Assembly: GCF_003863965.1 (NCBI RefSeq)
Contig: NZ_RRCN01000001.1
Location: forward strand, 5,476,304 to 5,540,303
Source of the DNA: Paenibacillus oralis
GTDB taxonomy: Bacteria > Bacillota > Bacilli > Paenibacillales > Paenibacillaceae
Length of the DNA: 64,000 nucleotides
Direction of reading: 5' to 3'
This document shows, piece by piece, positions 1 to 64,000 of this stretch. The notes under the pieces were generated by a model that saw only the letters and a program-made list of their open reading frames with translations, did no database searches and was not told the DNA's origin. Within the stretch, counting starts at the first letter, position 1. Every line of letters starts with the position of its first letter. The position numbers and the translations under genes are program-made.

Positions 1-1481
1 AATACGACAGCATCAGGCGGTCCGGCGCGAACGGAGCGAATGGCCATGTGGAATACAGGGATCTGGTTCGCTGGATCATCCGGGAGCTGCCGAGCGAAAA
101 CCCGATTACGGCTGAACAGGTGCGCAGTTTTGCGGAAAAGGTGGACAATAGCTGCCGCAACCTCGCCCTGTTTATCGAGCGGACGGCGGAGCTTGACGTG
201 TATGACTACCGTACATCGGAGCAATCGCTGATTTACGGGCATCCGTTCCACCCTTTTCCCAAAAATTCGCTGGGATTTTCCGAGCGGGATGTACGAATGT
301 ACAGCCCGGAGCTGCGCACCTCGTTTCAGCTCGGGTATTTTGCCGTGAGCAAGGATGTGTACCGGGAAGAGTGGGTGGCCGAGGACAAAAAAGTACCGCC
401 GCATGAGAGCGTGCGGGCGCATCTCCGGCATACGCTGGGGGACAAAAGCGGCGAATACGCTCCGCTTCCGGTTCATCCGTGGCAATACAAGCATGTGCTG
501 GGTCTAGCCGAGGTTCAGGATTATGTTCGCGAAGGGAAAATAGTTCCCCTAGGCAGTCTGGGGCCGCTTGTCTTTCCGACAACCTCCGTGCGCACGGTAT
601 TTGTGCCCGACATGAACTGCAATATTAAGCTGCCCCTAAACATGCAGATCACCAATTTGATCCGCACTAACAGTGACGAACAAATGCGCAGGACGCTGGA
701 CGCCTCCCGCTATTTGCTGCGGCATGGCTGCTTTGGTCCGGATTCGCCTACCCGGATCGCTTATGAGACGGGCGTTGGCACCTGCCGGTTTGCGGAAGAG
801 GAGCTGACCCGGCTGTTCACGGTGGTCTACCGTCCGGTTGAATTTGACCCGTCATGCACCTATGTGCTGGCAAGCCTGGTGGAAGCTCCGCAGCCGGGAA
901 GGCCTTCGCGCCTGATGTCGATGCTGGGCGGCGGCAGCGGACAGAACGGACAGGCGGACCGCTGGTTTGCACGCTATCTGGAGCTGTCGCTGCTGCCGAT
1001 CGTGCGTGTTGCGTGGGAGAAGGGCATTCATTTTGAAGCCCATTTGCAGAACACGCTGCTGACCCTGCGGGACGGCATGCCGGACGCCTTCATTATTCGT
1101 GATCTGGAAGGCGTGAGCGTCGAGTCCGGCAAGGCGGGGGAAGGGCCGGGGGCAGCCCGGGGGCAGGACCTGTCCGGTCCCTTGTTCTATTCAAGAGAGC
1201 AGGCGTGGGCGCGGACATCGTACTATTTTATCGTAAATCATCTCGGCTCGCTTATTCATGCCATGGCCAGGGATGCGGACGTTCCCGAAGCGCATTTTTG
1301 GACGATCGTTCGCGAATCGCTCCGGCAGGAATATGAGGGCTCCGGCAATGCTTTTGCGAAACACTTGCTGACGGCCGATACGTTCTATGCCAAGCGGAAC
1401 ATGCTGAGCTGCTTAAGAGGAAACGGCGAGATGCCTGCTTATGTGCCGGTCGGCAATTTGATGAAAAAAACGGGGGAGTGA
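1..1481 (+). CDS. NIS siderophore synthetase, SbnC-like (5' end outside window)
   Basis: This is an IucA/IucC-family ATP-dependent synthetase, which joins a carboxylic acid to an amine during siderophore assembly. The reading frame is open from base 3 to the stop at 1481, so the start lies upstream; a GTG at 48 is only internal. About 492 residues are visible against a usual 580-600, so roughly 100 N-terminal residues are missing. Family motifs are seen in order: GHPFHPFPKNSLGFS, PVHPWQYKH, TTSVRTVF, KLPLNMQITNLIRTN and FEAHLQNTLL followed by RDLEGV. By remembered sequence, the last motifs and the TSFQLGYFAV segment resemble SbnC of staphyloferrin B synthesis (the 2-oxoglutarate-adding enzyme) more than SbnE or SbnF. 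The stop overlaps the next gene, so it is the upstream member of an operon. Family is certain; the subtype is likely. Confidence 0.9.
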   Translation, partial: YDSIRRSGANGANGHVEYRDLVRWIIRELPSENPITAEQVRSFAEKVDNSCRNLALFIERTAELDVYDYRTSEQSLIYGHPFHPFPKNSLGFSERDVRMYSPELRTSFQLGYFAVSKDVYREEWVAEDKKVPPHESVRAHLRHTLGDKSGEYAPLPVHPWQYKHVLGLAEVQDYVREGKIVPLGSLGPLVFPTTSVRTVFVPDMNCNIKLPLNMQITNLIRTNSDEQMRRTLDASRYLLRHGCFGPDSPTRIAYETGVGTCRFAEEELTRLFTVVYRPVEFDPSCTYVLASLVEAPQPGRPSRLMSMLGGGSGQNGQADRWFARYLELSLLPIVRVAWEKGIHFEAHLQNTLLTLRDGMPDAFIIRDLEGVSVESGKAGEGPGAARGQDLSGPLFYSREQAWARTSYYFIVNHLGSLIHAMARDADVPEAHFWTIVRESLRQEYEGSGNAFAKHLLTADTFYAKRNMLSCLRGNGEMPAYVPVGNLMKKTGE

Positions 1482-3277
1482 AGCGAGTGGGAACCATGAG
1501 CAGTTTGTCTAACTTGTCCGACCCGAAGGCGGCCGCCTACCATGACGTGCAGGAGAGAATCATGCGCCAGACGCTGGAGGCTTTATGGTTTGATGGCATC
1601 TTGAACCGTAGTGAAACCAACAGAGTTTGGCGGACAGACGGAGTAGGAAGGGATGGAAAGCCGGTCGCCTATACTTGCGAGGCGGAGGAAAAATATTCAT
1701 TCGGCCGGGTGAAAATCGTCAAGGGCTCCATCCAAAGAGAAAACGAACCCTGCACCGACCTATATCTGTTTCTGGAGGAACTGGTGCTGGGCAACCTGCA
1801 AGGGGAGCGGATCGCCTCCTTCATCCAGGAGCTGCTGGAAACGCTGGCTAAGGATAACCAGTGCCGGGCCGAGCTCCCCGAGTGCATTCCGGACAGTGAC
1901 AGACACTACGATGCGCTGGAAAGCCATATGACGGACGGGCATCCTTACCATCCGAGCTACAAGTCCAGACTTGGCTTCACTTTAAAGGACAATCTGGCGT
2001 ACGGCCCCGAATTCAATCGGAACATTCGTCTGCACTGGGTTGCCGTCAAACAGGAGCTTACCGATATGGCGCTTTCCGCCGGCTGCTCGGCGGAGGAAAT
2101 TTACGGAAAGCATTTAACGGAAAATGATCGGCAGAGGTTCGGCCGCATTCTGAAGGAGCAGGGCGATGGGAGCGCGTATGTGCTGATCCCTGTCCATCCC
2201 TGGCAATGGGAACATCAGCTTGAAACCGTATTCACCCGCCAGCGGCTGTGCCGGGAACTGATTCCGCTGGGGATTTCGGACGGCAACTACCGGGCGCAGC
2301 AATCGATCCGCACGTTATCGCACAGAGATCATGCGGAGGCTGCTTACATCAAATTGTCGCTCAGCATCACCAATACCTCAACCAGCCGTATTTTGGCCCA
2401 TCATACAACGCAAAATGCCCCGCTGATCAGCGACTGGCTGGACGGTCTGATCCGGCAGGACGAGCTGCTGCAGCGGGAGCGGTTCGGCATACTCAAAGAG
2501 GTTATGGGGCTGTCCTTCCGATACGAGGGATTGCCCAGGGTTCAGTATCGCAGCGCATACGGCACGCTGGGAGCAATCTGGAGGGAGAACGTGTCCGCCC
2601 GCCTGCGGGAAGGAGAAGAGGCTTGGCCGCTGAACGCATTGATGCTGGTGCAAAACAACGGCGAGCCGTTCATCCGGGATGTCATCGGCCGGCACGGAAT
2701 CAGGCGGTGGAGCGAAGCGCTCGTCCGAACGCTGACCCTGCCGATGATTCATCTGCTCTACGCGCACGGCATCGCTTTGGAGGCGCATGCCCAGAACATC
2801 ATCCTGGTGCTGGAGGATGGGCTGCCGGTGCGGATCATCGTCAAGGACCTGCATGACGGCGTGCGTTTTGTCCCGGACAAGCTGCTGTTTCCGGAGCTGG
2901 CGCCCAAGCTGTACCCTGAGCCGGAAACGCACCGGCGGTTCAACCGGTATTCATTCATCCATGCCAAAGAGGTGTCGGAGGTGCGGGATTACACGTATGA
3001 CGCTTTCTTTTTCATCTGCATGACGGAGATCGCTCTGACCCTGGAAAGGTTCGGCTTGCCGGAGCGAGAGTTCTGGAGCTTGTGTACGGCGACGATTGCG
3101 GAATATCAGCGGCAGTTTCCCGAGTATAGGGAGAGGTTTAAATGGTTTGACCTGTTTGCGGCGGATGCGCTGATCGAGGAGATGACCAAACGGAGGCTGT
3201 ACGGTGACGGCGAGTTGCATTTCCGTAAAACAAGCAATCCGCTGCGGCTGGCGAGGGAGAGTTTATCACTGTCATGA
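1478..3277 (+). CDS. NIS siderophore synthetase, SbnF-like
   Basis: This is a full-length (599 aa) IucA/IucC-family synthetase. Motifs include GHPYHPSYKSRLGFTLKDN near residue 155, PVHPWQWEHQ near 235, QQSIRTLS, LSLSITNTSTSRILA, YGTLGAIWREN and ALEAHAQNIILVLEDGLP, followed by KDLHDGVRF. The order and wording match what I remember of SbnF, which adds a 2,3-diaminopropionate unit in staphyloferrin B synthesis. The GTG start at 1478 overlaps the stop of the upstream synthetase by four bases, with a G-rich ribosome site just before it; an ATG at 1496 is the alternative. It is translationally coupled to both neighbours. Family is certain; the exact substrate is inferred. Confidence 0.9.
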   Translation: MKRVGTMSSLSNLSDPKAAAYHDVQERIMRQTLEALWFDGILNRSETNRVWRTDGVGRDGKPVAYTCEAEEKYSFGRVKIVKGSIQRENEPCTDLYLFLEELVLGNLQGERIASFIQELLETLAKDNQCRAELPECIPDSDRHYDALESHMTDGHPYHPSYKSRLGFTLKDNLAYGPEFNRNIRLHWVAVKQELTDMALSAGCSAEEIYGKHLTENDRQRFGRILKEQGDGSAYVLIPVHPWQWEHQLETVFTRQRLCRELIPLGISDGNYRAQQSIRTLSHRDHAEAAYIKLSLSITNTSTSRILAHHTTQNAPLISDWLDGLIRQDELLQRERFGILKEVMGLSFRYEGLPRVQYRSAYGTLGAIWRENVSARLREGEEAWPLNALMLVQNNGEPFIRDVIGRHGIRRWSEALVRTLTLPMIHLLYAHGIALEAHAQNIILVLEDGLPVRIIVKDLHDGVRFVPDKLLFPELAPKLYPEPETHRRFNRYSFIHAKEVSEVRDYTYDAFFFICMTEIALTLERFGLPEREFWSLCTATIAEYQRQFPEYRERFKWFDLFAADALIEEMTKRRLYGDGELHFRKTSNPLRLARESLSLS

Positions 3278-4050
3278 GACCGAATACGCTGAAATTAAAA
3301 ATAAACCGGAAGCAGCCGGTATTCGGACTGTTTGTCTCCATTCCGCATCCCATTGTTGTTGAGCTGATCGGCCAGGCCGAATATGATTTTGTCATCATTG
3401 ATTACGAGCATGCTTCCACGAATATGGAGCGCGTCGAGGAACTAATCCGCGCGGCCGAGCTGGCGGGCGTAACCCCGCTTGTCCGTGTTTCGGGCGTAGA
3501 ACGCACCGAAATACTGAAAGTGCTGGACTGCGGCGCCCAGGGCATCATCATCCCCCATGTGGAGCGGCGCGAGCAGGTGGAGGAGGCTGTCCGCTGGGCG
3601 TATTACCATCCGCTCGGAATGCGCAGCCTGAACAGCGGCCGGCCGGGCGCGTTCGCCAAATATTCGCTGGCCGACTACATCCGCGAAGCCAATGAAGCCA
3701 TCATGATTGTGCCGATGATAGAAAGTACGGAAGGTATCCGGCAAAGTGAAGCCATTTTGTCCCATCCGCAGATCGGCTTTGTGCTGGAAGGGGCGGCGGA
3801 TCTGTCGCAATCGCTGGGATTGCCGTGGCAAACCGGGCATCCCGAAGTGCGGCGGCAGCTGGAGCAATTGCATGCGGCAGCGCAGCGCTGTGGGGTTCCA
3901 TACGCGGCGGTGGCCAGAAGCAGGGAGGATATGCGGCTGTGGGCGGAGCGAGGCGTACGCATTTATGTGCTGGGGGATGACAGGAACACGGCATTCCGCG
4001 CGTATATGCAAAAGCGAAATGACTATCGGGACGCGGGAGGATGGATATGA
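3274..4050 (+). CDS. HpcH/HpaI aldolase-family enzyme, SbnG-like (siderophore citrate synthase)
   Basis: A 258-aa protein of the HpcH/HpaI aldolase superfamily. Visible features are the metal-site glutamate in VPMIESTEG, the metal aspartate in GAADLSQSLG and the IIPHVERREQ strand. In staphyloferrin B clusters the equivalent protein SbnG condenses oxaloacetate with acetyl-CoA to supply citrate independently of the TCA cycle; position inside this operon makes the same role likely. The ATG overlaps the stop of the upstream synthetase in an ATGA arrangement, and its own end overlaps the decarboxylase gene. A general hydroxy-oxo-acid aldolase would look alike, so the assignment rests partly on context. 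Confidence 0.85.
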   Translation: MRPNTLKLKINRKQPVFGLFVSIPHPIVVELIGQAEYDFVIIDYEHASTNMERVEELIRAAELAGVTPLVRVSGVERTEILKVLDCGAQGIIIPHVERREQVEEAVRWAYYHPLGMRSLNSGRPGAFAKYSLADYIREANEAIMIVPMIESTEGIRQSEAILSHPQIGFVLEGAADLSQSLGLPWQTGHPEVRRQLEQLHAAAQRCGVPYAAVARSREDMRLWAERGVRIYVLGDDRNTAFRAYMQKRNDYRDAGGWI

Positions 4051-5294
4051 ACACAAACGTATGGGAAGCGATAGACCGATTGCGGGCGGAGAGCCGGGAG
4101 CCGCTATGCGCCTACCTGTATGACCTGGCGGGGATTCAGGCGCATGTCCGGGAGATGCGGCGGGTGATGCCGGAGGGGACAGGGCTGTTCTACGCCATCA
4201 AAGCCAACCCCGATCGGCGTATTATCGAGTGTCTGCTGCCGCTGGTGGACGGCTTTGAGGTGGCATCCGCCGGCGAACTGCTCAAAGTCAGGGAAGTTTG
4301 TGAGAGCGTTCGGATTTTGTTCGGGGGCCCGGGCAAAAAAGAAGCGGAGCTGGAACTGGCCATCAGGCACAATGTCACTTATATCCACGTGGAAAGCCTG
4401 CTGGAGCTGAGGCGGATCATCCGGCTGGCCCAGGGGCGGAGCCAGCCGGTGCGCATTTTGCTGCGCATCAACCTGAGAACGGCTGCGTTGCCGCAGACCA
4501 AGATTGCGATGGGGGGCCGCCCTACTCCTTTTGGGCTGGATGAGTTGTTGATCGAAGAAGCGATTGGCATCATCCGGGAGGAGGGCCAGGGGGCGGTCCG
4601 GTTATGCGGTTTTCATTTTCACTCGCTGTCGAACAATTTACGGGCGGAGCTGCATGCCGAGATGATTGAACTGTATTTGCAGAAGGCGGAGGAGTGGGCA
4701 GAGCGCTACAATCTGGACATTGAGATCGTCAACGCGGGCGGCGGTTTTGGCGTCTCCTACGATGCTGCGCCGGCGTTCGACTGGCCGCTGTTTACTTCCC
4801 TGATCGCGCAAAGTGAAGCAAGGAACCGGCTTGCCGGGGTGCGGCTGTGGTTCGAGCCGGGCCGGCTGATCGTGGCCGAGCATGGCTATTATGCGGCCGA
4901 GGTGATTGACATCAAAGCAGCGCATGATCAGCACTTTGCCGTGCTGCGGGGAGGTACCCACCATAACCGGCTGCCCGCTTCCTGGGGGCACAATCATCCG
5001 TTTGTCATTATGCCGGCGGACAAGTGGGCGTACCCTTTTGCCAGACCGGAAGTAAAGCATGGAAAAGTGACGTTGGTCGGCGAGCTGTGCACGCCGAAAG
5101 ACCGGCTGCACACGGATGCCGAAGTGGAGTGTTTGCGGGTCGGCGACCTTGTTATTTTTGAGAAGTCCGGCGCCTATTGCTGGACGATCTCCCACCATGA
5201 TTTTCTCGGCCACCCGCACCCGGAATTTTACTATTTGACGGAAGGAAATGGTCATGCATACATCGACAATACAGCTCGGCCTACGGGCGGCTGA
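4047..5294 (+). CDS. PLP-dependent decarboxylase, SbnH-like
   Basis: A 415-aa fold-type III PLP decarboxylase of the ornithine/diaminopimelate decarboxylase group. The Schiff-base lysine lies in LFYAIKANPDRRI (about residue 52), the phosphate-binding glycine run in NAGGGFGVSYD, and the C-terminal active-site cysteine in GELCTPKD. In staphyloferrin B synthesis SbnH decarboxylates the citryl-diaminopropionate intermediate to yield the ethylenediamine portion. An ATG at 4047 overlaps the stop of the aldolase gene and sits six bases after GGGAGG; the ATG at 4041 is too close to that site. The 3' end overlaps the next synthetase gene by about 40 bases, so expression is coupled. Confidence 0.88.
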   Translation: MNTNVWEAIDRLRAESREPLCAYLYDLAGIQAHVREMRRVMPEGTGLFYAIKANPDRRIIECLLPLVDGFEVASAGELLKVREVCESVRILFGGPGKKEAELELAIRHNVTYIHVESLLELRRIIRLAQGRSQPVRILLRINLRTAALPQTKIAMGGRPTPFGLDELLIEEAIGIIREEGQGAVRLCGFHFHSLSNNLRAELHAEMIELYLQKAEEWAERYNLDIEIVNAGGGFGVSYDAAPAFDWPLFTSLIAQSEARNRLAGVRLWFEPGRLIVAEHGYYAAEVIDIKAAHDQHFAVLRGGTHHNRLPASWGHNHPFVIMPADKWAYPFARPEVKHGKVTLVGELCTPKDRLHTDAEVECLRVGDLVIFEKSGAYCWTISHHDFLGHPHPEFYYLTEGNGHAYIDNTARPTGG

Positions 5295-7140
5295 GTCGCG
5301 GATTACCGCCGATTTGATGAATGCTTTTTTGACGGAGCGGTTTTTCCGGTTGGAAGAGGATACGCTGAGGCCGCTGGCGGCTGCGCCGGAGCAGATTCGG
5401 GGGTTATACGGAGACTATGGGGACGAGACCAAGGTATATGCCGGGGAAATGGCGTTTTTGGTTGAGCCTGGCATCCGGCTGGGAGTTCAGTGGGTGCAGG
5501 ATTCCCCTATCTATAAAAAGAATGCGGACGGAAGCTGGTTGGGCTTAGGCTCTGCGTCGGAGCTGGCGGAAGCCGTGCTGCGTTCGGCGTTGTCCGTGGA
5601 AGCTTATGCGCGGCCGGGCGTCGCGGACTTTTTGGCCGCTGTGGGGACGGCGGTTCAGCAGCTAGCGCTCGGCCTAAGTCCGAAGCGTATGGAGCCGTTG
5701 CTGGCGTTCGCTCCGGCCACGGCTTACGAGTGGTTCATCAAAGGGGAACAGATCGCCGCTTTGCGGGACCGCCCGTTCCATCCGACGGCCAAAGCCAAAA
5801 TCGGCTTCACCGGATCCGACAGCTTGCAGTATGCGGCGGAGTTTGGCAACCCGATCCGCCTCCGTTGGGTGGCGGTGCGCAGGGATTCGATCGAGCGGGG
5901 CTGCGAGGAGGAAGAGTTGTCCTGCCTGGATGTATTGAACGCCGAGCAGCGTGCTTTGGTTGAGGCAGCATTGAAGCGGCGGAGAATGGGAGCGGACGAG
6001 TACGTGCCGATGCCTGTCCACCCCTGGCAGCTTGAGCATGTGATCGTGCCCCGTTTCACTCAGGAGATAAAGGACGGGACGATCGTGGTGCTGGATGCGG
6101 AGGCCGGCGATTTCCTGTCCACCTCTTCGCTGCGTTCCATGGCGCCGCAAGCCGGGGCTGGTGCCGGTGCCGGGTTTGCATCGGCCATGCTCAAGCTACC
6201 GGTCAGTGTACTGTCACTAGGAGCCGCCCGCTATTTGCCCGTGGTGAAGCTGCTTAACGGCCTGGCCGGAGAGAAGCTGCTGCGTCAAGCGGTGGCTCGC
6301 GACGAAACGCTGCGCGGCCGGGTTTATCTATGCGAGGAGCGCCATTGGTGGGGCTACATGCCGGCGACGATGGGGCTGTTCGACGACCACCCGCGCCATC
6401 TGGCCGCCCAGCTCCGTCTTTACCCGCCGGAACTGTTTGAGGAAGGGTGCAAGGTGATCCCGATGTCCGCGCTTGGCGTGGATTTGGGCGGCCGGCATTT
6501 TTTGTCCGAAATGATGGGCAAGCCGCTTTCCGCCGAGGAGGTCATAAGCTTCTACACCGATCTGGCCGGCATGTTCTACGATGTGGTAATGCGTTTGTTC
6601 AAGGTTGGAATTGTGCCGGAAATTCACGGACAAAACTGCTGTCTCGTTTTGAAGCAAAATCAAGTGAGCGGACTGCTGTTCCGCGACCACGATTCGGTGC
6701 GCCTGCATCAGCCGTATTTGGATAGGCATGGTATTGGGGACCCGGGCTACCGCATTCGCCCCGGCTATTCCAACAGCCTGTACAATGAGACGATCGAGAA
6801 GCTGATTTTTTATGTCCAATCGCTGGGCACGCAGGTGAATCTGGCTTCGATCATGGAAGCCCTGTCCGGCGTGTACGCCATTCCCGAGTCCCGCTTGTGG
6901 GCGATTACAGAGGAAGCATGGAAGGAAGCGCTGCTGGCCGCCGGGCTGCCGGAAGCCGACCGCGCCGCGCTGCACCGGGCGATTTTCGAGAGCGGGGAAT
7001 GGCCGGTGAAGCTCGTCGTCCGTCCGCTGCTGGAAGCGGATGGGGTGCCGGGCGCGATGCCGTCAGGCAAAGGAAAGGGGCATAATCCTTTTTTGACAGA
7101 GAAAAATTTTTCCTTGACAAATAACGATAAGATGAATTAA
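5254..7140 (+). CDS. NIS siderophore synthetase, probably SbnE-like
   Basis: The third IucA/IucC-family synthetase of the operon (628 aa). Motifs are PFHPTAKAKIGFTGSD near residue 170, PVHPWQLEHVI near 250, STSSLRSM, and EIHGQNCCLVLKQN with RDHDSVRL near the C-terminal end. With SbnC- and SbnF-like enzymes present, it most likely takes the remaining SbnE role, joining citrate to 2,3-diaminopropionate; this is by elimination. ATG 5254 has GAAGGAA six bases upstream, better than ATG 5248. Residues about 295-310 contain a short Gly/Ala-rich insertion (GAGAGAGFASA). It is the last intact gene of the operon. Confidence 0.86.
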   Translation: MHTSTIQLGLRAAESRITADLMNAFLTERFFRLEEDTLRPLAAAPEQIRGLYGDYGDETKVYAGEMAFLVEPGIRLGVQWVQDSPIYKKNADGSWLGLGSASELAEAVLRSALSVEAYARPGVADFLAAVGTAVQQLALGLSPKRMEPLLAFAPATAYEWFIKGEQIAALRDRPFHPTAKAKIGFTGSDSLQYAAEFGNPIRLRWVAVRRDSIERGCEEEELSCLDVLNAEQRALVEAALKRRRMGADEYVPMPVHPWQLEHVIVPRFTQEIKDGTIVVLDAEAGDFLSTSSLRSMAPQAGAGAGAGFASAMLKLPVSVLSLGAARYLPVVKLLNGLAGEKLLRQAVARDETLRGRVYLCEERHWWGYMPATMGLFDDHPRHLAAQLRLYPPELFEEGCKVIPMSALGVDLGGRHFLSEMMGKPLSAEEVISFYTDLAGMFYDVVMRLFKVGIVPEIHGQNCCLVLKQNQVSGLLFRDHDSVRLHQPYLDRHGIGDPGYRIRPGYSNSLYNETIEKLIFYVQSLGTQVNLASIMEALSGVYAIPESRLWAITEEAWKEALLAAGLPEADRAALHRAIFESGEWPVKLVVRPLLEADGVPGAMPSGKGKGHNPFLTEKNFSLTNNDKMN

Positions 7141-7185
7141 GCTGATGAAAATTTAGGAAAATGAATGAAAGGAGCGTGAACGGGG

Positions 7186-7329
7186 ATGAAATTGGCGATG
7201 CATCCATTTGGGTATGAGAACATGGAGCAGTGGTGCCTTCTGGAGGACAACCGCTTGTTTGATCATGCCGAAACCTTTTTATTCTCGTCATGCGGCCATT
7301 GCAATATATCCAAACATTCTCTTCCTTAG
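7186..7329 (+). pseudogene. Short 47-aa ORF, probable truncated last gene of siderophore operon
   Basis: An ATG at 7186 follows a good ribosome site (AAAGGAGCG) and opens a 47-codon frame beginning MKLAMHPFGYENMEQW and ending shortly after an SSCGHC stretch. The start looks like that of a normal enzyme gene, 45 bases after the synthetase stop, but the frame closes within 150 bases and is followed by a terminator. I read it as the 5' stump of a deleted gene; a genuine small protein with a CGHC motif is the alternative. I do not recognise the family. Confidence 0.4.
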
Positions 7330-7386
7330 GGAAGGATGTATACAAATTAACGTTGTTTGTAACATGCGAATTTGTTCGGATATTAG

Positions 7387-7418
7387 ACCGCTGAGGAGAC
7401 TCGGCGGTTTTCTTTTTG
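7387..7418 (+). terminator. Rho-independent terminator after siderophore operon
   Basis: ACCGCTGAG pairs with CTCGGCGGT around a four-base loop, and the hairpin is followed by TTTTCTTTTT. It separates the siderophore operon from the tRNA locus. Confidence 0.8.
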
Positions 7419-7458
7419 GCTATTATGGGTGAATGTTGAAAAAAATATAAAAAAAGGG

Positions 7459-7487
7459 TTGACATCCCTAAAACAGCATGCTAAGAT
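7459..7487 (+). promoter_or_regulatory. Sigma-A-like promoter of the tRNA locus
   Basis: A perfect -35 box TTGACA (7459-7464) is followed after 17 bases by TAAGAT (7482-7487). It is the only strong promoter I see between the terminator at 7387 and the YkuK-like gene, so it may drive the small ORF, the tRNA array and the downstream gene as one transcript. Short palindromes (GCGTTAACGC near 7518 and TTCGTA/TACGAA near 7540) lie between it and the ORF. Confidence 0.65.
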
Positions 7488-7570
7488 CATAAACATCAAG
7501 AAGGTAAAACATTAAAGCGTTAACGCGACGATGCGTTTCGTAAATCTACGAAGAAAGGAAGGGATAGGAA

Positions 7571-7738
7571 ATGAAACAGCACCATACATTAGATTTTCTG
7601 GAGAAAAGCTATAACCAACAGGCAAATATTTGGCGAGAGAGCGGCGAACCATCCTATCTCGATCCGATCGCCAGTAGCTTTTACGTACCACGCTTAGTCC
7701 GTAAAATCCTTAAAGGAGGAGGAACGGTACTAGCGTGA
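7571..7738 (+). CDS. 55-aa ORF at head of tRNA array, unknown
   Basis: ATG 7571 follows a GGAAGGGAT ribosome site at about eight bases. The product starts MKQHHTLDFLEKSYN, is hydrophilic, ends in KGGGTVLA and has no domain I can name. It lies between the array promoter and the first tRNA-like element, and its last codons overlap a hairpin shaped like an anticodon arm (7734-7750). It could be a genuine leader or companion protein of the array, or the stump of a longer gene. Its good ribosome site argues that it is translated. Confidence 0.5.
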   Translation: MKQHHTLDFLEKSYNQQANIWRESGEPSYLDPIASSFYVPRLVRKILKGGGTVLA

Positions 7739-7780
7739 TTGTGAATCACGGACCGTTCTGAATTCCGGTTTCAATTCCGT
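7723..7780 (+). other. tRNA-like hairpin fragment with His-type anticodon loop
   Basis: CGTGA-TTGTGAA-TCACG (7734-7750) is a perfect 5-bp, 7-base anticodon-arm shape with GTG in the anticodon position. It is nested inside AACGGT/ACCGTT (7723-7728 with 7752-7757), and a T-loop-like GGTTTCAATTCC follows at 7767-7778. No acceptor stem can be drawn, so this is not a functional tRNA by normal rules. The 7781-7915 spacer holds another small hairpin (ACTTGC/GCAAGT near 7808-7825) and no gene. Confidence 0.35.
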
Positions 7781-7915
7781 CGATACATATACAGTACGTA
7801 AGAGGCTACTTGCACCCTGGCAAGTGGTCCATTTGTGCTTGTTTCTGCCCGGAGGATTTGGGAAAGGCAAGTGAAGCGAATGGTGCCGCTTTGGGGAAGG
7901 TAGTCTTTTTTTCAT

Positions 7916-7990
7916 GGCGCATTAGGCAAGCGGTCAAAGCCACAGGACTTTCAATCCTGCAATCGCTCGGTTCGAATCCGGCATGCGTCA
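7916..7990 (+). tRNA. tRNA-Glu (TTC), degenerate
   Basis: The acceptor stem GGCGCAT/ATGCGTC (one G-T pair), 3-bp D stem GGC/GCC, anticodon arm CAGGA-CTTTCAA-TCCTG with anticodon TTC, and a T loop TTCGAAT are all present. The T stem CTCGG/CCGGC has one mismatch and one wobble, and no CCA is encoded after the A discriminator. It is tRNA-like throughout but weaker than a housekeeping tRNA-Glu. Confidence 0.7.
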
Positions 7991-8001
7991 CTTATTTTCG
8001 C

Positions 8002-8079
8002 GGAGATCGTGGTGAAGTGGATAACACGTCAGGTTGTGGCCCTGATACTGCACCGGTTCGATTCCGGTCGATCTCCCCA
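8002..8079 (+). tRNA. tRNA-His (GTG)
   Basis: An extra 5' G pairs with the C discriminator, as expected for tRNA-His. The acceptor stem is GAGATCG/CGATCTC, the D stem GTG/CAC, and the anticodon arm TCAGG-TTGTGGC-CCTGA carries GTG. The T arm ACCGG-TTCGATT-CCGGT is perfect and CCA is encoded. This is one of the best-formed members of the array. Confidence 0.92.
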
Positions 8080-8235
8080 ATTAAAAGTACATATCTTTAC
8101 GGTTCGCAAAGTGTGAGTGGGTCACTTGACAGGGTTCAATATTGTGGTTCAACGAAACACAAGCTGTAAAAAATCGGTGGGAGATTAACCCGCTCTTAGC
8201 AAGGATTTGCCGTAATCCAGTTCTGTCTTTAGCAT
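8080..8235 (+). other. Spacer with tRNA-like debris
   Basis: This 156-base gap between tRNA-His and the second tRNA-Glu has no ORF with a ribosome site. It contains tRNA-like pieces: a GTGT/ACAC pair near 8110 and 8157, a TTGA/TCAA hairpin near 8127, and GGATT-TGCCGT-AATCC near 8203-8218 resembling an anticodon arm with a six-base loop. None folds into a full cloverleaf by eye. It may be decayed tRNA genes or structured spacer RNA. Confidence 0.3.
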
Positions 8236-8310
8236 GGCGTGGTGGTGAAAATGGATGAACACACCGGCCTTTCACGTCGGGATTTGCGGGTTCGAGCCCC
8301 GTCCACGTCA
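8236..8310 (+). tRNA. tRNA-Glu (TTC), second copy
   Basis: The acceptor stem GGCGTGG/CCACGTC includes one G-T pair, the D stem is GTG/CAC, and the anticodon arm CCGGC-CTTTCAC-GTCGG carries TTC. The T arm GCGGG-TTCGAGC-CCCGT closes with one wobble, and the discriminator is A with no encoded CCA. It differs from the Glu copy at 7916 in every stem, so it is not a recent duplicate. Confidence 0.88.
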
Positions 8311-8326
8311 TCTTTATTCATCCTGT

Positions 8327-8403
8327 AGGGGTCCATGTTCCTAGGACGGCGAGTTTGCCTCCAAAGCAAACTGTGGTGGGTTCAATTCCCACGCCCCCTG
8401 CCA
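8327..8403 (+). tRNA. tRNA-Trp (CCA), irregular
   Basis: The anticodon arm TTTGC-CTCCAAA-GCAAA carries CCA, the T arm GTGGG-TTCAATT-CCCAC is perfect, the discriminator is G and CCA is encoded. The acceptor stem AGGGGTC/GCCCCCT has a mismatch at the sixth pair, and the D arm is reduced (GTT-CCTAG-GAC). The identity elements favour Trp, but the shortened D loop is unusual. Confidence 0.8.
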
Positions 8404-8409
8404 AATTAT

Positions 8410-8485
8410 AGGGGTATAGAATAGCGGCCTAATTCACGGGACTTTGACTCCCGCAGCTCCGGTTCGAATCCGGATACCCCTTCCA
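8410..8485 (+). tRNA. tRNA-Gln (TTG)
   Basis: The acceptor stem AGGGGTA/TACCCCT, D stem GAAT/ATTC with loop AGCGGCCTA, anticodon arm CGGGA-CTTTGAC-TCCCG with TTG, and T arm TCCGG-TTCGAAT-CCGGA are all intact. The discriminator is T and CCA is encoded. It lies seven bases after tRNA-Trp. Confidence 0.9.
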
Positions 8486-8559
8486 AATTTCATCTCCGCT
8501 GGATGAAAGCTGTGCGTGGGCAGCTCCATTTCATTTTGGGGTTCGCACCATGATTATAT
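8486..8559 (+). other. Structured spacer between tRNA-Gln and tRNA-Tyr
   Basis: A perfect 7-bp hairpin TTTCATC/GATGAAA with a seven-base loop (8488-8508) is followed by AGCTG/CAGCT. A GTGCG/CGCAC pair encloses a region ending in CACCA near 8550. It looks like a scrambled tRNA rather than a terminator because no T-run follows. No coding potential is seen. Confidence 0.3.
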
Positions 8560-8642
8560 GTGCCGATGGGTGAGTGGTTGAAACCACCAGACTGTAAATC
8601 TGGCCTGTAAAAAGCGCGCTGGTTCGAATCCGGCTCGGCACA
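8560..8642 (+). tRNA. tRNA-Tyr (GTA)
   Basis: The acceptor stem GTGCCGA/TCGGCAC is perfect, the anticodon arm CCAGA-CTGTAAA-TCTGG carries GTA, and a long variable region of about 14 bases marks it as a class II tRNA as expected for Tyr. The T arm GCTGG-TTCGAAT-CCGGC closes with one wobble. CCA is not encoded. It is the last tRNA of the array, 33 bases before the YkuK-like gene. Confidence 0.9.
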
Positions 8643-8675
8643 CTTGTGATCAAGCAGCGGTGATCAAGACATATT

Positions 8676-9332
8676 ATGAAAAGGGAGCTTACGGCCCGAA
8701 AAATTCCAAAACGAAAGGAAGAAGCCAACCTTGCAGTACAGGTGAAACCCATGAAAAGTAAAAGACGACAGTACCCATTGATTCATGAGACGACATTTCG
8801 GAATACGACGGAACAGAACCTTGAGTTTAGCGATGTGATGGAGCGGATAACCCGGTTCATCGCAAGCGATCCGCGGGGCGTATACGACCTCGTGATTACG
8901 ACCGACGCACAGACCCACCCGGGACATACCAAGTTCGTCAGCTACATTGTAGTGTATCGTGTAGGAAGAGGGGCATGGCTGTGCAGCCGCCAAGTGATTC
9001 TTCCCAGGGAAATTTATTCGGTTCGCGAAAAATTGTCTTTGGAAACGTCATACAGCCAAGAAATTGCCGCGCAATTCGGGGTGGCCGAGCGGATCAGCCT
9101 CGAAAACCTGATCCTTCCTTATCTCGATCAAGGGGCGGACATTCGCTTTATGGTCGATATTGATGGCGGCCGCGAGGCCAAGAACCAGACGGCAGCCTAT
9201 CTTTCGGAAATGGTTGGTCGAATTGAGGCGATGGGTTTGATCGCCAGGGTCAAGCCTGAATCGGTGATGGTCAGTGTAGCCGACCGCGAAACCAAGAAAC
9301 CGTACCCGTTAAGGGCGGCTTCAAATTCGTAA
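8676..9332 (+). CDS. YkuK-like RNase H-fold protein (DUF458)
   Basis: A 218-aa protein whose residues from about 30 onward follow the YkuK/DUF458 pattern: NLEFSDVMERITRFI, then DLVITTDAQTHPGHTKF with the first acidic residue expected for an RNase H-like fold, then LETSYSQEIA, VDIDGGREAKNQT and VKPESVMVSVADR. The biochemical role of the family is not established; RNase H-like folding suggests nucleic-acid processing. The start is uncertain: ATG 8676 lacks a clear ribosome site and ATG 8751 also fits the homologous part. It directly follows the tRNA array with no terminator between, and a terminator follows at 9385, so cotranscription with the tRNAs is plausible. Its presence suggests a job in tRNA metabolism, but that is inference. 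Confidence 0.8.
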   Translation: MKRELTARKIPKRKEEANLAVQVKPMKSKRRQYPLIHETTFRNTTEQNLEFSDVMERITRFIASDPRGVYDLVITTDAQTHPGHTKFVSYIVVYRVGRGAWLCSRQVILPREIYSVREKLSLETSYSQEIAAQFGVAERISLENLILPYLDQGADIRFMVDIDGGREAKNQTAAYLSEMVGRIEAMGLIARVKPESVMVSVADRETKKPYPLRAASNS

Positions 9333-9384
9333 GTTTAAAATCAGTCCGAATTTTATTCCAGGAAGCACACGTAAACAAATGAAG

Positions 9385-9412
9385 AAGAACTCATTTTTTG
9401 GGTTCTTTTTTT
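9385..9412 (+). terminator. Terminator after YkuK-like gene
   Basis: AAGAACTC pairs with GGGTTCTT (one wobble) around a T-rich loop, followed by a run of T. It closes the tRNA-array transcription unit. The remaining 9413-9646 stretch holds only A/T-rich promoter-like sequence before the next gene. Confidence 0.8.
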
Positions 9413-9646
9413 GTGAAAACAAATAAGAATATATGTTCCTATTGGGACTTTAGTAGGTAGGGAAGGCTGCGAATATTAGGTATTATTATAGAAGAAAGAT
9501 TTTTGGATCGCGTGCTCGCGGCCATCTATAGAAAAAACGGGAAGGTGGAGGCGCGGGGAATTTCATGAATACTTACTGCTCTTTGTATTCCAGCTAAGAC
9601 GTGGGGCTTTCGCCAAGAAACTAGTTCAGAGAAGGAGATAACATGA

Positions 9647-12151
9647 ATGTCGCACAGAGTTTATCTATATAACGTGAGCATGCCTTCTCAATCGCACAAT
9701 GCCGATAAGATGATGATGGAATGGGGCTATGAAATGCCCCTTTTATTACAACCGCTACTGCTCAAAAACGGGAAGATCGCCGGCAATAACTATAATCATC
9801 ATACTGAGCCCGGCAATGCCGGGTTGTACTACGATGCCCAAGCAGGCATCGAAAACTTGAAACGGTTCTATGATTTTCTGGAACAGCAGCCGCTGTTGAT
9901 CGAGGATAAAGCCGCCTTTGCCGAAGCCAAAAACAAACTTGTGGCCTATCTTGAAAAATTGAAACTCCCATATTTCCACCTGGATGCCTGGGACGTGTTC
10001 AACATGGACGATATCCCCCATGCCGAACAGGCGGAAACTTGGCTGGTGAGTATTGCCCGCAACAACGAATTGATCACAAATGCCATGGAAAACGGCGATA
10101 TCTCACTGCTGCGTTATGCCGATTTGCAGGACGTGAACCCTGCTTTCAAGTCGTTTGCCGAGTTGCTCAACTATAAAGATTATCAATATGGCTGGGCGCA
10201 CATCTGGCAGTCCGGCGAAGAAGATTACGAAGTGGAAATTTTTGAGGAAAATGGTTTGTGGGGCCTTAAAGACGAGGATGGAAACCTATTGCTTGCCCCG
10301 CAATTTGATGAATTTTATGGTTTTGCCGCGGAGAATCTTGCCGTGGTCACTTTAGGCGGTAAGTATGGTTATGTACATAAATCGGGGAGAATTGCCATTC
10401 CTCTCATATGGGATGATGCTTTTGATTTTGAATATGGCACCGAATTGGCGATCGTCCAACTGAACGATAAATTCGGTCTGATTGACGTCCAAGGCAGAAT
10501 GGTCGCCCCTGCTCAATACGAAAGTTTGGAATTGCTGGATTACAGCGGTTATTTTACCGCAAAAAAAGACGGGAAATGGGGCGTGTTGAACGACTGCAGT
10601 TTCGTAATGATAGATTTTGAATTTGACGAAGCGTTTGATAGCGGCAACGGATTTTACCATACGGCTGTGAAAGGGCAAAAAAACCGCAAGATATTTAATG
10701 AGGACTTCATATATATCGGCGAATATCCGCTAAGCGCCCTGGAACCTATCGGGAATGGGCTTATCCTGGTCAAACCGCACAAGCATGCCAGTCACAACAC
10801 GTTGTACAAAAAAGACGGAACGATTCTCGCCGCGGGCTTCGACAAAATCAACCGGCAAACCGGCTTGCCTAATCTGCTTTTATTACGCAAAGGGAAGAAG
10901 CATGGCGCCCTTGGCTTAGCGCAGGAAAGCTTGCTGCTGCCGTATGAATATGATGCGCTGATTGAAATACAGGCTTCCGGGGCAAGCAATTGGGTGCTGG
11001 CGCGTAAAGATGGACAAAAAGGGATATTTGACGGGGACACCGATCACCCTTCATGGTTATTTCCTTTGGATGATTACGAATCTATCCGCTGGCTGTACGA
11101 TAATGCGTTTGCTTTGCGGCGCGGCGGGTTATGGGGCATCGGCTATACCTCCGAGAACCTGATCAGCGGCTTCGAATTTGATCTTGTGGTGCGGAAAGTG
11201 CCCGTAAACGGATTCGCTTATGCCTTTATAGGTCCCGAAGTTTATGTGGGAAGCAAGTACGGGCTGGCGAGAGCCGACAAAGATCTCGTGATGGAGGATG
11301 CTCAGGATCAATATTATAACTATTATTTTGATGACGACGCACGCCAACGCCTGCTGACTTATGCAGCAGCGGCTAGCCCTGACGATGTCATCGTGGATGA
11401 ATACACATCGGTAGAGACTTTGTACAACCTGGGCCTGGCTGCCTACGAGACGGGGGATTTTGAAAAATCCATCCATTACGACACGCTTGCCGCCGAAAAG
11501 GGGCACCCCTCTTCCATGAACAACCTGGCCAATCTTTACTACACTGTCGACGGTTACCTTGATGACGATAAGGCTTTTTACTGGTACGAAAAGGGGGCTA
11601 TGGCCGGCTACACTTATGCGATGAACGGCTTGGGCGTTTGCTACCAAACCGGTGTAGGGACGGCGCCTGATGCGGAAAAGGCGTTATATTGGCTAGGCAA
11701 AGCTGCGGACAATGGCAACGCGTTGGCATACAACAACTTGGGCAGCGTGTACTATGAGGGTCAATTGGTACCTCAAGATATCGATGCCGCGCTTTACTAT
11801 TATGAGCAGGGTGAGGCATGGGGTTCGCCGGACAACGGCTGGCTGGGTTATTTACACGAAATGAAAGGGAATCCGGAAAGAGCTTTCCGCTATTACTGGC
11901 GGGATTATGAGGATGGCAGTGGCATAGGGGCTTTTAATTTAGGCATCTGTTATAGTCAGGGGGTTGGAACAACCATTGACATCGCCAAGCCCATAACCTA
12001 TTTTAAAGCCGCGGTTGAAAGATCGTATCTATATGGTCATATCGAATTAGCCAGGATATATGGGAACGAAGAGGATTTTAGGGATGAACAATTAGCACGG
12101 CAGCATATCGCGCTTGCCGAACAGGCGGGCCTTGACATTCCTGATGAATAG
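9647..12151 (+). CDS. WG-repeat and Sel1-repeat protein
   Basis: An 834-aa cytoplasmic-looking protein with no signal peptide. Residues about 195-560 contain WG repeats of the form NGLWGLKDEDGNLLLAPQFD and DGKWGVLND. Residues about 590-820 contain Sel1/TPR-like helical repeats (MNNLANLYYT, MNGLGVCYQTGVGTAPDAEK, YNNLGSVYYEG, FNLGICYSQGVG). Both repeat types are scaffolds for protein binding and give no enzymatic clue. GAAGGAGATA sits about seven bases before ATG 9647; an ATG at 9643 in another frame ends after nine codons. It stands alone upstream of a HAD gene. The partner is unknown. Confidence 0.85.
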   Translation: MSHRVYLYNVSMPSQSHNADKMMMEWGYEMPLLLQPLLLKNGKIAGNNYNHHTEPGNAGLYYDAQAGIENLKRFYDFLEQQPLLIEDKAAFAEAKNKLVAYLEKLKLPYFHLDAWDVFNMDDIPHAEQAETWLVSIARNNELITNAMENGDISLLRYADLQDVNPAFKSFAELLNYKDYQYGWAHIWQSGEEDYEVEIFEENGLWGLKDEDGNLLLAPQFDEFYGFAAENLAVVTLGGKYGYVHKSGRIAIPLIWDDAFDFEYGTELAIVQLNDKFGLIDVQGRMVAPAQYESLELLDYSGYFTAKKDGKWGVLNDCSFVMIDFEFDEAFDSGNGFYHTAVKGQKNRKIFNEDFIYIGEYPLSALEPIGNGLILVKPHKHASHNTLYKKDGTILAAGFDKINRQTGLPNLLLLRKGKKHGALGLAQESLLLPYEYDALIEIQASGASNWVLARKDGQKGIFDGDTDHPSWLFPLDDYESIRWLYDNAFALRRGGLWGIGYTSENLISGFEFDLVVRKVPVNGFAYAFIGPEVYVGSKYGLARADKDLVMEDAQDQYYNYYFDDDARQRLLTYAAAASPDDVIVDEYTSVETLYNLGLAAYETGDFEKSIHYDTLAAEKGHPSSMNNLANLYYTVDGYLDDDKAFYWYEKGAMAGYTYAMNGLGVCYQTGVGTAPDAEKALYWLGKAADNGNALAYNNLGSVYYEGQLVPQDIDAALYYYEQGEAWGSPDNGWLGYLHEMKGNPERAFRYYWRDYEDGSGIGAFNLGICYSQGVGTTIDIAKPITYFKAAVERSYLYGHIELARIYGNEEDFRDEQLARQHIALAEQAGLDIPDE

Positions 12152-12214
12152 GGTCCAATGTATAATCATGGAAGAACATAAGGCAGTAAAAATACGAGCA
12201 CAAGGGGTACAGGC

Positions 12215-12856
12215 ATGCTAAAAGCTTTTATTTTTGATATGGATGGCGTCATCATTGACAGTGAACCGATGCATTTTGAAATGGATCTTTACACGTTAAC
12301 TTCGATCGGTGTTGCCAGCAGTAAAGAAAAACTGGAGCAATACGTAGGCATGACCAATCCCGAAATGTGGAGATTAATCAAGGAAGAATATCAATTGCCG
12401 CATTCGGTTGAAGAATTGATTCAACTGCAATTAACGAAAAAACTAGCATATTTGGATGAAACGGACATGGAACCCATTCCCGGGATTAGCGAGCTCATTC
12501 AAGAGCTGCGTGAAGTTAACGTTCCGATCGGTCTGGCTTCATCGTCCCCCAGAATATTTATTGAAAAAGTGTTGAGCAAATTCAATTTGCTGCATGAATT
12601 CGCATGCATTACGAGCGGCGAGGAGGTTCCCAAGGGGAAACCCGCGCCGGACGTCTATTTGGAGACCGCGCGGGCGATGAATGTGGAGCCGGAGCATTGC
12701 TGTGTCCTGGAAGATGCCAAACACGGGGTGGCGGCAGCGAAAAGCGCTGGCATGAGATGCATCGGATTTGTGAATCCAAACTCCGGGAATCAAGATCTGT
12801 CGGCGGCTGATTTTATAGTAAGATCGATTGAAGAAATCAATATCAAGGAGCTTTAA
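12215..12856 (+). CDS. HAD-superfamily phosphatase / beta-phosphoglucomutase-like
   Basis: A 213-aa haloacid dehalogenase-fold hydrolase. The nucleophile motif is FIFDMDGVIIDSEPMHF at the N-terminus, motif II is LASSSPR near residue 108, the lysine motif is KGKPAPDVY near 145, and the metal aspartate lies in CVLEDAKHGV near 170. The helical cap after motif I places it with beta-phosphoglucomutase or small sugar-phosphate phosphatases. A TATAAT box lies near 12160 and AGGGGTACAGGC precedes ATG 12215. Substrate cannot be assigned. Confidence 0.88.
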   Translation: MLKAFIFDMDGVIIDSEPMHFEMDLYTLTSIGVASSKEKLEQYVGMTNPEMWRLIKEEYQLPHSVEELIQLQLTKKLAYLDETDMEPIPGISELIQELREVNVPIGLASSSPRIFIEKVLSKFNLLHEFACITSGEEVPKGKPAPDVYLETARAMNVEPEHCCVLEDAKHGVAAAKSAGMRCIGFVNPNSGNQDLSAADFIVRSIEEINIKEL

Positions 12857-12940
12857 ATGAAAGAATCGGTGTTTAATGAAATTGTTGCTTCGGAAGAGGA
12901 GCTCCGGACGTTACGCGGATACCCGAAAAGTCATCGTTAG
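12857..12940 (+). pseudogene. N-terminal remnant of a PNPOx-like gene
   Basis: An ATG directly abutting the HAD stop opens 27 codons reading MKESVFNEIVASEEELRTLR before a stop. This opening resembles the N-terminus of pyridoxamine 5'-phosphate oxidase-like flavin proteins (an FNEVITSEEEL-type start), from memory of the family. The rest of the gene is gone and a DJ-1 relic follows at once, so a deletion has joined the two. Confidence 0.5.
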
Positions 12941-12945
12941 GGATT

Positions 12946-13395
12946 ATTAAACGAATCGCTGTTTTTGTCCCGGAGTCTTATTTTATTGATAGCTTTTATC
13001 TGGAGTTTTCCGTATAGCTTGTATATACGTGATGACCCGCTTGAAACATTTCGAAGCAACAAAGGATGTATCCTGGGATTTGTGCGGACGAAAAGAAGAG
13101 GTCACGGATGAACGGGGAATGACGGTGAAAGTAAATCAAGTGAACCCCGATCTTTCAACGTACGATATGCTGTTTGTTCCCGGGGGCCTAGGGACTAGAG
13201 CTTTACGAATATATCGATTGGCTCAAAGGGGCCCGGGAGGCGAAATACATTGTATCGGTATGTACGAGCTCCTTGCTGCTGGGGGCAGCCGGGTTTTTGA
13301 AAAACAGAAAGGCGACAACGCATCCTTTTTCCTATGAACTGCTGGAACCCTACTGTCGGGAAGTCGTTCGGGCTAGAATTTGTGTATCTATTTAA
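12946..13395 (+). pseudogene. DJ-1/PfpI-family pseudogene, frameshifted
   Basis: Pieces in three frames reconstruct a DJ-1/PfpI protein. KRIAVFVPESYFIDSFYLEF (12949-13008) forms the first strand, followed by a TAG. A middle segment reads VTDERGMTVKVNQVNP and YDMLFVPGGLGTR. After a frameshift near 13215-13230 comes KYIVSVCTSSLLLGAAGFL, with the usual nucleophile cysteine, then ATTHPFSYELLEPYCREVV. The missing start, internal stop and frameshift make it non-functional. Its last few codons are not DJ-1 sequence; they come from the adjacent attenuator relic. An intact, different DJ-1-family gene lies at 49170-50204. Confidence 0.8.
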
Positions 13396-13442
13396 GCTGC
13401 GGGACAGTAAACTTCTTGCGGCTTAACTTTTTGCAGGAGGAA
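13373..13442 (+). promoter_or_regulatory. Orphan ABC-F attenuator relic without its gene
   Basis: The segment TTTAAGCTGCGG...CTTCTTGCGGCTTAA followed by CTTTTTGCAGGAGGA is recognisably the same element as the terminator and ribosome site ahead of the Lsa-like gene at 21940-22010. TTAAGC (13392-13397) pairs with GCTTAA (13421-13426) and a T-run follows. No start codon or ABC-F sequence follows the AGGAGG, and the upstream antiterminator strand is missing. It is a leftover of a deleted or recombined second copy. Confidence 0.6.
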
Positions 13443-13511
13443 GGGCTCAACCTAAAAATCGGTGCTTGACGGCCGGCCATGGGAACGTGGGACTTCATCC
13501 TGGACTTGCTA

Positions 13512-13694
13512 AGGGACCGGAGCGCCCTTATTTGCCGAAAAAGCCGGCGTTTTATTTTTTAACGGACCGGAAAGACCTTATTTGTCCGAAAACAGCCCAA
13601 AATGGGTCTGGAAAGGGCAAATAAGGTCGATAGGGTCCGTTAGCACTCCTAAAACGCTTGATTTCGACGAAATAAGGTTATTTCAGTCCGTTAG
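13512..13694 (+). repeat. Four-copy inverted/direct intergenic repeat
   Basis: A unit of about 30 bases built on GGACCGG(A)-CCTTATTTG-CCGAAA occurs at 13512-13541 and 13561-13592 in one direction and at about 13610-13642 and 13666-13693 in the other. Arranged head-to-head they can form a long stem. There is no ORF here. It resembles dispersed intergenic palindromic repeats of Paenibacillus-type genomes. Confidence 0.6.
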
Positions 13695-13878
13695 CTCACC
13701 TCGTGTACTCCGAATAGTTTTGTCCAGCCCCTGTCCAGCCCCGATTTTGGTTTTGAGCGGGAAAAAGAGCAAAAAAATATAAAAATGAAGCGGAACGGGC
13801 ATGGGATTAGCTTGAAAAATAGGTCCGCCGTGGTTAAGCTGATACCAAAGTTCATCAAACACAGCGAAACAGGTTGTT

Positions 13879-13893
13879 TTGCAAGCGCTAACA
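13879..13893. promoter_or_regulatory. cre box (CcpA site) upstream of AraC regulator
   Basis: TTGCAAGCGCTAACA matches the catabolite-responsive element consensus WTGNAANCGNWNNCW at every position. It lies about 60 bases before the regulator start, so carbon catabolite repression of the sugar-uptake locus is likely. Confidence 0.7.
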
Positions 13894-13954
13894 ATTTGAT
13901 GAACAAGTCTAATCTTCAGAAAAATCGACCCTACCCAAGGGGGAGCAAACGAAA

Positions 13955-16309
13955 TTGAGCAAATTCAGGCTTAACATTCTGATTTACAGTTTGTTGCTGG
14001 GTTTGGTGCCGACCATTCTTATCGGTTTGTTTTCTTATTTTATAGCCGCGAAAGATGTGGAGGAGAAAGTGAACGAGGGCAATATGCACCTCCTTAATCA
14101 GACCCGGATGAGAGTGGAGCAAAATTTGGATTCGATGCAACGAACTGCCTTGCAGTTTGAGAATTCTTCCTTACTTAACTCCGTAATGAACAGCAAATTA
14201 AGTGCGCAGGATTTCATCAAGGTTCGGGAACTGATGAACGAAATGTTTCATTTGCAGACCCAGACGATCCTAAACCAGGTTTATGTGGTCAATCTAAAAC
14301 ATGAGTGGGTTGTGGATCTGAATTCGTTAAAGCCGCTTGATGGTATGGACAATATGGAATTGAATCCATCGGACTTGGACAGATACTTGGATAAAACGGA
14401 CCGCATCTTTTGGATAACCGGAACTGAAGAAGTGTTTAATCCCTCCAACGTTACGGATCAGGATAATTGGACCAGCCGGCAAGAGACGGCAACGACACTT
14501 CGGCTGGTGCATAAAATGCCGCTGTTATCCAAAAACGCTGTTCCCAAGGGGATTCTGATCCTGCAAATTTCCGCCAAGGATATCCGCAATATGCTGGAGC
14601 CCGATAACTTGCGGGCCACACAATATATTTTGAACGAGCAGGGAGAAGCGTTTTTGTCGCCGCCTCAAGATCGTGAGGCTTATCAGTCCATCAACGGCCA
14701 AATCGTGGAAAGGATTCAGCAGTCCGGGCCGCCGCAAGGCGCACTTCACGCGGAAAGCGAAGGAAAGATGGTAAGTGTGCTGTATTTAAGATCCGACTAT
14801 AATGGCTGGACGTATGTTTCCGTTGTACCGCTGGATAAAGTCACCGATCAGACAGGAAGCATTGCGCTGATTACAGCCGCCGCTTGTTTAGTCACTATGG
14901 CCGCCGTCCTGATTGTCTCCCTGTTTGGCAGCCGGAAGATGTACAGCCCGATACGAAAACTGCACGAGTTTGCCACAGGTATTCAGCTGCAGCGGCAAGC
15001 CGGTAACAATCGGAAAGATGAATTTGAGTTCATTCGTGAGAGTCTGTCTAGCCTTGCCGTATCCAGAAACGAACTGGATAAACAAATGAAATCGCAGGCT
15101 GTGCACTTGCGGGAATTTTATGTCCTGAAACTGTTTTCCGAACAGATGCCGGGAGAAGACGGCAAATATGTTTCCGAACGGTACGGATTTCCGGATGGCT
15201 GGAAAAGCCTTGGCGTACTGACATTGGAGCTGGATAATTTCCATTTGTCCCGATTTCAAGAACAGGACCGCGAACTGCTGCTGTTCGCTGTCAACAATAT
15301 GGTCTCGGAAATCGTGCCTGTGGAGGACCGCTTCAGTCCAATCGTATTAAATCATGCCCAGGTCACGCTGCTCACCTGCAAAGAAGAAACTTGCGAAGCC
15401 GGGCAGGTTTTGTTTTTGCAGACCGCTCAACAGATTAAAACCAAAGTTCAGGGATGTCTGGGCTTGGAATGCAGTATTGGCATCAGCCATCCGTTTAAGC
15501 GGTTATCCGATACGAAACGCGCATACAAAGAAAGTACTGCCGCACTCAAATTGCGTTTTGTACTCGGGCCGAACATCATCGTACAATATGCTGACATCGA
15601 AAATCGAAGCAATACCGAGAAGACGGTTTACACGAAATTGAGACTGACCGAAGATCAGATCATGCTTGCGCTGGAGGAGCGGCAACTTGGAAAAGTGGAG
15701 CAGCTGTTCCAGCGTTATCTGGATGAACTCATGTGCCAGGACGGATTCCATCAGGAGCATCACTTATTGCTGCTGCAGCTGGCTTCCAGGACGATGGGGA
15801 TTGTTCAAGAGCATGGATTGTCCATGCGGCAGTTGTGGAATGGAGAGGAAGAGCTGAAGCATCTGTTCCGGCTGCAGACAAGAACCGAGATTTCAAGCTG
15901 GTTCCTTAGTAAATTGTTTACGCCCCTTGCCGGGATTTTGGAAGAGATGGCTGATAAGCAATTCGTGAACATTACCCGCAGGATCGTCGAGATCGTGCAT
16001 GAGCAATATGATCAAGACATTTCGCTCGAATATTGTGCCGCTGTCATGAGCTTTAACCCCGCTTATATGAGCCGGGTATTCAAAAAAGAAATGGGCGTTT
16101 CTTTTAGTGAATACTTGAGCGAGTACCGGATGAATGTTGCCAAGCACCTTCTTGCCACTACAAATATGAAAATATCGGGTATCGGTCAAAAGGTCAGCTA
16201 CACCAACATCAGCGCTTTCATTCGCACGTTTCGCCGGACATTCGGTATGACTCCCGGCCAGTATCGTGAACAGTTGTACAATGAAGAAGAAACAAGAGCC
16301 GGACGCTAG
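13955..16309 (+). CDS. Membrane-bound AraC/YesN-type transcriptional regulator
   Basis: A 784-aa protein with an N-terminal membrane segment (ILIYSLLLGLVPTILIGLFS), a large extracytoplasmic sensor region, a second membrane segment near residue 310 (LITAAACLVTMAAVLIVSLF), a cytoplasmic middle domain and a C-terminal AraC helix-turn-helix (from about 670: ITRRIVEIVHEQYDQDISLE, MSRVFKKEMGVSFSEYL, RRTFGMTPGQYREQL). This architecture is common in Paenibacillus next to carbohydrate ABC transporters that it activates. The start is TTG 13955 behind AAGGGGGAG. The genes directly downstream are its probable targets. A cre site upstream suggests glucose repression. Confidence 0.88.
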   Translation: MSKFRLNILIYSLLLGLVPTILIGLFSYFIAAKDVEEKVNEGNMHLLNQTRMRVEQNLDSMQRTALQFENSSLLNSVMNSKLSAQDFIKVRELMNEMFHLQTQTILNQVYVVNLKHEWVVDLNSLKPLDGMDNMELNPSDLDRYLDKTDRIFWITGTEEVFNPSNVTDQDNWTSRQETATTLRLVHKMPLLSKNAVPKGILILQISAKDIRNMLEPDNLRATQYILNEQGEAFLSPPQDREAYQSINGQIVERIQQSGPPQGALHAESEGKMVSVLYLRSDYNGWTYVSVVPLDKVTDQTGSIALITAAACLVTMAAVLIVSLFGSRKMYSPIRKLHEFATGIQLQRQAGNNRKDEFEFIRESLSSLAVSRNELDKQMKSQAVHLREFYVLKLFSEQMPGEDGKYVSERYGFPDGWKSLGVLTLELDNFHLSRFQEQDRELLLFAVNNMVSEIVPVEDRFSPIVLNHAQVTLLTCKEETCEAGQVLFLQTAQQIKTKVQGCLGLECSIGISHPFKRLSDTKRAYKESTAALKLRFVLGPNIIVQYADIENRSNTEKTVYTKLRLTEDQIMLALEERQLGKVEQLFQRYLDELMCQDGFHQEHHLLLLQLASRTMGIVQEHGLSMRQLWNGEEELKHLFRLQTRTEISSWFLSKLFTPLAGILEEMADKQFVNITRRIVEIVHEQYDQDISLEYCAAVMSFNPAYMSRVFKKEMGVSFSEYLSEYRMNVAKHLLATTNMKISGIGQKVSYTNISAFIRTFRRTFGMTPGQYREQLYNEEETRAGR

Positions 16310-16326
16310 CGTTCGGCTCTTGTTGT
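16294..16326 (+). terminator. Terminator overlapping the AraC stop codon
   Basis: AAGAGCCGGACGC pairs with GCGTTCGGCTCTT around a TA loop, followed by TTGTTG. The stop codon lies inside the hairpin. A second hairpin (ACCGCG/CGCGGT around T6) lies near 16440. The rest of 16327-16578 should contain the transporter promoter; I see no certain boxes. Confidence 0.7.
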
Positions 16327-16578
16327 TCAGCCTATGTGCGGCAACGATAACGGTGTACGATGGGAAGTCATAATCGGCATACAACGGGTGGAATCCGGCA
16401 TACGCGAAGAAAGGATGCAAGCCCTTCGTCCCTGATAAACACCGCGTTTTTTCGCGGTTTGGCACGGAAAGTCATGAACGGAGTATAGATTTTTATGAAG
16501 GCTGCGATGAATAATGAAATCGCGAAAACGCATACAAGAATTTGGTTTCAAGTTCTCATTTGAGAAGGAGAGGAGTCT

Positions 16579-17550
16579 ATGAAGTCAAATCCAACTCTGG
16601 CGGCGGCAGGCCCGCGATTGAAAAAGGAAGTGCGCCGGCAGAAGAGAAAGCAACTGGTTCATGATTTGATCCGAGACAGGTGGATGTATCTGATGCTTCT
16701 GCCTGGTGTGCTGTATTTTCTCATTTTCAAATATGTTCCAATGTACGGGGTGACCATGGCTTTTCAGGATTACAAGCCTCATCTTGGTTTTTTCGGGAGT
16801 CCATGGGTCGGCTTTAAACATTTTGTCCGCTTCTTTAGCGAACCACAGTTTTGGATGCTGTTCCGCAACACGCTTATCCTGGCCCTGTATAATTTGATCT
16901 TTTTCTTTCCGCTGCCGATTATTTTATCGCTGATGTTGAATGAACTTCGCAGAGAACGCTTCAAACGCTTTGTCCAGACGCTGATCTATATTCCGCATTT
17001 TGTATCCTGGGTCGTCGTTGTTGGCATTTTTTATATTTTGTTTACAACAGAGAACGGCATTGTTAATGAACTCATCCATCAACTGACAGGCCAAAAAATC
17101 GCCTTCCTGCTTGAGGCGGATTGGTTCAGGACGATGATTGTGTCACAGAGCATTTGGAAGGAAGTGGGGTGGGGCACCGTCATTTTTCTCGCCGCTCTGG
17201 CAGGTGTGGACTTGCAGCAATATGAAGCCGCCCGCATCGATGGGGCTGGCCGCTGGCGCCAGCTGTGGCATATCACGCTTCCGGCCATCCGCAGCACGAT
17301 TATCATTCTGCTGATTCTGAGGCTAGGCAACTTCCTCGACTCGGGGTTCGAACAGATCTTCCTGATGATTACGCCAACGAACCGGGAAGTGGCCGAGGTG
17401 TTTGACACCTATGTATACACGAAAGGCATGACTCAAGCCCAGTATAGCTACAGCGCCGCCGTCGGATTGTTCAAATCCTTCGTTGGATTAGTGCTGGTGC
17501 TCGGCTCGAACTGGCTGGCCAAGAAATTCGGGGAAGAAGGCGTTTATTAG
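16579..17550 (+). CDS. Carbohydrate ABC transporter permease, LplB-like
   Basis: A 323-aa inner-membrane permease with six predicted helices, the first being MYLMLLPGVLYFLIFKYVPM. The EAA loop that contacts the ATPase reads YEAARIDGAGRWRQLWHITL near residue 215. GAGAAGGAGAGGAG precedes ATG 16579. It is the first gene of a permease-permease-binding protein set; no ATPase gene is present, as is usual for CUT1 systems that share a genome-encoded MsmX-type ATPase. Substrate is probably a plant-polysaccharide oligomer, judged from the pectate lyase remnant downstream. Confidence 0.92.
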   Translation: MKSNPTLAAAGPRLKKEVRRQKRKQLVHDLIRDRWMYLMLLPGVLYFLIFKYVPMYGVTMAFQDYKPHLGFFGSPWVGFKHFVRFFSEPQFWMLFRNTLILALYNLIFFFPLPIILSLMLNELRRERFKRFVQTLIYIPHFVSWVVVVGIFYILFTTENGIVNELIHQLTGQKIAFLLEADWFRTMIVSQSIWKEVGWGTVIFLAALAGVDLQQYEAARIDGAGRWRQLWHITLPAIRSTIIILLILRLGNFLDSGFEQIFLMITPTNREVAEVFDTYVYTKGMTQAQYSYSAAVGLFKSFVGLVLVLGSNWLAKKFGEEGVY

Positions 17551-17597
17551 CAGGGGAATGCTGATGTTTGAATCGGAAGATGAAGGAGGGAAAAAAT

Positions 17598-18470
17598 GTG
17601 CGTCAAGACAAAACGTGGGGCAATCGTCTGTTTGACATCATCAACTATTCGGTTCTATTTATCATTGCCATTGTGTGCGTGCTGCCATTTCTTTACGTTT
17701 TGGCGGTTTCCTTTGCCAGTCCGGCAGAAGTCGCCAGAGGGGGGCTGATCTTATGGCCCAAAGCATGGTCATTGGTATCTTATCAGTACATTTTCTCCTC
17801 GGATACGTTGCCGAGAAGCATGCTTGTATCGATATACATTACGGTGGCAGGGACGCTTATTAATCTGGCGTTTACTTCGCTTATGGCGTACCCGTTGTCC
17901 AAGGCCAATCTTCGGGGCAGGAATCCCATCCTGCTTGGCGTGTTGATTACCATGCTGTTCAGCGGGGGAATGATTCCAACCTACTTCGTTGTGAATGCGC
18001 TGAATCTGACCAATACGCTGTGGTCATTAATGATTCCGAATGCCATCAGTGCGTTCAACTTGATTGTGCTTAAAAACTTCTTCCAGCAAATCCCCGACGG
18101 GCTGGAGGATTCGGCCAAAATCGATGGCTGCAACGATCTGGGGGTTCTGCTTCGCATTGTCATTCCGTTGTCTTTGCCGGCTATGGCTACCTTCGGTTTG
18201 TTTTATGCGGTCGCGCATTGGAATACATTTTTCAATGCCATCTTGTATATCAATGATAATTCGAAATGGCCGATTCAGGTGCTGCTTAGAGAGATCGTTA
18301 TTCTGGCACAGAGCCGGGTGGGAGATACGAATTTCGATGAGATGAATGTGCAACCGTTGACCATCCGGATGGCGGTTATCGTCTTTGCCACCATACCTAT
18401 TTTGCTTGTCTATCCGTTTCTGCAAAAACACTTTACAAAAGGGGTTATGTTGGGTTCCGTGAAAGGCTGA
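17598..18470 (+). CDS. Carbohydrate ABC transporter permease, YtcP/LplC-like
   Basis: A 290-aa second permease of the CUT1 transporter with six predicted helices and an EAA loop near residue 175 (LEDSAKIDGCNDLGVLLRIV). The C-terminus FTKGVMLGSVKG is typical of the group. GTG 17598 sits eight bases after AAGGAGGG and is preferred to the TTG at 17568. It follows the first permease by about 50 bases and precedes the binding-protein gene by 40, forming one operon. Confidence 0.9.
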   Translation: MRQDKTWGNRLFDIINYSVLFIIAIVCVLPFLYVLAVSFASPAEVARGGLILWPKAWSLVSYQYIFSSDTLPRSMLVSIYITVAGTLINLAFTSLMAYPLSKANLRGRNPILLGVLITMLFSGGMIPTYFVVNALNLTNTLWSLMIPNAISAFNLIVLKNFFQQIPDGLEDSAKIDGCNDLGVLLRIVIPLSLPAMATFGLFYAVAHWNTFFNAILYINDNSKWPIQVLLREIVILAQSRVGDTNFDEMNVQPLTIRMAVIVFATIPILLVYPFLQKHFTKGVMLGSVKG

Positions 18471-18510
18471 TCATTTGGTTCAAATAAACAACGATTATGG
18501 AGGGGTAAAC

Positions 18511-19998
18511 ATGAAGAGGAAATGGATGAAGACCGCCCTGACGCTGTTGGCGGGGATGATGATCCTGACGGCTTGCGGAAGCAATACCGGAGGAGGCGCG
18601 GCGGAAGGTAATGGACCTTATCCGCTTTCGCTGGTGGTCAATCAGGTAGGGGAAATACCGGACCCGAACAATCCGATCGAAGAGAAAATCCGCGAATACA
18701 CCCATACGGATCTGCGCATTCAGTGGATTCCCTACTCCGCGTACGACGAGAAGATTAACGTCATGATCGCTTCCAACGAGCTTCCCAAACTGATTAAGCT
18801 GAATTATACGCCTACTACGATCAGCTCGCTTGAAGCCGATCTGTTCTGGGATATTACGGACAAACTGCAAAATTATCCGAACCTGGCCGCACAACCGCAG
18901 GCCTATTACGATAATATCAAAGTAAACGGCAAAGTTTACGGGATTCCGCTGTTCCGGGACATGGGCCGGGCGATCGTCAGCTATCGCCAGGACTGGCTGG
19001 ACGCTGCCGGACTCAAAGCGCCGGTGACGCTGGACGACTGGTATGAAATTATCCGGTACAGCACGGAAGAGGATCCTGACCAAAACGGCAAAAGGGATAC
19101 CTACGGGATGATGCTGGACAAAGCCTACAATCAGGGGACTGCATCGACACTGACCCGGCTGGCCGTATCCCAGGGTGCCCCCAACAAGTGGGGGATCGAT
19201 GAACAAGGAAATTTCTATCCGGAATTTGAATCCGCGCAGTTCTTTGAAGTGATGAAACTGTTCAGAAGATTGTATGAAAAACAATTGATCAATCAGGATT
19301 TCGCCGTTGTAGATTCCTCGGAGCTCAATAAGGTGTACGAAGCGGGCCGGGCAAATATCCGCATCTCCGGCGGTAACGGCCAATCTTTGCAAACGAAACT
19401 GGAAAAGGTAGATCCCAAAGCGGTTGTGAACGTATCGCCGCTGCAAGGCCCGGAAGGCAGACGGGTGCCGGGGGAAAGCGGAAATACCGGTTTTTTGGCA
19501 ATCCCCAAATCGACGGTTACTTCTGAAGAAGAGCTGGATAAAGTGCTGACATTCGTTGATAAGCTGCTCGATCCCGAGATGGTGAATCTGATCAACAAAG
19601 GGATTGAAGGCGTTCACTATAAAGTTGAAGGCGATTACACCGTGACCATTGACGCCGATAAAGATGTGCAGGAAGTCAAGCCTTACCGGGATACTTTGCC
19701 GCAGCGGGGCGATTTATACAACATGGAGAAGAAGCCCAAAGGCACGGCGCTATTCGACTTGAACAAAAAAATCGTATACGAGAATGAAAATTACATCGTT
19801 CCGAATCCGGCTCTGACTCTGAAGTCGGAAACTTACAATGAACGCGGCGGAGAATTGGAGCAGATCATTACCGATGCCCAAACCAAGTTTATTATGGGCC
19901 AGATTGACGAAGCCGGTTGGCAGGCTGCGGTGAAGAGATGGAGGGAGAGCGGCGGAGATCAGATCGCGAAGGAGTATAAAGAATCCTACGGGAAGTAA
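18511..19998 (+). CDS. Extracellular sugar-binding lipoprotein (ABC transporter)
   Basis: A 495-aa solute-binding protein with a lipoprotein signal: MKRKWMKTALTLLAGMM, then the lipobox LTAC near residue 21. It is the large binding-protein type found in Paenibacillus transporters with LplB/YtcP permeases. ATG 18511 follows TGGAGGGG; an upstream in-frame start at 18475 would spoil the signal peptide. It is secreted and tethered outside the membrane to capture oligosaccharides. Regulation is probably by the AraC protein upstream. Confidence 0.92.
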   Translation: MKRKWMKTALTLLAGMMILTACGSNTGGGAAEGNGPYPLSLVVNQVGEIPDPNNPIEEKIREYTHTDLRIQWIPYSAYDEKINVMIASNELPKLIKLNYTPTTISSLEADLFWDITDKLQNYPNLAAQPQAYYDNIKVNGKVYGIPLFRDMGRAIVSYRQDWLDAAGLKAPVTLDDWYEIIRYSTEEDPDQNGKRDTYGMMLDKAYNQGTASTLTRLAVSQGAPNKWGIDEQGNFYPEFESAQFFEVMKLFRRLYEKQLINQDFAVVDSSELNKVYEAGRANIRISGGNGQSLQTKLEKVDPKAVVNVSPLQGPEGRRVPGESGNTGFLAIPKSTVTSEEELDKVLTFVDKLLDPEMVNLINKGIEGVHYKVEGDYTVTIDADKDVQEVKPYRDTLPQRGDLYNMEKKPKGTALFDLNKKIVYENENYIVPNPALTLKSETYNERGGELEQIITDAQTKFIMGQIDEAGWQAAVKRWRESGGDQIAKEYKESYGK

Positions 19999-20109
19999 CA
20001 GTAGAACAACATGGCAATGTAATTGAATTTCCGGCCGGCTCAGGAAAGACATTCACCATCATTCAAAAATCCGCTATTCTGTAACCCAATTTGAAGAGGA
20101 GGTATGCAC

Positions 20110-21278
20110 TTGAAAACAACAAAATGGTTGAAACAACTGCTCATCGTTGCGCTGTTGTCCACCAGCTTTGCAAGCGGGGTACAGGCTGAAGTAACATCGG
20201 AATCCGCAGAACCGTCAAACGCTACCCGGCCCCCTGCATTCCCGGGTGCTGAAGGAGGCGGTAAATATACGACAGGCGGCCGGGGCGGCGATGTGTACGA
20301 AGTAACGACGCTGGCCGACTCGGGTCCGGGTTCACTTCGAGACGCTGTCAGTGAGAGCAATCGGACGGTTGTATTCAAGGTCGGCGGTGTGATCCGGCTG
20401 GAATCACCGCTTAAGATCATCGGGGATAATCTGACCATTGCCGGCCAAACGGCTCCGGGAGACGGGACAAAGCCGGTAAGGATATCACGATCGAAGCGGC
20501 CGCTTCCGATAAGGACGGTACTGTTTCAAAGGTGGAGTTTTATCTCAATGGTGAGAAAATGGGTGAAGATGACCGCAAGGCATACCGCTTCAGATGGAAA
20601 GATGCTGTGGACGGAACCCATTATTGGGTAGCGAAAGCAATCGATGATACAGGTACTTCTGCCTTCTCAACGAACGTGGTGGTTCACGTGAACACCAAAA
20701 CAAAAATCAAGCCATGGGATTCTGCTGACGTCGGCAGTCCAGGCATACCGGGGCACACTCAACTTGGTGAATCACCCGGCGAACTAACAGTCAAATCCGC
20801 TGGAGATATCGGCGGCACGAAGGACTCCTTTCATTTTGCCTATCAGAAACACACAGGAGACATGGAGATCATCGCCAAAGTTGAAAGCATTACTCCTACG
20901 AATGAAGGAGCGGAAGCGGGCGTAATGTTTCGTGAAAGCCTGACTGAAGACGCCCCATTTGTCTCGCTTGTCGTTCCGTATATTCGGACGGGCAAAAGAG
21001 GCGTCACGCTTAGCCGTGCTGCCGAGGGAGGAGAGGTTTCTGTCATTCAACCGGAAGAGGAGTTCCAACTGCCCTATTGGATCAAGCTTGTCCGTGAAGG
21101 GGATCAATTCACCTCGATGATCTCAGCAGACGGAAGCACCTGGACGACGGTAGGGATAGTCAACGTTGATCTGCCCGAAAGAGTGTACGTCGGCCTGGTG
21201 GCTGATGCGGCCGAAGTGAACAATGCAACGGAAAAATATAATACGTCCGTGTTTTCTAACGTACAATTTTTAAAATAA
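20110..21278 (+). pseudogene. Pectate lyase-like gene with catalytic core deleted
   Basis: The first 120 residues have a signal peptide ([20 protein letters not shown]) and the N-terminal pectate lyase signature [31 protein letters not shown] and [12 protein letters not shown]. At about 20470 the frame jumps: the next frame continues with an Ig-like segment ([20 protein letters not shown]) and a C-terminal DUF1349-like sheet domain ending NTSVFSNVQFLK. The parallel beta-helix with the active site, normally several hundred residues, is absent and the two parts are out of frame. TTG 20110 with AGAGGAGG seven bases upstream is the likely original start. The gene probably once released pectin fragments for the transporter upstream. 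Confidence 0.82.
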
Positions 21279-21291
21279 CGGTATCGTCAAG

Positions 21292-21334
21292 CCGGCATGG
21301 GCTAAGGAATTCCTCTAGTCCGTGCCGGTTTTTT
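21292..21334 (+). terminator. Terminator after pectate lyase remnant
   Basis: CCGGCATGG pairs with CCGTGCCGG, extended by AGGAATTCCT at the loop, and is followed by TTTTTT. Confidence 0.85.
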
Positions 21335-21397
21335 GGAATTTTTTGCTGTTTTTTTGAAAATGTAATACTATAAAGAGACCGTATAAAACAGAAAGGG

Positions 21398-21700
21398 ATG
21401 GAAAAGGTGATTATTATTCATGCCGGGTTTCAAGTAGACCCAATGAAGGAAGCAAGTTTTTTGGAGGAGATTGCGCCACTTGTACAAGCCTCGAGAAATG
21501 AAGCTGGTAATATATCGTACCGGCTGTATAAAGATACGGAAAAGGAACATGCGTTTACGATGGTTGAAGTTTGGGAAGATTCGGCCGCAGTGGCTTCCCA
21601 TAATTCCAGTGAACATTTCACCTCATTCGTGGCCAAGGCGGGTCAGTTTTTAACCGAACCGTTGGATATAAAAACTTATAGCGGACAACCCTTAAAGTGA
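21398..21700 (+). CDS. Antibiotic biosynthesis monooxygenase-family protein (YgiN-like)
   Basis: A 100-aa single-domain ABM-fold protein. It shows the typical strand VIIIHAGFQVDP, EAGNISYRLYKDTE, and MVEVWEDSAAVASHNSSEHF with the conserved VxxWxxxxxxxxHxxxxHF pattern. Such proteins act as quinol monooxygenases or small-molecule oxygenases and usually dimerise. The start ATG 21398 follows AAAGGG. It stands alone between a terminator and the Lsa-type leader. Substrate is unknown. Confidence 0.88.
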   Translation: MEKVIIIHAGFQVDPMKEASFLEEIAPLVQASRNEAGNISYRLYKDTEKEHAFTMVEVWEDSAAVASHNSSEHFTSFVAKAGQFLTEPLDIKTYSGQPLK

Positions 21701-21737
21701 TCAAGCAAGGCCTGTTGGCCATCCTGGCGTTGAATGG

Positions 21738-21766
21738 TTGAATTTTAAAAACGGGTATGTTAAAAT
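21738..21766 (+). promoter_or_regulatory. Promoter of the ABC-F resistance leader
   Basis: TTGAAT and TAAAAT are separated by exactly 17 bases. Transcription would begin near 21773, giving a leader of about 240 bases before the coding sequence, as is usual for attenuator-controlled antibiotic resistance genes. Confidence 0.6.
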
Positions 21767-21801
21767 ACACATAATTTAAAGGACAGGAGCTGAAGAGGAT
21801 A

Positions 21802-21819
21802 ATGGATTTTTCTTGCTAA
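21802..21819 (+). CDS. Five-residue leader peptide of ABC-F attenuator
   Basis: ATG GAT TTT TCT TGC TAA encodes MDFSC, with GAAGAGGAT six bases upstream. It lies at the 5' end of the leader of the Lsa-like gene. Tiny upstream ORFs of this kind let drug-stalled ribosomes change the leader RNA fold. Translation is inferred from the ribosome site and position. Confidence 0.55.
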   Translation: MDFSC

Positions 21820-21837
21820 GAATCATAAAACAACAAA

Positions 21838-21995
21838 GCGAAATCATTTCGCCTGTTTTATTTTTCCTATGCAAGAAAGTTGCTTATCCTTTTCGCTCAA
21901 ACGGAATATCCTGATCTGACGTCCGAGGTGGGCGCGGATTTGCTGTATTTATTTGAGCTGCGGAAAGTAACTTTCTTGCGGCTCAAATTTTTTTT
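21838..21995 (+). promoter_or_regulatory. Antibiotic-responsive transcription attenuator
   Basis: A first hairpin GCGAAA/TTTCGC (21838-21852) is followed by a T-rich run. The main terminator pairs TTGAGC (21953-21958) with GCTCAA (21981-21986) and GAAAG with CTTTC, followed by eight T. GCAAGAAAGTT (21871-21881) is perfectly complementary over 11 bases to AACTTTCTTGC (21969-21979), so it can act as antiterminator by capturing the 3' strand. This is the arrangement of drug-induced ABC-F leaders. Confidence 0.75.
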
Positions 21996-22011
21996 GCAGG
22001 AGGATCATTTC

Positions 22012-23490
22012 ATGTCATTAATTAAAGTGACGAATCTGACTTTTGCCTATGATGGCAGTTACGATAACATTTTTGAAGACGTCAGCTTTCAAATCGATAC
22101 CGATTGGAAACTTGGATTTACGGGGAGGAACGGCAGGGGCAAAACGACGTTTATGAACCTGCTTCAGGGTAAATACGAATACAGCGGTCATATTTCTGCT
22201 GATGTCGGTTTTGAGTATTTCCCTTTCCATATCAACCACCCGGAATATCTTACCCTGGATGTCGTCCGCGAAATATTTCCGGACTATGTCAACTGGGAAC
22301 TTATGCGCGAGCTGAACTTGCTGAAGGTGTCAGAAGATGTGTTGTACCGGCCGTTTGAATCCTTGTCGAACGGTGAGCAGACAAAGGTGATGCTTGCGGC
22401 ATTATTCTTGAAGGAAAACCGCTTTCTGCTCATCGACGAACCGACCAACCATCTGGACATGAAAGGGCGAAGGCTCGTGAGTGATTATTTGGCGGGCAAA
22501 AGCGGTTTTATTCTGGTCTCGCACGACCGGGCGTTTTTGGACAATTGCGTAGATCATATCCTGTCCATCAATAGGACGAATATCGAAATTCAGAAGGGCA
22601 ATTTTTCCGATTGGTTGGAAAACAAACAGCTGCAGGATAATTATGAGCTTGCCGAAAACGATAAGCTAAAAAAAGATATCAAACGCTTGTCGGAAGCGGC
22701 GAAACGGACAAACAACTGGTCGCACGAAGTGGAAAAAACGAAAAACGGTACGAGAAACTCCGGGTCCAAGGTGGATAAAGGATATATCGGCCACAAAGCC
22801 GCCAAGATGATGAAGCGCTCCAAATCGATGGAACAACGGCAGCAATCCGCCATTGAAGAAAAGTCCAAGCTGCTGAAAAACATTGAAACGTCGGAGAGTT
22901 TAAAGATCACGCAGCTCGCCTTTCATAACTCCCGGCTGGCCCAGCTTGAGCATGTTTCGATTTTTTACGGGGAGAAGACGGTTTGCGAGGATATCAGCTT
23001 TACGATCGAGCAGGGGGAGCGGATTGCGCTTTCCGGGAAAAACGGGTCCGGCAAATCCAGCATCATGAAACTCATTTGCGGCGAGGATATCAGCTACACG
23101 GGAACGGTTAGAGTAGGAAGTAAACTTAAAATATCTTATGTCAACCAAGATACTTCCCACCTCCAAGGCAACTTAACGGACTATGCCCGGGGCGAAGGAA
23201 TTGATGAAAGCCTGTTTAAGGCGATTTTAAGAAAGCTGGATTTTTCCCGAATTCAGTTCGAAAAGGACATGGCGGCATTTAGCGGCGGTCAAAAAAAGAA
23301 AGTGCTGATCGCGAAAAGTCTCTGCGAGCAGGCCCATCTCCTGGTCTGGGACGAACCGCTGAATTTCATCGACGTCATTTCGCGGATGCAAATCGAAGAA
23401 CTGCTGCTGCAATACGCGCCGACCATACTTTTCGTAGAGCATGACCGCGAATTTTGCGATCATATTGCCACCAAGGTTGTCGAACTATAG
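22012..23490 (+). CDS. ABC-F ribosomal protection protein, Lsa-type
   Basis: A 492-aa cytoplasmic ABC-F ATPase with two nucleotide-binding domains and no membrane segments. Walker A motifs are GRNGRGKTT near residue 38 and GKNGSGKSS near 343; signatures are LSNGEQ and FSGGQ; Walker B regions are LLIDEPTNHLD and LVWDEPLNFID. A basic linker at about 215-300 corresponds to the antibiotic-resistance domain. The opening MSLIKVTNLTFAYDGSYDNI matches the Lsa family as I remember it (lincosamide, pleuromutilin and streptogramin A resistance). ATG 22012 has GCAGGAGGATC before it; the longer upstream frame is leader RNA. The attenuator upstream indicates drug induction. Confidence 0.9.
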   Translation: MSLIKVTNLTFAYDGSYDNIFEDVSFQIDTDWKLGFTGRNGRGKTTFMNLLQGKYEYSGHISADVGFEYFPFHINHPEYLTLDVVREIFPDYVNWELMRELNLLKVSEDVLYRPFESLSNGEQTKVMLAALFLKENRFLLIDEPTNHLDMKGRRLVSDYLAGKSGFILVSHDRAFLDNCVDHILSINRTNIEIQKGNFSDWLENKQLQDNYELAENDKLKKDIKRLSEAAKRTNNWSHEVEKTKNGTRNSGSKVDKGYIGHKAAKMMKRSKSMEQRQQSAIEEKSKLLKNIETSESLKITQLAFHNSRLAQLEHVSIFYGEKTVCEDISFTIEQGERIALSGKNGSGKSSIMKLICGEDISYTGTVRVGSKLKISYVNQDTSHLQGNLTDYARGEGIDESLFKAILRKLDFSRIQFEKDMAAFSGGQKKKVLIAKSLCEQAHLLVWDEPLNFIDVISRMQIEELLLQYAPTILFVEHDREFCDHIATKVVEL

Positions 23491-23512
23491 CGTTGATTGG
23501 GTAAATGACGAT

Positions 23513-23553
23513 TTAAGATTACATTAAGGTTGCATAGAAACCGGATTAAGATT
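23513..23553. promoter_or_regulatory. Phased TTAAGRTT direct repeats, probable response-regulator operator
   Basis: TTAAGATT, TTAAGGTT and TTAAGATT start at 23513, 23524 and 23546, spacings of 11 and 22 bases, placing them on one helix face. OmpR-family regulators bind direct repeats of this spacing. The site lies 50-90 bases before the serine hydrolase gene, and an OmpR-type regulator is encoded at 25692. Confidence 0.55.
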
Positions 23554-23603
23554 GCCCGGTTACCCTTGTAATGTACTTAAATAGCGAGGGGAGAGATTAG
23601 TCA

Positions 23604-25619
23604 ATGAACATGTGGCGAGCGTTCCGCACCAAAGCGGCCGTTGCCTTGGGGATCGTGATGATCACGGGCGCTATCGGAGGCGGCGGCAATAGCGTATTGT
23701 ACAATACCGCTTCCGCAGCGGCGGAGGGACCAAGCGATCCCGAAGAAGTGGGGCGGTTTTTCGATGAATTTTTCGCAGATCCTGAAATTTCCAAAAATAT
23801 GGCCGGGGCTGTGGTCATGGTCGTGAAGGGCGATCAAGTCCTGGCCCAAAAAGGGTACGGATACGCGGATACGGCGAAGAAGCTGCCCGTGGATCCGGAG
23901 CGTACCGTATTTCGGATCGCTTCGGTTTCAAAGGTGATTACCGCTACGGCGGTAATGCAGCTGGCGGATCAAGGGAAAATCGACTTGAACGAGGACATAA
24001 CGCCCTATTTGGGCGGCGTCCGCATCCCCAATAAAACGAACACGCCGCTGACGATGAAAAGCTTATTAACGAACAGCACCGGGTTCGACTACGGAGATAC
24101 TTCCGAGCTAACATCGCCGGATTTGAAGCGGGAGGTTTCTTTAAAGTCTTTCATTAAAGCTAATGTCCCAACCGTCGTCAAAGAGCCCGGCAAATACTAT
24201 CGTTATGACAACCTCGGTTTTACGCTGCAGGGATATGCCGTTGAGCAGGTAGCGGGCCAGCCTTTTGAAGAATACGTCCGGGAGCATATCTTTGAACCGC
24301 TTGGGATGACAAGCAGCGGCTTTCGTTTTACGCCGCAAATCAACGAGCAGTTAGCTGTACCCTACGATGTGACAGGCAAACCTATTCCGCAATATGCCAC
24401 CGTTCCGACCGTGCTTCCCGCCGGCGGCATGTTTTCAACCGGCTCCGATATGGCGAAATTCATGATGGCGCATCTGAACGGCGGCAAGCTGGGGGATGCC
24501 AAGATTTTGGATACGGCGTCGGCCGCGGAAATGCATCGTCCGCAGCTTGCTATCCATGCGAAGCTGCCGAACATGGCGTACGGGTTCGAATATTCCAACC
24601 GCCAAATCTATAACGGGCGTTATGTGGTGGAAAAAGGCGGGGATATGGACGGATACCATAGTGGAATGTGGCTGCTGCCGGAGGAAAACGTCGGCGTATA
24701 CGTCAACGTGAACAAGGATTTTGACTTCCGGATTCCGTTGTTTGAAGCCTTTATGGATCATTATTATCCGGAAAAAACCGCTGCCGGAGAGCAGCCGATC
24801 ACCACCGATCAGCAGTCCTTGAAGCAATTCGAAGGTGTGTATAGCGACCTGCGGAACCGGATGTGGACGACCCGCATTCGCGCCGAAAGCGGCCTGCTGA
24901 TCGCAACCGATCCGCTGGGCGAACACCGGCTTCGCGCGATCGAGCCGCTGCTGTTTGAAGACGAAAACGGCGTGAAAGCCGCGTTTAAGCTGAATGACGA
25001 CAACACGGTGCGGGCTTTATATTACGATCAAAAATCGGACAGCTGGTCGCAAAAAATGCCCGAACCCCGGAAGTATCCGGATATTGGCCCGGACCACCCT
25101 TATGCCGCATATATCAGCCACCTGCGCCAGCTTGATATTATCGGCCGGGAAAGCGGAGAGGCGGCATTCCGGCCCGAAGAACAGATAACCAGAGGCGAGT
25201 TCATCGGCTGGTTCATCCGCTGGACGGGGATTGCTCCGTCAAGGCAAAATCCGGTATTCGCGGATATCGAAGGCAGCCCCTATGCCCAAGAAATTCAAGC
25301 CGCTTATGAATTCGGCATCATCAAGGGGACGGGCGATGGCAAATTCCATCCGTCCAAACCGATCACCCGGGAAGAGGCGGCTAACCTGGTTTGGAATATG
25401 GCTGCCGCTTACCTGCATGCGGCTCCCATGGAGGCGAAGGTAAGCGGGACGACCAGTCCGTGGGCGCTTGAAGGAGTTCGTTATGTCGTGGCGAAAGGAT
25501 TATATGGGCCGGAGATCGCAGGATCGCCAGGCAGCGGACTCGACTACCGGTCGCAGGAGCCGATGCTCCGGCAAGAAGCGGCCGCGCTATTGTCGAAGTT
25601 CGCGGATAACTTATACTAG
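23604..25619 (+). CDS. Secreted serine hydrolase (beta-lactamase/PBP fold) with SLH domains
   Basis: A 671-aa exported protein. A signal peptide covers about residues 1-40 (cleavage likely after NTASAAA). The class C beta-lactamase/DD-peptidase fold follows: SVSK at 107-110 with the nucleophile serine, YDN at 201-203 as the second motif, and a YHSG region near 350. Two S-layer-homology modules (about 495-550 and 555-610, containing FADIEGSPYAQEI and GTGDGKFHPSKPITREEAA), with a third partial one at the end, anchor it to the cell wall polymer. Likely roles are D-amino-acid peptide or ester hydrolysis at the surface; true beta-lactamase activity is unlikely but not excluded. GAGGGGAGAG lies eight bases before ATG 23604. 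Confidence 0.88.
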   Translation: MNMWRAFRTKAAVALGIVMITGAIGGGGNSVLYNTASAAAEGPSDPEEVGRFFDEFFADPEISKNMAGAVVMVVKGDQVLAQKGYGYADTAKKLPVDPERTVFRIASVSKVITATAVMQLADQGKIDLNEDITPYLGGVRIPNKTNTPLTMKSLLTNSTGFDYGDTSELTSPDLKREVSLKSFIKANVPTVVKEPGKYYRYDNLGFTLQGYAVEQVAGQPFEEYVREHIFEPLGMTSSGFRFTPQINEQLAVPYDVTGKPIPQYATVPTVLPAGGMFSTGSDMAKFMMAHLNGGKLGDAKILDTASAAEMHRPQLAIHAKLPNMAYGFEYSNRQIYNGRYVVEKGGDMDGYHSGMWLLPEENVGVYVNVNKDFDFRIPLFEAFMDHYYPEKTAAGEQPITTDQQSLKQFEGVYSDLRNRMWTTRIRAESGLLIATDPLGEHRLRAIEPLLFEDENGVKAAFKLNDDNTVRALYYDQKSDSWSQKMPEPRKYPDIGPDHPYAAYISHLRQLDIIGRESGEAAFRPEEQITRGEFIGWFIRWTGIAPSRQNPVFADIEGSPYAQEIQAAYEFGIIKGTGDGKFHPSKPITREEAANLVWNMAAAYLHAAPMEAKVSGTTSPWALEGVRYVVAKGLYGPEIAGSPGSGLDYRSQEPMLRQEAAALLSKFADNLY

Positions 25620-25635
25620 GATAGGATAATCAAGT

Positions 25636-25673
25636 CCCTTTTGTTTGCAGAGCCGCCTCTGTGAACAAAAGGG
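25636..25673 (+). terminator. Hairpin between hydrolase and two-component system
   Basis: CCCTTTTGTT pairs with AACAAAAGGG, with an inner CAGAG/CTCTG stem. No T-run follows, so it may stabilise or weakly terminate the hydrolase transcript rather than stop it fully. Confidence 0.5.
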
Positions 25674-25691
25674 CACATTTACGTTTACGGG

Positions 25692-26393
25692 GTGAGGGGA
25701 ATTAAAGCGATTTTGATCATCGACGACGAAAAAGAAATCCGCGAGCTGCTGGGGATCTATCTGAAAAATTACGGTTATGGCACCTTTGAAGCCGAAAACG
25801 GGCAGGAAGCGCTTGAACTTTTTCAAAGGGAGCGGATCGATTTGGTCCTGGCCGACGTGATGATGCCCGAAATGGATGGCATTGAATTGCTCCGGAAAAT
25901 GCGGCAGGACTCCCATATCCCTTTTCTGTTTATTTCCGCCAAATCCGACGATATGGACAAAATTAACGGGCTCCAGCTCGGAGCGGATGATTATATCGGC
26001 AAGCCCTTTAATCCGCTGGAGGTGGTCAGCCGGGTTCAGGCTTTGTTTCGCCGTGCGGAATCGTACCAGACGCCGGAACAGCGGGATCGGGAGTTTATCG
26101 AAATCGGCGACGTCGCCCTGGATCTTCTGAGCTGCAAGCTGTACAAGCGGGGAGAGTACAAGGAGACAACTTCTTATGAATTTAAAATTTTGGCGCTGCT
26201 GATGAAAAACGCGGGACGGGTTTTTACAAAAGCGCATATTTACGAGCAGGTATGGGGCGAGGAATATATGGGGGATGAAAATCTGGTGATGGTCTATATC
26301 AGCAAAATCCGCGAAAAGATCGAAGACAACCCGAGAAAACCCGTGCATCTCGTGACGATTAGGGGGCTCGGCTACCGTTTTGAAAAAGCATAA
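25692..26393 (+). CDS. OmpR/PhoB-family response regulator
   Basis: A 233-aa two-domain regulator. The receiver has the acidic pocket IIDDEKE and the phosphoacceptor aspartate in VLADVMMPEMDG (about residue 55), with KPFNPLE as the conserved lysine. The C-terminal winged helix contains TSYEFKILALLMKNAGRVFT and ends with IRGLGYRFEKA. The GTG start at 25692 is the best choice although its ribosome site is poor. It overlaps the kinase gene by 14 bases. The phased repeats upstream of the hydrolase at 23513 are a candidate target. Confidence 0.93.
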   Translation: MRGIKAILIIDDEKEIRELLGIYLKNYGYGTFEAENGQEALELFQRERIDLVLADVMMPEMDGIELLRKMRQDSHIPFLFISAKSDDMDKINGLQLGADDYIGKPFNPLEVVSRVQALFRRAESYQTPEQRDREFIEIGDVALDLLSCKLYKRGEYKETTSYEFKILALLMKNAGRVFTKAHIYEQVWGEEYMGDENLVMVYISKIREKIEDNPRKPVHLVTIRGLGYRFEKA

Positions 26394-27756
26394 CCGAAAT
26401 GCCGGCAAGCGGCCGCTCAAGCGTTTGTTTCTGTTGAATTATACAGCGATTACTGGCCTTGTGCTAGCGTCGATCATCTTGGCTTTGCTCAATATGGATT
26501 TCCTGATGAACCGTTTTTTCGACAAAACTCCGGATTTTAAGCAAATCAGCGCGGCCGATCTGTACGAAGCGGACGGGACTTTAAATGGAACCTTGCTCGA
26601 CCGGTACAGCGGCTGGCTGGAGCTTTTGGATGAAGAGGGGAATGTCATCGCCACGGAAGGGCAGAAACAGGACGATATCGCTGCCTACGGCGGAGACCGG
26701 CTTTTTGCCGAAATTGACATGTACCGCAATGATCACTTTATTACCTATCATCCTTATTTGGTGGAAGGACCAAATGGCGAGCGGTACGTCCTATTATGGA
26801 AAACCCCCGAACTAAACGATAAGATGCTTCTTGCCGTCGGTATTTTTGCGAGTTCCCTGCTCGTGTTCCTGATGGGGGCTCTGTTCTTCTACACGCGGTA
26901 TTCCGTCCGGCAAATGAAGAAGCCGCTCCAGCAAATCGCCCAAGGCATCGGGGAGATGCAACGGTTCCACTACGAGAAGCGGCTCCATTTTGACGCCGAA
27001 CAGGAATTTGCGGAAATTCGCGACGCTTTTAACGACATGGCCGAACGTCTGCAGCTGGCGTCCGCGGCCAAAGAAACGGCCGAAAAGAACAAGCAGAATC
27101 TGCTGCTGCACCTGTCTCACGATCTGAAAACACCGATTACATCGATATTGGGTTACTCCCAGCTGTTGCTGGACAACCCGCCGGCGGACGAAAAAGATCG
27201 GCGGAAATATGTCCAATACATTCTCAATAAATCCTCCTATATGAGTAAATTGATCCTGGATTTATTTGAGCTGGCGAAATTGGATGACGAGCAACTGAAG
27301 CTTAATCTGCAAAAAGTGAATCTGACGAAGTGGTACCAGCAAAAAATCGCGGAATTTTACCCCGAAATCGAACATCACGGCTTCCGCTTGCGCGCAGAAA
27401 TTCCGGAAACTCCGCTGTATGTCATGGTGGACCTGGTGCATATGGACCGCGTAGTTGCCAATCTGATCGGAAATGCGCTGAAGTACAATCCGCGGGGAAC
27501 CGAACTTTATGCGTCATGCGAGGAAAAGGACGGAAAAGCCATCCTGTGGCTCGGGGATAGCGGGTTAGGCTTCCCGGAGCAGGAAAGGGAGCGGCTATTT
27601 GAGGAATTTGTACGCGGTACTGCTTCCGGGAAGGAGGGCACGGGCCTGGGGCTGGCGATATGCCGAAAAATCATTGAGCGTCACCAAGGCGCCATGGAAC
27701 TTGTGAGTGATGCGGACTATCCGACATTGTTCCGGATTCATTTGCCAAGCGTTTAA
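26380..27756 (+). CDS. Sensor histidine kinase
   Basis: A 458-aa membrane kinase. Two membrane segments (residues about 15-37 and 150-172) flank an extracellular sensor of about 110 residues, followed by a HAMP-like linker. The HisKA box is HLSHDLKTPITSILGYSQ with the phosphoacceptor His at about 247, and the ATPase domain has the N box LIGNALKYN, then GDSGLGF and GTGLGLAICRK. It starts with TTG 26380 inside the regulator gene and pairs with it. The stimulus is unknown; a cell-wall signal would fit the surface enzyme upstream and the wall-binding lipoprotein downstream. Confidence 0.92.
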   Translation: MKKHNRNAGKRPLKRLFLLNYTAITGLVLASIILALLNMDFLMNRFFDKTPDFKQISAADLYEADGTLNGTLLDRYSGWLELLDEEGNVIATEGQKQDDIAAYGGDRLFAEIDMYRNDHFITYHPYLVEGPNGERYVLLWKTPELNDKMLLAVGIFASSLLVFLMGALFFYTRYSVRQMKKPLQQIAQGIGEMQRFHYEKRLHFDAEQEFAEIRDAFNDMAERLQLASAAKETAEKNKQNLLLHLSHDLKTPITSILGYSQLLLDNPPADEKDRRKYVQYILNKSSYMSKLILDLFELAKLDDEQLKLNLQKVNLTKWYQQKIAEFYPEIEHHGFRLRAEIPETPLYVMVDLVHMDRVVANLIGNALKYNPRGTELYASCEEKDGKAILWLGDSGLGFPEQERERLFEEFVRGTASGKEGTGLGLAICRKIIERHQGAMELVSDADYPTLFRIHLPSV

Positions 27757-27808
27757 TCTCCATAAAAACCACACACTTTCTTCATCTTCTCTGTTTAAAA
27801 TAGTTATC

Positions 27809-27829
27809 ACCTAATAATACCAATTAGGT
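27809..27829. promoter_or_regulatory. Palindrome upstream of CW-binding lipoprotein
   Basis: ACCTAAT and ATTAGGT form a perfect 7-bp inverted repeat separated by seven bases, 28 bases before the start codon. It is followed only by A/T-rich sequence, so it fits an operator better than a terminator. Confidence 0.4.
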
Positions 27830-27856
27830 AATAATGAGAATTTGCAGGAGGTTTGC

Positions 27857-29098
27857 ATGAAGAAATCTGTCAAGCTTGGCACGGCGGTTTTGGCTGCGAT
27901 GTTGGTGTTGTCGGCATGTACCAATACGGGCGGCAAGGAGGCAGCGGATGAAGCGAAGGTGGGAGGAACCGCCGTTCAAACCGCGGATGAAACCAAAGCG
28001 GGTGGGACCGCGGCGGCCGTTCCATGGATTGCCTCCAAAAATACGACCCGGATCAACACCGATGATCCCGTGGCAGCAGCGGTAGCGGTTTCCCGTTCGC
28101 TATGGATGGCGACCGGTGAAGATAACCGGCCCGGAAGCGTCATTCTCACCTCTGCGGAGAATTGGCAAAATGCCGTGGTCAGCGCCGATTTGATCCATCA
28201 TCCAAGCAATGGCCCGATTTTGTTTGTGAACAAAGACGGCGTTCCCGAAGCCACGGCAAATGAACTAAAAAGACTCCAGCCCAGCGGTGTGGCATCCAAC
28301 CAGGGCGTTCAAGTGATTTTGGTGGGGGATCTTGGACAAGGCGTTGAAGATCAGGTGAAGGAGTTGGGCTTCAACACGGACAAACTAGCGGCCGACAATC
28401 CCGCTGCCTTGGCTAAGGCGATCGATGCCTATTACGCGAAAGTGGCCGGGGAAAACCCATCCTCCGTCATCATCGGTTCCATGGACAGTCAAGAGTACAC
28501 CATGCCGGCCATCAACTGGATCGCGCATATGCCCGAACCGCTGCTGTATGTCAAGCAGGACGAAATCCCTCAGGAAACCAAGGAGGCTTTGCAAACGCGG
28601 GGAGGCAAGGCGAATATTTACATATTGGGCCCCGAATCCGTGATTTCCGCCAAGGTTGAAAGTGAATTAAAGTCATTCGGCAATACGGTGCGCATCTCCG
28701 GAGAAGATCCATATGCCAATGCGGTCGCTTTTGCCAAATATAAAGATGAGACAACCGGGTTCGGGTGGGGGATCACCACGCCGGGACATAACTTTTCTTT
28801 TGTGAACGTCGATTCGCCGTCATTGGCTATTGCGGCCGCCCCTTTCTCCCACTTGGGAAAACACGCTCCATTACTGTGGACCGATCAAGGAGGGATGCCT
28901 GAATCGGTGATGTCCTACGTGATGTCGGTTCAGCCGGCTTACGATCAGACCCCGACGGAAGGCCCCTACAATCATGCCTGGCTGACGGGGGCGGCGGCAA
29001 CGATTAGCGAGAAGGCGCAGGGAGAAATCGATTCGATGCTGGAAATCACGGCCAAGTCGGGAGAAGGCCACGGAAATATGCACGGAACGAGCCATTGA
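27857..29098 (+). CDS. Lipoprotein with cell wall-binding repeats (CW_binding_2)
   Basis: A 413-aa exported lipoprotein. The signal peptide MKKSVKLGTAVLAAMLVL ends in the lipobox LSAC near residue 22. Repeats of the type found in clostridial cell wall-binding proteins follow: RINTDDPVAAAVAVSRSLW, ADNPAALAKAIDAYYAK and RISGEDPYANAVAFAKY, with strands such as GPILFVNKDGVPEAT. The C-terminus is His-rich (GHGNMHGTSH), hinting at metal binding. ATG 27857 follows CAGGAGG. It lies directly after a two-component system and before a small His-rich membrane protein. Function is unknown beyond wall association. Confidence 0.8.
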   Translation: MKKSVKLGTAVLAAMLVLSACTNTGGKEAADEAKVGGTAVQTADETKAGGTAAAVPWIASKNTTRINTDDPVAAAVAVSRSLWMATGEDNRPGSVILTSAENWQNAVVSADLIHHPSNGPILFVNKDGVPEATANELKRLQPSGVASNQGVQVILVGDLGQGVEDQVKELGFNTDKLAADNPAALAKAIDAYYAKVAGENPSSVIIGSMDSQEYTMPAINWIAHMPEPLLYVKQDEIPQETKEALQTRGGKANIYILGPESVISAKVESELKSFGNTVRISGEDPYANAVAFAKYKDETTGFGWGITTPGHNFSFVNVDSPSLAIAAAPFSHLGKHAPLLWTDQGGMPESVMSYVMSVQPAYDQTPTEGPYNHAWLTGAAATISEKAQGEIDSMLEITAKSGEGHGNMHGTSH

Positions 29099-29117
29099 AA
29101 TATGCAGCTGCTTTGGC

Positions 29118-29150
29118 GCAAACACGGTTCTTTTGAACCGTGTTTGCTTG
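29118..29150 (+). terminator. Terminator after CW-binding lipoprotein
   Basis: GCAAACACGGTTC pairs perfectly with GAACCGTGTTTGC around TTTT, followed by TTGTTT. Confidence 0.85.
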
Positions 29151-29237
29151 TTTATTCGCTTTTTCCACATCGTTTCTACACATTCCTTTTGTAGAATGAA
29201 CTTATCATAGGTTGAAACAATGAAGGAGGAAGGCAAA

Positions 29238-29441
29238 ATGGATTGGTCTTGGTTGCTGGTGCTGGTTTGCCCGCTGATGATGATTTTTATGATGTTTGGT
29301 ATGAAGGGACACGGGCATGGTCATGGGGGAGGGGATCAGGCGCATCATTCGGCAAACGAACAAGCGATTCGGGCGGAACTGGACGAGCTTAAATCGCAGA
29401 ACGAACAAATAAAGCAAGCGCTCCAAAAGCTGTCCCGGTAA
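29238..29441 (+). CDS. Small His-rich membrane protein (DUF2933-like)
   Basis: A 67-aa protein with one N-terminal membrane helix (WLLVLVCPLMMIFMMFGM), a His/Gly-rich stretch (KGHGHGHGGG, then HH) and a C-terminal coiled-coil-like helix (LDELKSQNEQIKQAL). It resembles the DUF2933 family often found near copper or heavy-metal genes. ATG 29238 follows GAAGGAGGAAGG. The Met-rich helix and His cluster suggest metal ions, but no efflux pump is in sight. Confidence 0.7.
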   Translation: MDWSWLLVLVCPLMMIFMMFGMKGHGHGHGGGDQAHHSANEQAIRAELDELKSQNEQIKQALQKLSR

Positions 29442-29476
29442 AGGAGTTCTTACAAGAACGCGTAAGAACGGCCTCG

Positions 29477-29658
29477 TTGGAAATATCCAATAGAAATGGA
29501 AAATAGATGGTAATTACAGCGGCTTGATTGGATATTTCCAATAGATAAGGATCGTCAGGGCGCAAAATGAGCGGTTTGAGAGAAATCTATTGGATTTTTT
29601 CCAATTAGAGTCCCAAATTGCGTCCGTTGTCCGTCAATCAATTGGATTTTTTCCAATG
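29477..29658. repeat. Four palindromic TTGGA-TCCAA repeats
   Basis: Imperfect copies of ATTGGATTTTTTCCAAT lie at about 29477-29493, 29526-29544, 29588-29606 and 29639-29658, about 50 bases apart. Each is a 5-6 bp inverted repeat with an A/T centre. The gap 29442-29721 holds no ORF. They may be a dispersed repeat family or an operator cluster for the adjacent two-component system. Confidence 0.6.
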
Positions 29659-29748
29659 GGCGTTTTGCGTTAGGTTCGATCTGGCGTCCTGCCAATACGT
29701 TTTTAAGCTATAATATCATGTATGTGTATATGTAATGGGGGTGCCGCA

Positions 29749-30456
29749 GTGTCAAAGCTACAGGTGCTGGTTGTGGACGATGAATGGAATATGCGCAATT
29801 TGCTGCGCATCTATTTGACGCGAGAAGGATTTGAGGTGAAAGAGGCCACGAATGGCTACGAAGCTTTAGCCATGGCGGCGAAACATCAATTTGACGTCAT
29901 TTTGCTGGACATTATGCTGCCGGATATGGACGGGTGGCAAGTTTGCAAAAAGATCCGGGAAAATGACAACGTTGCTATTCTGATGCTCACCGCGCGTTCC
30001 GAAACCAAGGATAAAGTGCATGGGCTTGGCATCGGCGCGGACGACTATTTGACCAAGCCGTTCGAGCAGGAGGAATTGCTCGCACGGGTTTACGCTTTAA
30101 TCCGCCGTTCGGCGATCGCGCAAATTGCCGTCAAACAGGAGCCTGTATTGGAGTTTGGCCATCTTCGAATCCTGCCTGAAGGCAGGGAGGTTTATATCCA
30201 TAACACCCCGGTGGAATTCACCCTGAAAGAGTTCGATTTGTTTCTGACGTTTGCTAAAAACGGGCAGCGCGCATTTAGCCGTGAGGAATTGGTGGGCTTG
30301 ATTTGGGGAAGCGAATACGAGGGGGAGATCCGGGTTGTTGACACGCATATCAAAAATATCCGGGAGAAGACCCACAGAGCGGAGCTCGGGTTTAATCCGA
30401 TTCAAACCGTGTGGGGAGTAGGCTATAAATGGAACGGAGCGGGCACTTCCAAATGA
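29749..30456 (+). CDS. OmpR/PhoB-family response regulator
   Basis: A 235-aa regulator. The receiver begins LQVLVVDDEWNMRNL and has the phosphoacceptor aspartate in ILLDIMLPDMDG (about residue 54) and KPFEQEE. The winged-helix domain contains FTLKEFDLFLTFAKNG, VVDTHIKNIREK and VWGVGYKW. GTG 29749 follows AATGGGGGTG at about six bases; an ATG at 29722 is in frame but lies close to a TATAAT-like box at about 29710. It overlaps the kinase start. Confidence 0.93.
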   Translation: MSKLQVLVVDDEWNMRNLLRIYLTREGFEVKEATNGYEALAMAAKHQFDVILLDIMLPDMDGWQVCKKIRENDNVAILMLTARSETKDKVHGLGIGADDYLTKPFEQEELLARVYALIRRSAIAQIAVKQEPVLEFGHLRILPEGREVYIHNTPVEFTLKEFDLFLTFAKNGQRAFSREELVGLIWGSEYEGEIRVVDTHIKNIREKTHRAELGFNPIQTVWGVGYKWNGAGTSK

Positions 30457-31862
30457 GCGGGAATAAAATAGGCTTTAAGCTCGGCCTCGTCATTCTCGCG
30501 GCTTTTGTCGTGGTGATTATCTCGCTGGGGCTGGCCATTGACCGGATGTTTGCGAATTTCTATACTGCGGAAATGAGAACGGAGGTCAACGAACTAACGA
30601 CCCACTTTACCGCGATGAGCGAACCGCCGGATATGCTATCCGAAGAAACCATGCTGAAATTCGCCGATTTTTCCAATGTCAGCGTCCTCTATATTAACGG
30701 GCAAGGCACCGTGCTGGCGAATTCCGGGCCCTATGATACGGCGGAGCGCACGTTTATTAAACCAATGGACGTGAAGCTGTTGTTCGCCGGGCGGACGCTC
30801 GAATCGGAACATACCGATCCGAGCGGGGAGCGGTATTTTATCGCGGCCAAACCGGTATTTGACGCAACCGGGGAAAATATAACGGCGGCCGTCTACGTTT
30901 TGTCTTCGACCAAACATATGGATGAATCGCTTTCGGCCGTACGGGGTGTTTTGGTTCTGGCGGGAGCGGGGGCGCTTCTGCTTGCCTTGGGAATCGCCTG
31001 GATCATGGCCCGGCTTTTGTCCAGGCCGCTAGTGCAAATGCAGGTCGCGACCCGCAACATTGCCGCCGGCGAGCTGGAAACGAGATTAGCGATTCAGCGG
31101 AACGATGAAATCGGTATGCTGGCGGATTCCATCAATCATCTGGCCGTGGAGCTTCAGCGGTACCGGGATACGCGGCAGGAGTTTTTTGCGAACATATCCC
31201 ACGAGTTGCGGACTCCGATCACTTATTTGGAAGGATACGCAAAAGTCCTCAAAAACCGGCTATACGATACGGAAGAGGAAAAGGACCGGTATTTGGATAT
31301 TATCCACGAAGAGGCGCTTCGTTTGGAGCATTTGGTCAATGATTTGTTTGAGCTGGCCAAAATGGAAGCAGGGAAAATCGCGTTGTCCCTGGAGTGGATC
31401 GATTTGACGGAAATTGCCGATAACGCGGTGCGCAAAGTGCAGTTGAAGGCGGCCGGCAAAGGGCTGCAGCTGCGGACGAAAATTAATAACGGCATTCCTT
31501 TGGTCTACGGAGACGGCTTGAGGACGGAGCAGATTGTGCTTAATATCCTGGAAAACGCGGTGCGTTATACGGAAAAGGGCGGCATCACCGTTGAGCTGGA
31601 CCATACCCCGGAATATGTATTTTTGGCCGTGCAGGATACCGGCATCGGAATTCCCGCAGACGAGCTCCCGCGTATTTTCGACCGGTTCTACCGCGTGGAG
31701 AAATCGCGTTCGCGGCAGCATGGAGGCACGGGACTCGGGCTGGCGATCGCCAAAAGAATGGCGGAGCTGCAGAGAGGGGAACTTTTGGTTAGCAGCGAGG
31801 TTGGCCAGGGGGCGAGATTCGAGCTCCGCTTTGCGTTCGAGCAGCAGGAGGAACCGGCATGA
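30453..31862 (+). CDS. Sensor histidine kinase
   Basis: A 469-aa membrane kinase with helices at about residues 7-28 and 160-183 enclosing an extracellular sensor, a HAMP domain (ARLLSRPLVQMQVATRNIAA), the HisKA box FANISHELRTPITYLEGYAK with His near 250, and an ATPase domain with ILENAVRY, VQDTGIGIP and GGTGLGLAIAKR. ATG 30453 overlaps the regulator stop as ATGA, with GGAGCGG upstream. It resembles envelope-stress or metal sensors such as BaeS/CssS, but the ligand is unknown. Confidence 0.92.
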   Translation: MSGNKIGFKLGLVILAAFVVVIISLGLAIDRMFANFYTAEMRTEVNELTTHFTAMSEPPDMLSEETMLKFADFSNVSVLYINGQGTVLANSGPYDTAERTFIKPMDVKLLFAGRTLESEHTDPSGERYFIAAKPVFDATGENITAAVYVLSSTKHMDESLSAVRGVLVLAGAGALLLALGIAWIMARLLSRPLVQMQVATRNIAAGELETRLAIQRNDEIGMLADSINHLAVELQRYRDTRQEFFANISHELRTPITYLEGYAKVLKNRLYDTEEEKDRYLDIIHEEALRLEHLVNDLFELAKMEAGKIALSLEWIDLTEIADNAVRKVQLKAAGKGLQLRTKINNGIPLVYGDGLRTEQIVLNILENAVRYTEKGGITVELDHTPEYVFLAVQDTGIGIPADELPRIFDRFYRVEKSRSRQHGGTGLGLAIAKRMAELQRGELLVSSEVGQGARFELRFAFEQQEEPA

Positions 31863-32056
31863 GAAAAACGGAATGGCTCATCGTGATCATGATCATGGGA
31901 ATGGGGTTGGGCTGCTTAATCGTCTCGGCCTCTGCTTTTCAAGAAATGTCTTTACTCCACCTCGGGCGATCCTTGGGACGTACTTGTCTTCCGATGATGG
32001 CCGCGGTTGGGATCGTGGGGCTCGTTTACTTGTATTTTCGGAGGAAGCGGAAATAA
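31859..32056 (+). CDS. Small two-helix membrane protein, unknown
   Basis: A 65-aa protein overlapping the kinase stop by four bases (ATGA). It has two hydrophobic helices (WLIVIMIMGMGLGCLIVSA and MMAAVGIVGLVYLYF) and a basic tail RRKRK placing the C-terminus inside. Translational coupling suggests it works with the kinase, perhaps as an accessory or target membrane protein. I recognise no family. Confidence 0.65.
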   Translation: MRKTEWLIVIMIMGMGLGCLIVSASAFQEMSLLHLGRSLGRTCLPMMAAVGIVGLVYLYFRRKRK

Positions 32057-32217
32057 CTCCGTAAAAGTACGATCGGGAACAGGCTTGGATACCGGTATGG
32101 CTTGACTCTTCCCATCGTAGACGGCATTAACTTTAATCGGCATCTGCCCAAGCAGCCCGTGATCGATTTGAATACGTTAAACTAGACTATAAGGCAAAGG
32201 TGGTGATTTGATTATTC

Positions 32218-32949
32218 ATGCATTATTTTGAAATGTTGTCTCGATTGGGCGAAGGGAGTGCGCATCCCGGCGGATTTGCCGCAACCATCGAGCAGTTCAA
32301 TAAGTATAAGCCGTCGGCGGATGGGACCATTCTGGAGATCGGCTGCGGTACGGGAAGAACGGCGTGTTATTTAGCCGAACAAGGATATCGGATCGTTGCT
32401 GTCGATATACATCCTGACATTTTGGATAAGGCGAAAAAGCGAGCGTCCGCAATGGGGTTGGAAGTGGATTTTCAGCTCGCAGATGCCCATGCCTTGCCTT
32501 TTCCGGATGAAACCTTCGATGCCGTTCTGGTGGAATCCGTCACCAATTTCACGCAAGCCCAGCAATCCTTATCCGAGTATTATCGGGTGCTGAAACCCGG
32601 CGGGGTATTTTACGATCGTGAGATGTTTGTCCGGCATTCAGCCCCTGCAGAAATCGTAACGGAGCTAAAATCATTTTTCCCCATGCCTTCGATCATGAGT
32701 CGGGATGAGTGGAGCGCTATATTAACGGAACGCGGCTTCACTCTGGTCGAATTCCTCGAAGTTAGCGGGTTAGGGGATGACAAACTGGGGCAACAATACG
32801 AACACCCCGATGATCATCAAATTATTGATGAAGGGTCTTTTCTGGATTTTAAACTGATGGAGTGCGCATCCCGATCCTCAAACATCATTATCGAAAATAA
32901 AGAGTATCTCGAGTACGGGATTATTAGAGCTTTTAAAGCAAAAGAGTGA
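32218..32949 (+). CDS. Class I SAM-dependent methyltransferase
   Basis: A 243-aa Rossmann-fold methyltransferase (Methyltransf_11 type). The SAM-binding motif I is ILEIGCGTGRTACYLAEQG near residue 39, the acidic motif II is VAVDIHPDIL, and motif III lies around FQLADAHALPFPDETFD. The post-motif region LKPGGVFYDREMF is typical of small-molecule methyltransferases. AAGGTGGTGA precedes ATG 32218. The 32057-32217 gap holds nothing recognisable. Substrate is unknown. Confidence 0.9.
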   Translation: MHYFEMLSRLGEGSAHPGGFAATIEQFNKYKPSADGTILEIGCGTGRTACYLAEQGYRIVAVDIHPDILDKAKKRASAMGLEVDFQLADAHALPFPDETFDAVLVESVTNFTQAQQSLSEYYRVLKPGGVFYDREMFVRHSAPAEIVTELKSFFPMPSIMSRDEWSAILTERGFTLVEFLEVSGLGDDKLGQQYEHPDDHQIIDEGSFLDFKLMECASRSSNIIIENKEYLEYGIIRAFKAKE

Positions 32950-33000
32950 ACTCGTAACGGCATCGCTTCGATCCTAATGTTATTACACAATGCAAAACGC

Positions 33001-33022
33001 GTCCGCGAAAGCGGACTTTTTT
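33001..33022 (+). terminator. Terminator after methyltransferase
   Basis: GTCCGC-GAAA-GCGGAC followed by six T is a textbook tetraloop terminator. Confidence 0.92.
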
Positions 33023-33118
33023 ATTACGTGGTTATACTTGAATTGACATCAAGGAAGAAGCTGGACGATAATTTAGGAGTGCGCCTAATATTAATATACA
33101 CCTGGGATCGGTGATGAA

Positions 33119-33460
33119 ATGGTTTTAAATTGTAAATACGAAGCGGTGTTGGAAGTACTTTTTGGCAAGTGGAAAACCGTGATTTTATTTAATCTCTTTT
33201 CCAATGGCACGATGAGATTTAGCGAGCTGCAAAAAGCCATTCCGGACATTACCAAAAAGATGCTGACGCATCATTTAAGAGAATTGGAGTATCACGATAT
33301 CGTCCATCGCGAGGTCTATCAGCAAGTGCCCCCGAAAGTTGAATACTCCATTTCGGCTTACGGAAGAAGTTTGCTGCCTGTGTTGCTTGCCATGAACGAG
33401 TGGGGAATGGCTCATGGCAAGCATTTGACTGAACTATATGGGGAAGAGTCCGATCAATAG
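33119..33460 (+). CDS. HxlR-family transcriptional regulator
   Basis: A 113-aa winged-helix protein with the HxlR signature: YEAVLEVLFGKWKTVILFNL, MRFSELQKAIPDITKKMLTHHLRELE and VEYSISAYGRSLLPVL. Unusually it lacks the conserved N-terminal CP motif but keeps one cysteine at residue 4. Such regulators respond to reactive electrophiles or redox stress and often act on a neighbouring gene. Here it converges with a DoxX-family gene, overlapping its end by seven bases, which is a likely target. Confidence 0.9.
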   Translation: MVLNCKYEAVLEVLFGKWKTVILFNLFSNGTMRFSELQKAIPDITKKMLTHHLRELEYHDIVHREVYQQVPPKVEYSISAYGRSLLPVLLAMNEWGMAHGKHLTELYGEESDQ

Positions 33461-33810
33461 AAACGTCCGATCATGACAAATATAGCCAGCGCTAAAAAAG
33501 CAATATTGGGGATCGCGTTTTTGATCTCGTTTCTCTTGATATGAAGCGCGACGGCGAGAATCAAAATCACGGAAGCCCCTAGCGCCGCTAAAGGTGTAAG
33601 CCAAGGGAGCATTCCCGTTAATTCAGGCAAGATGAAACCTAACCCCGCCAACAGATCCATATAACCGACAAATGTCACAAACGCTTTTGATGAGTCTCTT
33701 ACCCAAGGTAACATCCCGTAGGTTTTGTCATATTGAAAGACTTTCATGCCCCCGCCTGCCAAAAAAAGCAATGCCAATAAGATCTGCACAACCCACAAAG
33801 CAATATTCAT
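33454..33810 (-). CDS. DoxX-family membrane protein
   Basis: A 118-aa protein with four membrane helices. The first is ALWVVQILLALLFLAGGGMK, followed by FVTFVGYMDLLAGLGFILPEL, LAALGASVILILAVALH and NIAFLALAIFVMIGRF. DoxX-like proteins are small redox-associated membrane proteins. Its ribosome site AAGAGGAGT lies upstream of the start at 33810. It is convergent with the HxlR regulator. Confidence 0.88.
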   Translation of the reverse strand: MNIALWVVQILLALLFLAGGGMKVFQYDKTYGMLPWVRDSSKAFVTFVGYMDLLAGLGFILPELTGMLPWLTPLAALGASVILILAVALHIKRNEIKNAIPNIAFLALAIFVMIGRFY

Positions 33811-33923
33811 GCAAGTTCACTCCTCTTTTTTTAAGAACTTAAGTTGCATCATAAAGCATTGAGCTTGTGCGAACAATTAGGCACTTTATTTAAACAAGGT
33901 ATCGAAAAGTAAACCATGCGAGT

Positions 33924-33952
33924 TTGACAGTTGGAGACGTCAATGTTAATAT
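33924..33952 (+). promoter_or_regulatory. Promoter of macrolide-resistance operon
   Basis: TTGACA (33924-33929) and TAATAT (33947-33952) are separated by exactly 17 bases. Transcription should start near 33959, just upstream of the leader peptide. The adjacent 33811-33923 sequence, in the opposite direction, must hold the DoxX promoter. Confidence 0.75.
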
Positions 33953-33985
33953 GGATTACATTAAATATTAGGAGGCACGTTATCT

Positions 33986-34012
33986 ATGCTACACTCCATG
34001 CGTATTCGATAA
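33986..34012 (+). CDS. Macrolide-stalling leader peptide (MLHSMRIR)
   Basis: AGGAGG lies ten bases before an ATG that encodes the eight residues MLHSMRIR. It closely resembles the leader peptides of mef and erm attenuators (MTASMRLK and an MTHSMRLR start, from memory). In those the R/K-x-R/K motif makes macrolide-bound ribosomes stall. It precedes a terminator and the mef/msr-like genes, so inducible antitermination is expected. Confidence 0.75.
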   Translation: MLHSMRIR

Positions 34013-34021
34013 GCCGGCAAT

Positions 34022-34059
34022 AAAAAAGCAGATTAGTTTCCACTACTCTGGGCTTTTTT
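34022..34059 (+). terminator. Attenuator terminator in mef-like leader
   Basis: AAAAAAGC pairs with GCTTTTTT, extended by AGA/TCT and TAG/CTA on either side of small mismatches. It starts ten bases after the leader peptide stop, so a ribosome stalled in the leader peptide could prevent its formation. Confidence 0.7.
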
Positions 34060-34184
34060 GTGCTGCTTATTTTTGCGCGTGTAGACATAGATTGCGATAA
34101 GGATGGTTTTTTTTGCCATGCCTGAATCGCCGTGTTCTTATTCGTGATGAATGCAGACCAACTGCCCGCATGGTGGATTTGGAT

Positions 34185-34230
34185 CTGTATTTTTTATTGC
34201 CCAAAAACAACCAGACAATAAAAAATACAG
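34185..34230 (+). promoter_or_regulatory. 15-bp perfect inverted repeat before mef-like start
   Basis: CTGTATTTTTTATTG (34185-34199) and CAATAAAAAATACAG (34216-34230) are perfectly complementary across a 16-base loop and end directly at the ribosome site. It may be a second attenuation step or a translational gate for the efflux gene. Confidence 0.6.
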
Positions 34231-34242
34231 GGAGAAATGAAC

Positions 34243-35454
34243 ATGACAAAACAAAATTGGAAACGCAGTTTCTTTACAATATGGGCAGGACAGGCGGTTT
34301 CGCTAATTACCAGCGCTGTTCTGCAAATGGCGATCATTTGGTATCTAACAGATTCTACAGGGTCTGCGATGGTGCTTTCGATTGCAACCATGGTTGGTTT
34401 TTTACCGCAAGCTGTTTTGGGAACGATGATTGGCGTATTGGTTGACCGTTGGAACCGGAAACTGGTTATGATCGGAGCGGACCTTATCATTGCGGCCGCA
34501 GGTGCAGCCTTGGCTGTAGTCGCGCTTACCATCGACTTGCCGATATGGGTCGTGATGGTCGTTTTGTTTATTCGCAGTATCGGAACGGCATTTCATACAC
34601 CTGCTTTGAGTGCGGTAACCCCTTTGCTGGTGCCGGAAGATCAACTGACGAAGTGCGCAGGATACAGTCAATCGGTGCAGTCGGTAAGCTATATTCTAAG
34701 CCCTGTAATAGCCGGTGTTCTATATGCGGCATGGGATCTTAACGCAATTATTGCGATTGATGTGGTCGGGGCGTTGATCGCCTGTTTAACTGTAGCGCTA
34801 GTTGCTATCCCCAAACAAAAGACGCAAGTCGATAGTGTTAATAGCAACTTTTTCGAAGAGGTAAAAGAAGGTTACCGTACATTTAAAGCATCGAAGGGAT
34901 TATTTGCGCTGCTTTGGATCAGTGCGTTATATGCATTTGTGTTTATGCCAATCAGCGCCCTGTTCCCTTTAATGAGTATGAGGTATTTCGGAGGAACGGC
35001 AACCCATGCTTCTATCGTCGAAACCGTCTTTGCCGCTGGAATGTTGGCTGGCGGCTTGCTGCTTGGCATTTGGGGCGGATTCAAAAACCGGGCATGGAGT
35101 ATAATTTTTTCCGTCTCATTGATGGGGATTGCTCTTGCAGTTTCCGGATTATTGCCGGTAAATGGGTTCCTCTTCTTTGTTCTATGCAGTATTTTGATGG
35201 GCTTTTCAAGTCCATTCTTTAGCGGTGTGCAAGCGGCCCTCATTCAAGAGAAAATTCAGCCGGAGTTTCTTGGGCGGGCATTTGGCCTGTTGGGCAGCAT
35301 AACATCTTTTGCTATGCCGCTGGGGTTAATCGCGTCCGGTATTTTTGCGGATCGAATCGGGATTCATCATTGGTTTACGTTTTCGGGAATTGGCATCATC
35401 GGCATTGCGCTTCTATGCATGTTGCTTCCGTCGATCCGGCATTTAGACAAATAA
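34243..35454 (+). CDS. MFS macrolide efflux protein, Mef(A)-like
   Basis: A 403-aa twelve-helix major facilitator. The start FFTIWAGQAVSLITSAVLQM, the segment FIRSIGTAFHTPALSAVTPL with LVPEDQLTKCAGYSQSVQS, and the end NHWF-like HHWFTFSGIGIIGIA follow Mef(A) from memory, and the length is nearly identical (405). Mef exports 14- and 15-membered macrolides. ATG 34243 is eight bases after GGAG; ATG 34237 is too close to the ribosome site. An msr-type ABC-F gene follows 21 bases later, as in mef-msr elements. Base composition does not differ obviously from its surroundings. Confidence 0.88.
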   Translation: MTKQNWKRSFFTIWAGQAVSLITSAVLQMAIIWYLTDSTGSAMVLSIATMVGFLPQAVLGTMIGVLVDRWNRKLVMIGADLIIAAAGAALAVVALTIDLPIWVVMVVLFIRSIGTAFHTPALSAVTPLLVPEDQLTKCAGYSQSVQSVSYILSPVIAGVLYAAWDLNAIIAIDVVGALIACLTVALVAIPKQKTQVDSVNSNFFEEVKEGYRTFKASKGLFALLWISALYAFVFMPISALFPLMSMRYFGGTATHASIVETVFAAGMLAGGLLLGIWGGFKNRAWSIIFSVSLMGIALAVSGLLPVNGFLFFVLCSILMGFSSPFFSGVQAALIQEKIQPEFLGRAFGLLGSITSFAMPLGLIASGIFADRIGIHHWFTFSGIGIIGIALLCMLLPSIRHLDK

Positions 35455-35475
35455 AAGGAGAAAGGAGGTACGACA

Positions 35476-36939
35476 ATGACGTTATTGATAAAAGCTAAAG
35501 ATATTCATGTGGAATATATGGGCCGGGATGTCTTGGACATGGAAGAGTTGGAAATTTATGATTATGATCGCATTGGTTTGGTAGGCGCGAACGGAGCAGG
35601 CAAGAGCACTTTGTTGAAACTGTTGCTGGGAGCAACGCCTTTACCGCACGGTAAAATTGTCAGGGACGGCAGCATCAGCTATATTCCACAATTGGATGAT
35701 GTAATCGTACAAGAGGAAAAGGATTATGCTTTAATGGGCAAGTTGGGAGTTGACCGTTTGACAGCGGTGAATATAAGCGGCGGTGAGGAAACACGGTTAA
35801 AAATTGCCCAAGCTCTGTCGGGAGAGGTACATGGTATCTTTGCCGATGAGCCGACGAGCCACCTGGATCGTCAGGGCATAGACTTTTTGGTTAACCAGCT
35901 TAAATATTATTCGGGGGCTTTGCTTATCGTCAGTCATGACCGTTATTTCCTCGATCAGGTCGTGGACAAAATTTGGGAGCTGAAAGAGGGAAAGATTACC
36001 GAATATTGGGGAGGATACTCCGATTACCTGGCCCAAAAAGAAGAAGAAAGGAAAAATCAGGCCGTACAATATAAACAGTTTGTTGCCGAACGAGACCGGC
36101 TGGAGAAAGCAATCGCTGAAAAAATGAATCAGTCCCGGAAAATGGACCAAAAGGTTAAAGGGGCTTCAAGCAAAAACAGTTCCGAAAGCGGCGGACGGCT
36201 TAGCCATCAAAAAACGGTCGGCAGCAAGCAGAAGAAACTCCATAATGCCGCCAAAAATATGGAGCGCAGAATTGAAGCGCTTGGCGATGTGAAACCTCCT
36301 GAAGTGAATCGTTCCGTCCAATTCCGGCAGAGCAAAGCCCTGGAGCTTCACAATCCGTTTCCGATCACCGGAAAAGACATCAGTAAGCGTTATGGGGAAA
36401 AAATCATTTTTGAGAGAGCGTCATTTCAATTTCCGCTAGGCGCCAAGATTGCGATAACGGGTGCAAACGGGGCGGGAAAAACCACGCTTTTCAAAATGAT
36501 ACTTGATGGTGAAGACGGCATCACCCTATCACCTAAAGCCTCAATCGGCTACTTCGCTCAAACCGGTTACAAGTTTGACCGCAGCCAGGGGGTTATGGAG
36601 TTTATGCTGGAAAACTGTGATTATCAGGTAGCGGAAATTCGAGCTGTATTGGCTTCGATGGGGTTTTCTCAACATGATGTACGGAAAGAGTTATCGGTTT
36701 TAAGCGGCGGCGAAATGATTAAATTGCAGCTGGCCAAAATGCTTCTGGGGCGGTATAACATCTTGCTTATGGATGAACCGAGTAATTATCTCGATTTACC
36801 TGCAGTCGAAGCATTAGAGCAATTGATGAAGAGCTACGCAGGTACTATTATTTTCATCTCGCACGATGTGCATTTATTGGAGAACGTAGCCGATATGGTA
36901 TATCAAATCGAGGATAAGAAAATGATTTTGAAGGGCTAG
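35476..36939 (+). CDS. ABC-F ribosomal protection protein, Msr(D)-like
   Basis: A 487-aa ABC-F ATPase, the same length as Msr(D). Walker A motifs are GANGAGKST near 37 and GANGAGKTT near 332; signatures are ISGGEET and LSGGEM; Walker B regions contain [10 protein letters not shown] and [10 protein letters not shown]. Segments such as [32 protein letters not shown] and [15 protein letters not shown] follow Msr(D) as I remember it. Proteins of this type bind the ribosome and displace macrolides. AAAGGAGG precedes ATG 35476. It is cotranscribed with the efflux gene under the leader at 33986. Confidence 0.9.
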
Positions 36940-37030
36940 AGTCATTAAAAAAGGTTTACGCAGCAAGAGATTGCAGTTATGATGGGTGATAAAAACAAGG
37001 AATATCTTGATGCGGAGAGGAAGAAGCAGG

Positions 37031-38212
37031 TTGATTTCAGAAAAATACAAACGGATGCTGGGGCAAAAATCGGTCATTCGCGAAATTTCCGAGTACGGGG
37101 CCGAAAAGGCCAAGGAGATCGGCTATGATCAAGTTTTTGATTACAGCCTGGGCAACCCCAGCGTTCCGGTCCCGGACGAGTTCACGCAGCAATTAATCCG
37201 GCTGGCCGCAAGCGAACACCCTGGGGCCGTTCACGGCTACAGCCCCAGCCTGGGGATTCCGACGGTGCGCGAAACAATCGCCGCTTCGTTGCAGCGGCGG
37301 TTTGCGGTAGATTACCGCACAGAGCATATCTTTATGACTTCGGGAGCGGCGGGGGCGCTGGCCCATGCGCTTAGAGCGGTTACCACGGACGGTGACGAAG
37401 TGTTAACGTTCGCGCCCTATTTTCCCGAATATATGCCTTACGTCAATACGACCGGAGCCGTACTAAAAATCGTGCCGCCGAACACCAATGATTTTCAAAT
37501 CAATTTTGCGGAATTTGAAAACATGATCACTCCCAAACTGGCCGCGGTGTTGATCAATACGCCCAACAACCCTTCCGGCGCTGTGTACTCTGCGGAAACG
37601 ATCGAAAAGCTGGCGCAAATCCTGCGCTCCAAAGAGAAGGAATACGGGCACGACATCTTTTTGATTTCCGACGAGCCTTACCGGGAAATTGTGTTTGACG
37701 GGCAGCAGGCCCCTTATATCGCCAAATACTACGCGAACACGATTACCTGCTACTCGTTCAGCAAATCCTTGTCCGTGCCCGGCGAAAGAATCGGTTACAT
37801 CGCGGTGAATCCGGAGTGCAAGGAGGCGGAGACGATCGTCAATATGTGCGGCCAAATTTCGCGGGGGATCGGCCACAACTGTCCTTCTTCCATCATTCAG
37901 CTGGCCGTGGCGGAAGTGATCGATTTGGTCAGCGATTTGTCCGTATATGAGACGAACCGCAATATTTTGTACCGGGCTTTGACGGAGTTCGGCTTTACCT
38001 GCGTCAAACCCGGCGGAACGTTTTATATGTTCCCTAAAGCTCTGGAGGAGGATGCGGTCGCCTTTTGCAAAAAGGCCCTTAAATACAACTTGCTGCTTGT
38101 TCCCGGAGATACCTTCGGGTGTCCCGGATATTTCCGCATGGCATATTGCATTCCCACCGAAAAAGTGCAGCGCTCATTGGAAGCTTTTAAGCAGTTGGCG
38201 CAGGAATATTGA
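37031..38212 (+). CDS. PLP-dependent class I/II aminotransferase
   Basis: A 393-aa fold-type I aminotransferase. The N-terminus ISEKYKRMLGQKSVIREI, the substrate segment NTPNNPSGAVYS, SDEPYREI and the PLP lysine in YSFSKSLSVPGERIGY are clear. A C-terminal arginine motif lies in GYFRMAYCI. The start is most likely TTG 37031, preceded by GGAGAGGAAG; an ATG at 36986 would add 15 residues that look like leader sequence. The amino-acid substrate cannot be told from sequence. It is independent of the upstream resistance genes, though no clear terminator lies in the short gap. Confidence 0.88.
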   Translation: MISEKYKRMLGQKSVIREISEYGAEKAKEIGYDQVFDYSLGNPSVPVPDEFTQQLIRLAASEHPGAVHGYSPSLGIPTVRETIAASLQRRFAVDYRTEHIFMTSGAAGALAHALRAVTTDGDEVLTFAPYFPEYMPYVNTTGAVLKIVPPNTNDFQINFAEFENMITPKLAAVLINTPNNPSGAVYSAETIEKLAQILRSKEKEYGHDIFLISDEPYREIVFDGQQAPYIAKYYANTITCYSFSKSLSVPGERIGYIAVNPECKEAETIVNMCGQISRGIGHNCPSSIIQLAVAEVIDLVSDLSVYETNRNILYRALTEFGFTCVKPGGTFYMFPKALEEDAVAFCKKALKYNLLLVPGDTFGCPGYFRMAYCIPTEKVQRSLEAFKQLAQEY

Positions 38213-38218
38213 TTCGAC

Positions 38219-38270
38219 AGCACCCGCACCTTATGATCGATCGATCAAAAGTGGCGGGTGCTTTTTATTT
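38219..38270 (+). terminator. Terminator after aminotransferase
   Basis: AGCACCCGC pairs with GCGGGTGCT across a loop that contains the self-complementary GATCGATCGATC, followed by TTTTTATTTT. Confidence 0.85.
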
Positions 38271-38301
38271 TATTACATAAAAACGGTGCGGATGCCGCAT
38301 T

Positions 38302-38472
38302 CTACATATGACATTTAACGAAATTTTGGTAAAACGGAGGGCGTGCTTTGACCTCCAAGTCCCAAATCGGCAGATCTCTCCGTTTCGTCACTTGAGCTGC
38401 GCCAGATACGGGGTGCACCAGACGAGCCTCTAAGGTATTCGTCAGCCATTTATACGGACACGTCCATGCTTC
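38302..38472 (-). pseudogene. Possible decayed coding fragment, unknown family
   Basis: On the minus strand a 56-codon frame is open between stops, with no start or ribosome site. It reads as protein-like sequence containing CPYKWLTNTLEARLVHPVSG and KRRDLPIWDLEVKARPPF. Its composition looks like a domain fragment rather than random sequence, but I cannot name it. A stray terminator follows on the plus strand at 38503. The rest of 38213-38622 contains no gene. Confidence 0.3.
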
Positions 38473-38502
38473 TTAAACAACTTCAGCGGATGACTTAATT
38501 TC

Positions 38503-38532
38503 GGCACTCCTTATTATGGGGTGTCTTTTTTT
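38503..38532 (+). terminator. Isolated terminator-like hairpin
   Basis: GGCACTCC pairs with GGGGTGTC using wobbles and is followed by seven T. No plus-strand gene lies just upstream, so it is either a leftover or the end of an unseen small RNA. Confidence 0.5.
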
Positions 38533-38622
38533 GCGCTTTAGGAGCATATCGTTTTGTCCCGATTCGTATAATGCAGTAATTTGTGGAAACCGTGCGGAGC
38601 AATTCGAAAGGAGAGGACAACT

Positions 38623-40947
38623 TTGGAGGTCATCGGCAGAAGCGTTCCGAAAAAAGAATCCTGGGATAAAGTGACGGGTGCCGCTTTATACACGGGGGAT
38701 CAAACCGATACGCGAATGCTCTATGCCCGTATGGCGATAAGCCCGTACGCCCATGCGCGGATCGCCGAGATCAACACGGACGAGGCCCGGCAAGTGCCCG
38801 GGGTCCGCGCCGTTTTGACAGGGGATTACAGCGATGTGCTTACGGGAGAAGAAATCCGCGACCGACCTATCATCGCCAAAGACCGTGTACGGTTTTACGG
38901 GGAAACCGTGGCTGTAGTGGTCGCCGATACGGAAGTGCAGGCCCAGCGCGCGGCGGATTTGATCCGGGTTCGCTACGAGCCGCTGCCGGTAGTGAACTCG
39001 CCGGTGGACGCCTTACGAAGAGACGCTCCGCTCATTCACGAGAAGCTGGGGGAATATGAAGCGGCGGTGGGGGTTAGGCCCATCCCCGGAACCAACGTAG
39101 CCAGTCTGCTTAAGGTTCGCAAGGGCGATCTGGACGAAGGCTGGAAAATGAGTGAAATCATTATCGAAAATACGGTTTCGTTCGTGCCGTCGGACCATGC
39201 GGCCATGGAAACGCGAAGTGCTATCGCAGAGATTAAGCCGGATGGCCATGTCCACATCGAATCGTCGACACAGGCTCCTTTTGCGATCAAAAAATATTTG
39301 GGCCTGTTTTTTAAGATCGATCCCGGTTGGATTGTGGTGACTACTCCGTTCGTCGGTGGCGGTTACGGCGGCAAGGCGGCGATTCAACTGGAGCTGATCG
39401 CTTATATCGCTTCACGGGCGGTGGGCGGCCGCAAAGTTAAAATCATCAACACGCGGGAAGAGGATATGCTGACCTCACCGGGGCATATCGGGCTTGACGC
39501 CACGGTCAAGCTGGGCAGCACGCTGCAAGGCAAAATCACCGCGGCGTATATCGTGTACCGGTTCGACGGCGGCGCCTACAACGATAAATCCAGCGACGTT
39601 GCCCGGGCGGCCGTGATAGACTGTTCCGGGCCTTATGCAATCGAGCCTCTGTACTGCGACTGCTTTACGATGTATACGAATCATCCTTATGCTTCGGCAT
39701 TTCGGGGATATGGGCATGCGGAGCTGACTTTTGCGATCGAGCGGGCGATGGACGTGCTGGCGGAAAAGCTCCGCATGGACCCTTGGGAGCTGCGCATGCG
39801 GAATGTTGCCGTGCCCGGCGACACCGCGCCCACCAGGGATGTGCTGACGGAAAGCAGTCTGGGCGACTTGAAAACCTGCATGTACCGTTTGCGCACGCTG
39901 TCCGGCTGGGACGAATGGCAGGTGAGGCAGGTGGATGCGAACAAGATGCGGGCCAAGGGAATCAGCTGCTTCTGGAAAAATTCCTCCATGGACCCGGATG
40001 CCAGCTCGGGGGCGATCATTTCCTTCAATCAGGACGGCAGCGTAAATCTGGAAACCGGGGTTGTGGAGATCGGTACCGGCACCAAAACGGTATTGGCTCA
40101 AATCCTGGCGCAGCGGTTGAAAATGAGTCCCGATAAAGTACACGTGAAGTTTAAAGTGAATACCCAAATTACCCCGGAGCACTGGAAAACGGTGGCGAGC
40201 CGCGGCACTTTTTTGGCTGGACGCGCGGTGCTCAATGCGGCGGACGACGCGATCAAGCAACTGCTGAAAATCGCCGCATGTGTGCTCAGGGCGGACCCGG
40301 ACGATTTGGAGCTGGGGTGGGAACGCGTGTACGTCCGGGCTGACCCGAACTTGTACGTCTTAGTCAAAGCGATTTGCTATGGCTACAAATATCCAAACGG
40401 AAATTCCATTGGCGGCCAAATCATAGGCCGCGGAAACTATATCCAGCGGCGGATGAACTTGATGAACCCGGACACTGGGGAAGGCACGCCGGGACCGGAA
40501 TGGAACGTAGGAGCCCAAGCCGTGGAAATTGAGCTGGACACCAGGGATTATTCCTACAGGCTGATCAAAGCGGTTTCCGTCAACGACGCGGGCAAGGTGC
40601 TGAATCTTAAAGCGGCGCTGGGCCAAGTGATGGGCGCGATGTCCATGGGGCTCAGCTTTGCCAATCGAGAGACGTTTTTGTTTAGCGCCAGCGGCGCCGT
40701 CTATAATCCGACGCTTCGCGACTACCCTTTAATCCGTTATGGCGAAAATCCGGAATATGTGGTCGAATTTATCGAAAGCCCGTGCCTGGATGCGCCGTAC
40801 GGCAGCCGCGCGCTGGGCGAACACGGGCTGATCGGCATGCCCGCCGCTTTGGCCAGCGCCTTATCGCGCGCGGCGGGAGTGCAGCTGAATCAATTGCCGC
40901 TTTTCCCGGAAACGATCTGGAGGGCAAGAAGGGGGGGATCCGAATGA
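38623..40947 (+). CDS. Xanthine dehydrogenase-family molybdenum-binding subunit
   Basis: A 774-aa large subunit of a molybdenum hydroxylase. The N-terminal substrate-domain motif is KVTGAALYTGDQ, the cofactor region has FVGGGYGGKAAIQLEL and ASAFRGYGHAELTFAIERAM, and the C-terminal active-site glutamate lies in RALGEHGLIGMPAALA. With the FAD and 2Fe-2S subunits encoded next, it forms a heterotrimeric dehydrogenase for a purine or an aldehyde/heterocycle. TTG 38623 sits seven bases after AAGGAGAGG; the upstream ATG would add unrelated residues. No cofactor-maturation gene is in the cluster. Confidence 0.9.
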   Translation: MEVIGRSVPKKESWDKVTGAALYTGDQTDTRMLYARMAISPYAHARIAEINTDEARQVPGVRAVLTGDYSDVLTGEEIRDRPIIAKDRVRFYGETVAVVVADTEVQAQRAADLIRVRYEPLPVVNSPVDALRRDAPLIHEKLGEYEAAVGVRPIPGTNVASLLKVRKGDLDEGWKMSEIIIENTVSFVPSDHAAMETRSAIAEIKPDGHVHIESSTQAPFAIKKYLGLFFKIDPGWIVVTTPFVGGGYGGKAAIQLELIAYIASRAVGGRKVKIINTREEDMLTSPGHIGLDATVKLGSTLQGKITAAYIVYRFDGGAYNDKSSDVARAAVIDCSGPYAIEPLYCDCFTMYTNHPYASAFRGYGHAELTFAIERAMDVLAEKLRMDPWELRMRNVAVPGDTAPTRDVLTESSLGDLKTCMYRLRTLSGWDEWQVRQVDANKMRAKGISCFWKNSSMDPDASSGAIISFNQDGSVNLETGVVEIGTGTKTVLAQILAQRLKMSPDKVHVKFKVNTQITPEHWKTVASRGTFLAGRAVLNAADDAIKQLLKIAACVLRADPDDLELGWERVYVRADPNLYVLVKAICYGYKYPNGNSIGGQIIGRGNYIQRRMNLMNPDTGEGTPGPEWNVGAQAVEIELDTRDYSYRLIKAVSVNDAGKVLNLKAALGQVMGAMSMGLSFANRETFLFSASGAVYNPTLRDYPLIRYGENPEYVVEFIESPCLDAPYGSRALGEHGLIGMPAALASALSRAAGVQLNQLPLFPETIWRARRGGSE

Positions 40948-41777
40948 TTCCCTATGACTTCGAATATTACCGGCCGGCCTCTGTTTATGAAGCCGTAAAC
41001 CTGTTTCAGCAATTGGACAGACAGGGCAAACAGCCGCGCTATTGGTCCGGCGGCACCGAAATCATCACCTTGGGCCGGCTTAACCAAGTGATTACCGGAG
41101 CCGTTATCGATCTGAAAGCGATCCCCGAATGCCGCGAAATGTCGGTTCGGGAGGATAAGCTGATTCTCGGTTCCGCGCTGACATTGTCCGAACTCTACGA
41201 TTCCCGGGTGTTTCCTCTGCTTGGCGAAACCGGAGGCGGCGTTGCCGACCGCACCTCCCGCAATAAAATTACGTTTGGCGGCAACATTTGCGGGCAATTC
41301 ATATACCGTGAAGCGGTGCTCCCACTGCTCATAACCGATAGCGAAGTGCGAATCGCAGGCCCGGCAGGGGGAAGACAAACACCGATTACCCAAGCGTTCG
41401 AACAAACCCTTCAGCTTGGGAGAGGGGAGTTTCTGGTGCAGACGGTTACGGATGAGGGTTATACGAAACTGCCCTATATGACCATAAAGAAACGAAAAGT
41501 AGCCGCGATCGATTATCCGGTCGTCACCGTGGCCGCGATTCGCGCGGGCTCCGGGATTCGCGTTGCTTTCAGCGGGGTGTGCGCTTTTCCTTTCCGCTCG
41601 GAAGCAATTGAAGCCCGTTTAAACCTCCGGGACATCCCTCTGAAAGAAAGGATCGAGCAGGCCATTACGCTGTTGCCGGCGCCTATCCTGAGTGACATTA
41701 AAGCTTCGGCGGAATATCGCGAGCTTATCCTGAGGCTTGCATTGGAAGACATATTGAAAGCGTTGGGAGCGGAATAA
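40944..41777 (+). CDS. FAD-binding subunit of molybdenum hydroxylase
   Basis: A 277-aa FAD_binding_5/CO dehydrogenase M-type subunit. The flavin-binding segments are RYWSGGTEIITLGRLNQ near residue 31 and a degenerate RNKITFGGNICGQ near 105, which corresponds to the usual GGN motif. It passes electrons from the 2Fe-2S subunit to the final acceptor. ATG 40944 overlaps the large-subunit stop as ATGA, with GGGGGGAT upstream. It ends two bases before the 2Fe-2S gene. Confidence 0.88.
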   Translation: MIPYDFEYYRPASVYEAVNLFQQLDRQGKQPRYWSGGTEIITLGRLNQVITGAVIDLKAIPECREMSVREDKLILGSALTLSELYDSRVFPLLGETGGGVADRTSRNKITFGGNICGQFIYREAVLPLLITDSEVRIAGPAGGRQTPITQAFEQTLQLGRGEFLVQTVTDEGYTKLPYMTIKKRKVAAIDYPVVTVAAIRAGSGIRVAFSGVCAFPFRSEAIEARLNLRDIPLKERIEQAITLLPAPILSDIKASAEYRELILRLALEDILKALGAE

Positions 41778-41778
41778 T

Positions 41779-42279
41779 ATGGCGGATACGAAACGCTACG
41801 GCATGGTGCTGGATCTGAATGTAAACGGCGAGACGCGGACCGCCGCCATCCGTCCTGCAGACCTGCTGTTGGATACATTGCGGGATTCCTTCGGTCTGAC
41901 CGGTACCAAACCGGGCTGCCGGAACGGAGACTGCGGCGCCTGTACGGTGCTCGTCGATGGTATGCCGATGAAATCATGCCTTATGCTTACCGTTGAGGCG
42001 GCGGGAACAAAAGTAACGTCCATCGAAGGCCTTCACGACACGGAGGTTCAGAGAGCATTCGTGGAAAAGTTCGCTTTCCAGTGCGGCTACTGCACCCCCG
42101 GCTTTATTATGAATATCTATGCGCTGGCGCGAATTCATCCCGATGCCGATCAGGCGACGATCACGGATTGGCTGCAATCCAACATCTGCCGGTGTACGGG
42201 TTACGAAGAAATTCATCAGGCCGTGGTTTCGGTGCTGGGGCGTCTTTCATCGGCGGAATGCTTATCTGTTAAACCATGA
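41779..42279 (+). CDS. 2Fe-2S subunit of molybdenum hydroxylase
   Basis: A 166-aa two-cluster ferredoxin-like subunit. The plant-type cluster is bound by CRNGDCGACTVLVDG (from residue 47) plus a later cysteine in MKSC. The alpha-helical cluster is bound by FQCGYCTPGF and NICRCTGYEEI. It completes the large-FAD-FeS order of this operon and relays electrons between the molybdenum centre and FAD. Confidence 0.94.
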   Translation: MADTKRYGMVLDLNVNGETRTAAIRPADLLLDTLRDSFGLTGTKPGCRNGDCGACTVLVDGMPMKSCLMLTVEAAGTKVTSIEGLHDTEVQRAFVEKFAFQCGYCTPGFIMNIYALARIHPDADQATITDWLQSNICRCTGYEEIHQAVVSVLGRLSSAECLSVKP

Positions 42280-42358
42280 AATAGAACGTGTCGTTAAACG
42301 TAAGCTCGCGACGTAAATAGCGCTTCCCCAGAAGATCGCTGTTCCGCATAAAGGAAAT

Positions 42359-42409
42359 GCGTCATCCCAAGAAGGGCAAGACTGCTCTCATGGGACGACG
42401 CTTTTTTTA
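42359..42409. terminator. Terminator between hydroxylase operon and convergent gene
   Basis: GCGTC-TCCCA pairs with TGGGA-GACGC with one internal mismatch and is followed by seven T on the plus strand. It may serve both converging operons. Confidence 0.85.
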
Positions 42410-42491
42410 TTCAAATTGCCCTAGCGGCCGTTCTTCGGCCGCCATATCATGCCTTGGGGCAAGCGATGCAAAAGCGATTCAAAGCGATTTT

Positions 42492-43487
42492 TCAACCGTT
42501 TGCGTACTTGGGCTCCGACGCTTTGCGCCGTTCGTTCGCATACTCGATTACTCCCATGACAAGGCCGATCAGCCAAGGAATGATATAGTACATCATCCGA
42601 AATAAAACGAGCACGGCGGCGGTTTTTTCGGGCGCGTAGCCGAGCGCCTGAAGCCCCAGCAGCGCAATCAGGTCAAAACCGCCGATCCCGCCGGGCGCCA
42701 GGCTCACCAGACCGGACGCGGCGGCAATGGTATAAATGCCGAGCCCGGTGCGGAACGATAGGTCCGGCAGCAGAGTCGAAGCAATCATCCAGAAGGCGAT
42801 GCCGGACAATACCCACTCCACCAAGGAGACGGCCACGGACGCGGCGATCGTGGAGAAGTTCATCCGCGGAAGATCACGATTCAGCCATTTGGTATAAAAG
42901 GACGAGCGCTGAAATAGTATGTAGCCGGGCAGGTAAAGCGCAAGCGCCCAGACGGCATACAGTGTCCAGGGGTGAGATCGGGTGACGGCATCGATCGGAA
43001 ACAGGCCGGCCAGATCTCCCCAAGCCATCAGAGATATGCCCGTAATGGTGATGGTGGACAGGAAAGCGACGGAAGCTGTGATGGTCGCAACGGAAATCCC
43101 GCGGCTCCGGTACAGATATGTCCGCAAAGCCGCGCCGGCTATCCCGGCGAACCCAATGACATTGTTTGAAGTATTGGCGATCCACGCAAAGCGGAACGTT
43201 GCCCACCGGCCGATCGGGAGCCGAAAATGGTGCCGAAGCACGAATTCGTAGCCGCTTACCGAGGCGACGGCGGCAAGGGATATGGCGATAAGCAGCAGAA
43301 CCCTCGGCGGCTCCAGATTATGCAGCACACGAAGGGTGGCGGTCCAGTCAATGCGGCGGAACTCGGCCTGGCCGGCCCAAATAATCAATCCGATAATGAC
43401 GATAGGAATCAAGATTTGTACGATTTTTAAACGGTACAGCGTCGTAAAGAGTTTAACAGTCTTCAATCGTTGGAACATCTTTTGCAT
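42492..43487 (-). CDS. Lysylphosphatidylglycerol synthetase/flippase-domain membrane protein (YbhN/MprF-N-like)
   Basis: A 331-aa integral membrane protein with about eight helices, corresponding to the flippase half of MprF without the synthetase half (UPF0104 family). Typical segments are NNVIGFAGIAGAALRTYLY near residue 110, VEWVLSGIAFWMIAS, LAPGGIGGFDLIALLG and RMMYYIIPWLIG. Such proteins move lipids across the membrane. The start at 43487 is followed by a basic N-terminus MQKMFQRLKTVK. It faces the hydroxylase operon. Confidence 0.88.
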   Translation of the reverse strand: MQKMFQRLKTVKLFTTLYRLKIVQILIPIVIIGLIIWAGQAEFRRIDWTATLRVLHNLEPPRVLLLIAISLAAVASVSGYEFVLRHHFRLPIGRWATFRFAWIANTSNNVIGFAGIAGAALRTYLYRSRGISVATITASVAFLSTITITGISLMAWGDLAGLFPIDAVTRSHPWTLYAVWALALYLPGYILFQRSSFYTKWLNRDLPRMNFSTIAASVAVSLVEWVLSGIAFWMIASTLLPDLSFRTGLGIYTIAAASGLVSLAPGGIGGFDLIALLGLQALGYAPEKTAAVLVLFRMMYYIIPWLIGLVMGVIEYANERRKASEPKYANG

Positions 43488-43659
43488 GATAGATAACCCT
43501 TCCTATTCTCCCATCAATTTCTGCGTATTCAAGTATACCCTTAATAGGCCTGATTAAAAAGTCTGTAAAGTCATGTTCGCCGGAGAGCAGGGGATTTTGA
43601 AGGCCAACGAGAATTGGTATAGTAAAGCGTTGAGTACTTTTCAGAGAGGAGATTTTGAA

Positions 43660-44265
43660 GTGAACAACAACATACTGAATTGGGAGAAGGGGAAGTGGTT
43701 GAACCCGCCTTTGTCCGTGAAGCAGGAGGGCAGCCGGCTAAAGGTTGTTCCGGAAAAAGGCAAGGATTTTTGGAAAAAGACGCTGTACGGTTTCGAATTT
43801 GAAGACGGTGCGGCGCTGTTAACGGACTGGCAAACGGACAAAGCGGTGGAGGTGTCGTTTTTGCTGACCACGTTCACCGAGCTGTATGACCAAGCCGGGA
43901 TCTTGTTGTATCACGGTCCGGAACAGTGGATTAAAGCGGGCATTGAAATCAACGATGGAATTCCTCAGTTGTCTGCCGTAGTAACGGACGGGTATTCGGA
44001 CTGGTCCTTAACGGCCGTACCCGAATGGAACGGAGAAGAGGTAACCATTCGCGCTTCCGTCATGAAGGATGCCGTCATTATACGCGCACGCACGGAGCAG
44101 CATGCCTGGCGCACCATCCGAGTGGCTCGCTTCCCGTACCTTTCCGGCAATCAAGCGGGCCCCTTCACGTGTTCGCCAACTCGGGACGGCCTGGAGGTTA
44201 CGTTTACCCGCTGGGCGTTCGCCGAGCAGGACCGGGACCTTCATACGGACCCGCCGGTGGAATAG
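43660..44265 (+). CDS. DUF1349-domain protein (concanavalin-like)
   Basis: A 201-aa single-domain protein of the DUF1349 family. Motifs are LNWEKGKWLNPP, TDFW-like GKDFWKKTLYGF, EVSFLLTTFTELYDQAGILL, WIKAGIEINDG and SVVVTD-like SAVVTDGYSDWS. The length matches the family. GTG 43660 has GAGAGGAG about eight bases upstream. There is no signal peptide, so it is cytosolic. The function of this family is unknown; a carbohydrate-binding fold is expected. Confidence 0.88.
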   Translation: MNNNILNWEKGKWLNPPLSVKQEGSRLKVVPEKGKDFWKKTLYGFEFEDGAALLTDWQTDKAVEVSFLLTTFTELYDQAGILLYHGPEQWIKAGIEINDGIPQLSAVVTDGYSDWSLTAVPEWNGEEVTIRASVMKDAVIIRARTEQHAWRTIRVARFPYLSGNQAGPFTCSPTRDGLEVTFTRWAFAEQDRDLHTDPPVE

Positions 44266-44299
44266 CCACGGTCTAAGAGGGACTAGTTAAAAAGGAAGA

Positions 44300-44440
44300 G
44301 GGGAATCCCTCGAGATGCAAAAGTGCATGCGATTTTCGTCGAAATTCCTCGAAAAGGGCGGTTCAACTGCAAATATGCAGTTCATTTCCGATCATAAGCT
44401 ACTTTTGGTCCAATAGCCGCAAATGAGATGTATTTTTGCC
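44300..44440. repeat. Palindrome-rich intergenic repeat
   Basis: Short inverted repeats follow each other: GAGG(G)GAATCCCTC, TGCAAAAGTGCA, TCGTCGAAATTCCTCGA and ACTGCAAATATGCAGT. There is no ORF. Such blocks are scattered between genes in Paenibacillus-type genomes; I am judging from appearance only. Confidence 0.5.
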
Positions 44441-44445
44441 AGTTT

Positions 44446-44484
44446 GAAAATCCGATTCCCCAAAAAGGATCGGATTTTCTTTTA
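44446..44484 (+). terminator. Terminator before gerA operon
   Basis: GAAAATCCGATTCC pairs with GGATCGGATTTTC around CCAAAAA, followed by TTTTAT. Confidence 0.85.
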
Positions 44485-44541
44485 TATTATTTCTAATTTC
44501 TGGGCAGATTAAGGAAAATCATTTTCCTAAGGGTGTTTCTC

Positions 44542-46218
44542 GTGTGGTCCAAAATCGCAGCCTATATCCCTGACTGGACGACTTTTGTGCAGGCGGGGTT
44601 CACCTTGCTCATTCCTATCGTCATGTATGTCTTGCACCGCTGGCTCCGTTCGGTCATATCGGGTCAGCCAAAACATTCCGGGAAAGGGAACGGAGCAGCA
44701 TCCGCCGCCGATTCGCCGGCATCCCGGGAAAGTTCCGGCCCGCCATTATCCGGAGATTATGAAGCCGATCTCAAGTCGATTCAAGAGACGATCGGCGGCA
44801 ATGACGACGTGCATTTTCGTGAATATGAGATCTCGCCATTTGGCGCGCGGGCGGTGTTGATCTACGTTGACGGAATGCAGGAGGAACAGCTGATCGATAC
44901 CCATGTCTTGCAGGTGTTGATGTCAGGCGCCGCTCAAGATGCGGAACAAAAAACCAAACGTCCTCCTGAAGAGCTTGCTCCGTATTTTAAGGAAAAAATG
45001 TTGCCGATCAGCGAAATTACCGAAGTGACCGAGACCCGCAGCCTTGGCGAAGCGATCCTGACGGGATATACGGCTTTGCTGGTGGAGGGGATGTCTCAGG
45101 CTTTGCTTGTCGGTGCGCCGAAGGGGAAAACCAGATCCATCGAGGAGCCCACCTCGGAAGCGCTGCTGCGCGGTCCAAGATTGGGGTTCACTGAAGTATT
45201 GAGCGATAACACGTCGTTGCTGCGGCGCCAGGGACGAACGGAACTGCTGGAAATTAAAAAATACGTCGTCGGCAACGTCGTTAAAAAAGACCTGGCAGTC
45301 GTCTACATGAAAACCATTGTGAATCCCGATTTGCTGCAGGAAGTGGAGAGACGGATCTCCAAAATTGATCTGGATTATATCGCCGAGTCCGGTTATATTG
45401 AGCAATTGATCGAAGATGATATGTTGAGTCCATTTCAGCAGGCGCAAAATACGGAACGCCCGGACCGGGTCATGAGCGCCCTGATGGAAGGAAGAATCGC
45501 GCTCCTTCTGGACGGGACGCCGTTTGCGCTCATTGTTCCGGTGACCTTCAGCATGCTGCTGCAGTCGCCGGAGGATTACTACGAGCGGTGGATGGGCGGA
45601 TCGCTTTTGCGGATGTTGCGTTTTTTCACCGCGTTTATGTCCCTGATGATTCCTTCGCTGTATATTTCATTTATTTCTTTTCATCCCGGGTTGATTCCGA
45701 CCGAATTGGCCATCACGATTATCGAGACGCGTCAGCGTGTTCCCTTTCCTTCGCTTATTGAAGTTCTGATCCTGGAAGTCTCGATTGAAATTTTGCGTGA
45801 AGCAGGGGTTAGGCTGCCCAAGCCGATTGGCTCGGCGATGGGCATCGTCGGCGGCTTGATCATCGGAGAGGCGGCCGTTCAGGCAGGGATTGTCAGCCCG
45901 TTTCTGGTCATTGTTGTCTCGGTAACCGCCATCGCTTCCTTTTCGATCCCGATGTACAGCGCGGGGATTACACTGCGTATTTTGCGTTTTGCGGGAATGT
46001 TTTTTGCCGCTGTGCTGGGCATTTTCGGAACGATTCTGTTTTTTCTGCTGCTCTGCAGCCATCTGACCAAGCTGGAAAGCTTTGGGGTGCCTTATGTAAC
46101 CCCCGTTTCGCCAATTCGGCTCCGCGACTGGACAGATTTGTTCATTCGCGCGCCCCTGACGCTTATGAAGCGCAGACCTGCGATGCTGAAGACGATTCGC
46201 CCACAACGCAGATCCTAA
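44542..46218 (+). CDS. Spore germination receptor subunit A (GerA family)
   Basis: A 558-aa membrane protein. The hydrophilic N-terminal domain includes DLKSIQETIGGNDDVHFREY and GYTALLVEGMSQALLV. The central family signature is NTERPDRVMSALMEGRIALL followed by DGTPFALIVPVTF, and the C-terminal helices contain SFHPGLIPTELAITI and EAGVRLPKPIGSAMGIVGGL. It sits in the spore inner membrane as part of a nutrient-sensing receptor. GTG 44542 is six bases after AAGGGTG; GTG 44533 overlaps that site. It is first in a gerABC operon, expected to be forespore-expressed. Confidence 0.94.
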   Translation: MWSKIAAYIPDWTTFVQAGFTLLIPIVMYVLHRWLRSVISGQPKHSGKGNGAASAADSPASRESSGPPLSGDYEADLKSIQETIGGNDDVHFREYEISPFGARAVLIYVDGMQEEQLIDTHVLQVLMSGAAQDAEQKTKRPPEELAPYFKEKMLPISEITEVTETRSLGEAILTGYTALLVEGMSQALLVGAPKGKTRSIEEPTSEALLRGPRLGFTEVLSDNTSLLRRQGRTELLEIKKYVVGNVVKKDLAVVYMKTIVNPDLLQEVERRISKIDLDYIAESGYIEQLIEDDMLSPFQQAQNTERPDRVMSALMEGRIALLLDGTPFALIVPVTFSMLLQSPEDYYERWMGGSLLRMLRFFTAFMSLMIPSLYISFISFHPGLIPTELAITIIETRQRVPFPSLIEVLILEVSIEILREAGVRLPKPIGSAMGIVGGLIIGEAAVQAGIVSPFLVIVVSVTAIASFSIPMYSAGITLRILRFAGMFFAAVLGIFGTILFFLLLCSHLTKLESFGVPYVTPVSPIRLRDWTDLFIRAPLTLMKRRPAMLKTIRPQRRS

Positions 46219-46242
46219 ACTGGTAAATCAGGAGGGGCCCAT

Positions 46243-47346
46243 GTGTTTACACGCTCTGACGATAAAATTACGCCATCGCAAGCGGTCGTATTTTTGACCG
46301 ACAGTCTCCTGGGGGCCGGCATTCTAACATTGCCCAGGAGCGCTACCGAAGAAGTGCAAACCCCGGATGCCTGGCTATCCGTTTTGCTGGCCAGCGTTCT
46401 TGCGCTGCTGGTGGTGTTTATCATGATTAAATTGAGCCAGCAGTTTCCGGGGAACACGGTCTTTGAATTCTCCCAAAAAATCGCCGGCACCATCCCGGGC
46501 AGTGTTTTGTCTGCAGTGCTGATTGTTTTCTTTATGATGATGGCCATTTTTGAGATCCGCATATTGGCGGAGGTAACCTTGTTTTATTTGCTCGAGGACA
46601 CTCCCATTTGGGCCATTATCATTCCTTTTATATGGGTGGCGGCCTATTTGATATCCGGAGGAATCAACTGCATTGCCCGCTTGTTCCAGATTATTTTCCC
46701 CGTGAGTATCCTGATTTTGGTGCTAAGCCTGTTTCTCAGCCTAAGGCTGTTCGATATCGACAATTTACGTCCTATGCTCGGGGAAGGCTTGCCCCCTGTA
46801 ATCAAGGGCTTGAAATCAACGCTCCTCAGCTTTGCGGGCTTCGAAGTCGTGCTGATTCTGGTCGGACATCTGCAGCATCCCGAGAAAGCGGTCAAAATAC
46901 TGCTGGCCGGGATGGGCATTCCGATTGCACTGTATCTTTGCACGACCGTGATGGTTGTGGGAGGCATGTCGATTGACGCTGTGCTAAGAAGCACCTGGCC
47001 GACGCTTGATCTTCTGCGAAGCTTTGAAATCAGCGGATTGTTTTTCGAACGGTTTGAATTTCCGTTTTTGGTGATCTGGATCATGCAGATGTTTTGCAAT
47101 TTCACCAGCAATTTTTTCGTCGCATCCTTAGGCATATCGAAGGTTTTCCGCATTAAGTTCCCTGCTGTCCTATTTACGCTAATGCCGGTGATTTTTATCG
47201 CGGCTCTCTTGCCCAAAAGCATAAACGACTTACTTGGACTTGGCGAAGCAAACGGGATCATGAGCGTCATCGTGTTCGTTTTGGTGACGATGCCGTTATC
47301 CGTCATATACCTCATCCGGAAGAAAGGACTCAAGCAGCATGCGTAG
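46243..47346 (+). CDS. Spore germination receptor subunit B (GerB permease family)
   Basis: A 367-aa permease with about ten helices, of the endospore germination permease family (APC superfamily). The N-terminus KITPSQAVVFLTDSLLGAG with LTLPRSATEE is characteristic and forms part of the germinant-binding site. GTG 46243 follows AGGAGGGG; an ATG two bases upstream is in another frame. It overlaps the C-subunit gene by eight bases. Confidence 0.94.
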   Translation: MFTRSDDKITPSQAVVFLTDSLLGAGILTLPRSATEEVQTPDAWLSVLLASVLALLVVFIMIKLSQQFPGNTVFEFSQKIAGTIPGSVLSAVLIVFFMMMAIFEIRILAEVTLFYLLEDTPIWAIIIPFIWVAAYLISGGINCIARLFQIIFPVSILILVLSLFLSLRLFDIDNLRPMLGEGLPPVIKGLKSTLLSFAGFEVVLILVGHLQHPEKAVKILLAGMGIPIALYLCTTVMVVGGMSIDAVLRSTWPTLDLLRSFEISGLFFERFEFPFLVIWIMQMFCNFTSNFFVASLGISKVFRIKFPAVLFTLMPVIFIAALLPKSINDLLGLGEANGIMSVIVFVLVTMPLSVIYLIRKKGLKQHA

Positions 47347-48532
47347 ACGACGAATTCTGACCCTGTTTGTTGCCGCCGGATTGCTTGTGACGCAAACGGG
47401 TTGCTGGAGCAGTAAAGAAATTGAAGATTTAAGCATGTACGTCGGATTGGCTTTGGACGCAGGGAAGCCGACAGCCATTGAACAGCAGCTGGAGCAGCAA
47501 GGGGGAAGTTATCCTAAGCGGAATCTGATTACGGCCACTATCCAGATTGTTCCGATGAAATCTTCCGGCGGCGGCAAACAACAAGAGGGGAAAGGGCAGG
47601 GGCCGGAATTTCTGAACACATCAGAAACAGGGGACTCTGTATTCGAGATTATGCGGCAGTATTCGCTTCGCCGGGAGCGTGCGGTTATCGGCCACCATCT
47701 GAAGGTGATCGTCATATCGACCGAGCTGGTCCAAAAGCAAAACTTGGACAAACTGCTGGAGTTCGTGCTTCGCGATAACGATATTCGTCCAAGCTGTATT
47801 GTGCTTTTGAGCCAAGGGCTTGCGAGGGATACGTTTGAAGCGGGACAGCCCAGCGATATCCCGGCCTTCAAGTTGAAGGATCTGCCGCGCGGCCACTTTA
47901 GAACAGGTAAAATCTTGAAGGTGGTTAATCTGACCACGCTGGATAGTTTGATGGGCTCCAAGCGGAGCTTTATCCTGCAGGAGGTTGTCAAGGGCGATGG
48001 CGAAACGGAATTTTCGGGAGCAGGCATTATAAAAGGGGAGACCGGCAGATGGATCGGTTCGCTGGACCAAACGGATGTGGAGAGTATCTCCTGGATTAAA
48101 GGCGAGGTACAGGGAGGGGCTATTAAAAGCTACGACTGGCGAAATGAACCGATCACGTATGAGGTTGAATCCATAAAGAGCAAGATAACCTCTGAGGTAC
48201 GGGATAATCAGCTTTCGTTTCATGTAAAGCTCGAATCGGAAGGGCGGATCATCGAAAATTGGGATGTTTTGGAGAACCCGTCCAAAATCGAATATCAGGA
48301 GAAGGTGAAGAAGATATTCGAAAAAAAGTTGTCCCAAATGCTCGAGACGACGTTGCAAAAAATGCAGTCAAAATACAAAGTCGAAGTGGCCGGATTCGGT
48401 GAAAAGCTAAAGATTCAGCAACCGAAATACTGGAAAAAGGTGGAGGACCGCTGGGACGACGTCTTCAGTCAAACGCCGGTGACCTTTGACATTCAATTAA
48501 CGATCACGGATTACGGTTCATCCACCATATAA
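47339..48532 (+). CDS. Spore germination receptor subunit C lipoprotein (Ger(x)C family)
   Basis: A 397-aa lipoprotein with the signal MRRRRILTLFVAAGLLVTQ and lipobox TGC near residue 22, followed by WSSKEIEDLSMYVGLALD as in all Ger(x)C proteins. Later blocks are LRRERAVIGHHLKVIVIS-like sequence, FVLRDNDIRPSCIVLLSQG and a C-terminal domain with IQQPKYWKKVEDRWDDVF. It completes the A-B-C receptor and converges with a DUF2306 gene four bases away. No terminator separates them. Confidence 0.94.
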   Translation: MRRRRILTLFVAAGLLVTQTGCWSSKEIEDLSMYVGLALDAGKPTAIEQQLEQQGGSYPKRNLITATIQIVPMKSSGGGKQQEGKGQGPEFLNTSETGDSVFEIMRQYSLRRERAVIGHHLKVIVISTELVQKQNLDKLLEFVLRDNDIRPSCIVLLSQGLARDTFEAGQPSDIPAFKLKDLPRGHFRTGKILKVVNLTTLDSLMGSKRSFILQEVVKGDGETEFSGAGIIKGETGRWIGSLDQTDVESISWIKGEVQGGAIKSYDWRNEPITYEVESIKSKITSEVRDNQLSFHVKLESEGRIIENWDVLENPSKIEYQEKVKKIFEKKLSQMLETTLQKMQSKYKVEVAGFGEKLKIQQPKYWKKVEDRWDDVFSQTPVTFDIQLTITDYGSSTI

Positions 48533-48535
48533 ACC

Positions 48536-49156
48536 CTAGCGATTCCTTCTAATGATAATGCCGGGAATGATCAGCAGCAGCACTATGGAGCCATAAACGC
48601 CAATGGTGTAGCTGGTTACGTATACAAGACCGAATCCCTGATGAAAAAGGGTGGTGATGAGATGAATCAACATATTCGTAAAACAAAAGGCGTAACTTCG
48701 GATCATCCAGTTCCGGTGCCGGCCCATCTGTTTTCTTTTGATTTGGACAAGCGCCATCATCGTGATGAACAGCCAGATCAAATTCAGCGCATTAAATCCC
48801 ATGCTGCCGATTCTTCCGCCGGTGGCGTAAGGCGCCATGTATCCGGAAGTCAGCACGACAAGCAGTACGGACACGATATAAACGTAGCCGTTTATGCGAT
48901 GGAACCTGCGGCTTTTTTCAAAGATTCGATTGGAGAAGTTGAGCAGCCCTGCCAACATGGCGATGCAGGCAAAGGCAACATGAACATACATCACGTTTAA
49001 CCAGACGGGAAGATTAAGCTCGCGTTTCAGACCGGTTTTATGGCTTAAAAATGCCGTGGCCCCCGGATCGATCCAATAATTTTCCACCAAGGAGTGAATG
49101 ATGAACAGGGTGCTGACCACGGCCAAAAGTCCGTATAATGTTTTCCGTTTGTTCAT
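48536..49156 (-). CDS. DUF2306 membrane protein
   Basis: A 206-aa protein with six membrane helices, including LYGLLAVVSTLFIIHSLVE, VHVAFACIAMLAGLLNFS and VSVLLVVLTSGYMAPYATGG. Histidines in RRFHRINGYVY, GRHRNWMIRSYAF and NMLIHLITTL are placed as in DUF2306 proteins. Function is unknown. It follows the DJ-1-family gene by 13 bases on the same strand and is probably cotranscribed with it. Confidence 0.85.
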   Translation of the reverse strand: MNKRKTLYGLLAVVSTLFIIHSLVENYWIDPGATAFLSHKTGLKRELNLPVWLNVMYVHVAFACIAMLAGLLNFSNRIFEKSRRFHRINGYVYIVSVLLVVLTSGYMAPYATGGRIGSMGFNALNLIWLFITMMALVQIKRKQMGRHRNWMIRSYAFCFTNMLIHLITTLFHQGFGLVYVTSYTIGVYGSIVLLLIIPGIIIRRNR

Positions 49157-49169
49157 ATGATCCCCCGGC

Positions 49170-50204
49170 TCAAGAAATCCGCTTTCCGGTTAGTTTGGAC
49201 GACGGCAGCATGCCGGCCTTGGCGACACCGCTCATAGCATCTCCGTCTACGACCGTTTCGAATTTCAGATTTAAGCGCATCGGTTTTGTGATTCGCAGCG
49301 ACCAGGTAAGTTTGTTGTCCTGCAGTAAAGGGTCCAAGAACGGGACTGTCTCATCCCCTTGAATTGCGTTACCTTGGATTATTCCGTTGCTTGTTGAGAT
49401 GAAGAGTTTTATCTGCATTTTCCCCACAGGCGTAGCGATCGTCGTATCCCAATCCCCGTCGAAGACCGATGCCTGTGTGATTTTGTTATCCTCGGCGGCA
49501 TAAGCCGCTTTCACTTTATCCGCCGCGATGTCCGGTTCGTCGGATGCCTTCTGCTTCTGCCCGCCGGGCGCAAGTCCGGTTTCTTTCCAAACCGTCCCTC
49601 TCCGTTCAAATTCAAACAGTTGCTCTACCGCATGGGCGATACGCGGTCCAAGCTCACGTTCCACCAGGTACAGCGCTACATCGAGTCCGGAAGTTACGCC
49701 GCCGCCGGAAACGAGGTTGCCGTCATCCACGACCCGCGCCGGGACGGGATTCGCTCCGGTTGCTCCAAGCACATCCATGCCTATATGATGGGTTACCGCC
49801 CGCCGGCCTTCCAGCAGCCCCCCCATGGCCAGCAGCAGGGAGCCCCCGCATACCGTGGCGACGACGATGTCTTTTTGCCCGAGGGCTTGCTCCATCAACC
49901 CGATCAATTCCGTTTGCGCCGCTCTGCTCAAAATCGCCGGGATCGAATCAGGGCCATCACCTTCGACGGCACCTGCCGCGCCGGGTACGAGTATGATCCC
50001 CGCCTGCTGCGGATTCAAACTGCCGCTGGCTTCAATTTTCAATCCGTTGATGCCGCTGGTAACGGATCTCGGCCCTTCGGCGGTGACGAACTCTACGCTT
50101 ACCGCTTTTTCGGCATGCATGCCAGCGGCGTTAAACACCTCGTAAGGCGCGATAGCATCCAACAGGTCAAACCCGTCAAACAACACAATTTGCACGGTTA
50201 GCAT
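49170..50204 (-). CDS. DJ-1/PfpI-family protein with C-terminal extension
   Basis: A 344-aa protein. Residues 1-200 are a class I glutamine amidotransferase-like DJ-1/PfpI domain with LFDGFDLLDAIAPYEVF, the nucleophile cysteine in VATVCGGSLLLAMGGLL near 117, and VDDGNLVSGGGVTSGLDVAL. Residues about 235-344 form a separate beta-rich domain (FDGDWDTTIATPVGKMQIKL). The helix-turn-helix usual for regulatory members is absent, so an enzyme such as an isonitrile hydratase-like or glyoxalase-like protein is more likely. It is divergent from a two-component system. Confidence 0.85.
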   Translation of the reverse strand: MLTVQIVLFDGFDLLDAIAPYEVFNAAGMHAEKAVSVEFVTAEGPRSVTSGINGLKIEASGSLNPQQAGIILVPGAAGAVEGDGPDSIPAILSRAAQTELIGLMEQALGQKDIVVATVCGGSLLLAMGGLLEGRRAVTHHIGMDVLGATGANPVPARVVDDGNLVSGGGVTSGLDVALYLVERELGPRIAHAVEQLFEFERRGTVWKETGLAPGGQKQKASDEPDIAADKVKAAYAAEDNKITQASVFDGDWDTTIATPVGKMQIKLFISTSNGIIQGNAIQGDETVPFLDPLLQDNKLTWSLRITKPMRLNLKFETVVDGDAMSGVAKAGMLPSSKLTGKRIS

Positions 50205-50275
50205 CAGAAAATCCTCCTAGTTCAAAGTAAATAAAATCTTAACAGACGAATATCTCAAACCAAGCTGTAAAAAAG

Positions 50276-50307
50276 TCACAAAACAATAAACAATCCATCA
50301 CAAAACA
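50276..50307. promoter_or_regulatory. TCACAAAACA direct repeats, 22 bp apart
   Basis: The decamer TCACAAAACA occurs exactly at 50276-50285 and 50298-50307, two helical turns apart. It lies between the divergent DJ-1 operon and an OmpR-type regulator gene, so autoregulation and control of the divergent genes are likely. Confidence 0.5.
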
Positions 50308-50367
50308 TAGGGATTTGTCAGCTCTTTGAGAAAAAATGATAAACTGGGGGATGAAGGTGGGATATTC

Positions 50368-51054
50368 ATGAGTGCATTACATACGATACTCGTTGTAGAC
50401 GACGACCAAAGTATCGTTGAACTATTAAGGGATTTTTTGGAGAACGACCAATTTCAAGTCATCACCGCGGGTGACGCCGCTGAAGCATGGGCTTTGTTTG
50501 AGCAAAATTCCATCGATTGTATCGTTATTGACATCATGATGCCGGGGCAAAATGGATTTGAGCTGTGCCGCCGGATCCGGGCGGAGAGCAATGTGCCGAT
50601 CCTGTTCCTTAGCGCGCGCAGCGATGATGTGGACAAGATTCGCGGCCTGACGCTCGGCGGCGATGATTATATCGTCAAAACCGCTTCGCCCGGGGAGATC
50701 GTGGCCAGGGTAAAAGCCGTATTGCGGCGTACCGCATCGGGCCGGCAAGCGGACGGAAGAATCCTCGATTATGGCCGCATCAAGTTAAATTTGTCCACCA
50801 GAGAAGTGTTGGTGGAGGGGAAGGACGTCGTGCTTACGCCAAAGGAATACGACCTGTTGCGACTATTCGCCGAGCACCCGAGACATGTGTTTTCCTATGA
50901 GCAATTGCTGGCAAAATTTTGGGATGGAGTGGGCGATCGCCATACGATTCGCGTTCATCTCAGCCGGCTGCGCGAAAAGATCGAATCCAATCCGAACGAT
51001 CCGGAATACCTGGTAAACGTATGGGGGGTAGGCTATCGCTTTGAAGGAGGATAA
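50368..51054 (+). CDS. OmpR/PhoB-family response regulator
   Basis: A 228-aa regulator with acidic pocket ILVVDDDQ, phosphoacceptor aspartate in IVIDIMMPGQNG (about residue 55) and the lysine in YIVKTASPGE, where the usual KPF is replaced by KTA. The winged helix has LTPKEYDLLRLFAEHPRHVF and VWGVGYRFEGG. ATG 50368 follows GAAGGTGGG. The kinase gene begins one base after its stop. Confidence 0.93.
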   Translation: MSALHTILVVDDDQSIVELLRDFLENDQFQVITAGDAAEAWALFEQNSIDCIVIDIMMPGQNGFELCRRIRAESNVPILFLSARSDDVDKIRGLTLGGDDYIVKTASPGEIVARVKAVLRRTASGRQADGRILDYGRIKLNLSTREVLVEGKDVVLTPKEYDLLRLFAEHPRHVFSYEQLLAKFWDGVGDRHTIRVHLSRLREKIESNPNDPEYLVNVWGVGYRFEGG

Positions 51055-51055
51055 A

Positions 51056-52423
51056 ATGAGAACACTTCGCATCCGTACGTTTACTTTGCTTTGCTTCTTG
51101 TTCATCCTCTCATTGCCTTGGGTCTTCTTTCTGACAGCTCACTTTATGGAAACCAAAACGCTTAGCATCGCAAACAGCGGGCTGCAAAATAAAGCCCTGC
51201 AAAGCCAATTAACCGGTATCATTCATAGGATTGAAAGCGGTTCGGACAAGTGGAAGGATCCCATTTGGCAAACAAAGTTGCATGAAGAACTGCGGAAAGC
51301 GAACATGGATGCGGCTATTTTATCGGCGTCGGATCAGGAGATTTACCGGTCTAACCCGGAGCGCCGCGGCTCTATGCGGGCCACAGAACAGTTTTCCATC
51401 ATCAAGGACGGCCGTTTGCTGGGAAGGGTAGTCATTTACCTGCCCAAGTCCAATACCATTCAAATGATTTCGGCGTTTGCCGGATTTTTATTGGCTTTCT
51501 TTATTATCGCCGTTGAAATGCGGAGGTTCCTGCTTAAGCCGCTCGAGAAGATGGGCAATGCAGCCAGACAAATTGCCGCAGGTGATTGGGATGTGCGGTT
51601 GCCCCGGTCGAGGATTACGGAAATCGCTGAAGTCCGCGACGGATTTGAAGTGATGGTTCATGGGCTGCAGAAGTCGTATCGGAAACAAGCGGAATTGGAA
51701 GAAGAACGCCGATTCGTGATTTCCGCGGTTGCGCATGATTTACGGACACCGCTGTTCGCGTTACGCGGTTATTTGGACGGTTTGGAGCAAGGAATTGCTG
51801 AATCGCCGGAGAAAATGGCAAAATATTTGGCGGTTTGCAAGGAAAAATCGGCGCAATTGGACCGGCTCGTCGAGGACCTGTTCACCTTTACAAAGATGCA
51901 GTATTTGGAGACGGAACTGAACAACAAAACGGTTGAATTTAAAATTATACTCCAGAGGTCGATGGACAGTCTGAGCCCGCTCGCCCGGCAGAAGCAGATT
52001 TCGATCTCAAACCGTGGTGCGGACGATTTGCTAATTAGCTGTGATGCACACCTATTGGAGCGCGCCATAAACAATCTGTTGGATAATGCCGTCAGACATA
52101 CCCCTACTGGCGGTGAAATTGTTGTCCAAAGTTATCAAGAGAGCGATAAAGTAAGGTTTACGATTCGTGACACGGGGCCGGGCTTCTCATCGGAAGAACT
52201 GGAGCGCGTTTTTGAACCTCTATATCGCGGGGAAGCATCCCGAAGCCGTTCCACTGGAGGCAGCGGATTAGGGCTGACCATTTCACAAAGAATCGTCAGG
52301 CGGCATGGAGGTGAACTTACCGCAAGCAACCATTCCGAAGGGGGAGCGCTGCTGGCAGGTTGGATACCGGCGAATACCCGGGATTCATTGGATAGGCCGA
52401 GCGCCCAAAATAGGCGTTTGTAG
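51056..52423 (+). CDS. Sensor histidine kinase
   Basis: A 455-aa membrane kinase with helices at about residues 7-28 and 140-160, a HAMP domain (LLKPLEKMGNAARQIAAGDW), the HisKA box ISAVAHDLRTPLFALRGY with His near 227, and an ATPase domain with INNLLDNAVRHTP, IRDTGPGF and GGSGLGLTISQR. GAAGGAGG precedes ATG 51056. It pairs with the regulator upstream. The signal is unknown. Confidence 0.92.
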   Translation: MRTLRIRTFTLLCFLFILSLPWVFFLTAHFMETKTLSIANSGLQNKALQSQLTGIIHRIESGSDKWKDPIWQTKLHEELRKANMDAAILSASDQEIYRSNPERRGSMRATEQFSIIKDGRLLGRVVIYLPKSNTIQMISAFAGFLLAFFIIAVEMRRFLLKPLEKMGNAARQIAAGDWDVRLPRSRITEIAEVRDGFEVMVHGLQKSYRKQAELEEERRFVISAVAHDLRTPLFALRGYLDGLEQGIAESPEKMAKYLAVCKEKSAQLDRLVEDLFTFTKMQYLETELNNKTVEFKIILQRSMDSLSPLARQKQISISNRGADDLLISCDAHLLERAINNLLDNAVRHTPTGGEIVVQSYQESDKVRFTIRDTGPGFSSEELERVFEPLYRGEASRSRSTGGSGLGLTISQRIVRRHGGELTASNHSEGGALLAGWIPANTRDSLDRPSAQNRRL

Positions 52424-52484
52424 GTAACATGGGCGTAATCCCACCATAATATATAGCAAATAGATACAATAAAGGAGAATAATC

Positions 52485-53147
52485 ATGTATCAATACAATT
52501 ACGCTCCATCAGGTTACGCCCCTTATGAAATACCCGATTCCACATTTCGCCAGCAGGATTTGGGCATTGAATGGCACGAACAAGAAGGCCCGTGGAGCGG
52601 GGTGTGGCGCAGGCGAGGAAGCAGCAACACCTTTGATGCCACGTGGACAATGCCTGGAGCTCAACCAATAACAGCAGTTTTGACAATTTTTATTTTTGGA
52701 AGTTCTGTATTTGTTCAGCGGCGAAACAGCAGTGACGGAAATAATTGCATCTATACTGGAACACTTTCTGGAGATGGCCGTACTGTAACCGGGACTTACA
52801 GATGTACCCGAGGCGGAGGCACGTGGACTGCTACGATCATTCGGCGCGAGAGATTCAGATTAGGCAGGGTCTGGTTTGAACAAGAAGGGGGCTGGAGTGG
52901 CGTATGGCGGCGCCGGGGAAACAGCAACATTTTCGATGCAAGGTGGACGATGCCCGGGGCGCAGGATGTAACGGCCGTATTGACGATCAACATATTCGGC
53001 AACAACGTCCAGGTTTTACGGAGAAACAGCAGCGATGGAAATGACTGCGACTACATCGGCACCATTGCTGGAGACGGCCGAACGGTTACCGGCACTTTTA
53101 GTTGTACTCAAGGCGGAGGGACTTGGAGAGCAATTATAACTTTTTAA
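52485..53147 (+). CDS. Tandem-duplicated beta-rich protein, unknown
   Basis: A 220-aa protein made of a short Tyr/Pro-rich head (MYQYNYAPSGYAPYE) and two near-identical units at about 27-120 and 127-220. Each runs WxEQEGxWSGVWRRRG, then SNxFDAxWTMPGAQ, LTIxIFG, RRNSSDGN, GDGRTVTGT and CTxGGGTW. The units are about 75 percent identical by eye, pointing to recent duplication. The pattern suggests a small beta-barrel with one conserved cysteine pair per unit. There is no signal peptide. AAAGGAG precedes ATG 52485. I do not recognise the family; the head resembles spore- or surface-associated Tyr-rich tails. Confidence 0.8.
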   Translation: MYQYNYAPSGYAPYEIPDSTFRQQDLGIEWHEQEGPWSGVWRRRGSSNTFDATWTMPGAQPITAVLTIFIFGSSVFVQRRNSSDGNNCIYTGTLSGDGRTVTGTYRCTRGGGTWTATIIRRERFRLGRVWFEQEGGWSGVWRRRGNSNIFDARWTMPGAQDVTAVLTINIFGNNVQVLRRNSSDGNDCDYIGTIAGDGRTVTGTFSCTQGGGTWRAIITF

Positions 53148-53153
53148 ACTATG

Positions 53154-53183
53154 TTAGGACTGCTCCTTATTGAGCAGTCCTAA
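53154..53183 (+). terminator. Terminator after duplicated protein gene
   Basis: TTAGGACTGCTC pairs perfectly with GAGCAGTCCTAA around six bases; the tail is A/T-rich (ATATTTT). The following 53184-53338 gap contains a TATAAT-like box near 53268 for the next gene. Confidence 0.75.
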
Positions 53184-53338
53184 ATATTTTAAGTTAGGGA
53201 ACAAATTCCGAAGAGAATTAGGCAAGGATCGAACAGATATGTTCTAACGGGATCATTCAAGTACTTATTATAATGAACTTGCAAGGTCAAATCCGGCGAT
53301 AATCGCTCAGCCAAAAACAAAAAAAGGAGAGAATGGAA

Positions 53339-54076
53339 ATGACTTTACATGGAAAAGTTGCCATCGTCACCGGGGCGTCCAGAGGAATTGGAAGACAAAT
53401 CGCCATCCAGTTAGCGCAGTCCGGGGCGAAGGTGATTGTCAATTATTCTTCGAATCCGGACAAAGCGGACGAGGTCGTAAAAACAATCGAGCAGTCCGGC
53501 GGGGAAGCGGCCGCAATCCGCGGCAACGTCGGCAACATCAACGAAGTCGAAGCGTTGTTCTCCGAGACGCTCAATAAATATGGGCGTGTGGATATTCTCG
53601 TTAATAATGCCGGCATCATGGAGTACAAGGCAATAGAGGATGTAACGGAGGAGATGTTTGACAGGCATTTTGCGATTAACGTGAAAGGGACTTATTTTGC
53701 CTGCCAGCAAGCAATGAAGCATATGGAAAAAAGCGGGACGATCATCAACTTATCGACCTCCGTGTCTGGCGCCATGCTCCCGACGTACAGCGTATACGCG
53801 GCGACCAAAGGGGCGGTCGAGCAGTTGACCCGCCAATTGGCAAAAGAGTTCGGTCCTAAAGACATCACCATTAATTGCATTGCGCCAGGGCAAGTGTCCA
53901 CCGAGTTATTCTTGAACGGCAAATCGGATGAGCTGATTGATTCGTATCGCCGCATGAACGCGTTTGGACGGCTCGGCGAACCGGAGGACATCGCAAATGC
54001 GATCGAGCTGCTCGTCAGCGACAAAGCCCGCTGGATCACGGGACAAACGATTCGCGTAAACGGCGGCTTCAATTAA
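53339..54076 (+). CDS. Short-chain dehydrogenase/reductase
   Basis: A 245-aa classical SDR. The NAD(P) motif is VTGASRGIGRQIAI, followed by NNAG, the catalytic serine in INLSTSVSG, and YAATKGAVEQ with the Tyr-x-x-x-Lys pair. The end RWITGQTIRVNGGF is typical of 3-oxoacyl-ACP-reductase-like members. ATG 53339 lies eight bases after AAGGAGA; ATG 53333 is too close. It stands alone. The substrate is unknown. Confidence 0.93.
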   Translation: MTLHGKVAIVTGASRGIGRQIAIQLAQSGAKVIVNYSSNPDKADEVVKTIEQSGGEAAAIRGNVGNINEVEALFSETLNKYGRVDILVNNAGIMEYKAIEDVTEEMFDRHFAINVKGTYFACQQAMKHMEKSGTIINLSTSVSGAMLPTYSVYAATKGAVEQLTRQLAKEFGPKDITINCIAPGQVSTELFLNGKSDELIDSYRRMNAFGRLGEPEDIANAIELLVSDKARWITGQTIRVNGGFN

Positions 54077-54107
54077 TATTGAAAGAGATTGCCTGAACAA
54101 AAGATGG

Positions 54108-54146
54108 ACGAACTCGGCGCATAAGCGCTTGAGTTCGTTTATTTTT
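54108..54146 (+). terminator. Terminator after SDR gene
   Basis: ACGAACTC pairs with GAGTTCGT, with an inner GGCGC/GCGCT stem, followed by TTATTTTTG. Confidence 0.8.
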
Positions 54147-54223
54147 GTTAGCATCCTTTTTTATCTAAAGGCCTCAACCGGTTGAAGCAAGAGAAGTGTG
54201 CGCAATAATTCTTTACATCCATT

Positions 54224-54238
54224 TTGAAAGCGCTTATA
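54224..54238. promoter_or_regulatory. cre box (CcpA site) upstream of GH43 gene
   Basis: TTGAAAGCGCTTATA matches the CcpA-site form WTGAAARCGYTTWNN. It lies about 245 bases before the arabinofuranosidase start, near where its promoter should be, suggesting catabolite repression. The rest of 54240-54483 is leader-like with no ORF. Confidence 0.6.
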
Positions 54239-54483
54239 TTAATCAATAATACCTTAAGTTATACAGTATTAAGTTAACACAGATGTTAATGAAAAAAAGT
54301 AAATGTTCTATCGTTTTTAAGAAGGGGGGTGATAACTTCTGCTGTTAGAGAGTCGATTATTATAAACAGCCGGTGGAACAGAGATGGACCCGAAGAGGTA
54401 GGAGAGGAAGGGGCGACAATCATGAGAATGGGCAAGTTACGAAACAAAACCTGAATGAATAAAAGATTGGAGGCTAACGATTC

Positions 54484-55839
54484 ATGAAAAAAGGTCTCGT
54501 GCAAGTATCCCTGGTTCTTGTCTTATTATGGATGTCCGCTGCAGTATGTTTTGCAGACAATCCGGTAATCGGCAATACTTTTACAGCTGATCCGGCAGCC
54601 ATGGTTTATAATAACAGGGTCTATCTGTATACGGGCCATGATGAGGCAGACGTCAACGGAACAGGATATGTCATGAAGGATTGGAAGGTCTATTCTTCAA
54701 CGGACATGGTAAATTGGACGGATCATGGTACACCGCTATCTGTAAGCGCATTCAGTTGGGCGAAGGGAGATGCTTGGGCAAGCCAAGTCATTGAGCGCAA
54801 CGGCAAATTTTATTGGTATATCTGCGCGGAGCACAAAACCATACCGGGGAAAGCCATTGGTGTTGCGATATCCGACAGCCCGACCGGTCCTTTCAGGGAT
54901 GCATTGGGACGTGCGCTGATTACGAACGATATGACGAAGTTCAGCTCCAGTTATTGGGATGATATTGACCCTGCCGTTTTTATTGATGACGACGGGCAGG
55001 CCTATCTCTATTGGGGCAACAGTGTATTGATGTACGCGAAACTCAACAGCGATATGGTATCTATCAGCGGTTCGATCACCAGTGTGTCCCTGCCGAACTT
55101 CACCGAAGCTCCATGGCTCCATAAACGGAACGGAATCTATTATCTATCCTATGCTTCAGGCTGGCCGGAATCCATCTCCTATGCTACCAGCCAGAGTCCC
55201 ACCGGTCCTTGGACGTATCGAGGGGTTATCATGGAGCCGACGGCCCATAGTGGAACAAATCACCAGGCCATCATAGAATTCAAGGGTCAGGCTTATTTCA
55301 TCTACCACAACGGCGCTCTGCCGACAGGGGGAGATTATAGGCGCTCGGTGGCCATCGAGAAGTTTAATTACAATTCCGACGGCACCATTCCGACCCTACA
55401 GCCTACCTCTACGGGCGTGAACGGAACCATGAACCGGATCCAGTCCTATAACTTCCCCAACATGTACGTCAGACATCAAAACTATGACGCCCGGATCGAC
55501 GAGAATGTCTCACCGTCCACGGACCAATATTGGCAGATCGTACCGGGACTAGCCAACAACGGCACCGACTACGTGTCTATCAAATCGGTGTATTTTCCCG
55601 GTTATTATCTTCGGCATAACAGCTTCGATTTTGTGTTGGAAAAGGATAATGGAACGACTCAGTTCAAGGCAGATGCCACCTTCAAGAAAGTAGCCGGCTT
55701 AAAGAATTCATCCTGGACCTCGCTTCAATCCTATAACTACCCCACCATGTACATCAGACATATCGGCTATGAGTTGAAGCTTCAAACCATCAGCACCGAT
55801 CAGGATAAACAGGATGCAACTTTCAGGCTTGTAAATTAA
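54484..55839 (+). CDS. Secreted GH43 arabinofuranosidase with CBM42 (AbfB) domain
   Basis: A 451-aa exported glycosidase. The signal peptide spans residues 1-24 (VLVLLWMSAAVCFA). The GH43 five-bladed propeller holds the catalytic base Asp in FTADPAAMVY, the pKa-modulating Asp in DDIDPAVFIDDDG near 160, and the acid Glu in NFTEAPWLHKRNGIYYLSY near 205. Residues about 310-451 form an AbfB arabinose-binding domain with repeated QSYNFPNMYVRH and QSYNYPTMYIRH blocks. It would release arabinose from plant polysaccharides outside the cell. Start ATG 54484 follows GATTGGAGG. A CcpA box lies upstream. Confidence 0.93.
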   Translation: MKKGLVQVSLVLVLLWMSAAVCFADNPVIGNTFTADPAAMVYNNRVYLYTGHDEADVNGTGYVMKDWKVYSSTDMVNWTDHGTPLSVSAFSWAKGDAWASQVIERNGKFYWYICAEHKTIPGKAIGVAISDSPTGPFRDALGRALITNDMTKFSSSYWDDIDPAVFIDDDGQAYLYWGNSVLMYAKLNSDMVSISGSITSVSLPNFTEAPWLHKRNGIYYLSYASGWPESISYATSQSPTGPWTYRGVIMEPTAHSGTNHQAIIEFKGQAYFIYHNGALPTGGDYRRSVAIEKFNYNSDGTIPTLQPTSTGVNGTMNRIQSYNFPNMYVRHQNYDARIDENVSPSTDQYWQIVPGLANNGTDYVSIKSVYFPGYYLRHNSFDFVLEKDNGTTQFKADATFKKVAGLKNSSWTSLQSYNYPTMYIRHIGYELKLQTISTDQDKQDATFRLVN

Positions 55840-55847
55840 GTTTAAAC

Positions 55848-56018
55848 TTATTCTGTCTCTTCCTCGGATGCCTTGTATGGACGTTTAGCGGCTTGTTTGA
55901 TGTGGCGATCGATTTCAGCTTGGCCTTGAATATTAACGGCCGCCTCGGCTTGATCGTTCAACTGCTCCTCGGCTTGTCCGATTCCGTGCGCGCCTTGATG
56001 ATTTCTGCTTGATGGCAT
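55848..56018 (-). CDS. Small hydrophilic protein, 56 aa, unknown
   Basis: On the minus strand, AAAGGAGGAT precedes an ATG at 56018 that opens 56 codons starting MPSSRNHQGAHGIGQAEEQL. It ends with an acidic tail SEEETE. The product is hydrophilic, rich in Gln, Ala and charged residues, and has no membrane segment. It resembles the small spore-associated or stress proteins common in Bacilli, but I cannot assign a family. It ends nine bases from the convergent GH43 gene. Confidence 0.65.
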   Translation of the reverse strand: MPSSRNHQGAHGIGQAEEQLNDQAEAAVNIQGQAEIDRHIKQAAKRPYKASEEETE

Positions 56019-56224
56019 AAAGCTTTATCCTCCTTTAGTTGGTAATAGCCTCAAGCTTACATTACACAATATCGCCAAAGATTATTCGCAAGGCTTTTTC
56101 AAAAAAAGCCTAAACACTTGAACTTGACTAAACGTCATGTTTTATAGTGTAGTTGAATATGAGCGGAACGCGGAGTTCGTTTTCCGTGACAACGTTTAAT
56201 TATTCGAGGCGAGGGTAAAAGAAC

Positions 56225-57172
56225 ATGAACAAAACCGAACGGCAGCTTGCCATCACGCTTGAACTGCAGCGGAGCAAAGTGCTCCGAGCGGAGGATTTGG
56301 CGGCTCAATTCGAGACAAGCGTGCGGACGATATACCGCGACATTCAAGCCTTGAGCGAAGCGGGGGTTCCGATTGTCGGGGCTCCCGGGCAGGGATATTC
56401 CTTGATGGCAGGGTATTTCCTGCCGCCGGTCGGTTTTACGGCGGAAGAGGCCGTGGCTTTGCTTATGGGAACGGATTTTATCGAGCAGAGGCTGGATGGC
56501 GATTACGGGAGCGTGGCCAAGGCGGCCAGGCGCAAAATCGAAGCGATTCTGCCGGAGCCGGTGCGCGGCGAGGCGGCGCGTGTGCGGGAAACGATGCGTC
56601 TTCTTCACGCCGGCGAACCGGTAACCGGCCGGAAGGAGAAAGACTATCTCGGCCAAGTACGGCGGGCGATTTTGGAGCGGCGTAAATTAAGCTTTACGTA
56701 TCTGAAAAAAATCCCGGAAGCGGACGGGGGCAGGGAGAGCAGGCGGGAGGTCTCCCCATATGGACTGACGCTCGTGCAGGGGAATTGGATGCTGATCGCG
56801 CGCTGCGATCTGCGGCAGGATATCCGCCATTTCCGCTTGTCGCGGATGACGGAGCTTGCCGTGCTGGAGGAACGCTTTTCCATGCCGCCCGGGTTTAACC
56901 TAAGCCGTTACCGCCCGCCGGATGACCGTAACCTGCGGGTGCTGGTTCGGGTGAACCCCGATATCGCCGACAAAATCGCCGAGACCGTTAATTTTTTTGT
57001 AGAAGAGACTGAGGAGCAGGAGGACGGTCTTCTGGTTACCTTCCGCGTCCGGCGGACAGAGGAACTGCAGCCTTATGTCCTCGGCTGGGGCGGGGATGTC
57101 GAGGTACTGGAACCGGAGTCATTTCGCCGCCGGATTCGGGAAGAGGCCGAAAAAATTTTAAAACGCTACTGA
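56225..57172 (+). CDS. WYL-domain transcriptional regulator (YafY-like)
   Basis: A 315-aa DeoR-type helix-turn-helix plus WYL protein. The N-terminal HTH is RSKVLRAEDLAAQFETSVRT followed by IYRDIQALSEAGVPIVGAPG. The WYL domain begins near 145 (RRAILERRKLSFTYLKK) and includes SPYGLTLVQGNWMLIARCDL and the regulatory tail ending LGWGGDVEVLEPESF. WYL domains sense small molecules or nucleic-acid ligands. The stop codon is inside a terminator hairpin. The target is unknown. Confidence 0.92.
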   Translation: MNKTERQLAITLELQRSKVLRAEDLAAQFETSVRTIYRDIQALSEAGVPIVGAPGQGYSLMAGYFLPPVGFTAEEAVALLMGTDFIEQRLDGDYGSVAKAARRKIEAILPEPVRGEAARVRETMRLLHAGEPVTGRKEKDYLGQVRRAILERRKLSFTYLKKIPEADGGRESRREVSPYGLTLVQGNWMLIARCDLRQDIRHFRLSRMTELAVLEERFSMPPGFNLSRYRPPDDRNLRVLVRVNPDIADKIAETVNFFVEETEEQEDGLLVTFRVRRTEELQPYVLGWGGDVEVLEPESFRRRIREEAEKILKRY

Positions 57173-57197
57173 CACGCTGTTGTCAGTAGCGTTTTTG
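57160..57197 (+). terminator. Terminator overlapping WYL regulator stop
   Basis: AAAACGCTACTGAC pairs perfectly over 14 bases with GTCAGTAGCGTTTT, ending in TTTTTGG. Confidence 0.9.
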
Positions 57198-57240
57198 GAT
57201 AATGGGATTATACCCATGATTAAAAGAGGAGTTGTTATTA

Positions 57241-57783
57241 ATGATGAGAAGTACGGACGAGGCGCTGCAAGAGTTTGAAGCAACGGTGGAAAGGTATTTG
57301 AGCGAACTGGAAAACCTTGATATGGAGCAGCTGCTAAAAAAAACGAATGAGGAGGAATGGTCTATCGGGCAAATGTATATGCATTTGATTCAATCGGCGC
57401 AATTCATGCATCTGAACCATATCGACCAATGTTTGGCCGAAAGTGAAGCGAGTTTAGTCCACACCGGGGAAAAAACGGAGCAGGGCAGGGCCGTATTTGA
57501 ACTGGGAAGCTTTCCGCCCATTCGGATTCAGGTCCCGGCTTCGCCGCACTACACCCCGCAGCAGCCGGAAAGCAAGCAGCAGCTGTCGAAAGGGCTGCGA
57601 GGTGTAGTGGAGCGGATGAAACGTACTGAATCTGCTTTGAGCCAGGCGCCCGAACGAAACAAGATGCCGCATCCCAGACTCGGCCCGTTAAACGCCAAAG
57701 AGTGGTTTTTGCTGATCGAGATGCATTACCGGCATCATCTGCTGCAGCTGGACCGTTTAAAGCGGGAGCTGAATTTGGTTTAA
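57241..57783 (+). CDS. DinB-family protein
   Basis: A 180-aa four-helix-bundle DinB/YfiT-like protein. The metal-binding histidines lie in WSIGQMYMHLIQSAQFMH near 45-60 and in LIEMHYRHHLLQLDRLK near 160. The family includes thiol-dependent transferases and stress-induced proteins. ATG 57241 is ten bases after GAGGAG. It follows a terminator and converges with the LysR gene 38 bases away. Confidence 0.88.
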   Translation: MMRSTDEALQEFEATVERYLSELENLDMEQLLKKTNEEEWSIGQMYMHLIQSAQFMHLNHIDQCLAESEASLVHTGEKTEQGRAVFELGSFPPIRIQVPASPHYTPQQPESKQQLSKGLRGVVERMKRTESALSQAPERNKMPHPRLGPLNAKEWFLLIEMHYRHHLLQLDRLKRELNLV

Positions 57784-57821
57784 CCGCAGACCCCTTTTCG
57801 ACCACAGGCAGTCTAGGACTT

Positions 57822-58724
57822 TTATTCCTGTCCGAGGCTGCCGCTTTTTAATTGGATCCGTCCTATATTCCGGAAGAACTGAAGGATGAACTCGAAAAAT
57901 GAATTCTCCGTGTCGGTCAGCCGCTGCCCGGCGGGCCAGGACAAATAGATGGTTCGCTTGCACCGGGGCTCGCTAATGTGAAGCAGCTTGATGTCTTCGG
58001 TGACGACCTTGCTCCACAGGATCGAAGGGATGAAGGAGACACCGATGCCCGTCTGGATCAGCCCCCGCACCGTGGCCGGATCATCGCTTTCAAAGACAAT
58101 GTCCGGTTCGTACGGCAGTTGCGCGAAGAAGCGGTCGGTCGTTCTTCGCAGCGGATGGCTCGTCGTCAGGCTGATGAATTTCTCATGCTCCAGGTCTTTT
58201 AGAGATACGGAATCAAGGGAACCGAGCGGATGAACCGCCGGCACACCGAGCCATATTTCCTCCTCAAGCAGAACGGTATGTTCATTGCCTTCTATTTCCT
58301 CGGATGTGATCGCGAAATCGTAAGCCAGCTCTTTCTTGATCTGGATAGGATGCTGGGTCAGGTTAAACCGGATTTTCGGGTACAGGCCGCGAAACTGTTG
58401 GACAAGACTTGGCAGCAGCATGGAACCTACGGCGACATACAGCGTGATGATTTCAATTTTTTCTTGCTGCATTTCCTTAATCTCGGACACGCCTTGCTCC
58501 AGAGCGGACAGCGACTGGTTCACCCGTTTCAGAAACTTTTTGCCGTATTGGTTCAACACGATATGCTTACCCTCCCTGTCGAACAACTGCACCCCCAATT
58601 CCGTCTCCAGGTTCCGAATCATTTTGCTGAGCGCAGGCTGCGAGATAAACAGCTCGTCGGCGGCCCGCGTTACATTTTCATGTTTTGAGGTGACTTGAAA
58701 ATATTTAAGCTGCAGAAAGTCCAT
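57822..58724 (-). CDS. LysR-family regulator, probable MdcR
   Basis: A 300-aa LysR protein. The N-terminal helix-turn-helix is MDFLQLKYFQVTSKHENVTR followed by AADELFISQPALSKMIRNLE, and the effector domain begins near 90 (IEIITLYVAVGSMLLPSLVQ). It is transcribed away from the malonate decarboxylase genes, the usual arrangement for a LysR activator of malonate use. A symmetrical site lies between them. Malonate or a derivative is the likely effector, by context. Confidence 0.9.
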   Translation of the reverse strand: MDFLQLKYFQVTSKHENVTRAADELFISQPALSKMIRNLETELGVQLFDREGKHIVLNQYGKKFLKRVNQSLSALEQGVSEIKEMQQEKIEIITLYVAVGSMLLPSLVQQFRGLYPKIRFNLTQHPIQIKKELAYDFAITSEEIEGNEHTVLLEEEIWLGVPAVHPLGSLDSVSLKDLEHEKFISLTTSHPLRRTTDRFFAQLPYEPDIVFESDDPATVRGLIQTGIGVSFIPSILWSKVVTEDIKLLHISEPRCKRTIYLSWPAGQRLTDTENSFFEFILQFFRNIGRIQLKSGSLGQE

Positions 58725-58759
58725 GCTGAATCCATCCCCTTTATCGTACGTCTCCTCTT

Positions 58760-58775
58760 ATAACCGTCCGGTTAT
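58760..58775. promoter_or_regulatory. Palindromic operator between LysR gene and mdc operon
   Basis: ATAACCG and CGGTTAT form a perfect 7-bp inverted repeat separated by TC. It lies in the divergent region about 25 bases before the mdc -35 box, a normal position for a LysR activator site. Confidence 0.55.
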
Positions 58776-58798
58776 CGATCATATGTGAATATATATAT

Positions 58799-58827
58799 TT
58801 TACAGTTTTTTACGGGCTTCTTACAAT
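58799..58827 (+). promoter_or_regulatory. Promoter of malonate decarboxylase operon
   Basis: TTTACA (58799-58804) and TACAAT (58822-58827) are separated by exactly 17 bases. The transcript would begin near 58834, about 35 bases before the first gene. Confidence 0.65.
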
Positions 58828-58869
58828 GAACAGTGTAACGAAGACGAATCCGCTAAAGGTGGTGAGATT

Positions 58870-59781
58870 CTGAACATCGTATTTGCTTTTCCCGGTCAAG
58901 GGGCGCAAACTCCCGGTATGCTGCAGGATGTGCCAGAGTATGTGAAAAAGGCAGCAAAGATAGTAGGGACCCCCTTGCGGGATGATGAGGTGGCGATGGA
59001 CTCGACGGTCTGGATTCAGGCGGCGCTTTTCGTAAAGGAGACCGCGTTCGCATACCGGCTAATCGGGCGGGGCATCCGCCCTCAATTCGTGGCCGGGCAC
59101 TCCATCGGCGCTTTTCCCGCCGCGGTCATTGCGGGAGTCCTTTCGTTCGAGGATGCGCTTCGGCTCGTGTGGCGCCGGGCCAAGCTAATGGAAGAGGCTT
59201 ACCCTGAAGGCTACGGAATGGGTGTCATCATCGGGCTTACCAAAGCGGAAGTTCAGCAAGCCGTGGATCGCTCCCACAGTGAGGCGGCGCCCGTCTACCT
59301 CTCCAATATGAACGCCGAACAGCAAATCGTCCTTTCCGGCTCATTGGAAGGGATCAACAGAGCTTTTCAGCAGGCAAAAGAACTGGGGGCAAGCAAAACC
59401 GCGCTGTTGAAGGTGCCGATTCCATCGCACTGCCCTTTGATGTCAGGTATATCCGAGCAGTTATTGGAGCTGGTACGGACCTTTCCTTTGCAGGAAGCTG
59501 CGATCCCTTATATGGCGAACCATACGGGGAGAATGCTCAGGGCGAAAGACAAAATCGCCGAGGATCTGGCCCTAAACGTAGCTTATCCCGTGCGCTGGAT
59601 CGATATGGCGGCCGTCTGCGTCGAATCCGGAGCCGACTGCTTTATCGAAATGCCTCCGGGCCACACGCTTTCCCGCCTCGTCAAGCAGGCCCACCACGAC
59701 ACCCGGCAGATTGCCGTAGACGAGGTTGGTCTGGAAGCGGCCGAATATCTGATTAGAAAATGGAAGGAGCAAGAAGAATGA
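58870..59781 (+). CDS. mdcH: Malonyl transferase of malonate decarboxylase (MdcH-like), CTG start
   Basis: A 303-aa FabD-type acyltransferase, which loads malonyl groups onto the decarboxylase acyl carrier. The N-terminus reads NIVFAFPGQGAQTPGM, and the active-site serine lies in VAGHSIGAFPAAVIAG near 80. The later Arg and His motifs are RAKLMEE and IPSHCPLM. The frame extends upstream of ATG 58918 into clear family sequence with no ATG, GTG or TTG, so translation most likely starts at CTG 58870, with AAGGTGG six bases upstream; ATT 58867 is the other option. Its stop overlaps mdcA. Confidence 0.88.
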   Translation: MNIVFAFPGQGAQTPGMLQDVPEYVKKAAKIVGTPLRDDEVAMDSTVWIQAALFVKETAFAYRLIGRGIRPQFVAGHSIGAFPAAVIAGVLSFEDALRLVWRRAKLMEEAYPEGYGMGVIIGLTKAEVQQAVDRSHSEAAPVYLSNMNAEQQIVLSGSLEGINRAFQQAKELGASKTALLKVPIPSHCPLMSGISEQLLELVRTFPLQEAAIPYMANHTGRMLRAKDKIAEDLALNVAYPVRWIDMAAVCVESGADCFIEMPPGHTLSRLVKQAHHDTRQIAVDEVGLEAAEYLIRKWKEQEE

Positions 59782-61424
59782 GCAAAGTGCTGCGTTCCTG
59801 GTCACAAAAACGCGATAAAAAACTGGAAAAATTAAATACGGTAGAGAAGTGGCTGAACGGAAAATACGTCGATGCCTCCCGGATCGTCGATATCCTGGAG
59901 GCGCTGATCGAGCCGGGCGCCAGGGTTGTCCTGGAGGGGGATAACCAGAAGCAGGCGTCTTTTCTGTCCCAGAAGCTGCTGGAAGTCGATCCTGGCAAGG
60001 TGCATGACCTGCATATGATCATGTCCAGCATTTCCAGACCCGAGCACCTGGATATTTTCGAAAAAGGCATCGCCGGGAAGCTGGATTTCTCCTACAGCGG
60101 CTCGCAAAGCCTGCGCGTTGCGCAAATGATCGAGGATGGGACGCTGAAGCTCGGCGACATCCATACGTATTTAGAATTGTTCGGCCGCCTTTTTATCGAC
60201 CTGATTCCGGACGTTGTGCTGGTGGCGGCGGACAAAGCGGACCGCGAGGGCAACCTTTATACCGGCTTCAACACGGAAGAAACCCCGACGATCGTGGAAG
60301 CGGCGGCTTTTAAGGACGGCATCGTCATCGTGCAGGTCAACGAAATCGCGGACGAACTGCCGAGAACGGATATTCCGGCCTCCTGGGTGGACGTGATCGT
60401 CAAAGCCGACAAGCCTTATGCGCTGGAGGCGCTGTTTACCCGCGACCCGCAAAACATCACGGAACTGCATATTCTAATGGGAATGATGGCGATCAAAGGT
60501 ATTTACGGCAAACACCACGTGCAGTCGCTGAACCATGGCATCGGTTTTAATACCGCGGCGATTGAGCTGCTGCTGCCAACCTACGGTGAAGAACTCGGAT
60601 TGAAAGGCAAAATTGCCAAGCATTGGGCCTTGAACCCTCACCCGACCCTGATTCCGGCGATCGAATCCGGCTGGGTGGAAAGCATCCACAGCTTCGGCGG
60701 CGAGGTCGGCATGGAAAAATATATCGCAGCCCGTCCCGACGTATTTTTCATCGGCAAGGACGGCACGATGCGCTCCAACCGGGCGATGGGCCAGGTGGCG
60801 GGGCAATTCGCCGTGGACATGTTCATCGGCTCGACGCTGCAGATCGATCCGCTGGGCAACTCGTCCACCGTGACTTCCGGCAGATTGTCCGGCTTCGGCG
60901 GCGCGCCGAACATGGGCCATGATCCCCGCGGACGCCGGCATGCGACAAAGGCATGGCTCGACATGATCGAACATCCGCACGAGCTCGTCAAAGGACGCAA
61001 GCTGGTCGTACAGATGGTGGAAACCTATGGCGCCAACAAAAAGCCGGTATTCGTGGATTCGCTCGACGCCGTCAAGGTGAAGGAAGAATCAGGCCTGGCG
61101 ATTACGCCGGTGATGATTTACGGCGACGATGTCACCCACGTCGTCACCGAGGAAGGCATCGCTTACCTTTACAAAACGGACAGTGTCGAGGAAAGAAAGC
61201 AGGCGCTCGCGGCAATTGCCGGCGTATCGCCCCTGGGCATGGAGAGCAGCGAAAGCGATGTGCGCGGGTTGCGCGACAGAGGTATTGTGGCCTATCCGGA
61301 GGATCTCGGCATCATGCGCAGACAAGCTAAACGTTCGCTGCTGGCGGCGCAGACGATCAACGACCTTGTGGATTGGTCGGACGGGCTGTACGAGCCGCCG
61401 GCTAAATTCCGCAGCTGGTCTTAA
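59778..61424 (+). CDS. mdcA: Malonate decarboxylase alpha subunit (MdcA), acetyl-ACP:malonate ACP transferase
   Basis: A 548-aa alpha subunit, which swaps acetyl for malonyl on the prosthetic group of the carrier subunit. Family segments include RSWSQKRDKKLEKL at the start, QSLNHGIGFNTAAIELLLPT, GNSSTVTSGRLSGFGGAPNM with NMGHDPRGRRHATKAW, and GLRDRGIVAYPEDLGI near the end. ATG 59778 overlaps the mdcH stop (ATGA), preferred to an upstream in-frame ATG at 59760. It is a homologue of coenzyme A transferases and is cytosolic. Confidence 0.94.
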   Translation: MSKVLRSWSQKRDKKLEKLNTVEKWLNGKYVDASRIVDILEALIEPGARVVLEGDNQKQASFLSQKLLEVDPGKVHDLHMIMSSISRPEHLDIFEKGIAGKLDFSYSGSQSLRVAQMIEDGTLKLGDIHTYLELFGRLFIDLIPDVVLVAADKADREGNLYTGFNTEETPTIVEAAAFKDGIVIVQVNEIADELPRTDIPASWVDVIVKADKPYALEALFTRDPQNITELHILMGMMAIKGIYGKHHVQSLNHGIGFNTAAIELLLPTYGEELGLKGKIAKHWALNPHPTLIPAIESGWVESIHSFGGEVGMEKYIAARPDVFFIGKDGTMRSNRAMGQVAGQFAVDMFIGSTLQIDPLGNSSTVTSGRLSGFGGAPNMGHDPRGRRHATKAWLDMIEHPHELVKGRKLVVQMVETYGANKKPVFVDSLDAVKVKEESGLAITPVMIYGDDVTHVVTEEGIAYLYKTDSVEERKQALAAIAGVSPLGMESSESDVRGLRDRGIVAYPEDLGIMRRQAKRSLLAAQTINDLVDWSDGLYEPPAKFRSWS

Positions 61425-61428
61425 AGCC

Positions 61429-62253
61429 ATGCTGACGGCAACTCATGCGGGGTTCGGGGCGGCCTTGGCCGGCAAAGCCGTGAAGGCGCTCGTGGACGAG
61501 GCCTTGCTTACGCCCAAGCCAGGGCTTGTGGATGCCAGAGACAACGGTTCCCATACGGACATGTCCCTCGAGCTTATGCTGATATCAGCGAAGGCTCTGG
61601 AAGGAACATTCCGGGAAATCGCCCAGGTCTCCTACCTTCATCCGGTGGACCAGTCTTTACGCGAACAAATCGCCTTCATCGGGCGGGAAGGCGAGAAAGC
61701 GATGCTCGCCGCCACAAATGGCGTCAACACGCATAAAGGGGCGATTTGGGCCTTGGGCCTTCTTACCAGCGCACGAGCCGCCTTCCCGGAGGAACGGGAC
61801 CCGCAGCGGATCATGAACGCCGCCGGGACCATCGCTTCGTTCCCTGACCGGTTTCGCCCGGAACAACGCACCCATGGGCAGGCGGTCAAGCGGAAGTATG
61901 CGGTGATGGGAGCTGCGGAGGAAGCGCAGCTCGGCTTTCCCCATATCCGGGAAGCGGCGCTGCCGGCCTTACTGCGGGCCAGAGCTTGCGGGAAGACGGA
62001 GGAGGAAGCCCGCATTGAGGCTTTACTGGCTTTGATGGCGGCGGTCGACGACACCTGCATCCTGCACCGCGGCGATTGGCCGGATCTTCTGGCGATCAAA
62101 CGGATGTCCGGGGCTTTTCTGGCCGCGGACGGTTTTAGAACCCGGACGGGGAGAAAGCTGTTTCACCGCCTGTCCGAGTATTGCGAGGCAAAGCGGCTTT
62201 CTCCCGGAGGCAGCGCCGATTTGCTCGCCGCTACACTTTTTCTTATCGATTGA
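61429..62253 (+). CDS. mdcB: Triphosphoribosyl-dephospho-CoA synthase (MdcB/CitG-like)
   Basis: A 274-aa CitG/MdcB-family enzyme making the precursor of the phosphoribosyl-dephospho-CoA prosthetic group from ATP and dephospho-CoA. Motifs are LTPKPGLVDARDNGSHTDM near 32, NGVNTHKGAIWALGLL near 97, AVDDTCILHRGDW near 210 and SPGGSADLLAATLFL at the end. ATG 61429 lies four bases after the mdcA stop. The frame extends further upstream inside mdcA but that is a shadow. Confidence 0.93.
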   Translation: MLTATHAGFGAALAGKAVKALVDEALLTPKPGLVDARDNGSHTDMSLELMLISAKALEGTFREIAQVSYLHPVDQSLREQIAFIGREGEKAMLAATNGVNTHKGAIWALGLLTSARAAFPEERDPQRIMNAAGTIASFPDRFRPEQRTHGQAVKRKYAVMGAAEEAQLGFPHIREAALPALLRARACGKTEEEARIEALLALMAAVDDTCILHRGDWPDLLAIKRMSGAFLAADGFRTRTGRKLFHRLSEYCEAKRLSPGGSADLLAATLFLID

Positions 62254-62280
62254 CACATATCATGGAGGTGTTCCTTAAGG

Positions 62281-62580
62281 ATGGAAAAATTACAGTTTCA
62301 ATACCAAACTTCGCAGCCGATCCGCAAGGCCGCGCACATCGGAGTCGTCGGTTCGGGGGATTTGGAGATCATCGTGGAGCCGGTGGAGGGGCAAACGTCC
62401 AATGTCAGTATTCTGACCGGCAGCGATGGTTTCGGACAGGTTTGGCAGAACGTGCTGACCCGCTTTTTCAACCGTTATCCGATTACCGCCAATTTTACGG
62501 TTCATGATTTTGGAGCCACTCCGGGTGTAGTGATGTTAAGATTTACGCAAGTTTTGGAGGTGCTCGATTATGCTGAATAG
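62281..62580 (+). CDS. mdcC: Malonate decarboxylase acyl carrier subunit (MdcC, delta)
   Basis: A 99-aa carrier subunit of the CitD/MdcC type. The serine that receives the prosthetic group is in HIGVVGSGDLEIIVEP near residue 25. The C-terminus VMLRFTQVLEVLDYAE is characteristic. GGAGGTGTTCC precedes ATG 62281. Its last 11 bases overlap the start of the beta-gamma gene, so the two are translationally coupled. Confidence 0.92.
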   Translation: MEKLQFQYQTSQPIRKAAHIGVVGSGDLEIIVEPVEGQTSNVSILTGSDGFGQVWQNVLTRFFNRYPITANFTVHDFGATPGVVMLRFTQVLEVLDYAE

Positions 62581-64000
62581 TTTTGTGGAACTGAACGGAC
62601 GCGATCGCGCCAAAGCGCTGCTGGATGAAGGAACCTTCCGGGAACTGCTTGGACCGCTGGACAAATTGCAATCTCCGCATCTTGAGCCGCAGGGAATCGT
62701 CCCGCAGAGCGATGACGGGATCATTTTGGCCGTCGGGGAAATCCGCAAGCGGAAAGTCCTGATCATCTCGATGGAAGGTGCTTTTCAAGGCGGGGGCATC
62801 GGCGAAGTCAGCGGAGCGAAAATCTCCGGCGCGCTGGAACTGGCGCTGGAAGAGAACAAAAAGGGAAACACCTTGTATCCGATCATGATCTTCGATACGG
62901 GCGGCGTTCGGCTGCAGGAAGCGAACTACGGGCTGCTGGCGATTTCGGAAATCGGCGCCCAGGTCGTAGCCCTGCGCAAATACGTTCCTGTAGTGGGACT
63001 GATTCCCGGCCGCGTGGGGGCGTTCGGCGGGATGTCGATCACGGCCGAGCTGTTCACCACCTTGATCGCCACAAAAAAAGCCCGCCTCGGCCTGAACGGC
63101 CCGGAAGTCATCGAACAGGAAGCAGGCGTGATGGAGTTCGATTCCAGTGACAAGGCGTTGATCTGGAGCACTATCGGAGCAAATCAGCGGCAGCATACCG
63201 GATTGATCGATGATGTGGTGGAAGATACCACAGGCGCGGTGATCGAGGCGGTCGACGCCGCGCTGGGTGCGCCGGTCAAACCGGCCAAAACCGAGCAAAC
63301 CGATTTCTATCTGACCTTGCTTAAAGCTCTTGATCCGACCGAGTCGTGGACGCCTGAGCGTTACCGTGAATTTTACAAGCAGCAACAGCCGGTCAAGCAG
63401 CCTATACCGCTGGCCAAAGAAGGGGCGGCCGACGCTAGTGACGGCAGAGGTTACCGCTGGTTCTCCCTGCTTACGGGCATAACCCATCCGGTTAGCGACG
63501 TTCCTACGGTGCTGGCGGCCGACGTGGAGAAGAATGGGCAATTGTGCAGATATATTTCCATCGTTCCGGATGCCGAAAGCCGCTTCCCGCGCGTTAGAAA
63601 AGGCGAGGTCGGGATGATGGAAGGGTGGACGGTGGCTCAGATCGTCAGAGACGCTATCCTTCAGGACGAGAACAGTGAAGTCAAACGCCCGATCATCGCC
63701 GTGATCGACGTTCCCAGCCAGGCTTACGGCTATAAGGAAGAGATGGTTGGGATCAGCCTTGCGCTCGCGGCAAGCGCGGACGCATACGCGACGGCCAGAC
63801 TGCAGGGCCATCCCGTGATCGGCGTCATCGTCGGCAATGCGATCTCCGGCGGTTTCCTCGCCCATGGACTTCAGTCGAACCGGCTGATCGCCTTGGACGA
63901 CGGCAAAATCAATATTCAGGCCATGTCCAAGGCTTCCGCGGCGCGGATCACGAAGCGGACCATCGCCGAACTGGATGAAGCAACCAAGAAGGTTCCGGCC
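62570..64000 (+). CDS. Fused malonate decarboxylase beta-gamma subunit (MdcD-MdcE), 3' end outside window
   Basis: From ATG 62570 a single frame stays open to the window end (477 codons), with TTGGAGG upstream inside mdcC. Residues 1 to about 235 are the beta (MdcD) carboxyltransferase half: MEGAFQGGGIGEVSGAKISG, FDTGGVRLQEANYGLLA and GGMSITAELFTTLIA. Residues about 240-295 form a linker. From about 300 the gamma (MdcE) half begins: RGYRWFSLLTGI, AVIDVPSQAYGYKEE, and VIGVIVGNAISGGFLAHGLQ. Together they decarboxylate the malonyl thioester to acetyl. In Klebsiella and Acinetobacter these are separate genes, so this is a fusion. The very end is not visible. Confidence 0.88.
   Translation, partial: MLNSFVELNGRDRAKALLDEGTFRELLGPLDKLQSPHLEPQGIVPQSDDGIILAVGEIRKRKVLIISMEGAFQGGGIGEVSGAKISGALELALEENKKGNTLYPIMIFDTGGVRLQEANYGLLAISEIGAQVVALRKYVPVVGLIPGRVGAFGGMSITAELFTTLIATKKARLGLNGPEVIEQEAGVMEFDSSDKALIWSTIGANQRQHTGLIDDVVEDTTGAVIEAVDAALGAPVKPAKTEQTDFYLTLLKALDPTESWTPERYREFYKQQQPVKQPIPLAKEGAADASDGRGYRWFSLLTGITHPVSDVPTVLAADVEKNGQLCRYISIVPDAESRFPRVRKGEVGMMEGWTVAQIVRDAILQDENSEVKRPIIAVIDVPSQAYGYKEEMVGISLALAASADAYATARLQGHPVIGVIVGNAISGGFLAHGLQSNRLIALDDGKINIQAMSKASAARITKRTIAELDEATKKVPA

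Follow-up and report, generated by a model that had tools for sequence, protein, structure and literature searches.

At positions 7186 to 9412 of the window, the whole 64,000-nucleotide stretch of Paenibacillus oralis DNA that was analysed, we found a putatively leader-controlled unit made up of leader ORFs, an attenuator-like RNA, six tRNAs, a new structured RNA and a DUF458/YkuK gene. Judged from its sequence, the unit is rather likely to be a reserve tRNA operon controlled by ribosome-mediated attenuation of transcription, which would be released when ribosomes stall for the same tRNAs that it encodes. Its features are as follows.

7186..7329 (+): leader ORF1, 47 aa, with a ribosome-site match; the DNA is conserved upstream of arrays in relatives
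7385..7415 (+): terminator-like hairpin 3' of ORF1, from a terminator scan no richer than shuffles
7459..7487 (+): sigma-70-type promoter-like site, from a promoter scan no richer than shuffles; the surrounding region aligns in relatives
7571..7738 (+): leader ORF2, 55 aa, the proposed stall sensor, with conserved ribosome site, ATG and C-terminal stretch
7674..7688 (+): region 2, inside ORF2, which can pair with region 3 (antiterminator)
7794..7811 (+): region 3, which pairs with region 2 or region 4
7893..7912 (+): region 4 and a run of seven T (terminator arm), directly 5' of tRNA-Glu
7916..7991 (+): first tRNA-Glu (TTC), by ARAGORN and Rfam
8003..8079 (+): tRNA-His (GTG), by ARAGORN and Rfam
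8094..8217 (+): conserved 124-nt structured RNA (model R1), from conservation in relatives
8235..8312 (+): second tRNA-Glu (TTC), by ARAGORN and Rfam
8327..8403 (+): tRNA-Trp (CCA) with an unusual D arm, read by eye and conserved in relatives
8410..8485 (+): tRNA-Gln (TTG), by ARAGORN and Rfam
8560..8643 (+): tRNA-Tyr (GTA), by ARAGORN and Rfam
8676..9332 (+): DUF458/YkuK RNase H-like gene (start 8676 or 8751), from a PF04308 profile match
9382..9412 (+): terminator-like hairpin with a T run, read by eye and absent from the scan list

The array packs its tRNAs, in the order Glu-His-Glu-Trp-Gln-Tyr with the structured RNA among them, into ~730 bp, and their anticodons are also present in the housekeeping set. 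An earlier note on this DNA had recognised the same six tRNAs, five of which ARAGORN and Rfam call, with Trp identified by eye and by sub-threshold matches. It had bounded the unit by one promoter (7459) and one terminator (9385). Both sites are present, the promoter-like one with 10 of 12 hexamer matches and TG before the second hexamer; however, the terminator is read by eye only, and scans of 7000-9700 found such sites no commoner than in shuffles (promoter-like, 4 versus 3.7; terminator-like, 3 versus 3.2). The unit does not start at 7459 but further upstream, at leader ORF1. What had been taken for tRNA-like debris is something else in two of the three stretches, 7739-7915 being conserved leader RNA and 8080-8235 conserved structured RNA; the third, 8486-8559, is a spacer. 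Conservation in relatives rules out debris or pseudogenes for the leader and for 8094-8217, and the tRNAs, conserved above their flanks, are not debris or pseudogenes either. The leader peptides with their attenuator-like RNA, the embedded structured RNA and a second array in the same genome had gone unnoticed.

ORF2 has an open frame in all 11 aligned leaders, and its ribosome site, ATG and C-terminal stretch are conserved. When ORF2 is included in the fold, region 2 (7674-7688) pairs with 7794-7809; when it is left out, region 3 (7800-7811) pairs with 7898-7909. By folding, the window RNA thus has the potential for mutually exclusive antiterminator and terminator pairing. Across loci this potential appears in part: of 15 loci, 6 reach individual significance for the 2:3 pairing and 12 for the 4:3 pairing, the latter scored with the best T run at each locus. 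In 14 of the 15, region 2 falls within the leader ORF and is separated from the stop by 34-49 nt. By the rule used, L060 and L064 lack a T run, and L065 is a poor fit to the scheme. No compensatory changes were seen in the 2:3 pairs of the window's clade, where 4 of 150 cells are unpaired. A T-box riboswitch was rejected, as Rfam scans of the window gave no T-box match.

The composition of the leaders matches that of their arrays, and the match is split by position. Among 17 loci chosen to represent the 28 with arrays, array amino acids are enriched in the leader N parts, upstream of region 2 (Spearman +0.63, p 0.003), and depleted in the last 22 residues, which take in the antiterminator segment and what follows (Spearman -0.58, p 0.008). 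The permutation p of 0.003 does not keep margins, but the swap tests do: none of 1000 margin-keeping swaps gave an N-part enrichment as high, and in 11 less related loci 5 of 500 did. Both correlations keep their sign at each cut between 14 and 30 residues, although the depletion loses significance at cuts of 26 or more, and the C parts, a handful of independent sequences, give no per-locus signal (268/500). No such enrichment was seen in 59 control small ORFs; Asp, Lys and Leu, though frequent in arrays, show no leader enrichment (0.84, 1.01 and 0.80). Leader ORFs were defined by an ATG, a ribosome-site match of at least 6 and a length of 30-85 aa, a rule set after viewing a looser list. For L086, one leader was shortened to an inner start, and Trp was entered manually in the array of the window group and not in that of L062, where ARAGORN missed a Trp-like gene; three hand-added leaders left the correlation result unchanged. 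Enrichment in the N part together with depletion in the C part is the pattern that ribosome-mediated attenuation requires, with sensed codons concentrated 5' of the switch segment.

Five of the array tRNAs score 53.4-60.5 bits in Rfam and are not outliers, lying in the low-middle of the genome's main tRNA set, for which at least 88 matches were found at E<=1 with a best score of 76.2 bits (150 of 330 first-look candidates scored; the array His is not among the matches listed). The sixth, tRNA-Trp, at 21.5 bits falls below the Rfam gathering score of 29. In cmscan the Trp gene gives a sub-threshold tRNA-Sec match of 31.4 bits (gathering score 47); ARAGORN missed it in the window but called the homologous gene both in L059/L041 and in this genome's second array. 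Across loci the array tRNAs keep the usual anticodons, redundant with housekeeping ones. With this genome's tRNAs as the reference for all loci, the host anticodon stem is common to none of 151 array tRNAs, and the discriminator base is the host's in 97 of the 114 testable. Even so, anticodon stems are fully paired in 149 of 171 array tRNAs and CCA is encoded in 127 of 171. Changes lie mainly in the stem, with identities of 0.83-0.95 at loop positions 32, 33, 37 and 38, in a comparison for which the housekeeping-like cluster L056 served as a control. In sequence, then, the anticodon stems are re-written yet paired. Between close relatives the array tRNAs are 96-100% identical, compared with 88-92% for a flanking gene; close relatives have lost Tyr and part or all of Gln. 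The earlier note had suggested decoys or replacements; replacements fit better because of the usual anticodons, mostly host-like discriminators, mostly paired stems and conservation above the flanks.

The last gene matches PF04308 at 122.7 bits (curated cut-off, 25). An in-frame ATG at 8751 behind AGGTGA, read by eye, could be preferable to 8676 as the start. Ka/Ks of DUF458 between close relatives is 0.04-0.12, and the sequences show purifying selection; the structured RNA is kept along with the leader and DUF458. A D/E/D set (Asp in TDxQ, Glu before Thr, and one Asp of the DID motif), candidate RNase H-like active-site residues, is retained in 31 of 31 DUF458 proteins compared. A sequence search of solved structures with DUF458 gave a best E of only 0.99. 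The protein has no PADLOC match, and we rejected a known defence system.

A DUF458 gene lies behind such an array in 22 of 394 Paenibacillaceae genomes, where the distribution is patchy, and in 9 of 9 named relatives; arrays hold from 3 to 19 tRNAs. At least two same-strand upstream tRNAs accompany 27 of 96 distinct DUF458 proteins, one of which, L056, looks like a housekeeping cluster. On the DUF458 tree, built without L058 and with L056 counted as array-bearing, array presence requires 7 changes against 23.7 in shuffles, none of 500 shuffles being as low. Nine genomes have two DUF458 genes, and in every one of them just one of the pair lies behind an array. Eleven DUF458 proteins inside the array-rich clade lack an array, and Rfam found no tRNA around those tested (15 loci). 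Linkage of DUF458 and arrays is thus conserved at the sequence level in Paenibacillaceae. The earlier note had proposed an auxiliary tRNA island with a nuclease-like partner and held that the idea would fall if no such linkage existed elsewhere; the linkage was found in many Paenibacillaceae, which supports the proposal. Linkage in Bacilli generally was rejected, with an upstream array at 0 of 70 sampled DUF458 loci from other families, the first 30 of which spanned only ~1.5 kb on each side. Two loci in other Bacilli families have tRNAs in another arrangement, eleven downstream of DUF458 on the same strand (L235) and three beside it on the opposite strand (L218).

Related elements occur beyond this locus. 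Contig C2 has a similar array with no DUF458, which gave only short tRNA matches to plasmids, and related array designs also exist on plasmids. ORF1-region DNA is conserved upstream of the arrays in L057, L040, L058, L060, L061, L062 and C2, and genome G295 retains no more than a remnant of the leader and a truncated Glu. With one mismatch allowed, a longer motif found matches in 12 of the 394 family genomes; seven are true leaders (six with arrays, and the G295 remnant), and the matches in G217, G224, G272, G273 and G302 have no tRNA in the 3-kb locus. The motif AATCRCGGACCGTTC matched 27 viral stretches, which we take as chance because none has the leader peptide (tblastn) and just 2 of 27 have a single tRNA. 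DUF458 had no match in the phage collection and none was confirmed in viral contigs, so a phage link of the unit was rejected. On plasmids DUF458 gave two weak matches, neither with a tRNA upstream (ARAGORN); the plasmid annotation, whose gene table lists no RNA genes, shows no array there. An RVT_3 partner was found in 0 of 384 family genomes at E 1e-20 in a search run without a positive control.

We propose that during normal growth ribosomes would run through ORF2 and keep region 2 occupied, so that region 3 would pair with region 4 and transcription would stop at the T run before the first tRNA. If tRNAs of the array types were cleaved, missing or uncharged, a ribosome would stall at the corresponding codons of the leader N part, leaving region 2 free to pair with region 3, so that the terminator could not form and the array would be made. 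Since they combine usual anticodons with re-written bodies and anticodon stems, the array tRNAs could stand in for those lost and would probably escape the enzyme that destroyed the host tRNAs. DUF458, on the same transcript, probably matures the array tRNAs or clears damaged tRNA. We infer attenuation in the cell, its on/off logic and inducer, nuclease evasion and the role of DUF458. More tentatively, with the odds close to even, the unit may be a self-contained tRNA-damage operon, in which an N-part reading strip of replaceable codons and a C part avoiding them would release re-written, nuclease-evading tRNAs together with an RNase H-like enzyme for clearing or maturing tRNA. Chromosomes would use this design with DUF458, and large plasmids, perhaps independently, with an RVT_3 RNase H and leaders containing all 20 amino acids.

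A decaying mobile unit, in which a plasmid- or phage-borne array and leader were received and are now being lost with no present function, would account for the varying tRNA numbers (3 to 19), the loss of Tyr and Gln in close relatives, the G295 remnant, and the similar array on C2 and related designs on plasmids. We nevertheless consider it unlikely: the remaining tRNAs are more conserved than the flanks, DUF458 has a low Ka/Ks, the leader, structured RNA and DUF458 are kept, and leader composition tracks each array. Equally doubtful is a translation set specific to a stress or stage such as stationary phase or sporulation, with no link to tRNA damage, whose leader would couple it to translation rate or amino acid supply. 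The usual anticodons and mostly usual discriminators suit such a set, and attenuation would answer amino acid shortage as well as tRNA cleavage; however, anticodons redundant with housekeeping ones mean that no codon is newly served, and complete rewriting of the anticodon stems is needless for a plain supplement. Type III toxin-antitoxin systems have tandem repeats of one small RNA 5' of the toxin gene, and a structured-RNA array does lie directly 5' of a nuclease-fold gene with its candidate active-site residues kept. That DUF458 is a nuclease toxin restrained by bound upstream tRNA-like RNAs is nonetheless very improbable, as the array consists not of one repeated RNA but of tRNAs belonging to several isotypes, which have usual anticodons and in most cases a CCA encoded in the gene, and the C2 array has no DUF458. 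We rejected assignment to type III on the first of these grounds.

It has long been asked why bacteria, plasmids and phages maintain redundant tRNA arrays, and the idea that these serve antidefence has lacked a regulatory handle. A leader of the kind proposed here supplies one and predicts an inducer. If the reserve-operon reading is true, bacteria would possess a means of detecting that many different tRNAs have been lost and of replacing them, and the uncharacterised YkuK/DUF458 family would be tied to tRNA. The signature of leader ORF, array and RNase H-like gene could be used to find more such units.

Attenuators of the trp/his type have a leader peptide rich in the sensed codons and competing antiterminator and terminator structures. 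The window leader resembles them in both respects, and differs in that it would sense many amino acids and control tRNA genes, with region 2 inside the leader ORF. Arrays of tRNA genes are reportedly treated by Tran et al. 2016, as cited in the array-unit literature. Dense arrays of redundant tRNAs are described on chromosomes, plasmids and phages in the parts of the reports available to us (PMC5966550, PMC12803027); like them, the window unit is a high-density set of redundant tRNAs (up to 19 in relatives) differing in sequence from the chromosomal set. Unlike the units described in those parts, it has a leader peptide, an attenuator-like RNA, DUF458 and an embedded structured RNA (PMC5966550, PMC12803027). 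M. avium arrays, as far as the available text goes, hold an HNH endonuclease gene where the window array holds DUF458. Redundant phage tRNAs with altered anticodon regions have been proposed, in the available portion of the source, to replace host tRNAs cleaved by VapC, PrrC and colicins (PMC10264068); the window array is instead chromosomal, changed mainly in the stem and under putative leader-peptide control. The tRNAOther of B. cereus, described in the available part of its report as a single pseudo-tRNA with no function in translation (PMC3399842), is likewise an odd extra tRNA in Bacillota, whereas the window has an operon of tRNAs with decodable anticodons. Units of this array type are already known; leader-peptide attenuation of tRNA arrays was not found in the literature searched.

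The irregular tRNA array and the RNase H-like DUF458/YkuK gene (PF04308) that ends it are one unit, located between siderophore genes and the gene of a WG/Sel1-repeat protein in an 8.1-Mb genome. The unit and its neighbors are laid out in the window as follows.

48-7140: siderophore gene set, IucA/IucC-type, staphyloferrin B-like by profile
7186-7329: leader ORF1, followed by a terminator-like hairpin of its own
7459-7487: promoter-like site
7571-7738: leader ORF2, with structured leader RNA after it
7674-7688: region 2, inside ORF2
7794-7811: region 3
7893-7912: region 4, with seven T
Downstream of the structured leader: the array of six tRNA genes, in which a 124-nt RNA is embedded, then DUF458/YkuK (8676-9332)
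9647-12151: WG/Sel1-repeat protein gene

Of the six tRNAs recognised in the earlier note, five score 53.4 to 60.5 bits in Rfam and Trp falls below the threshold. A spacer at 8486-8559 separates Gln and Tyr, and blastn finds none in L057 or L040, the array loci of close relatives; the array-adjacent siderophore gene is also present at these loci. HpcH/HpaI aldolase and PLP decarboxylase genes lie within the siderophore set. ORF1 and its hairpin (7186-7415) precede the ORF2 promoter-like site and may be a second sensor in series. Farther along the window, Rfam reports Enterococcus sRNA_1300 at 33989-34197 (51.7 bits; gathering threshold, 48.8), though the host is a Paenibacillus. The window DUF458 protein shares 98% identity with its counterpart in Paenibacillus macerans MER 50.2.

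The linkage of DUF458 with tRNA arrays, which the earlier note had raised from this locus, is real and recurs in other genomes. PF04308 is present in 79 of 394 Paenibacillaceae genomes, and by our own tally an irregular array lies upstream of the DUF458 gene in 22 of the 394, with about 1.4 kb of upstream DNA covered at some loci. An array was found at all nine named relatives' loci, with a maximum of 19 tRNAs in P. allorhizosphaerae, and each of nine genomes with two DUF458 genes has one behind an array and the other without. On a quick tree, with long branches, of 96 distinct DUF458 proteins (27 labelled array-bearing), array presence required 7 changes versus a mean of 23.7 in label shuffles, and 0 of 500 shuffles needed as few; the array-rich clade includes eleven proteins without arrays. 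An array of this kind was found at none of 70 DUF458 loci examined in other Bacilli families.

The leader has features of a ribosome-controlled attenuator. When eleven leaders are aligned, the ribosome site, the start codon, and a stretch at the C terminus are conserved; the length varies from 55 to 76 aa, and the frame is open in all eleven. The leader RNA fold beats 100 of 100 shuffles (z = -3.59), and three segments compete within it. When ORF2 is included in the folding, region 2 pairs to 7794-7809, the proposed antiterminator; without ORF2, 7800-7811 pairs to 7898-7909, into the T run, as in the proposed terminator. Within the window clade, changes in the 2:3 pairs are one-sided only; of 150 cells, 4 do not pair and 6 have a gap. 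Beyond this clade, among 17 representative loci from other clades with other sequences, a T run by the set rule is present in 15 (all except L060 and L064). With the best T run per locus, at most 6 of 100 shuffles matched the 4:3 pairing in 12 of these 15 loci; at most 7 of 100 matched the 2:3 pairing in just 6. Region 2 ends 34 to 49 nt ahead of the stop codon in 14 of 15, and L065 fits the scheme poorly. An eroded remnant in another genome (G295 C14:28121; L171:8121) consists of the leader RNA and a truncated tRNA-Glu, the array being absent.

We propose that the leader would sense loss of the tRNAs which the array replaces, and we treat the codon composition of the leader as the decisive test. 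A stall upstream of region 2 would free it and a stall on or past it would hide it, so the leader codons should name the array tRNAs solely upstream of region 2. The arrays themselves are biased in isotype: among 171 distinct tRNAs from 28 array loci, Glu (33), Gln (19), His (17), Leu (15), and Pro (12) are commonest, followed by Asp (11), Ile (10), Trp, Asn, and Lys (9 each), Tyr (7), and Phe (6), with Gly (4), Ala and Met (3 each), Cys (2), Val (1), and Ser (1) scarce and Thr and Arg absent. The N parts of the leaders (845 residues, 17 loci) are rich in H (2.2-fold), Q (2.2-fold), N (2.0-fold), W (1.9-fold), and E (1.4-fold) and poor in V (0.2-fold), A (0.45-fold), G (0.5-fold), and T (0.5-fold). 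This enrichment tracks array content (Spearman 0.63, P = 0.003), although D (0.84), K (1.01), and L (0.80) are out of line, and C, at 2.0-fold, is raised in control ORFs as well. The per-locus match between leader and array exceeded 1,000 of 1,000 margin-keeping swaps, and 495 of 500 in a subset of 11 less related loci. The enrichment is absent from 59 control small ORFs at loci without arrays (H, 1.17; Q, 0.88; N, 1.02; E, 0.76). The final 22 residues show the reverse, with Q (0.47), E (0.33), and W (0.16) low and S (2.26) and R (1.85) high; they correlate negatively with array content (Spearman -0.58, P = 0.008) and carry no per-locus signal (268/500). The cut at 22 residues was picked by eye; over cuts from 14 to 30, the N part is always positive (P = 0.003 to 0.037) and the C part always negative, with P below 0.05 up to 24 and not from 26 on. 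The C-part correlation is the weaker half of the test, because the C parts are a mere handful of independent sequences.

The array tRNAs look like substitutes under selection. Compared with the tRNA of the same anticodon in the window's genome, their identity is 0.47 to 0.52 in the anticodon stem and 0.65 to 0.71 in the two halves; eight housekeeping tRNAs from another genus of the family gave 0.91, 0.92, and 0.88 for the corresponding measures. Not one of the 151 array tRNAs compared carries the genome's own stem (mean difference, 5.05 of 10 stem bases), and yet anticodon stems are fully paired in 149 of 171. The discriminator is as in the genome's tRNA in 97 of 114, with Glu or Gln making up 14 of the 17 exceptions. 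The Glu, His, Glu, and Trp tRNAs are 96 to 100% identical among the window, L057, and L040, where the adjoining siderophore gene is only 92% and 88% identical. For DUF458, Ka/Ks is 0.04 to 0.12 (silent sites are saturated in the two most distant pairs), and 31 of 31 proteins retain an Asp, a Glu, and one of the DID-motif Asp residues; YkuK has been grouped in one clade with RNases H1 (PMC3985635). Speaking against this reading, Tyr is lost in L057 and L040, and Gln is lost there partly or wholly.

The same genome carries a second array on its 518-kb contig C2 (L068:9641-11299; C2:317640-319298), of 16 tRNAs in the order Glu, Gly, Phe, His, Gln, Leu, Lys, Tyr, Pro, Asp, Ile, Asn, Ala, Trp, Gln, Met. 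It shares the window's leader, has the structured RNA in a shorter form, and lacks DUF458; the window's tRNA set reads as a cut-down version of its order. GIY-YIG, PhoH2-like, Mrr-type, and HD genes lie nearby. Elsewhere in this genome (L069:5843-5979; C1:3155843-3155977) is an overlapping, low-scoring pair of tRNA calls, Ser GCT and Glu CTC, the latter a rare Glu anticodon there.

The 124-nt RNA within the window array (8094-8217) is a conserved RNA with no family match in Rfam. In an alignment of ten sequences, 8 of 28 pairs show double changes, and five measures exceed 500 of 500 shuffles, the structure having come from the same alignment as was tested. Its model matches 11 of 41 loci, ten being its building set and the eleventh (L060) weak. 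Of 394 genomes, it matches 7, G243 at 0.004 and the other six strongly.

Among the papers listed by our literature searches, in a collection with few subscription journals and judged by title and the start of the abstract, none connects tRNA arrays with leader peptides, attenuators, or DUF458. tRNA array units as such are known, and an antidefence role has been put forward for them (PMC12803027, PMC5966550); phage tRNAs have been proposed to evade anticodon nucleases (PMC10264068). Plasmids repeat the leader-array design: P. polymyxa pSC2 (L128:4629-14669; 48 tRNA calls along a 14.7-kb stretch), a P. thiaminolyticus plasmid, and a Rossellomorea plasmid carry long arrays, each with a pair of leader ORFs in tandem ahead of it. 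Both ORFs have a hairpin with a T run after them, and the second such hairpin lies some 30 nt upstream of the first tRNA. Inside each plasmid array is a gene for an RVT_3 RNase H-like protein (in Rossellomorea, by similarity and annotation). All six plasmid leaders contain all 20 amino acids, against an expectation of 0.06 to 0.24 apiece; the joint product of 2e-5 is overstated because these leaders are related. Region 2 pairing is clear in one of the six, borderline in one (8/200), and absent in four. The plasmid and chromosomal designs may be separate inventions.
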